Assembly: GCA_945871455.1 (NCBI GenBank)
Contig: CAMBXJ010000007.1
Coordinates: 1 to 26,203 of the forward strand
Direction: 5' to 3'
DNA length: 26,203 bases
DNA from: Asaia bogorensis
GTDB lineage: Bacteria > Pseudomonadota > Alphaproteobacteria > Acetobacterales > Acetobacteraceae
The notes under the pieces are model-generated. The model was not told where the DNA came from, made no database searches, and worked only from the letters and a program-made list of their open reading frames with translations. The translations under genes were made by a program, and so were the position numbers. Positions 1-26,203 of this stretch are shown piece by piece. Within the stretch, counting starts at the first letter, position 1. The number at the start of each line of letters is the position of its first letter.

Positions 1-1814
1 GTCAGCGACAGGTTCGGCTGCTTGGTCAGGCTGACATTGCCGGCCACGGTGATCGTCTGGTTGGCCTGTAGAAGGACATTGCCCTCGAAGTCGTTCAGCG
101 CGGTGTTGGAGATCGTGTCCGGCGGGATGGACGCGGCCCCGGACAGGACCGTGCCGGTGTTCTTGACCGTCGTGTCCCAGGTGCCGGTACCGAAGCTGGC
201 ATCGACGATGTCCAGAAATTCCGGATCCAGCAATATCGACCCGGCCCGGCCGCTCGGCGCCGAAACGGTGATCCGCCCGGTGACGCTGGACAGGCGGTGC
301 CCGGACACCTCGACAAAGCCGCCGTCGCCGCGGGAAGAGCCTCCCTGGGCGCTGATCGCGCCGTTCATGCGCGTGGTGCCGGACGACAGCAACGTGATGT
401 TGCCGCCCGTGCCGAGGACTCGCGCGTCGGCGGCGATGGTGGCGCCTGGCTGGACGGTGATATTGGCCGCCATCTTCTGGTCGGTAACGGGCGGGCCGTT
501 CGCCGAGCGGGCCCTGGCGACCCCGATGGCGACGGTGCCCCCGCCGGCCTGCCCCGATGCGCTGATCCGCGCGCTCGACGCGACCGTGACATGCCCGGTC
601 GGGGTAACACTGATCGTGCCGCCGGTCTGCCCGGCCCGGTTGCCATCGGCGGTGACGGTGCCGGCCACGATGACATCGCCGCCGCGGCCCGACAGAACCA
701 CCCGCCCGGTCTGGCCGCCGCGCGTGTTGGCGGATACGCGCCCGCCGCTGTTGACCAGGGTGGACACCACGCCGTCCACCGCCTCGGCGGTCAGCAGCAC
801 GGTGCCTCCGGCGGCCGATACCGTGCCGGTGTTGGTGACCAGGGCCGGCGCGTCGCCCGGATTGGATTGCACCTGCCGGGTGACATTGATCGACAGCAAA
901 CCGTCGCCATAGAGGTCGAGGGTATGCGCCTCGGCGCCGGCCAGGATGACCTTGCCCATCCTGGCGCGGATCACACCGGAATTGGCCACCTGGGGGGCGA
1001 CCAGGGCGGCCAGACCTTGCTCCCGGATGGTGATGGTGCCGCGATTTTCGATCTTCGCGCCGGGTTTGGCGGGCTGATCGAAGACCATCCGCCCGGCCAT
1101 GAAATTGTTGTTGCTGATCCCGGCGGCGGACACGACCAGTCCCGCCGTATCCACCTGCGCGCCGCGATGGAACAGCACGCCGGCCTGGTTGACCACCACG
1201 ACCTGCCCGTTGGCCTGGATCCGCCCCGCGATCTCCGACGGGTTGGGGCCCACCACGCGGTTCAGCGTCACGGCGTTGGCGGATGGCTGCTGGAATTGCA
1301 CGGTGTGCTGGCTGCCGACGTCGAAACTCTGCCAGTTCACCGCACCACGCTGGCTGGACTGGCTGACCGTCGTCTGCGCCGTGGTCTGGGCGATGCTGGC
1401 CTGGCCGGCGACGACCTGCCCACCAGTTGGGCGCGTGGTCGGCGCCGGTTGCGCCACGGCGGCGAACGATGCCCCGGCGACGACGAGGCACGCCACCGCC
1501 TGCAACGCCGTCGAGCGCAACAGGCCGGACCGGTCGCACAGCCGCATGAAGTCGACGCCCGCACGCGGGCGCGGCAGGTCGGTCCCCGCGCTGCTCAGGC
1601 CCGGTAAGTCGCCCCCCGCGCTCAGGCCCGCTAGGTCGGCACCCGCGCTCAGGCGCGCTAAGTCGGCCCCCGCGCTCAGGCGCGCTAAGTTGGCCCCCTG
1701 GCGCAGCCACAAACCGTCGCTCTGGTGCAAGATCCGGGAGTCGCTAAGCCTGCGCGCGGCTCCGGTGTCGGCGCTATGGGTGGGCGATAGCGGCGGCCGG
1801 CTGGCCCTGGTCAT
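1..1814 (-). CDS. TpsA-type filamentous hemagglutinin exoprotein, N-terminal part (runs off left edge)
   Basis: An open frame of 604 codons starts at ATG 1814 and is still open at base 1. A good Shine-Dalgarno (AGAAAGGA) sits just upstream of 1814. Residues 1-89 form a low-complexity leader with 9-residue repeats. Residues 90-124 (from an internal ATG at 1547) look like a Sec signal peptide: Arg-containing n-region, Ala/Val-rich core, likely cleavage after AVA. Residues about 125-370 match the TPS/hemagglutination-activity domain: NWQSFDVG, VTLNRVVG, then VVVVNQAGVLF near residue 209, where classical members have NPNG or NPNL. Gly/Thr/Val-rich beta-helix sequence follows, including a SILLDPEF segment typical of the family. 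Such proteins cross the outer membrane through a cognate TpsB, here encoded 39 bases upstream. The function of the mature exoprotein (adhesin, toxin or other) cannot be told because the C-terminus is missing. The true start, 1814 or 1547, is open. Confidence 0.88.
   Translation of the reverse strand, partial: MTRASRPPLSPTHSADTGAARRLSDSRILHQSDGLWLRQGANLARLSAGADLARLSAGADLAGLSAGGDLPGLSSAGTDLPRPRAGVDFMRLCDRSGLLRSTALQAVACLVVAGASFAAVAQPAPTTRPTGGQVVAGQASIAQTTAQTTVSQSSQRGAVNWQSFDVGSQHTVQFQQPSANAVTLNRVVGPNPSEIAGRIQANGQVVVVNQAGVLFHRGAQVDTAGLVVSAAGISNNNFMAGRMVFDQPAKPGAKIENRGTITIREQGLAALVAPQVANSGVIRARMGKVILAGAEAHTLDLYGDGLLSINVTRQVQSNPGDAPALVTNTGTVSAAGGTVLLTAEAVDGVVSTLVNSGGRVSANTRGGQTGRVVLSGRGGDVIVAGTVTADGNRAGQTGGTISVTPTGHVTVASSARISASGQAGGGTVAIGVARARSANGPPVTDQKMAANITVQPGATIAADARVLGTGGNITLLSSGTTRMNGAISAQGGSSRGDGGFVEVSGHRLSSVTGRITVSAPSGRAGSILLDPEFLDIVDASFGTGTWDTTVKNTGTVLSGAASIPPDTISNTALNDFEGNVLLQANQTITVAGNVSLTKQPNLSL
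1585..1695. repeat. 27-bp tandem repeat, about four units, inside the tpsA leader
   Basis: Units begin at 1585, 1615, 1642 and 1669, each starting CCCGCGCTCAGG (the first has a 3-base insertion: CCCGCGCTGCTCAGG). The last three are exactly 27 bases long and nearly identical; the first is 30 bases. Read on the minus strand they encode LSAGADLAR-like 9-residue repeats. Every length difference is a multiple of three, so the tpsA frame is kept. A more degenerate unit may precede them. Confidence 0.85.
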
Positions 1815-1853
1815 GCTGCGTCCTTTCTGGCGCCGGTGTGTTTACGCCAAGTC

Positions 1854-3632
1854 TCAAAAACGAAACAGCACCTGCCAGTAGAATGCAAGGGATTTCAGCG
1901 GCGTCACGTCCGGTCCCTGGCCGTTGGGGTAGCGATTGATCCGGTGCGCGGCCTCCAGATCGATCTCCGCCGCGTCGGACACGAAAATGCGCGCGCCGAG
2001 GCCCAGGGATTGCACGGTCACATTCTGTTCCAGATGGGTGTTCTGGAACGCCTTCCCCCAGTCGTAGAACGTGTAAAGCTGGGTCCGCATTTCGAACGGG
2101 ACGAATGACGGCGCCGGCAACGGAGTGTTAAATTGCAACTCCGCCGAAATGGTCAGCGCCTTGTCGCCGCTGATCTGGCCGAAATAATAGCCGCGGTTGA
2201 AGCGCGGGCCGCCGAGGTAGAACTTCTCCACCGGTGGCAGCAGATCGCCGGAATATTGCCAGCCGATCGAGGTTCGCAACGCGACCGAAGAATCGTCGAA
2301 TGGCAGGAACAAGGTCTGGGTGCGGGTCAGTTCCCCGGCCATCTTCCAGAAGTTGATCTTCTCGCCCAGCCGAGCCGGCGGCGTGGTGACGTCGTTGTTG
2401 CTGGACGCGCCCAGCGTCGTCAGGCCCTGGCTCATGCGCACGCTGATGCCGCTGACCGCGCTGCGTTCGGCGCTCCACCAGGTGTCCAGCATGGCATAAT
2501 CGGCGCCGAGACGCAGGACGCGCAAACTGTCGTAGCTGCCGCGCTGCTTGACGCCTTCCGGGCCGAGGCTGTTGCTGATGTTGCTCTCGATGGCATCCAG
2601 CGCGAGCGTCAGGTTCAGGCTTTCGTCGCGGGCACGCACCCATGGGTAGGTGAATGCCCCGCCCATGACCGTGGTGTCGCCCAGATAGCCGATCGAGGCC
2701 AGGCCGCCGGACGGCGTGGAGATGCCGGCGCCGCCATAGACCCGGAATTTCAGGCCGGACCCACCCATGTAGACCTCACTGGAGATCTGCGCGAAGCGGT
2801 TGGTGCGGCCGATCGAACGGAACAGCGATATCTGCGTGCGTTCGCCGAATTCCGAGAAACTGTCGAAATTGAACGCGATCAGCCCCTGCTCGGGACCGGT
2901 CAGGTCATAGGCGCGGTTGTCCGCCGACACGAAGCCGCTGACCGGCTTGCGGGAGACCTGCGCGATCAGCGTCAGTTCGCCAGCATCGCCGGCCGACGGG
3001 TTGAGCGTGGAGCGGACGCTCAGGCCGGGAATGTCCTGTGCCAGCAGCAGCCAGCGTTCCAGCAGCTTGGTACTGACCGGTTTCTGGCCGACCAGGTTGT
3101 TGAGGAAGCGCAGCACCTGGGTCGCGGCGGGACCGATATCGCCTTCCAGTTTGACGTCGGCGACATACCCTTCAATGACCGTCAGGCGCAGTTCGCCACC
3201 ACGAATGACGGCCGAGGCCGTGGTGTAGATATAGCCGCTCCCCCGGTACAGATCGATGATGGCGCGGCGCGCGGTTTCGATCCGCCCTTCCGGGATCGCA
3301 CCGCCGGTCAGGTCACTGGCCAGGGCCGCGATAGCGGCATCCGGAAAGGCGGTGACGCCGTCGATAACCACGCGGTCGATCGCGTGGGTGGCGCCCTGGG
3401 TCGCGAGGTCCGGGGTCACCCCGGGCGGCGGGCGCGGCAGGCCGGGGGCGAGGCGCGGTTCGTCCGGTGGGGCGATGGCGGGTAGAGGGGAGCCAGGCGG
3501 CGGCAAAGCGCCGAACACCGGCGGCGGTGTTTGCGCGACAAGGGCGCCCCACGGAGCGCACCACAAACCCATTGCCAGCGCCACGGCGCTCGGCAGACGG
3601 TTGCTCCGCCGCTTGCGAATCGTCTCGCCCAA
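1854..3632 (-). CDS. TpsB two-partner secretion outer-membrane transporter (ShlB/FhaC/HecB family)
   Basis: This 592-residue protein is the predicted outer-membrane pore that exports the downstream TpsA protein. It has a basic N-terminus (IRKRRSNR) followed by a hydrophobic signal segment ending near ALVAQ. A Pro-rich linker comes next, then a POTRA domain at about residues 70-155 (VVIDGVTAFPDAAIAAL through LRLTVIEGYVADVKLEG). A 16-strand-type barrel fills the rest: it contains the FNRGYYFG segment, corresponding to the conserved loop-6 R-G-F/Y motif, and ends in Phe, as usual for outer-membrane proteins. The length is normal for the family. The start is a TTG at 3632, preceded by GGGGGA; no ATG lies nearby except one inside the signal core. 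The upstream oxidoreductase gene ends 15 bases before it. Confidence 0.92.
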   Translation of the reverse strand: MGETIRKRRSNRLPSAVALAMGLWCAPWGALVAQTPPPVFGALPPPGSPLPAIAPPDEPRLAPGLPRPPPGVTPDLATQGATHAIDRVVIDGVTAFPDAAIAALASDLTGGAIPEGRIETARRAIIDLYRGSGYIYTTASAVIRGGELRLTVIEGYVADVKLEGDIGPAATQVLRFLNNLVGQKPVSTKLLERWLLLAQDIPGLSVRSTLNPSAGDAGELTLIAQVSRKPVSGFVSADNRAYDLTGPEQGLIAFNFDSFSEFGERTQISLFRSIGRTNRFAQISSEVYMGGSGLKFRVYGGAGISTPSGGLASIGYLGDTTVMGGAFTYPWVRARDESLNLTLALDAIESNISNSLGPEGVKQRGSYDSLRVLRLGADYAMLDTWWSAERSAVSGISVRMSQGLTTLGASSNNDVTTPPARLGEKINFWKMAGELTRTQTLFLPFDDSSVALRTSIGWQYSGDLLPPVEKFYLGGPRFNRGYYFGQISGDKALTISAELQFNTPLPAPSFVPFEMRTQLYTFYDWGKAFQNTHLEQNVTVQSLGLGARIFVSDAAEIDLEAAHRINRYPNGQGPDVTPLKSLAFYWQVLFRF

Positions 3633-3647
3633 CAGGTCCCCCGTCCT

Positions 3648-5357
3648 TCACGTCCCCGCCAAAATCGCGTCCGCCATTTTCTCCGCCGTCATCAGCACCG
3701 GGAAATTGGTATTCGCGCACGGCACGACCGGGAAGACCGACGCATCGACCACCCGCAATCCAGCCACCCCCTTCACCCGTCCGACCGGGCTGGTCACCGA
3801 CATCGGGTCGTCCTCGGCGCCCATCCGGCACGTGCAGGACGCGTGCCATACGCCGACCGACGCCTTGCGCACGAATGCCTCCAACGCATCGTCGTCCGTC
3901 AGCAGGTCCTGCAAGGTAACGCCTTCCATGATCAGTTTGTTGATCAGGATGTTCCGCAAGGCCGCCGGTCCATCCAGCATCGCGCCCACCGCATCGGTGA
4001 TGAACTTGTTCTTGCGGCTGAGCAGCCCGACCTGGCGCACCTTGTCGCTGTAGCTGGCGGGGAACGGGTTCGACGTGACACCCTGCATGACCGAGGTCAG
4101 ATGCATGGCACCGAAACGACGGATGCCATCCATCATCCGCTCCAGGTCCCGCTGATCCGACAGCAGGTTGAAATCCACGCTGGGCTCATCGCGCCAGTTG
4201 GCCGAATTCAGCTTCACTTCCCCGGTTTCGGAGTAGGTCTTGTAGACGGTGACGATGAAGGACCCGATCTGCTCGCCAATCTTGTGCCAGGAGGTCTTGT
4301 TGGTCACCACCGTCATCATGTCGCCCGGCGGAATCCCCGGCAGATTGGTGGAGTAACGGAGTGCCGTGTAGATATGCCGGCGAGAATAGTCGTGAATAAT
4401 ACGCGCATGCGGCTTCAGAAACGCCGCCACCGCCGCCGCCGGATGATCCTGCAAGCGCTGCCCGACACCAGGCAATGCGACGCGCACATCGATCCCCATG
4501 TCACGCAGATGCCCGGCCGGTCCGATCCCCGCCCGCATCAGATGCGCCGGGGAGTGGATGGCGCCGCACGACAGGATGATTTCCTTGCCGCGGAACTCCT
4601 GCTCCCGCCCGCCGACCATGGCTTTCACACCAACGCAGGTGTGGCCTTCGAAGATCAACGATGCGGCGACGGTGTCGGTGGAGATTGTCAGGTTTTCCCG
4701 CAACCGCGTGCCGGGATCCAGATAGCCGATCGCCGCGGAGACCCGACGCTCAAACGCGTTGGAGATGGTGATCGGGAAGTATCCGTCGACCCATTCGGCG
4801 TTCTGATCCAGCAGGTAGTTCCAGCCGGCCTGCTTGAAGGCCTCGGCAACCGCCTTGGCATGTTCCGGCCACAGATCGGGGAAAATACGACGGACCGGGA
4901 TGCGGCCTTCCTTGCCGTGATAGGGGCCGTCGAAATCCATGTCACGCTCTACTTTCTTGAAGTAGGGCAGGACATTGTCCCAGTTCCAGCCGGTGGCGCC
5001 GCGGTCGGCCCATTCGTCGTAGTCGGTCGGTGCGCCGCGATTGGCGAGCTGGCCGTTGATCGACGATCCGCCGCCCAGGATGCGCGCCTGTTCATAGGTG
5101 CGCAGCGGCGGCTTCTTTTCTTCCGGATTGTTGTGGGAGATGACCTCCGTGGTGACCTTCAACTGGTTCCACGTGTAGTTCGGATTGAGATACGCCGTGC
5201 CGGGATAGGAATCGAGCACCGCGGCCGGGACCTTGCCGTGCGGGGTGTCCTGGCCGGCTTCCAGCAGCAGGACCTGGTTGGCACTGCGCGCCGACAGGCG
5301 GTTGGCGAGGACCGAACCGGCGGACCCGCCGCCGACGATGATGAAATCGTAGATCAT
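3648..5357 (-). CDS. GMC-family FAD-dependent oxidoreductase (choline dehydrogenase-like)
   Basis: This 569-residue flavoprotein belongs to the glucose-methanol-choline family, which oxidises alcohol groups. The N-terminal dinucleotide fold is clear (VGGGSAG, residues 8-14, with the ribose-binding Glu33). GMC signature 1 is seen as ARILGGGSSINGQLANRG near residue 90, and signature 2 as LSCGAIHSPAHLMRAGIGP. The C-terminal active site has His505 in WHASCTCRMG and the usual Asn in CANTNFP about 45 residues later. It resembles BetA-like dehydrogenases, but the substrate cannot be read from sequence. No signal peptide is present, so it is probably cytosolic. It starts 5 bases after the NTF2-like gene with no strong ribosome site, suggesting translational coupling, and is followed by tpsB after 15 bases. 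Confidence 0.93.
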   Translation of the reverse strand: MIYDFIIVGGGSAGSVLANRLSARSANQVLLLEAGQDTPHGKVPAAVLDSYPGTAYLNPNYTWNQLKVTTEVISHNNPEEKKPPLRTYEQARILGGGSSINGQLANRGAPTDYDEWADRGATGWNWDNVLPYFKKVERDMDFDGPYHGKEGRIPVRRIFPDLWPEHAKAVAEAFKQAGWNYLLDQNAEWVDGYFPITISNAFERRVSAAIGYLDPGTRLRENLTISTDTVAASLIFEGHTCVGVKAMVGGREQEFRGKEIILSCGAIHSPAHLMRAGIGPAGHLRDMGIDVRVALPGVGQRLQDHPAAAVAAFLKPHARIIHDYSRRHIYTALRYSTNLPGIPPGDMMTVVTNKTSWHKIGEQIGSFIVTVYKTYSETGEVKLNSANWRDEPSVDFNLLSDQRDLERMMDGIRRFGAMHLTSVMQGVTSNPFPASYSDKVRQVGLLSRKNKFITDAVGAMLDGPAALRNILINKLIMEGVTLQDLLTDDDALEAFVRKASVGVWHASCTCRMGAEDDPMSVTSPVGRVKGVAGLRVVDASVFPVVPCANTNFPVLMTAEKMADAILAGT

Positions 5358-5362
5358 GGTGC

Positions 5363-5734
5363 TCAGCGTGTCTCGGCGTGGAAGGTTTTGGAAATGATGC
5401 GCCAGCCGTCGGCGAGCTTCACGAACGTCAGGTAGTCGGTGAAGTACCGCGGCGGGATCTGGCAGTTGACCTTGGCGAAGGCCGTGGTCGGGCTTGAACG
5501 GTCGATATGCACGATCCAGTCGTTGCGAGGAAGATCGGCGGCCTTGGCGGACCCTCGGCTACGGACCAGTTCAAACCATTTTTCCAGGGGCAGGTCGGCG
5601 AGCTTGCCGTCGGCGACGCTGAACAGGTGCGCCTCGGCGTGGAAGACGCGGCCGAGCTTGTCGGCGTCGCCTTCGTAGAGGCCGTCGAAATAGAGTTGGA
5701 GCGCGGCTTCAAGGTTGTGCAGGTCGGATGGCAT
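5363..5734 (-). CDS. NTF2-like / SnoaL-fold small protein (lumazine-binding-like family)
   Basis: A 123-residue single-domain protein of the NTF2-like superfamily. The N-terminal helical segment (NLEAALQLYFDGLYEGDADKL) leads into FHAEAHLFSV, and the C-terminal strands include FAKVNCQIPP, YFTDYLTFVKLADGWRIISKTFH, an arrangement typical of SnoaL/DUF4440/Lumazine_bd_2 proteins. Members act as small enzymes or ligand-binding partners, and no specific activity can be assigned here. The start ATG is preceded by GGGGGAA. It is the first gene of the apparent operon NTF2-GMC-tpsB-tpsA. Its position 5 bases before the GMC gene suggests a shared substrate or an accessory role to that oxidoreductase. Confidence 0.85.
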   Translation of the reverse strand: MPSDLHNLEAALQLYFDGLYEGDADKLGRVFHAEAHLFSVADGKLADLPLEKWFELVRSRGSAKAADLPRNDWIVHIDRSSPTTAFAKVNCQIPPRYFTDYLTFVKLADGWRIISKTFHAETR

Positions 5735-5862
5735 GGTTTCCCCCGGGTGGTCGGATTGTCGGGGGACAGCTTCGCTCCGGTTGGGTAGAACGACAAGGGT
5801 GGACGCACGCGACGCGGCCAGCCCGGACCTCGTGCGGCAATTCGGGGGAGAAGCATCCGCAT

Positions 5863-5877
5863 GGCGACGGCGTCGCC
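5863..5877 (-). terminator. Short GC hairpin directly after the PIN toxin gene
   Basis: GGCGAC / GTCGCC arms with a 3-base loop begin one base beyond the stop codon of the toxin gene. No T-run follows, so this is at most a weak or Rho-assisted end signal. Confidence 0.3.
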
Positions 5878-5878
5878 C

Positions 5879-6292
5879 CTACCACGCCCACGGATTGATC
5901 AGGCTCACACCCATCGGTTGGAAATCCACGACGTTGCGTGTGGCGATCGACATGCGATGCACGATCGCCGTTGCCGCGATCAGCGCATCGCGCTCCGCCC
6001 GCCGATTGGGGACATGGAGGCCGGCACAGCATTGGGCGACGTCCGTGTCGACGGAGAGAATTCGTCCCTCGAAAGCCGGCAGGACCGCGCCGTCAATCCA
6101 CGCGCGCAGAATAGCGCCTCGTTCGGCGTCGCGACGCTGCAACATCAATGTGCCCGCTTCGATTTCCAGAATGGTAATCGCCGACAGGAACAGGTCCGAC
6201 GGTTGCACACTATCCGCCCAGGCCGCGACCCTGGGATCGGTTCGGCTGCGCCGCCGCAGTTCCGACAGGACATTGGTGTCCAGCAGGACCAT
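5879..6292 (-). CDS. PIN-domain toxin (VapC/FitB-like ribonuclease)
   Basis: This 137-residue protein has the PIN-domain layout of type II toxins that cleave RNA. The acidic residues expected at the metal site are present: Asp5 in LLDTNVLSE, Glu43 in ILEIEAG, Asp102 in RDALIAATA and Asp123 in RNVVDF. The closest resemblance is to the FitB/VapC subgroup. The start ATG shares one base with the antitoxin stop (TGATG), so translation of the pair is coupled. With all four catalytic positions intact, the toxin looks functional. Its RNA target cannot be inferred. Confidence 0.92.
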   Translation of the reverse strand: MVLLDTNVLSELRRRSRTDPRVAAWADSVQPSDLFLSAITILEIEAGTLMLQRRDAERGAILRAWIDGAVLPAFEGRILSVDTDVAQCCAGLHVPNRRAERDALIAATAIVHRMSIATRNVVDFQPMGVSLINPWAW

Positions 6293-6549
6293 CAGTCCAG
6301 GTCCGCGGGACGCATGATGCCGCTGCCGAGGCGGATCGGCTCGAAGTCGATATCCTCCATTCCGGGCTGGTCCAGCATGTCCCGGATGGTCGGGCCGCCA
6401 CCCACAAGACGGCGATAGTCTTCGTGGCGCAGCAACACGTAGGCGGGTTCCCCGCGATCGGTGATGATCACGGGGCCGTTGTTCGCGGCGCGCTTGGCAC
6501 CGCTGACATCCTGGTTGAACTTCCGGCCGGACAGGATTGTGGCGGTCAT
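6292..6549 (-). CDS. PhD/YefM-family antitoxin
   Basis: This 85-residue protein is the antitoxin partner of the downstream PIN toxin. The N-terminal half (SGRKFNQDVSGAKRAANNGPVIITDRGEPAYVLLRHEDYRRL) has the PhD/YefM DNA-binding and dimerisation pattern. The C-terminal tail (DMLDQPGMEDIDFEPIRL) is the acidic segment that typically wraps the toxin. Family members repress their own promoter together with the toxin, and a candidate operator lies 19-41 bases upstream of the start. It overlaps the toxin start by one base. Confidence 0.9.
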   Translation of the reverse strand: MTATILSGRKFNQDVSGAKRAANNGPVIITDRGEPAYVLLRHEDYRRLVGGGPTIRDMLDQPGMEDIDFEPIRLGSGIMRPADLD

Positions 6550-6567
6550 GAGGGCCTCGCGGGCGGC

Positions 6568-6590
6568 GGATTGGATCCTACAATCCTACA
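6568..6590 (-). promoter_or_regulatory. Candidate operator/promoter of the toxin-antitoxin pair
   Basis: On the plus strand this stretch contains GGATTG-N7-CAATCC (6568-6586), a perfect 6-bp inverted repeat, and an exact tandem 8-bp repeat ATCCTACA at 6575-6582 and 6583-6590. On the coding strand TAGGAT occurs twice and could serve as a -10 element. The position 19-41 bases upstream of the antitoxin ATG fits an autoregulatory PhD-type operator. The assignment is inference from symmetry and position. Confidence 0.5.
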
Positions 6591-6678
6591 TGTGGATGCC
6601 GCCCGTTCAGGTCAAGCCATCTGGCGATCCGATCATGGCTCGCCTGGACCCCGGATGCGCCGTGGCGGCCCCCCTGAC

Positions 6679-7392
6679 TCAAACGCCCAACTGTCTCGCC
6701 AGATCCTCGATATCCGTCGCCACCACGTCCCATTCCTGGTCCGCGGTGAAATCGCGTACCTGGTTCGGCCCATATTCGTCCGGGCGAGGCCAGAACGCGG
6801 TCATCAGCCCGCATTTGCGCGCGTTCGCCAGATCGTTGTTGTGCGCGGCGGCCAGCATGACCTGCCCCGGCTCCAGGTCCATCATCGCGGCGACGCCCAG
6901 ATACGTCTCCGGATCCGGCTTGAAATGCATGAACAGGTCGGACCCGAACACCATGTCCCACGGCAGTCCGGCGTGCTTGGCCATATAGGTCAGCAACGAA
7001 ACATTGCCGTTCGACAGCGGCCCGATCACGAATTTCGTCTTCAGGCGGGTCAGCCCGGCGACCGAGTCCGGCCAGGGGTTCAGCCGGTGCCAACCCAGGT
7101 TGATATGCACCAGATCGGCCTCTGTCAGGCCGGTGATGCCGAAATCGGCGACCAGCTTGTCGAGCGATCCCCGGTGCAGCGCGTCCAGCTTGGTCCAGGG
7201 CAACTCTCCCTTGCGCACCCGGTCCATGGAGGGATGATACGAAGCCCGCCACGCATCCACCAACGCCGGCCAGTCGGCGGCGACGCCTCGCTGGCGCCCA
7301 TACGCGGTCAGGTCGGCGATCAGGCTGCCGCGCCAATCGACCACGGAGCCGAATGTGTCGAAGACAATCACGACCGGCAATTTCGTTGGCAT
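6679..7392 (-). CDS. Type II haloacid dehalogenase-like HAD hydrolase
   Basis: A 237-residue HAD-superfamily enzyme of the L-2-haloacid dehalogenase (type II) group, which hydrolyses 2-haloalkanoates through an aspartyl ester. The nucleophile is Asp12 in VFDTFGSVVDWRG. Motif II is LSNGN, motif III is the Lys in FKPDPETY, and motif IV is the AAAHNNDLANARK segment, close to the AAHxxDL pattern of true type II dehalogenases. The length is normal. The start has a textbook ribosome site (AAGGAGGAA, 4 bases upstream). Real dehalogenase activity versus a related phosphatase-like role cannot be settled by reading. It may be co-transcribed with the AsmA-like gene, 107 bases upstream, though a hairpin lies between them. 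Confidence 0.9.
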   Translation of the reverse strand: MPTKLPVVIVFDTFGSVVDWRGSLIADLTAYGRQRGVAADWPALVDAWRASYHPSMDRVRKGELPWTKLDALHRGSLDKLVADFGITGLTEADLVHINLGWHRLNPWPDSVAGLTRLKTKFVIGPLSNGNVSLLTYMAKHAGLPWDMVFGSDLFMHFKPDPETYLGVAAMMDLEPGQVMLAAAHNNDLANARKCGLMTAFWPRPDEYGPNQVRDFTADQEWDVVATDIEDLARQLGV

Positions 7393-7425
7393 GGGCTTCC
7401 TCCTTGTGCTGCGGCCGGATGCCAG

Positions 7426-7443
7426 CCCGGATCGCGCTCCGGG
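7426..7443 (-). terminator. Hairpin between the AsmA-like gene and the dehalogenase gene
   Basis: CCCGGA / TCCGGG arms with a 6-base loop lie between the AsmA-like stop and the dehalogenase start. There is no T-run, so it may be a weak terminator or processing hairpin. Confidence 0.25.
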
Positions 7444-7499
7444 TCAAGCCGGCCTCGGCTGGGCCGCATAGGGTCGGCAATCCCAACGGTCCGGGCGGA

Positions 7500-10400
7500 T
7501 CAGAACAGCCCGAATATTTCTCGCAGGAACCCGGGTGTCAGCGCGCTCAACGGGTTCACGAACACATCCGGGTCCTGGATCGGGCCACGCAACGTGTAGC
7601 GCGCGGCGAAGACTCCGCCGCCGGTTTCGGGGCTGAACAATTTGCCGACGAGCGGAATATTGCCAAGCAGCGAGTTAAAGAAATACGCCGGCACGATCGT
7701 GCCTTCCACATCCATCCTTTCGCCGCCCAGATCCAACCGTCCCTTCGCGGTCAGGCCCAACGATGCGCTGAACGCGCGGGCGTCGTTCAGTTGCAGGGTT
7801 TGATCATGCAGGGAAAACGGGGCCACGAGCTTGGAAAAACCGATCCCCGGTCCGCGCAGCACATCCAATAGCCCGTACAATGTCATCGACTGCAGCAGCT
7901 TGCCCAGCCCGACCGAGCCGCGGACGCGAAAATCCTCGATATTGGCCGATCCGACCAACGGATTGCCTCGCTTTGTGTCGTCGAACCTGCCGGACAATGT
8001 CAGCCGCCCGGCTTCCAGCGTCTTGACCGCATCCAGACCCTGCAGCAGGGAACCGGCATCCACGGTGGTCGCCGCCACATGGCGGATACCGCCGGACATC
8101 CCGATATCGAACGTGAAAGGCATATTGAGCCCGGTCAGGCCGGTGATCCCCGCCGAACGATAGATCCGCCCATCGTTGTTGGCCCGCGCCACGACGGACG
8201 ATGCGGCCTTGCCGCCCGCCAGCAGCACACGATCGAAGCGGGCGTTGATCGTCCAGGCGGGGTCGGGCGGCGGGTCCGGGGCGTTCCGGTCAATCGACGC
8301 GGTCTTCGCGGACAGTTTTGCGGCCAGGTCCAGCGTGCCGCCGGTGACCTCGATCGCGATCGGGCCGGCGGGTGGCAGACGGACGCGGCCCTGCGCGTCG
8401 GTGCGGCCCAGGACGGCACGTTCCAGGTGGACGAGCGACATCTTGCCATCGACCGTGTCGACCGTGGCGCGCAAGGACAGACCGGTACCTTCCACCTGGA
8501 TACGGTCGATCCCTTTCAGCCGGCCTTTGGAAACCAGCACCCGGCCTGTCCCCTTGGCTGGCACACCGGCCGGTTTCGTCCAGCCAATCGGTGTCACGGC
8601 AAGAACGACCGGCGTCAGATCCGCCTCAACGGCGATTTCAGATTCGCCGTTGCGTCGCTCGGTCAGGGTCGCGGTACCGGGGATCTCGCCGGCGAGCACA
8701 TTGGCCGGGTCCAGCCCGGCGGCCAGCAACTGCCGCGGAGTCGGCCGGCCGGTCACCACCATGCGGCGCACCACCTGGGTGGGTGGGCCGGGGCGAAAAT
8801 CCATCGTGCCATCGACCTGCACCGGAATGCCCGCCAGCAGCGTCTTGCCCTTGACGGTCAGCCCGTCATCGGTGACGCCCATCTCGAAATTGCCCTGGTC
8901 GATATCGCGGTCGGCCACCAGTCCCGCGAGGCGGACCTGCGTCAGGCGGACGGTGGCGCGGGTCACCACCTCATCGTCGCGCACATTGCTCTCCAGCGGC
9001 ACCACCACCGAAATTGTTGCGTTGACGTCGCCGGCCGGGTCCCGCAGGTCGACCGGATTCTTGTCCAGGATGCGCAGCCGGGGCTCCCGCAGCAGCCCGA
9101 TTGCATTGGCGAGCGAGCCGTTGGCGTCCCCCTGGATCGTCGCGATCTGGTCGCGCTGCGCCAGGCCGGTGATGCGGACCTTGCCGGATCGCACGGTCAG
9201 ATAGCCGTTGCCCTTGGCGCCGGCCTTCTGGCGCGCGCCACCGACCGTGATTTCCAAGGTGTCCGCATCCAGAACCCGCAGGCGCGCCTGGCCGCGATCC
9301 AGAGGGGGGACCGGGCGCAGCCAATGAACGGTCAGGTCGTCTCCATCCAGGGCGCCGGTGATGCGGGTGACAACCGTATCCCCAGATGCCTCGTCCACCT
9401 GCAACCCGATGTCGATCTGTCCGTTCCGTGCCATACCGGTGGTCACGTTTTCCAGAAGCCACGGCCGAGCGTTGGGTGCGAGGTCGGGGGGCCATAGGAT
9501 GGAGAGGTCGGTGAAGGCCAACTGGTCCAGGGCGACGGACAGCGCGGCTTCGATCCTGCCATCGTTGCGGGCGGCGGTGCCGGACACCTTCAGCAGGGTT
9601 GTCTGTGCCGCGGGGCGCGGCTGGATCCGAAATTCGGCGGTTTCGATGGTCGCTTGCCGATCGGATGCGGCGACGACCACGGTCGCCTCCACGAGCTTGG
9701 CGGTCCCGTCCCCCAGGGTCAATTTTCCGGTGCCGATCCGCGCGGTTATGCGGGTTTGGGTCGGCTCCAGTCCCATACCCAGATGCAGCTCCGCCCGCAG
9801 GCCGACCGGGGCATCGACGTGGCTGAGGAAAGCGAGTTTCGGCACGATCCTGGCCAGGGATGCGGGGGCAATCGGGGTCAGCGTGGCGTCAACGCGGGTG
9901 TGTTCCCCCCCGGCTTCGAGCACCGCATTCGCCGACAGAGTGGCCACCTCTGCACCGAGCGCCAGGGTCATGGTGCCAACCCCGGCCACGCCACCATTGG
10001 GGTTACGGGTCAGGGCAATGTTGGCATCCGGGGCATGCCAGGTCGCGGCCAACTGACGATCGACGATGGTCAGATCGGCGCCGTCTATCACCAAGCGGCG
10101 CATCTGACTGAACAGACCGCGCCGATCGTTCGCATCGCCGGACGCGGGCCGGGCAAATTCCGCCAGAAGGGTCTTGAGCGTCGGTCCTTCGGTTGCGTCA
10201 GCCGACGGGTCGCCAACCGCGGGCGCACCAACCGGGGGGGGCGCGGTCGGGGGCGCGTCCGTCATTTCGTTCAGACTGCCGATGTCCAGACTGAACGCGC
10301 CGTTCATCCCACGAATGATCCGCAGCTTCGGACCGATCATTTCCAGGGATCGGGGCACCAGCCGTCCCTGCAACAGGGCGATAAACGACACGGTCAGGTG

Positions 10401-10733
10401 CGCACTGGGAATATCGAGCAGGCGGTGGTCCGCGCGATCGGATACCACGACGTTCGACAGGCGCAGTTCCAGCGGATTGCCGACACCATGGCGGAATCCC
10501 TCCCAGCCGAGTTGGGCGCCACCGATGGCCATCCGGGTTGGTCCGTCGCTCTCGTTGACCAAGGCTTCCATGCGGGCGGCCACCCAACCGACATCGATCG
10601 GGCCCATGGACAGGCGCCAGGCCAGGCCGACCGCCAGGATTGCCACCACCACGACCAATGTCAGCGCGACAGTGGTCAGCCGATGGAGCAGCCTGCCAAC
10701 GGTCATCACCGCTTGACCCCGCAACCACCTCAT
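7500..10733 (-). CDS. AsmA/YhdP-like large inner-membrane-anchored protein
   Basis: This 1077-residue protein has one N-terminal membrane anchor (about residues 15-40, TVALTLVVVVAILAVGLAW) and a long periplasmic region of repeating beta-rich segments. The N-terminal part (ISAHL-type IPSAHLTVSFIALLQGRLVPRSLEMIGPKLRIIR) and the C-terminal part (FNSLLGNIPLVGKLFSPETGGGVFAARYTLRGPIQDPDVFVNPLSALTPGFLREIF) match the DUF3971/AsmA_2 pattern of alphaproteobacterial YhdP-like proteins. In enterobacteria such proteins (YhdP, TamB, YdbH) bridge the periplasm and move phospholipids to the outer membrane; the same role here is inferred. The start at 10733 has no clear ribosome site, and an internal ATG at codon 10 (10706) is an alternative. 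It is transcribed away from glnE with only 17 bases between the two starts. Confidence 0.85.
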   Translation of the reverse strand: MRWLRGQAVMTVGRLLHRLTTVALTLVVVVAILAVGLAWRLSMGPIDVGWVAARMEALVNESDGPTRMAIGGAQLGWEGFRHGVGNPLELRLSNVVVSDRADHRLLDIPSAHLTVSFIALLQGRLVPRSLEMIGPKLRIIRGMNGAFSLDIGSLNEMTDAPPTAPPPVGAPAVGDPSADATEGPTLKTLLAEFARPASGDANDRRGLFSQMRRLVIDGADLTIVDRQLAATWHAPDANIALTRNPNGGVAGVGTMTLALGAEVATLSANAVLEAGGEHTRVDATLTPIAPASLARIVPKLAFLSHVDAPVGLRAELHLGMGLEPTQTRITARIGTGKLTLGDGTAKLVEATVVVAASDRQATIETAEFRIQPRPAAQTTLLKVSGTAARNDGRIEAALSVALDQLAFTDLSILWPPDLAPNARPWLLENVTTGMARNGQIDIGLQVDEASGDTVVTRITGALDGDDLTVHWLRPVPPLDRGQARLRVLDADTLEITVGGARQKAGAKGNGYLTVRSGKVRITGLAQRDQIATIQGDANGSLANAIGLLREPRLRILDKNPVDLRDPAGDVNATISVVVPLESNVRDDEVVTRATVRLTQVRLAGLVADRDIDQGNFEMGVTDDGLTVKGKTLLAGIPVQVDGTMDFRPGPPTQVVRRMVVTGRPTPRQLLAAGLDPANVLAGEIPGTATLTERRNGESEIAVEADLTPVVLAVTPIGWTKPAGVPAKGTGRVLVSKGRLKGIDRIQVEGTGLSLRATVDTVDGKMSLVHLERAVLGRTDAQGRVRLPPAGPIAIEVTGGTLDLAAKLSAKTASIDRNAPDPPPDPAWTINARFDRVLLAGGKAASSVVARANNDGRIYRSAGITGLTGLNMPFTFDIGMSGGIRHVAATTVDAGSLLQGLDAVKTLEAGRLTLSGRFDDTKRGNPLVGSANIEDFRVRGSVGLGKLLQSMTLYGLLDVLRGPGIGFSKLVAPFSLHDQTLQLNDARAFSASLGLTAKGRLDLGGERMDVEGTIVPAYFFNSLLGNIPLVGKLFSPETGGGVFAARYTLRGPIQDPDVFVNPLSALTPGFLREIFGLF

Positions 10734-10750
10734 GGCCAGCCTGCCGCATC

Positions 10751-13711
10751 ATGAAGAACCTGGCCTTCTCTCTGCCCGAAATCTGGCCCGCGCCCCACGA
10801 TCCCGCTGCCGCCGACCGGCTGGTGGAGCGTTTCGCCGATCTGGGCCGCACCGAAGCCCGTCTCGCGACGCGTCCGGCCGCCTTGGCCCTGTTGCGATGC
10901 CTCGGCGGCAACAGCCCTTATCTGTCCGATCTGGCGATCCGCGAATCCGCGTCTCTGCGCCGTCTGATCGCGGAAGGACCGGATGGCGTGCTGCATGCGG
11001 AAATGGAACGGCTCGCGGCCACGCCGCCCGCCCAGCCGCGCGATCGGATCGCCGCGTCGCTGCGCCGAACCAAGCGCGTTGTCGCGTTGGCAACGGCGGT
11101 CGCCGATATCGGCAATCTGTGGCCATTGGAAACGGTCACGGCGGCCTTGTCCGGCCTGGCCGAGGCGACCTTGTCCCTGGCCGTCGCCCATCTTCTGCGA
11201 TCGGCTCATGACGCGGGAGAACTCTGCCTTCCGGACGGCGCCGATCCCGCCCGCGGCGGTGGGTTCACCGTGCTGGGCATGGGCAAACTGGGTGCGCGCG
11301 AGCTGAATTATTCGTCTGATGTCGACCTCGTGCTGCTGTACGATTCCGCCGCGCCGATTTATACCGAGCGGACGGCCGGTGACGCCATGGGTGGTTTCAT
11401 GTCCCGGGTTGCGCGGGGTCTGGTGTCGCTGATGGAAGCCCGGGACGCCGACGGGTATGTGTTCCGCACCGACCTGCGCCTGCGCCCCGATCCCGCCGCG
11501 ACCCCACCCGCAATCTCCCTGACGGCGGCGATCACCTATTACGAAAGCATGGGCCAGAACTGGGAACGCGCGGCCATGATCAAGGCCCGCCCGGTGGCCG
11601 GCGATCTTGCGGTGGGCACGGAGTTCCTGGAGGCGATCCGGCCGTTTGTCTGGCGTCGTGGCCTGGATTTCGCGGCCGTCGCCGATATCCATGCGATGAA
11701 GCGGCGGATCGACCAGCACAAGGGCACCGCCCTGAACGGGTCCGACGACCCCGTCGCCCGGATCGCCGGGCACAACGTCAAGTTGGGCGAGGGGGGGATT
11801 CGGGAAATCGAATTTCTGGTGCAGACCTTGCAACTCGTTTGGGGTGGGCGCGATCCGGTGTTGCGCGACCCGACGACCCTGGGCGCGTTGCGGTTGTTGG
11901 TGCGGGCCGGTCACGTGCCGCGCAATGTCGCCGCGGAGTTGGAAACCGCCTACCGCTTCCTGCGTCAGGTCGAGCATCGATTGCAGATGGTGGCCGACCG
12001 CCAGACGCACGAACTGCCGGTGAAACCGACCGATCTGGCGCGGATCGCGACCTTCATGGGGTATGCCGATCCCCCCGCCTTCGCCCACGCGCTGCTGGAC
12101 CAGCTCGCCAATGTGCGGCTTCGGTATGCGGAAGTGTTCGAACTGGTGCCGGACCTGCCGGACGGCATGCCAACCGGCCCCGAACTGGATTTTCGCGGGG
12201 ACGGTCCGGCGCCGAATACCACCCTGGCGGCACTGCGCGGGCTGGGATTCGGGGCGCCCGAGCGGATCGTCACCGCCATTCGCGGCTGGCAGGCGGGGCA
12301 TGTCCGCGCCCTGCGATCCATGCGCGCCCGCGATCTGATGGCGACCATGCTACCCTCCATTCTCGCCCGTCTCGGCGCTCAGGCGCATCCGGACGAGACG
12401 TTCAACCGCTTCGACCGGTTCCTGGCGGCGCAGCCCGCCGGCGTGCAGTTGCTGTCCCTGTTTCAGCGCAACCCCTCCCTGCTGGAACGCATCGCCGCGG
12501 TTCTGGGTGCCGCGCCCACCCTGGCTGAGTACCTGGCGCGCCATCCCAGCGCCCTGGAAGGCCTGCTGACCCAGGAGGAGGAGATCCCGCCGCCCCGGCG
12601 TCTGCGAGCCCAACTGGGTGACGCCAAGCAGTTGGAAGACGTGATCGAAACGATCCGCCGGACCGTGAAAGAAGCGGATTTCTTCGTTTCCGTGGGAACG
12701 ATGGAAGGCTGGCTGGACACCGACGGCGCCGCCGAACGACGCACCGCGATGGCCGAGGCGGCGCTGGCGGCGCTGCTGCAACCGGTGATGAAGGATTTCG
12801 CCACACGGTTCGGCCGGGTGCGGGGCGGCGGCATGGTGGTGGTGGCGTTGGGAAAGGCCGGCGGACGGGAGATGATGGCCGGGTCCGATCTCGATCTGAT
12901 GCTGATTTACGACCACCCGGATGACGTCACGGAAAGCCGGGGTGGCGCCCGCAACATGCCGGCGAGCCAATGGTTCGTTCGCGCCGCGCATGCCTATGTG
13001 GCCGCGGTGACCGCCCCGGGCGTGGAGGGGCAACTCTATGCCGTCGATATGCGGCTGCGCCCGTCCGGCAACAAGGGGCCGGTCGCCGTGTCGTTGGCCG
13101 GGTTCCGCCGCTACCATGCCGAAGACGCCTGGACGTGGGAGCGAATGGCGCTGACCCGGGCGCGCGTGGTGGCGGGACCGGTGGCGCTGCGGCGCAAGGT
13201 GGAAGCCGCGATCGCCGAAGCCATTGGCGGCGCCGGAGACCCCGCGCAGGTCCGCGCCGACGCGGCCTCCATGCGGGCTCGGATGCTGCGGGAGCTGCCT
13301 TCCGATGGTCCGTGGGATGTGAAGCAGCGGCCCGGAGGCCAGGTCGAGGTGGAGTTCGTGGCCCAGGCGCTGCAACTGATCCATGGCCGCGACTATCCCG
13401 GCGTGTGCGCCCCCACGGCGCGGGTGGCGCTGCGACGCCTGGCCGAGGCCGGCGTGCTGCCGGTCGAGGACGCCAATCTGTTGATCCAGGCCGATTGCGT
13501 CTGGCGCACGGTGCAGGGGATGCTGCGCATCACCGTCGGGCGGGACGGGACAGCGGACCTGCCGGACATCACCGCGTCCCTGCTGCTGCGCGCCTGTTCG
13601 GCGGCCGGCGCGGACGCGGTTGACTTGGCGGGCCTGCGCGTCACCCTTGACGCCATGGCGAAACAGGTGCGCGCGATCTTCGTGCGTCATATCGGGGAGA
13701 TCGGGACATGA
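10751..13711 (+). CDS. glnE: Bifunctional glutamine synthetase adenylyltransferase/deadenylyltransferase
   Basis: This 986-residue enzyme adds AMP to, and removes it from, glutamine synthetase in response to PII, controlling nitrogen assimilation. It carries two nucleotidyltransferase domains. The N-terminal (deadenylylating) one has GMGKLGARELNYSSDVDLVLLYD at about residue 175, and the C-terminal (adenylylating) one has VALGKAGGREMMAGSDLDLMLIYD at about residue 696. Each is followed by its helical GlnD/PII-type accessory segment (EGGIREIEFLVQTLQL and PGGQVEVEFVAQALQL). The length matches the family. The ATG at 10751 (MKNLAFSLPEIW) is chosen because the open frame upstream runs into the divergent AsmA-like gene and lacks family character; no clear ribosome site precedes it. 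The stop overlaps the bcp start by 4 bases (ATGA). Confidence 0.96.
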   Translation: MKNLAFSLPEIWPAPHDPAAADRLVERFADLGRTEARLATRPAALALLRCLGGNSPYLSDLAIRESASLRRLIAEGPDGVLHAEMERLAATPPAQPRDRIAASLRRTKRVVALATAVADIGNLWPLETVTAALSGLAEATLSLAVAHLLRSAHDAGELCLPDGADPARGGGFTVLGMGKLGARELNYSSDVDLVLLYDSAAPIYTERTAGDAMGGFMSRVARGLVSLMEARDADGYVFRTDLRLRPDPAATPPAISLTAAITYYESMGQNWERAAMIKARPVAGDLAVGTEFLEAIRPFVWRRGLDFAAVADIHAMKRRIDQHKGTALNGSDDPVARIAGHNVKLGEGGIREIEFLVQTLQLVWGGRDPVLRDPTTLGALRLLVRAGHVPRNVAAELETAYRFLRQVEHRLQMVADRQTHELPVKPTDLARIATFMGYADPPAFAHALLDQLANVRLRYAEVFELVPDLPDGMPTGPELDFRGDGPAPNTTLAALRGLGFGAPERIVTAIRGWQAGHVRALRSMRARDLMATMLPSILARLGAQAHPDETFNRFDRFLAAQPAGVQLLSLFQRNPSLLERIAAVLGAAPTLAEYLARHPSALEGLLTQEEEIPPPRRLRAQLGDAKQLEDVIETIRRTVKEADFFVSVGTMEGWLDTDGAAERRTAMAEAALAALLQPVMKDFATRFGRVRGGGMVVVALGKAGGREMMAGSDLDLMLIYDHPDDVTESRGGARNMPASQWFVRAAHAYVAAVTAPGVEGQLYAVDMRLRPSGNKGPVAVSLAGFRRYHAEDAWTWERMALTRARVVAGPVALRRKVEAAIAEAIGGAGDPAQVRADAASMRARMLRELPSDGPWDVKQRPGGQVEVEFVAQALQLIHGRDYPGVCAPTARVALRRLAEAGVLPVEDANLLIQADCVWRTVQGMLRITVGRDGTADLPDITASLLLRACSAAGADAVDLAGLRVTLDAMAKQVRAIFVRHIGEIGT

Positions 13712-14172
13712 GTGTTGCGGAAGGGGATCAGGCTCCGGACTTTGAGATGCCGGCCAGCGGCGGACGGACGGTCAGTTCCGCGGCGCTGCGGGGCAAGCCC
13801 TACGTGCTGTATTTCTACCCCAAGGCCAACACACCAGGTTGCACCACCCAGGCCTGCGGCTTCCAGGAAGCGTTGCCGCAACTGGGTGGGATCGGCCTGG
13901 ACGTGATCGGCGTGTCGCCGGACAAGATCAAGCCGATCGAGAATTTCGCCGCGAAGTATTCCCTGACCTTCCCGCTGGCATCCGACGAATCCCACGCGGT
14001 GGCGGACAAATACGGCACATGGGTCGAGAAATCGATGTACGGCCGCAAGTATATGGGCATGGAACGCAGCACGTTCCTGGTCGGCGCCGATGGCAAGATC
14101 GCCAAGATGTGGCGCAAGGTCAGCGTCAAGGGTCATGCGGCGGATGTGCTGAAGGCGGCACAGGCGCTATAG
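13708..14172 (+). CDS. bcp: Thioredoxin-dependent peroxiredoxin, Bcp/PrxQ family
   Basis: A 154-residue cytosolic thiol peroxidase that reduces hydrogen peroxide and alkyl hydroperoxides using thioredoxin. The peroxidatic Cys45 sits in the motif NTPGCTTQAC, with the resolving Cys50 five residues later, the spacing of atypical 2-Cys Bcp/PrxQ enzymes. The AP-DF start (GDQAPDFEMPASGG), VLYFYPKANTPGC and ERSTFLVGADGKI segments are all standard. Its ATG overlaps the glnE stop by 4 bases, so the two are probably translated together, an arrangement that may tie antioxidant supply to glnE expression only by transcription. No separate promoter was seen. Confidence 0.95.
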   Translation: MSVAEGDQAPDFEMPASGGRTVSSAALRGKPYVLYFYPKANTPGCTTQACGFQEALPQLGGIGLDVIGVSPDKIKPIENFAAKYSLTFPLASDESHAVADKYGTWVEKSMYGRKYMGMERSTFLVGADGKIAKMWRKVSVKGHAADVLKAAQAL

Positions 14173-14285
14173 TGGTTTGGGTGACGCCGGGCGGGCAACG
14201 ATGACATCGATCAACGAACAGGCCAGTCAGCAACAAATCCGGCAGGCAGGCGTCGAACCGCAATAATCCAATGGGAGAAACGTCC

Positions 14286-14825
14286 ATGCGTATAATTCTC
14301 GCCCTTGCCACGATCGGTGCCACGCTTCTGACTGCCCCGCTCGCTCTCGCCCAGGCACCGGCTACCCCAGCCGCCCCGGCGCCCATCCCGGACGCCATGC
14401 CCTTCGACATTCCCTACGGCGCGCCCATCACCCTGGACCAGGCGCACAAGGCCATCGGCGCCGCGGCGGATGACGCAAAGAAGCGCAACTGGAAGATGGC
14501 GATCACAGTGGTCGATCCCTCGGGCAACCTGATCGCGCATGCGACGCTGGATAACACCCAGTACGCGTCCATCCCCATCGCCCAGTCGAAGGCGCGCACC
14601 GCCGCCATGCTGCGCCGGTCGACCCTCCTCATCGCCAACGCGGTCAACAGCGGTTCCCCCGCGACCCTCAGCCTGCTCGGCCTGTTCGACGGCGCGGCGT
14701 CCGAGGGCGGATTGCCGATCGTCGTCGACGGCAAGTTGATCGGTGCGATCGGGGTCAGCGGTGGCACCGGCGGGCAGGACGGCGTGATCGCCAAAACGGG
14801 CACGGACGCGCTGGTTGCAAAATAG
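14286..14825 (+). CDS. Secreted GlcG/HbpS-family (DUF336) heme-binding-like protein
   Basis: A 179-residue protein with a clear signal peptide (MRIILALATIGATLLTAPLALAQA, cleavage likely after AQA) and one GlcG/HbpS domain at about residues 45-178. Typical signatures are LDQAHKAIGAAADDAKKRNW, MAITVVDPSGNLIAHATLDN and LIGAIGVSGGTGGQDGVIA. Family members include GlcG of the glycolate locus and the heme-responsive HbpS of Streptomyces; a cofactor-binding periplasmic role is likely, but the ligand is unknown. The start at 14286 is chosen over an in-frame ATG 15 bases upstream, because GGGAGAA lies at the proper distance and the signal peptide begins there. It stands alone, 113 bases after bcp. Confidence 0.88.
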   Translation: MRIILALATIGATLLTAPLALAQAPATPAAPAPIPDAMPFDIPYGAPITLDQAHKAIGAAADDAKKRNWKMAITVVDPSGNLIAHATLDNTQYASIPIAQSKARTAAMLRRSTLLIANAVNSGSPATLSLLGLFDGAASEGGLPIVVDGKLIGAIGVSGGTGGQDGVIAKTGTDALVAK

Positions 14826-14928
14826 GTTCGGCCCCGTCGTTCCGCCATTCCGTCATTGCCAGACTGAATAAGGCAACCCACGCAACAGCCAAACACACAA
14901 CTATTCCAATGGCCGGTGCTGATGCAGG

Positions 14929-14949
14929 TGCCCGGGTCAAGCCCGGGCA
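14929..14949. repeat. CCCGGG-type palindromic intergenic repeat core
   Basis: A perfect 8-bp inverted repeat, TGCCCGGG-TCAAG-CCCGGGCA, in the noncoding space between the glcG-like gene and the kinase gene. The CCCGGGTCAAGCCCGGGCA form is familiar as a dispersed intergenic repeat in many alphaproteobacterial genomes (recalled, not searched). It could also act as an end-of-transcript hairpin for the upstream gene. The rest of 14826-15071 shows no gene. Confidence 0.55.
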
Positions 14950-15032
14950 TCACGATGAGGATCTGGCGTTCGGCCACAATGAGAATTGCTGCCAACACCC
15001 GCCCACCATCGCGCTCCCCCCCCAATCCACGC

Positions 15033-15038
15033 TACAAT
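15033..15038 (+). promoter_or_regulatory. Possible -10 element of the kinase gene
   Basis: TACAAT, one mismatch from the sigma-70 -10 consensus, lies 33 bases before the kinase ATG. No convincing -35 box sits 16-18 bases upstream, so this is tentative. Confidence 0.3.
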
Positions 15039-15071
15039 CCGCCCCTTCACACCCCCCGGGAAGGACGTCGG

Positions 15072-15971
15072 ATGATCGGCATCGATTGGGGCACCACCAG
15101 TTTTCGCGCGTTCCGCATGGCCCGGGACGGCACGATCCGCGACCGGCGCACCAGCCAGCGCGGCATCATGAACGTCCCCGACGCCCGCTTCGGCGACACG
15201 CTGCGGGAAGAAATCGGCCCCTGGCTCGCCGCCGGGGAGGCGCATGTGCTGCTGTCCGGCATGATCGGCAGCCGTCAGGGCTGGGTGGAGGCGCCATACC
15301 TCCCCTGCCCCGCCGGCCTGCCCGACCTCGCCGCCGCCCTGATCGACATCCCGTTCGACTGGGCCAGGGTCAAGCTGGTCCCCGGCCTGTCCGGCACCGA
15401 TCCGTCCGGCGTCCCCGAACTCATGCGCGGCGAAGAAGCCCAGGTACTCGGCGTTCCGTCCCTGATCCGATCCGGCGGCCTGGCCTGCCTGCCCGGCACA
15501 CATTCCAAATGGGTGACCGTCGAGGGCGGCCGCATCACCGGCTTCACCACCCACATGACCGGCGAGGTCTTCGCCGCCCTGCGCGGCCACACCATCCTGG
15601 GCCGCATGATGCGCGACGGCCCCCCTGGGACGCCCGTGGGTGGGGCGCCGTTCGAAGCCGGACTTCGCCGCTCCGCCAATCCGGGCGGGTTGCTGCACCA
15701 TCTGTTCGGCGTGCGATCCCGCGGGTTGTCCGGGGAACTGATCGACACGGACGCGCCCGCCTATCTCTCCGGCCTTCTCATCGGCCACGAAATCCGTGCG
15801 GCCCTGGCCCGAACCGGCGGAAACGTGGCGGTGCAGGTCATCGGCGAACCAGGCCTGACCGAGCTTTATGCGACAGCGATCGCGGCCTGTGGTGGATTCG
15901 CGGAACGCCATGATGGGCAAGCCGCGGCGTTTGGTCTGGCCCGGATCGCCAGCCTCACTGTCTGGGACTGA
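15072..15971 (+). CDS. dgoK: 2-dehydro-3-deoxygalactonokinase
   Basis: A 299-residue cytosolic kinase that phosphorylates 2-keto-3-deoxygalactonate in the De Ley-Doudoroff galactose/galactonate pathway. The N-terminal phosphate-binding segment is MIGIDWGTTSFRAFRM. LLSGMIGSRQGWVEAPYLPCPAG, CLPGTHSKWVTVEGGRITGFTTHMTGEVFAAL and the C-terminal VIGEPGLTELYATAIAACGG segments are characteristic of DgoK. The length is close to that of E. coli DgoK. ATG 15072 is chosen because AAGGA lies 7 bases upstream and the conserved sequence starts there; in-frame starts further left have no family likeness. The usual partner aldolase (DgoA) and dehydratase are not adjacent, so they must be elsewhere if the pathway is complete. 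Confidence 0.92.
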   Translation: MIGIDWGTTSFRAFRMARDGTIRDRRTSQRGIMNVPDARFGDTLREEIGPWLAAGEAHVLLSGMIGSRQGWVEAPYLPCPAGLPDLAAALIDIPFDWARVKLVPGLSGTDPSGVPELMRGEEAQVLGVPSLIRSGGLACLPGTHSKWVTVEGGRITGFTTHMTGEVFAALRGHTILGRMMRDGPPGTPVGGAPFEAGLRRSANPGGLLHHLFGVRSRGLSGELIDTDAPAYLSGLLIGHEIRAALARTGGNVAVQVIGEPGLTELYATAIAACGGFAERHDGQAAAFGLARIASLTVWD

Positions 15972-16008
15972 CCGGACTCCGCGCCGAACCCCCACCGCCC
16001 GGTTCGCG

Positions 16009-16037
16009 TTGAGGACATCGCCGGCACGCCCTACTGT
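16009..16037 (+). promoter_or_regulatory. Candidate sigma-70 promoter of the allantoinase gene
   Basis: TTGAGG (16009-16014) and TACTGT (16032-16037) are separated by 17 bases, the preferred spacing, in the gap after the kinase gene. It ends 51 bases before the allantoinase ATG, so it could drive puuE and the genes behind it. Unverified. Confidence 0.4.
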
Positions 16038-16088
16038 GGCCGGCGCACGGGACCGGATGCGCGTGCAACCGACACAGGAGGGATTGCG

Positions 16089-17006
16089 ATGGACCGGGAT
16101 CTGATCGGCTACGGCGCCAACCCACCCAACCCGCATTGGCCGGGCGATGCGCGTCTGGCCGTCAACTTCGTGCTGAATTTCGAGGAAGGGTCGGAACCCT
16201 CGATCCCCGACGGCGATCCAGTGTCCGAGTGGGGCCTGACCGAATACGGCACCAGCAATCCGGGCGTGGTCGGGCGTGACCTCGCGGCCGAGGGCATGTT
16301 CGCCTATGGCAGCCGCGTCGGCTTCTGGAGGATCATGCGCCTGTTCGCCGAACGCGGCCTGCCTCTGACCGTGTTCGGCTGCGCCCTGGCGTTGGAACGC
16401 AATCCCCCGGCCGCCGCCGCGATCCGGGATGCGGGGTTTGACGTCTGCTGCCATGGCTGGCGCTGGGAAAAGCACTTCGAACTGGCCGAGGACGTCGAAC
16501 GCGAGCGCATCGCCCGGGCCGTCGCCTCTCTGCGTCAGACCATGGGCGAACGCCCCCTCGGCTGGTACTGCCGCAGCGGCCCCGGCGTGAACACAAGGCG
16601 GTTGCTGGTGGAGGAGGGCGGCTTCCTCTACGATTCCGATGCCTACGACGATGAGTTGCCGTACTGGACCAAGGTCAGCGGCAAGCTGCATCTGATCGTG
16701 CCTTACAGCCTGTCCACCAACGACGCCAAATTCGGCCGCGGCGCCTTCGGGACGGGGGACGATTTCTTCCACTACTGCCGCGATGCGTTCGATTTCCTGT
16801 ATCGGGAGGGACAGACCCAGCCGCGCATGTTGTCGATCGGCCTGCATATGCGCCTGATCGGACATCCCGCGCGTGCCGCGGGCCTGGAGCGGTTGCTCGA
16901 TCATATCCGCCGTTTCAGCGATGTCTGGGTCACAAGGCGGCTGGATATCGCGCAACATTGGATCAGAACCCATCCCGCGCCGGTTGCCGAGGGTGAGGCG
17001 GGCTGA
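16089..17006 (+). CDS. puuE: PuuE-type allantoinase (polysaccharide deacetylase superfamily)
   Basis: A 305-residue protein of the PuuE branch of the NodB/polysaccharide deacetylase fold, which hydrolyses allantoin to allantoate in purine breakdown and is unrelated to classical metal-dependent allantoinases. The start DLIGYGANPPNPHWPGDARLAVNFVLNFEEGSEPS is close to the family signature, and GFDVCCHGWRWEKHFEL, RSGPGVNTRRLLVEEGGFLYDSDAYDDELPYW and MLSIGLHMRLIGHPARA are also typical. An excellent ribosome site (AGGAGGGA) precedes the ATG. Other ureide or urate genes are not nearby. A related deacetylase on another substrate is possible, but the PuuE signature is strong. Confidence 0.9.
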   Translation: MDRDLIGYGANPPNPHWPGDARLAVNFVLNFEEGSEPSIPDGDPVSEWGLTEYGTSNPGVVGRDLAAEGMFAYGSRVGFWRIMRLFAERGLPLTVFGCALALERNPPAAAAIRDAGFDVCCHGWRWEKHFELAEDVERERIARAVASLRQTMGERPLGWYCRSGPGVNTRRLLVEEGGFLYDSDAYDDELPYWTKVSGKLHLIVPYSLSTNDAKFGRGAFGTGDDFFHYCRDAFDFLYREGQTQPRMLSIGLHMRLIGHPARAAGLERLLDHIRRFSDVWVTRRLDIAQHWIRTHPAPVAEGEAG

Positions 17007-17054
17007 TAGGCAGGGGTATGCGGCACTGCAGCAAAACCGACAGACAAGGTGGCG

Positions 17055-17978
17055 ATGCCTGACCAGCGCATCCTCGTCGTCAAGCTGGGTGCGTTCGGCA
17101 ATGTCATCCTCTCCCTGGGTCCTTACGCGGCGATCCGCCGGCACCATCCCGGGGCTGAGATAACGGTCCTGACCACCGAGCCATTTGCCGATTGGTTTGC
17201 CTCCTCACCCTATTTTGACCGGGTTCTGATAGACCAAAAGCCATCCTGGTGGAACATTCCCGGGGTGCTGCGGTTACGCCGAGCGCTGATGGAGGGACGG
17301 TTCGACCGGGTTTACGATTTGCAGACATCGGGGCGGTCATCCCGCTATTTTCGCCTGTTTCCGCACGCGCGCCGCCCGGCGTGGTCGGGAATCGCGCCCG
17401 GTTGCTCGCTTCCCGACCGCAATCCGCTGCGCAACACCTGGCACGACCATGAACGCCAGGCCGAGCAACTGCGCCAGGCGGGGATTGACACTGTCCCGCA
17501 GCCCGATCTGTCCTGGTGCACGGGCAATGTCGCCCGGTTCGGCCTGCCACGCGACTATGCGCTTCTGGTGCCGGGCAGTTCCCCCGGACGGCCGGCCAAG
17601 CGCTGGCCGGTGGACCGATACGCCGCACTCGCCCGCGAACTGCTGAAGCGCGAGATCACGCCAATCGTGGTCGGAAGTCGCGGTGAAGGCGCATTGGCGG
17701 CGGAGATCGACGCGGCAATCAACCTGACCGGACAGACCGATTTCGGCGATCTGGCGGAATTGGCCCGACGCGCCTGCCTGTCCGTGGGCAATGACACCGG
17801 ACCAATGCATCTGATCGCGGCCGTCGGATGCCCGTCGGTCGTGCTGTTCTCTCACGATTCCGATCCTGTGCTGTGCGCGCCCCGGGGGCCGTCGGTCACT
17901 ATCCTGCGCCGGCCGGACCTGTCCGGGCTGCCGGTGGAGGACGTGGTGACCGCCCTGCCCCGGCTGGTCCGGACCTGA
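17055..17978 (+). CDS. Family 9 glycosyltransferase (heptosyltransferase-like)
   Basis: A 307-residue GT9 enzyme related to the ADP-heptose:LPS heptosyltransferases that build the lipopolysaccharide core at the inner membrane. The N-terminal KLGAFGNVILSLGPYAAIRRHHP corresponds to the family's xGDxxL segment. The nucleotide-sugar site is in SVGNDTGPMHLIAAVGCPSVVLF (Asn246-Pro250), and PGSSPGRPAKRWP matches the PGs-xxxKRWp motif. ATG 17055 is chosen over a GTG two codons earlier because AAGG lies 5 bases upstream of the ATG. The stop shares one base with the start of the downstream exporter gene. The donor sugar is not certain; GT9 proteins outside core clusters may act in other surface glycans. 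Confidence 0.88.
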   Translation: MPDQRILVVKLGAFGNVILSLGPYAAIRRHHPGAEITVLTTEPFADWFASSPYFDRVLIDQKPSWWNIPGVLRLRRALMEGRFDRVYDLQTSGRSSRYFRLFPHARRPAWSGIAPGCSLPDRNPLRNTWHDHERQAEQLRQAGIDTVPQPDLSWCTGNVARFGLPRDYALLVPGSSPGRPAKRWPVDRYAALARELLKREITPIVVGSRGEGALAAEIDAAINLTGQTDFGDLAELARRACLSVGNDTGPMHLIAAVGCPSVVLFSHDSDPVLCAPRGPSVTILRRPDLSGLPVEDVVTALPRLVRT

Positions 17979-19348
17979 TGGAAGCAGCGCCGAACCCTTC
18001 CGCAACGCCGGATGGATTGCCATTCCCGCAGAGAGGCTGGGCCATCCTGACCATTGGACTGGGCCTGACCCTGGCGGTGCTCAACGGCGCCATCGCCAAT
18101 GTCGCCCTGCCGGCAATCGCGCGCGACGTGCAGACCACGGCGGCGAACTCCATCTGGGTGGTCAACGCATTCCAACTCGCGGTGACCGTGTCCCTGCTGC
18201 CGCTGTCGTCCCTGGGCGAGATTTTCGGCTATCGGCTCGTCTATCGCTGGGGCCTGGTGGTGTTCACCATCGCTTCCGTTTTCTGTGCCCTGACCGATTC
18301 GCTGCCCGTGCTGATCGCCGCCCGCATCCTGCAAGGCTTCGGCGCCGCCGGCATCATGAGCGTCAACAGCGCCCTGATCCGCTTCATCTATCCTCGGCGC
18401 TGGCTGGGTCGCGGGGTTGGGATCAATGCCACGATCGGCTCCATCGCCTCGGCCGCGGGGCCCAGCGTGGCGTCGGCGATCCTGGCCGTGGCGCCATGGC
18501 CCTGGCTGTTCGAGGTCAACGTGCCGCTCGGTGTCGCGGCCGCGGTGATCGCCTGGCGCGCTTTGCCCGACACTCCGCATTCCGGCACCAAATTCGACAT
18601 GATCAGCGCGGCACTCCAGGCCGTCGCCATCGGCAGCCTGTTGATCGCGATCTCCGAGCTTGGTCATGGCGACACCCTGGCGCATGTCTCGGTCCAGTTC
18701 CTGGTCGCCGCGGTCGCCGGCACGTTCCTGGTCATGCGGCAGATGGCGCGGACATCCCCCCTGCTGCCGGTGGACCTGCTGCGCATTCCATTGTTCGCGC
18801 TGTCGGTCGTGACCTCCATCTGCTCCTTCATCGCGCAGTCCATGGCGCAGGTCTCGCTGCCGTTCCTGTTCCAGGACCGCTTGCATCTGGACCAGGTGAT
18901 GACCGGACTGCTGATGACGCCCTGGCCATTGACCGTCGCGGTGTGCGCGCCCTTCGTCGGCCGGCTGGCAGATCGGTATCCGGCGGGCATCCTCGGCGGC
19001 GGCGGCATGATCCTGATGAGCCTCGGCCTTGCCGCGCTCAGCCTGCTGCCCCCCGACCCATCGACCTTCGACATCGCCTGGCGGATGACGGTGTGCGGCC
19101 TGGGATTTGCGTTCTTCAACACCCCGAACAACCGAACCTTGCTGACCTCCGCGCCGCCCGCCCGCACCGGCGGCGCCAGTGGCATGCAGGCCACCGCCCG
19201 TCTGTTCGGCCAAACCATCGGCGCCGCCATCGTCGGCATGCTCTTCACCGCTCGGCCGGACGACGGCACGACCTGGACCCTGGTGCTCGCCTCTATATTT
19301 GCCGGTGTCGCGGCCATCATCAGTTTCAGCCGACTTGCCGCGCGGTAA
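17978..19348 (+). CDS. MFS exporter, DHA2 family (14-TM, EmrB/QacA-like)
   Basis: A 456-residue inner-membrane transporter with about 14 predicted hydrophobic segments, the DHA2 drug:proton antiporter type. The first helix region LTLAVLNGAIANVALPAIA, the first loop LSSLGEIFGYRLVYRWG (motif A region) and RILQGFGAAGIMSVNSALIRFIYP (motif C region) are typical. Substrates of this group range from antibiotics to bile salts and siderophores, and none can be assigned. ATG 17978 is chosen because it overlaps the glycosyltransferase stop by one base (TGATG); longer frames to the left lie inside that gene. A GNAT acetyltransferase follows after 22 bases. Confidence 0.92.
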   Translation: MEAAPNPSATPDGLPFPQRGWAILTIGLGLTLAVLNGAIANVALPAIARDVQTTAANSIWVVNAFQLAVTVSLLPLSSLGEIFGYRLVYRWGLVVFTIASVFCALTDSLPVLIAARILQGFGAAGIMSVNSALIRFIYPRRWLGRGVGINATIGSIASAAGPSVASAILAVAPWPWLFEVNVPLGVAAAVIAWRALPDTPHSGTKFDMISAALQAVAIGSLLIAISELGHGDTLAHVSVQFLVAAVAGTFLVMRQMARTSPLLPVDLLRIPLFALSVVTSICSFIAQSMAQVSLPFLFQDRLHLDQVMTGLLMTPWPLTVAVCAPFVGRLADRYPAGILGGGGMILMSLGLAALSLLPPDPSTFDIAWRMTVCGLGFAFFNTPNNRTLLTSAPPARTGGASGMQATARLFGQTIGAAIVGMLFTARPDDGTTWTLVLASIFAGVAAIISFSRLAAR

Positions 19349-19370
19349 GGATTGTGCAGGCTGGCGGTCG

Positions 19371-19859
19371 ATGCATGATGACAGGCCCCACAACCGACCC
19401 AACGGCGCCGCCTACCGGCTGACCCGGCCGGCGACCGACGCGGAGTGGGAAGCCTTCCACGCGATCCGCCGCCGGGTGGAACTGGAGGACGAAGACGGGG
19501 CCGACGGCGATGATCTGGCCCCCGGGCATCACCCCATGCTGCTGTGGTGCGGCGACCGCCCTGTCGGCACCATCCGGATCGACAACCTGGACGGTGGTTC
19601 GGCGGCCCTGCGTCTGGTCGGGATCGATCCCGACAGCCAAGGCCACGGTCACGGCAGGGCCATGCTGCGAGAAGCCGAAGCGTTCGCCCGCGCGATCGGC
19701 TGCGGCAAGGCGGTGGTGTATTCGACGCCGGAGGCCGCCGGCTTCTACGAGAGCGCCGGTTACGCCGAGGACCCGTTCGACGATCAGTACTTCGGCGGTA
19801 TCGTTCAGATGACCAAACCTCTGCATTACGCGGGCTTCAGCCTGGATCCCGATCCATAG
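19371..19859 (+). CDS. GNAT-family N-acetyltransferase
   Basis: A 162-residue acetyltransferase of the GNAT superfamily, transferring acetyl from acetyl-CoA to an unknown amine or protein N-terminus. Acetyl-CoA motif A is LVGIDPDSQGHGHGRAMLREAEAFARAIG, with the Q-x-x-G-x-G pyrophosphate loop intact. The C-terminal STPEAAGFYESAGYAEDP segment is the usual motif B. The ATG at 19371 is the first in-frame start after the exporter stop, but the ribosome site is weak and the exact start is uncertain. It sits at the end of the glycosyltransferase-exporter-acetyltransferase run and is probably co-transcribed with the exporter. Confidence 0.85.
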   Translation: MHDDRPHNRPNGAAYRLTRPATDAEWEAFHAIRRRVELEDEDGADGDDLAPGHHPMLLWCGDRPVGTIRIDNLDGGSAALRLVGIDPDSQGHGHGRAMLREAEAFARAIGCGKAVVYSTPEAAGFYESAGYAEDPFDDQYFGGIVQMTKPLHYAGFSLDPDP

Positions 19860-19906
19860 CCGACGCGCGAGAATAACGGCTCCATAGGGCGGACGGCCAG
19901 CCCACA

Positions 19907-19996
19907 CCGTCATCGCCTGCATAGGCTGGCCATCCACGATTTTTTCGAAATTGACACCCCAGGTCGTGAATGGCGGATCCGCACCCGCCATGACGG
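19907..19996. repeat. 90-bp imperfect palindrome, REP-like intergenic element
   Basis: The two ends are CCGTCAT and ATGACGG, and the inner edges of the arms carry GCCATCCACGA on the left and TCGTGAATGGC on the right, which pair with one mismatch; the middle of each 34-base arm has diverged. The centre holds TTCGAA and a TTGACA-like hexamer (19951-19956) without a good -10. It lies between the acetyltransferase stop and the chemoreceptor gene. I found no second copy in this window. The rest of 19860-20142 is noncoding apart from the CtrA-like site. Confidence 0.5.
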
Positions 19997-20082
19997 GGAC
20001 AGACCCGTGCTCCACACCAAATGGAGCAGTTGTCATTGCGCGCGGCCATGGCGTCCGCCGGCATTCCCGCCGCCTGCCGATG

Positions 20083-20097
20083 TTAAGGATGGGTTAG
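20083..20097 (+). promoter_or_regulatory. CtrA-like binding site upstream of the chemoreceptor gene
   Basis: TTAAGGATGGGTTAG fits TTAA-N7-TTAA with a single mismatch in the last base. CtrA is the alphaproteobacterial response regulator that controls flagellar and chemotaxis genes in many lineages. TTAA is rare in this GC-rich window. The site ends 45 bases before the chemoreceptor ATG, a plausible activator position. No clear -10/-35 pair was found nearby. Confidence 0.4.
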
Positions 20098-20142
20098 TCA
20101 TTTTCTGTCTTCTTGGGACCGAATGCTCCCTGGAGGTGGACT

Positions 20143-22146
20143 ATGCCCAGCCTGGCCGAACCGCGTGGACTACCGTCGCTATTTTCCTTTCGCATCGGAT
20201 TTCGTCTCGCGCTCGGCTTTTGCGCGATGCTGGTCATGGTCGTCGGACTAGGGTTGCTGGGCGCGAGGGATGTGACCTCCACCGCCCGCGAGAGCGCCCT
20301 GATATACCGGCATCCGTTCACGGTGACGCGGAATCTGGCGATCGCGCGATACTCCTCATTCTCTTTGTTCGATCTGGTTCGCACAGCCGCGGTGGACAAA
20401 ACCATTCAGTTCGATACCGGAAATAAGTCGCGGTTGCTGCAAGACCTGCAAAATGCGGTCGATGCCGGGGTGGCAGCGTCTTTGGGCCCAAAGGCCGACG
20501 GTCAGGCCGTGCGAGACGCGGTAGCACCCTTCGTCGCCGGTGTGGAGCAGGCCGCAAGCCTGATCAGCCAGGGCAGGCGAGAGGAAGCCCAGCGCTTCAT
20601 CACGGATGACCTGACCAGGTTGTTTGCGGCTGCGACCGGGTCGATGACGAAGGTCCTGGCATTCGCCAGCAACAATGCAGCGGAACTCGCCGCCCATAGC
20701 CAGGCCACGGCCGATGGCACCGTCCGGATGACTTGGATCTTCACCGCCGCCGCGTTGGTCGTGGGGCTGCTGGTGACTGTACTGACCGCTCGCAGCATCA
20801 CCAGGCCGCTCGCCGGTTTGCGGCAGGACATGGAGCATCTGGCCGCGGGTGAGCGGCAGATCGACGTCCGAGAGGCGGCGCGGCGTGATGAGATCGGCGA
20901 CATGGGCAAGGCCCTGCTGGTACTGAAAGACAACCTGGTCGCCGCGGATGCCGTACAGGCCGAGCAGGCCGCCCATCGGGCGCGCGGCGCCGAGGAGCAA
21001 GCCGCCGCGATGGCGCGGATGGCGGACACGATCGAGAGCGAGACCGTGGCGGCGCTGAACGAAGTGAGCAAGCGTGCCGCCGAAATGAAAGACACCGCGA
21101 ACGGCATGAGCGCGCGCGCCGAAAGCACCACTCGATCCGCCCAGGCCGCCACGGAAGCCGCTAACGAGGCCCTGTCCACGGTCCAAACGGTGGCCAGCGC
21201 CGCCGAAGAACTCGCCGCCTCGATCCGCGAGATCAGCGGCCAGATGCACCAGTCCACCACGCTGGTCGGTCAGGCGGTGACCGCGGGTGGGGAGGCGCGC
21301 GGCACCATCGAAGCGCTGAACGAAACCGTGATGCGCATTGGCGCGGTCGCCGACATGATCGGGGAAATCGCCGCCAAGACCAACCTGCTGGCGCTCAACG
21401 CGACCATCGAGGCGGCCCGCGCCGGTGACGCCGGCAAGGGCTTTGCCGTGGTCGCGTCGGAGGTCAAGCAACTGGCGGCGCAAACCGCCCGATCCACCGG
21501 CGAGATTTCCCAGCATATCAACGAAGTTCGGGCCGCCACCAACGCGTCCGTCGCAGCCGTGGGTCGTATCGAGGAGACCATCACCCAGATCAATGCCGTG
21601 GCGGGATCGATCGCCGCCGCGGTGGAGGAACAGGGCGCGGCGACCGCGGAAATTGCCCGGTCCGTGGCGCAGACGGCAGAGGCCGCCAACGCCGTCACCA
21701 ATCGCATCCAGGACGTGTCCGACGAAGCGAAAGGGACCGGCGCGGACGCCACGCATGTGCATGACACGGCGGCGAACCTGGCCAATTCGGTGTCCGATCT
21801 GAAGCACGCGCTGGTCCGGGTGGTGCGGACGTCCAGCGATGACGTCGATCGCCGGCAGGCGGAGCGGTTCGGGATTGATCTGCCCTGCCACCTGACGATC
21901 GGGTCCGAATTGCGGGTCGCGCGGCTGGTCGATATCTCCACCGGCGGGGCCGCGATCCGGGATGGCGGCACGATGGCGCCGAACACGCGGGGCAAGCTGC
22001 GGATGGCGGGCGTCGGCTTCGAATTGCCGTTCGTTGCGCGCGAGTCCGACGACGGTCTGCTGCACGTCGCCTTCGAGCTGGAGGGCGACATGCTGGAGAA
22101 ATTCTCCGCGGTTCCCGAGCGCCTGGCGATGCGCGCCGCCGCCTGA
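20143..22146 (+). CDS. Methyl-accepting chemotaxis protein with C-terminal PilZ domain
   Basis: A 667-residue transmembrane chemoreceptor. TM1 is at about residues 25-45 ([18 protein letters not shown]), followed by a helical periplasmic sensor of about 150 residues. TM2 is near residues 198-220 ([19 protein letters not shown]), then a HAMP domain ([21 protein letters not shown]). The long signalling coiled coil has its conserved hairpin tip at about residues 407-425 ([21 protein letters not shown]). The C-terminus is a PilZ domain with both c-di-GMP motifs: Arg571-x3-Arg575 (RQAER) and Asp597-x-Ser599-x2-Gly602 (DISTGG). Such receptors let c-di-GMP modulate chemotaxis, as described for an Azospirillum receptor. 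The start has an ideal ribosome site (GGAGGT, 5 bases upstream). The radical SAM-glycosyltransferase gene follows after 51 bases. Confidence 0.94.
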
Positions 22147-22197
22147 TCCGGCGGCGCGGCGTTCCTTGATTTCATCCATCGGTGACAGGCGGCCAAA

Positions 22198-25116
22198 ATG
22201 TCCCAAGTCAACCTGTTCACCGCGCCACAGCGGCTGCGTCGTTTGCAGATCGAGATCACCACCGGCTGCAACCTGCGCTGCGTCGGGTGCCAGCGCACCA
22301 TCGGCATGGCGGCCGGCACTTGGCGTAACGCCCATATGCCGGTGCAGCGCTTCGCCGCGGTTATCGCGAACGCGCCGCCCGCCGATGCCATTGTCCTGCA
22401 AGGCATCGGTGAGCCGACCCTGCACCCGAAGCTGCCGGACCTGATCGCCGCCGCGCGGGCATCCGGCAAATTCGGCGTCATCAGCTTCAACACCAACGCC
22501 CTCGCGCGAGAGATCGACTACTACCGCCACCTGCGCCAGATCGGGCTGAACCATATCAGCGTGTCGGTCGACAGCCTCGACCCGACAACCGCCGAAGCGT
22601 TGCGGGGGGGCACAGATGCCGCCGAACTGCGCGCCGCCATCCCCGCATTGCTGGAATTGTTCAGCGGACTGACCCTGTCGATCGTACTCAGTCGGCGCAA
22701 CATCGCGGAACTGCCCGGGCTTATCACGGCCTTGCACGGACTGGGTGCTCGGGTAATCGAAATCCAGCCGCTGGTCAGCTACGCGCCATCCACCGAGGCC
22801 ATGGCGCTGGACCGCTCCGAACTCCGGTCCGCCGCCGCGACGATCGCCGCCATGCGCCAGCGCCTGCCGGATCTGACCCTGCTGCCGGCCGCCGCGCTGA
22901 CGCCGGACGGCAACCGCTGCCGCAGGCCGTTCCGCGCCGCCTATGTCACGGTCGGCGGTTTCCTGACTCCGTGCTGCCTGACCAACGACCCCGACCTGTT
23001 CGGCCGCGTCAATCTGGCGGACGTCTCGTTCCAGCAGGCATGGCACTCGCCTGGGGTCCGGCGCTTCCTGGAGTCCTATTTCGACGCGGAACCGGAAATC
23101 TGCCGCGGCTGCGCGTTCAATCCCTCCGGCGCCATGGCGCCCGCGCCCGTCGTGGTGGCGGACGCGCAGCGCCAGCAACAGGCCGGCCATCTGGATCGCG
23201 CGGAGGCCGGCTACCGTGCCGCGCTCGACGCGGCGCAGTCGGGGGAAGCCTTGCAGGGCCTTGGTCTGGCGCGATTCCAGCGCGGCGATACGGCCGGTGC
23301 GTTGCCGTTGTTGCAGGCGGCCGATGCCCTGTCCCCAACACCGCGCCTGACCCACAACATCGCCACCGTTCTCGCCACGCTCGGCCGCCTGCCGGAAGCG
23401 ACCGCGTTGCAGCGGCGGAATGTGACCGAGCATCCGGAATATGTGGCTTCCTACCACGCATTGTCCGCGCTGCTGGAAGCGACCGGGGATCGCGGCGGGG
23501 CGGCCTGGGTCGCGCTGTCCCTGGCGGAACGGGCGATCCCAGGCGGGCAGGAGGCGATCATCGCGGCCGCTGTCGGACGCGCCGCGGCGATGGATCCGGG
23601 CCATGCGGCACTGGTTCGGGTGGCCAACCGGTTGCGCATCGCCGGTCATCAGAGTCAGGCATTGCGTTTGCTGGATGCACGCCTGGCGACCGATCCCGCC
23701 GATCTGGGCGCGCGTCTGTCGCGGGCCATGGCTCGCCTGGCTGTTGTGCACGGATCGGCAGTGGAAATCGCCGAACGTCGCGCCGCCTACACCGCGGAAA
23801 TCGGCGCCTTGGAACGCCAGGTGGCGCAAGCGGACGCGGCGGCGCTGATTGCGGGGTCGGATCAGGTGGGGACCGCGAAACCGTTCTATCTTGCGTATCA
23901 AGGCCACGACGACCGGGCGTTGCAAGCCGCTTATGGCGGGATCGTCAGCCGCATGATGGCCGAGCGCGGACAGACCGGCTGTGGTGGGATTCGGGTTCGC
24001 CGGCCAGGGCGCATCCGGGTCGGCTTCGCCACCGCGTATATGCACCTGCACTCGATCTCGAAACTGTTCGGCGGTTGGATCCGACACCTGGATCGGGATC
24101 GGTTCGAGGTCACGCTGTATCATCTGGGCGAAGGACAGGACGCAATGAGCGCCGATCTCGCCCGCCACGCCGATCGGTTCCATGTCGGACCGGCGGATGA
24201 GGCGGAATGGATGCGCCGGATCGCCGCCGATGCCCCGGATGTGCTGATCTATCCAGAGATCGGCATGCACCCCACCGCGGTCCGCCTGGCCTGCCTGCGT
24301 CTGGCGCCGGTGCAATGCGTCGCGTGGGGACATCCCGTCACCACGGGCCTGCCGACGATCGACTACTTCCTGTCCAGCGACCTGATGGAGCCGGAAGATG
24401 GCGAGCGCCACTACACCGAACGGTTGATCCGCCTGCCCAACCTTTCCATCCACTATGAACCCTTGCCCGATCGCGGCGGACGCATCACGCGATCCGCACT
24501 CGGCGTGACGGACGATTCGGTTGTCTATGTCTGCTGCCAGTCGCTGTTCAAATACCATCCGCGCGACGATGGGGTTTTGGTGGCGATCGCCGGCCGGGTG
24601 CCCGCTGCCCGGTTCCTGTTCATCGGCGATCCTCGGAACGATCCCAATGCGCGGCTGCTTCGGGCCCGCCTGGGTGCCGCGTTTGCCGCGGCGGGCCTCG
24701 ATCCCGCCCGCCATCTGCTGTTCGTGCCGCCGGTCGATGCGGCGGACTTCTTCTCCCTGCTGCGGGCGGGAGATGTGTATCTGGACAGCGTCGGCTGGTC
24801 CGGCGGGAACACGACGTTGGAAGCGGTGACGTGCGGCCTGCCCATCGTGACCTTGCGTGGCCGTTTGATGCGCGGCCGACACAGTGCCGCGATCCTGACC
24901 CGGGTCGGGGCCACGGACTGCATCGCGGCCACCGCGGACGATTACGTGAACCTGTCGGTGGCGCTGGCCGACCCGGAGGCACGCCGCCGGAAAGCGCACG
25001 TGATCCGGGACGGTGGGAAGCGGCTGTTCGGCGATCTGGCTCCGGTTCGGGCGTTGGAAGCTTTTCTGATCGACGCCGTCGCCGAGGCATCCAACCCATC
25101 CCTTGCCGCCGCCTGA
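22198..25116 (+). CDS. Radical SAM/SPASM-like + TPR + GT41 (SPINDLY/OGT-like) fusion protein
   Basis: One uninterrupted 972-residue frame with three parts. Residues 1-311 are a radical SAM module: Cys24-x3-Cys28-x2-Cys31 (CNLRCVGC) for the SAM iron-sulfur cluster, GIGEPTLHP, and a C-terminal Cys set (Cys241, Cys259, Cys260, Cys302, Cys305) resembling a SPASM/twitch cluster site. Residues about 320-480 are TPR-like helical repeats (AGHLDRAEAGYRAALD, LGRLPEATALQRRNVTEHPEY). Residues about 595-972 are a GT41 glycosyltransferase: His618 in LHSISKLF aligns with the OGT catalytic His, then GHPVTTGLPTIDYFLSS (711 onward), Lys785 in SLFKYHP, and GGNTTLEAVTCGLPIVTL (869 onward) for the nucleotide. GT41 enzymes glycosylate Ser/Thr (or Asn) of proteins; SPASM enzymes usually modify peptides or proteins. 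The combined role here, perhaps modification of a motility or surface protein, is inference. The ribosome site is weak. Confidence 0.9.
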   Translation: MSQVNLFTAPQRLRRLQIEITTGCNLRCVGCQRTIGMAAGTWRNAHMPVQRFAAVIANAPPADAIVLQGIGEPTLHPKLPDLIAAARASGKFGVISFNTNALAREIDYYRHLRQIGLNHISVSVDSLDPTTAEALRGGTDAAELRAAIPALLELFSGLTLSIVLSRRNIAELPGLITALHGLGARVIEIQPLVSYAPSTEAMALDRSELRSAAATIAAMRQRLPDLTLLPAAALTPDGNRCRRPFRAAYVTVGGFLTPCCLTNDPDLFGRVNLADVSFQQAWHSPGVRRFLESYFDAEPEICRGCAFNPSGAMAPAPVVVADAQRQQQAGHLDRAEAGYRAALDAAQSGEALQGLGLARFQRGDTAGALPLLQAADALSPTPRLTHNIATVLATLGRLPEATALQRRNVTEHPEYVASYHALSALLEATGDRGGAAWVALSLAERAIPGGQEAIIAAAVGRAAAMDPGHAALVRVANRLRIAGHQSQALRLLDARLATDPADLGARLSRAMARLAVVHGSAVEIAERRAAYTAEIGALERQVAQADAAALIAGSDQVGTAKPFYLAYQGHDDRALQAAYGGIVSRMMAERGQTGCGGIRVRRPGRIRVGFATAYMHLHSISKLFGGWIRHLDRDRFEVTLYHLGEGQDAMSADLARHADRFHVGPADEAEWMRRIAADAPDVLIYPEIGMHPTAVRLACLRLAPVQCVAWGHPVTTGLPTIDYFLSSDLMEPEDGERHYTERLIRLPNLSIHYEPLPDRGGRITRSALGVTDDSVVYVCCQSLFKYHPRDDGVLVAIAGRVPAARFLFIGDPRNDPNARLLRARLGAAFAAAGLDPARHLLFVPPVDAADFFSLLRAGDVYLDSVGWSGGNTTLEAVTCGLPIVTLRGRLMRGRHSAAILTRVGATDCIAATADDYVNLSVALADPEARRRKAHVIRDGGKRLFGDLAPVRALEAFLIDAVAEASNPSLAAA

Positions 25117-25151
25117 ACGGGCGCGAATCTGCCCCACGATCATCAATCAGA

Positions 25152-25170
25152 CCGACCCCGTTTGGGTCGG
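25152..25170 (+). terminator. Hairpin after the radical SAM-GT41 gene
   Basis: Perfect 7-bp arms CCGACCC / GGGTCGG with a 5-base loop, 35 bases past the stop codon. No T-run follows, so termination would need Rho or the second hairpin downstream. Confidence 0.4.
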
Positions 25171-25193
25171 GCAGCGTCCGGCGGTAACGGTCG

Positions 25194-25221
25194 GGGCCGC
25201 GGCAAACCGATGCCGCGGCCC
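25194..25221. terminator. Strong hairpin between convergent genes
   Basis: GGGCCGCGGCA / TGCCGCGGCCC, an 11-bp perfect stem with a 6-base loop, lies between the convergent radical SAM-GT41 and SMP-30 genes. It could end transcripts from both sides, although neither side has a real T-tract. Confidence 0.5.
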
Positions 25222-25233
25222 AATCCTGTCGTA

Positions 25234-26145
25234 TCAGCCAAAATTCAGCTTCAACCCAGGCTCCGGCCACTGCATCACACCAAGGCGCCCAGAATCCGAC
25301 AGCGTGATATAGGCCGTCTTCATGTCCGGGCCGCCGAAGCAGATATTCGTCGGATAGGTGTCCGGCATCTTCACCGCCCGCACCACATCGCCGGCCGGTG
25401 AAAATTCGGTGATATATCCGGTGGTCAAGGTCGCAATCGCGATATTGCCGTTCGCCATCACCGCCAGGCTGTCGAACCGCGCATTGCCGGGCAGACCGGC
25501 GATGCAGCGTCCGCTATGCGGATGGAACGGCGGAGCCTTGCGCAGAACGCCCGGACCTTCGACGTCGAACGCCCACAGACGCGCGCCCTCGGTATCCGCC
25601 GCATACAGGATCTTGCCATCGGGAGACAGGCCGCACCCATTCGGGCTGAGGATCGGAAACGCCAGTTCGACGACCTTCGAGCCATCCGGCAGCGCGTAAT
25701 AAAGCCCGCCATGGTCACGATGACGGGCGTAACGCTTGCCCAGATCGGTGAAATAGAACCCGCCATGCACGTCGAACACCAGGTCGTTCGGCGCCGACAG
25801 CTTGGTGCCGTTGCACTCCGTGTACAGCGTCTTGCATTCCCCGGTTTTCGGGTCGATCCGCTGGACGGAGCCGAACTTGTAGTCGGGATGCGGGCCTTGG
25901 CCCATCGACGTCCCCTCCACATAGCGGCTGCCGCCGTTGTTGCAGAGGTAGAACGCACCATCCGGACCGATCGCCAGCCCGTTGGGGCCGCCGCCGGTGG
26001 CCGAGAACACGCTGACCTTGCCGTCGGCGGTCACGCGGGAGCACTGGTTGTTGCGGATTTCCGTCAGGACGATGGAGCCGTCCGCGCAGACCACGGGGCC
26101 TTCAGGAAAGCCCAGGCCGGTCGCCAGAATTGTCACGTCGCTCAT
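25234..26145 (-). CDS. SMP-30/gluconolactonase/LRE-family protein
   Basis: A 303-residue six-bladed beta-propeller of the SMP-30/gluconolactonase family, metal-dependent lactonases that open sugar or other lactones. The expected metal ligands are present: Glu15 (GFPEGPVV), Asn120 (APNDLVFD), Asn169 (SPNGCGLS) and Asp225 (ARFDSLAV). Blade repeats such as NGLAIGPDGAFYLCNNGG and YAADTEGARLWAFDVEG are visible. No signal peptide is seen, so it is probably cytosolic. The start ATG at 26145 has GGGAG about 10 bases upstream. Its lactone substrate is unknown; a sugar-acid pathway shared with the distant dgoK is possible but unsupported by position. It converges on the radical SAM-GT41 gene. Confidence 0.93.
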   Translation of the reverse strand: MSDVTILATGLGFPEGPVVCADGSIVLTEIRNNQCSRVTADGKVSVFSATGGGPNGLAIGPDGAFYLCNNGGSRYVEGTSMGQGPHPDYKFGSVQRIDPKTGECKTLYTECNGTKLSAPNDLVFDVHGGFYFTDLGKRYARHRDHGGLYYALPDGSKVVELAFPILSPNGCGLSPDGKILYAADTEGARLWAFDVEGPGVLRKAPPFHPHSGRCIAGLPGNARFDSLAVMANGNIAIATLTTGYITEFSPAGDVVRAVKMPDTYPTNICFGGPDMKTAYITLSDSGRLGVMQWPEPGLKLNFG

Positions 26146-26203
26146 GGATATTTTTCTCCCTCCGATGGGTCGATCGGTTGCGGCGGTATCGTCGCTGGTC
26201 CGA

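Follow-up and report, generated by a model that had tools for sequence, protein, structure and literature searches.

Bacterial, plant and animal enzymes of the OGT/SPINDLY type are GT41 glycosyltransferases that carry TPRs. The HMW1C-like N-glycosyltransferases are not known to have TPRs or a radical SAM domain. FlmG of Caulobacter is a cytoplasmic enzyme that binds its substrate, flagellin, through a TPR region and modifies it with a GT-B-like domain, and the main text of the paper that describes it makes no mention of radical SAM (PMC7591256).

On the radical SAM side, SkfB, SuiB, CteB and anSME modify peptides or proteins. A SPASM domain is recognised by a seven-cysteine motif and binds two auxiliary clusters, and a Twitch domain is a truncated SPASM domain with the ligands for one (PMC6231123). 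In BtrN, the Twitch-type dehydrogenase of butirosin biosynthesis, four cysteines are devoted to one auxiliary cluster, and for this subfamily the same article cautions against easy predictions of function (PMC6231123).

Here we describe a protein that joins the two kinds of enzyme, encoded in a stretch of 26,203 nucleotides of Asaia bogorensis (assembly GCA_945871455.1, contig CAMBXJ010000007.1) that we call the window. Each half falls within a class of enzymes that are known to modify proteins or peptides. A sequence-only reading of the same DNA had known of no described enzyme uniting them, and our literature search agrees: the titles and abstract openings on the subject, drawn mainly from non-subscription literature, where absence is not proof, contained no description of the joined enzyme. 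Annotation pipelines have nevertheless already met the fusion, with certain members named in the JGI annotation as SPINDLY transferase and radical SAM enzyme together.

Domain architecture of the fusion protein

The gene (22198..25116, forward strand, as are all features below) encodes P0001, a protein of 972 amino acids, in 972 uninterrupted codons from an ATG at 22198 to a TGA stop at 25116. The radical SAM core spans residues ~12-235 (22231..22902); the Pfam family PF04055 matches it at 18-172 with 63 bits against a cut-off of 29.5, and its CxxxCxxC motif (Cys24, Cys28 and Cys31; 22267..22290) is predicted to bind the SAM-binding [4Fe-4S] cluster. The first strand of the core starts at residue 13 with no domain ahead of it, and P0001 thus has no N-terminal peptide-binding RRE domain of the kind expected in a RiPP sactisynthase. 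The auxiliary-cluster domain follows at residues 241-305 (22918..23112), where the SPASM family PF13186 scores 31.4 bits (cut-off 21.5) and four cysteines are arranged as CX12GX4C ... CX2C. After TPR-like helical repeats at residues ~318-512 (23149..23733) comes the GT41 catalytic region of GT-B fold, residues ~605-965 (24010..25092), matched by PF13844 in two stretches with 56.8 bits (cut-off 25). It holds the active-site His618 and Lys785 and a putative nucleotide-sugar loop, WSGGNTTLEA, at residues 867-876 (24796..24825), with GGNTTLEA at 869-876.

One of the earlier domain names needed refinement. The auxiliary domain had been called SPASM-like, and it does pass the PF13186 cut-off and contain the second set of cysteines; because only four of the seven SPASM cysteines remain, with Cys260 additional, we assign it by its cysteine pattern to the Twitch type, a single auxiliary cluster being predicted from the ligands Cys241, Cys259, Cys302 and Cys305. 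No further cysteine occurs between residues 305 and 595. The TPR region is visible as helix pairs at ~318-512 in the structure model and aligns with the TPR parts of SPY/OGT chains; in Pfam its TPR_14 match stays under the cut-off (17.8 against 23.5 bits), and many of the listed homologues have TPR matches.

An AlphaFold2 model built from a 33-row alignment (pLDDT 91.3, pTM 0.67) has alpha/beta folds at both ends, an N-terminal domain and a C-terminal region, with the helix pairs and then a helical linker between them. The individual domains are confident and their relative placement is unreliable at this pTM, hence we draw no reading of a shared TPR groove from it. In fold comparison, residues 313-970 matched OGT/SPINDLY structures at ~20% identity, and the top matches of residues 1-317 were peptide-modifying radical SAM enzymes, tied among themselves.

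Judged by its sequence, the fusion is a member of both GT41 and the radical SAM superfamily. What sets it apart from the OGT/SPINDLY enzymes, at ~20% identity, is the additional N-terminal radical SAM/Twitch enzyme of ~315 residues. It falls far below the HMW1C/NGT class, scoring 52.7 bits with the NCBIfam NGTferase model NF049992 against a cut-off of 1000, and unlike SkfB, SuiB, CteB and anSME it has no N-terminal RRE and is fused to a glycosyltransferase.

Conservation of the catalytic residues

Conservation was read from 94 of 121 proteins (P0001, which is included in the 94, and 120 listed homologues), after omission of P0002, the entry for the window's own protein, and of 26 proteins whose first 120 residues contain no CxxxCxxC or whose length is outside 850-1060 aa. 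The four auxiliary cysteines (241, 259, 302 and 305) are invariant in 94/94, as are His618, Ser619, His712, Trp867, Ser868 and Gly869; Lys785 and Asn871 are kept in 93/94, and the extra Cys260 beside Cys259 in 87/94. Cys24, Cys28 and Cys31 are likewise present in 94/94, a figure that is partly circular since the rows were chosen for this motif. CxxxCxxC is missing from 5 of the 109 rows labelled fused by sequence comparison, all five being gene models that start downstream of the motif or at a contig end, and the GxGEP motif is kept in homologues down to 42% identity. The sequence-only reading had found the open frame and the key residues of both catalytic parts intact; both observations hold, and the residues prove to be conserved across the family.

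The fusion forms one family with a patchy distribution

The listed homologues mostly align over near-full length, at 41-94% identity, and in our reading of the table 98 of the 120 (the window's own P0002 counted) contain both PF04055 and PF13844. We built a midpoint-rooted tree of GT41 domains from 137 of 211 rows, thinned at 78% identity; among the rows, 109 were labelled fused by sequence comparison and a 110th, the GT41 piece of locus L033, by hand. A single clade of 72 rows (SH-aLRT 100) takes in all 64 fused rows of the tree, and the fusion label changes 8 times, against 45.7 in shuffles. The other 8 rows of the clade have no radical SAM part, some of them possibly as short gene models, a pattern that would fit a single gain with several losses or truncated gene models.

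The recurrence of the fusion across many genomes and metagenomes, in one clade, rules out misassembly or chance joining, and the proposal that a single polypeptide carries both enzymes is upheld. Separate genes as the usual state are also ruled out: in the one split case found (L033, genome G018, a MAG) the reading frame is broken within the TPR linker. Around the GT41 genes of 79 loci, matches to the radical SAM part other than the fusions themselves covered 66-203 residues and gave no evidence for separate radical SAM genes; we discounted them because all but one came from P0132 and the remaining one from P0146, two proteins that start with TPRs.

The distribution of the fusion is patchy. 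With two candidates scored per genome, at least 4 of 395 genomes sampled from the window's order, each of them a member of its genus, have matches at E 1e-140; at E 1e-125 the class sample has at least 2 among 385, one being the window's own genome. In a second order, that of genome G535, 4 of 23 genomes have matches at E 1e-125, and among the named carriers are Magnetospirillum fulvum, Siculibacillus lacustris and a Telmatospirillum MAG. Across the phylum, the free-standing radical SAM profile returned, at E 1e-50 and with up to five candidates scored per genome, the window alone among 398 genomes. No plasmid record covered 80% of the query, and no viral contig encoded a relative.

Genes for repeat proteins near the fusion

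In the window, the fusion gene is preceded by a chemoreceptor gene with a C-terminal PilZ domain and followed by a gene for an SMP-30 protein on the opposite strand, with a GNAT gene also among the nearest; a repeat-protein gene beside the fusion is absent from the window. The same gene order is seen at locus L027, whose fusion protein is 89% identical, an observation of little weight.

Elsewhere the neighbourhood is more telling. In M. fulvum, four genes that overlap by a few bases encode a partial RTX protein, an ABC exporter, the fusion and a TPR protein that contains two stretches of GT9. The RTX calcium-binding protein is cut by the contig end and matches PF00353 with 127 bits, and the fusion starts at a GTG (4878) inside the end of the exporter gene. 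A second lineage (L030, L031, which is genome G535, and G805) has the fusion no more than three genes away from a divergently transcribed gene for a repeat protein of 2391-2617 aa with ~15% Thr and no Cys; at L029 (G804) an edge fragment of the repeat gene near the fusion went unflagged in the gene-order count. In a Rhizobiales MAG (L034), the repeat protein is next but one to the fusion, beyond a TPR-GT41 gene, and corresponds by coordinates to a 9334-aa open frame (G1170:C54).

The gene-order count covered 78 of the 79 loci, L086 being omitted for a GT41 frame that was too short. An RTX or Thr/Ser-rich repeat gene lies within three genes in 4/11 fused loci and 7/67 unfused GT41 loci. Directly adjacent genes, the figures that compare like for like with a control of single neighbour slots further off in the same loci, are repeat genes in 1/11 fused loci (20 slots), 6/67 unfused loci (132 slots) and 0/708 control slots. 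No repeat protein was flagged within three genes in 7 of the 11 fused loci, several of which are at contig ends. Among unfused relatives, L068 has genes for RTX, TPR-GT41, TPR-sulfotransferase, ABC, HlyD and GT4 proteins consecutively, and L035, at the unresolved base of the fused clade, adjoins a Thr/Ser-rich protein with a marginal RTX match (23.2 bits against 23).

Co-occurrence of the fusion and the repeat protein

The Telmatospirillum-type repeat protein has a period of 46-47 residues and no Cys. Cysteine is absent from all repeat proteins counted (0 of 2394, 0 of 2872 and 0 of 1282 residues), as it is from the 952 residues of the partial M. fulvum RTX protein. PF00353 alone was dropped as a marker of the substrate, the Telmatospirillum-type protein having a single PF00353 stretch, and this protein itself was used as query at E 1e-15.

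Among 33 genomes of the window's genus, the repeat protein was found in 5/6 fusion carriers and 0/27 others (Fisher 2.5e-5, kinship ignored). The carrier with no match, G014, is a 64% complete genome; of the five with a match, the fusion is frame-broken in G018 and cut at a contig end in G031. In the order of G535 the figures are 4/4 carriers and 1/19 others (Fisher 5.6e-4, kinship ignored), and within the genus of G535 4/4 and 0/7 (Fisher 0.003, kinship ignored). Relatedness among the genomes could explain part of this co-occurrence.

The fusion is not required for the repeat family to occur. In the larger sample of the order (385 genomes, against 395 in the fusion search, from which the four carriers were taken), it occurs in 38/381 other genomes; most of these matches are shorter and weaker, and that of G347 (E 8e-213) equals the carriers in strength. 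Siculibacillus has both the fusion and the Telmatospirillum-type protein. The latter was not found in the genomes of M. fulvum (G1167) or of the L034 Rhizobiales (G1170), where another kind of RTX protein lies near the fusion.

In the window's own genome, a copy of at least 1282 aa (L160) is located at the end of another contig. In the genus-mates G030, G018 and G032 the repeat gene runs straight into a GT41 gene, whose frame in G030 and G018 is ~2000 aa with three GT41 matches, and in G031 a single open frame contains both repeat protein and GT41. These junctions are independent grounds for seeing a likely target of GT41 in the repeat protein.

Proposed function and alternatives

By analogy, the fusion would work like FlmG, with its substrate-binding TPR region and GT-B-like domain, or like the HMW1C-type transferases, with a Twitch radical SAM enzyme added. 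We infer that its best-supported candidate substrate is a secreted RTX or Thr-rich repeat protein rather than flagellin, because of the M. fulvum operon, the neighbourhoods in the Telmatospirillum group and at L034, and the presence of both genes in the same genomes in the window's genus and in Siculibacillus. On the reading that we prefer, and to which we give a shade less than an even chance, the fusion is a cytoplasmic bifunctional enzyme that glycosylates the Cys-free repeat protein with its GT41 domain and adds a second modification with its radical SAM/Twitch domain before type I export. The TPR region would dock the very long, unfolded, Thr/Ser-rich calcium-binding chain in the cytoplasm; the GT41 domain would place a sugar on many Thr and Ser along the repeats; the radical SAM/Twitch domain would then act on the same glycoprotein, and type I secretion would deliver the product to the cell surface.

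The candidate substrates having no Cys, thioether formation and Cys-type formylglycine formation are disfavoured, a further difference from SkfB, SuiB, CteB and anSME as far as a thioether product is concerned. We favour an oxidation, with a hydroxyl of the protein or of the sugar as its target, because a four-Cys, fully ligatable auxiliary cluster is as in the dehydrogenase BtrN. The second step would then most likely be a dehydrogenation, a two-electron oxidation of a hydroxyl on a side chain or a sugar, in which the fully ligated auxiliary cluster would accept the second electron. This radical step is the most speculative part of the scheme: oxidation is perhaps the reaction, a guess from cluster type and fold, and epimerisation or the formation of a C-C bond may apply instead.

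The radical SAM part could instead act on the sugar itself, oxidising, deoxygenating or epimerising a nucleotide sugar or attached glycan that the GT41 domain transfers or holds; BtrN, DesII and BlsE do such chemistry on small molecules, and we regard this as a serious, if rather unlikely, alternative. We think it improbable that the true substrate is another molecule, such as flagellin, a pilus or a two-partner-secretion (TPS) adhesin, and that the link to the repeat protein comes from common descent or from surface genes being inherited together. That explanation would draw on FlmG, which glycosylates flagellins in Caulobacter (PMC7591256), and on TPS adhesins, which are described as glycosylated by HMW1C-type enzymes; the window itself has a TPS exoprotein with a ShlB-type transporter at 3-3632 and no repeat protein adjoining the fusion, and our co-occurrence counts ignore kinship. 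The operon of M. fulvum and the co-occurrence within each of two genera nevertheless favour the repeat protein, and no flagellar family appeared among the annotated neighbours, a scan that covered 30 proteins besides P0001 from the window or from fused or related loci and thereby a minority of the neighbours at fused loci. The window's TPS pair was rejected as the substrate: its relatives are absent from 139 loci (L023-L161; E 1e-6; up to 10 kb on each side of the fusion).

Very improbable, in our view, is a reading in which the radical SAM part is vestigial, kept for structure or regulation, and GT41 alone is active. The eight rows of the fused clade that have no radical SAM part, allowing for short gene models among them, suggest that GT41 can work by itself; the strict conservation of the auxiliary cysteines and the retention of GxGEP in distant homologues argue against a relic.

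Conclusions

It is a tentative proposal, somewhat more doubtful than even, that one polypeptide both adds sugar to giant calcium-binding repeat proteins destined for export and subjects those same glycoproteins to a radical SAM reaction. Magnetospirillum fulvum MGU-K5, a named isolate, brings together the enzyme, a candidate substrate and an exporter in one operon, and the fusion offers a test of how TPR-fused modifying enzymes (GT41, GT9, sulfotransferase and radical SAM) share a single scaffold substrate. If the hint given by the neighbouring genes is true, radical SAM chemistry would extend to very large secreted repeat proteins. The fusion would then stand for a branch of protein glycosylation in bacteria that depends on radicals and whose targets run to thousands of residues instead of being small peptides.

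Genes upstream of the fusion in the window

Directly upstream of the radical SAM-TPR-GT41 fusion lies a chemoreceptor gene (20113-22146, plus strand), the true start of which is probably the ATG at 20143. Its product has HAMP and MCP signalling domains and ends in a PilZ domain. Further upstream, a GT9 glycosyltransferase frame (17049-19348, plus strand) overlaps an EmrB-like MFS transporter gene by about 150 bases at the latter's listed start.

TPS-type adhesins are targets of HMW1C-type enzymes. The window carries a two-partner-secretion pair on the minus strand (3-3632), about 18 kb from the fusion, consisting of a ShlB/FhaC-type transporter and a TPS exoprotein that is cut by the window end so that its 5′ portion is present. 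Relatives of this pair were not found in the 139 fetched loci (L023-L161), which extend at most 10 kb to each side of a fusion, at an E-value of 1e-6.

Giant repeat proteins and GT41 genes in other genomes

Two genus-mates of the window organism (G030, loci L152/L153; G018, locus L154) carry a giant T/S-rich repeat gene of 2872 aa immediately followed by a frame of about 2000 aa that contains three GT41 matches. Both are cases of a GT41 array that accompanies a repeat protein and is separate from the fusion. A third genus-mate, G031, has a single open frame (L159 7169-14500, plus strand) that includes both the repeat protein and, at the C-terminal end of the frame, a GT41 stretch; this may be either a real fusion or a MAG artefact.

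An RTX repeat protein with an open frame of 9334 residues lies near the fusion in a Rhizobiales locus (L034; G1170:C54). The radical SAM part at L034 shares only 26.5% identity with that of the window protein, whereas the full-protein match reaches 47% in its best segment.

At a Desulfobacteraceae locus with an unfused GT41 relative, a cluster encoding, in this order, RTX, TPR-GT41, TPR-sulfotransferase, ABC, HlyD and GT4 proteins (L068 2-12444) looks like a sulfated-glycan pathway serving a type I secreted repeat protein. In the Telmatospirillum-group locus L031, the fusion has on one side a gene for a 430-aa protein (8657-9949) that contains two hydrophobic stretches and matches no Pfam family, and on the other side, read from the opposite strand, one for a GDSL-like hydrolase (12924-13772); both flanking genes have relatives in another locus of this group, L029.

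Radical SAM relatives without GT41

Two free-standing relatives, P0132 and P0146 (46% and 39% identity, respectively), have TPRs followed by radical SAM and lack GT41, which suggests that pairing with TPRs is wider in the radical SAM family of the fusion.
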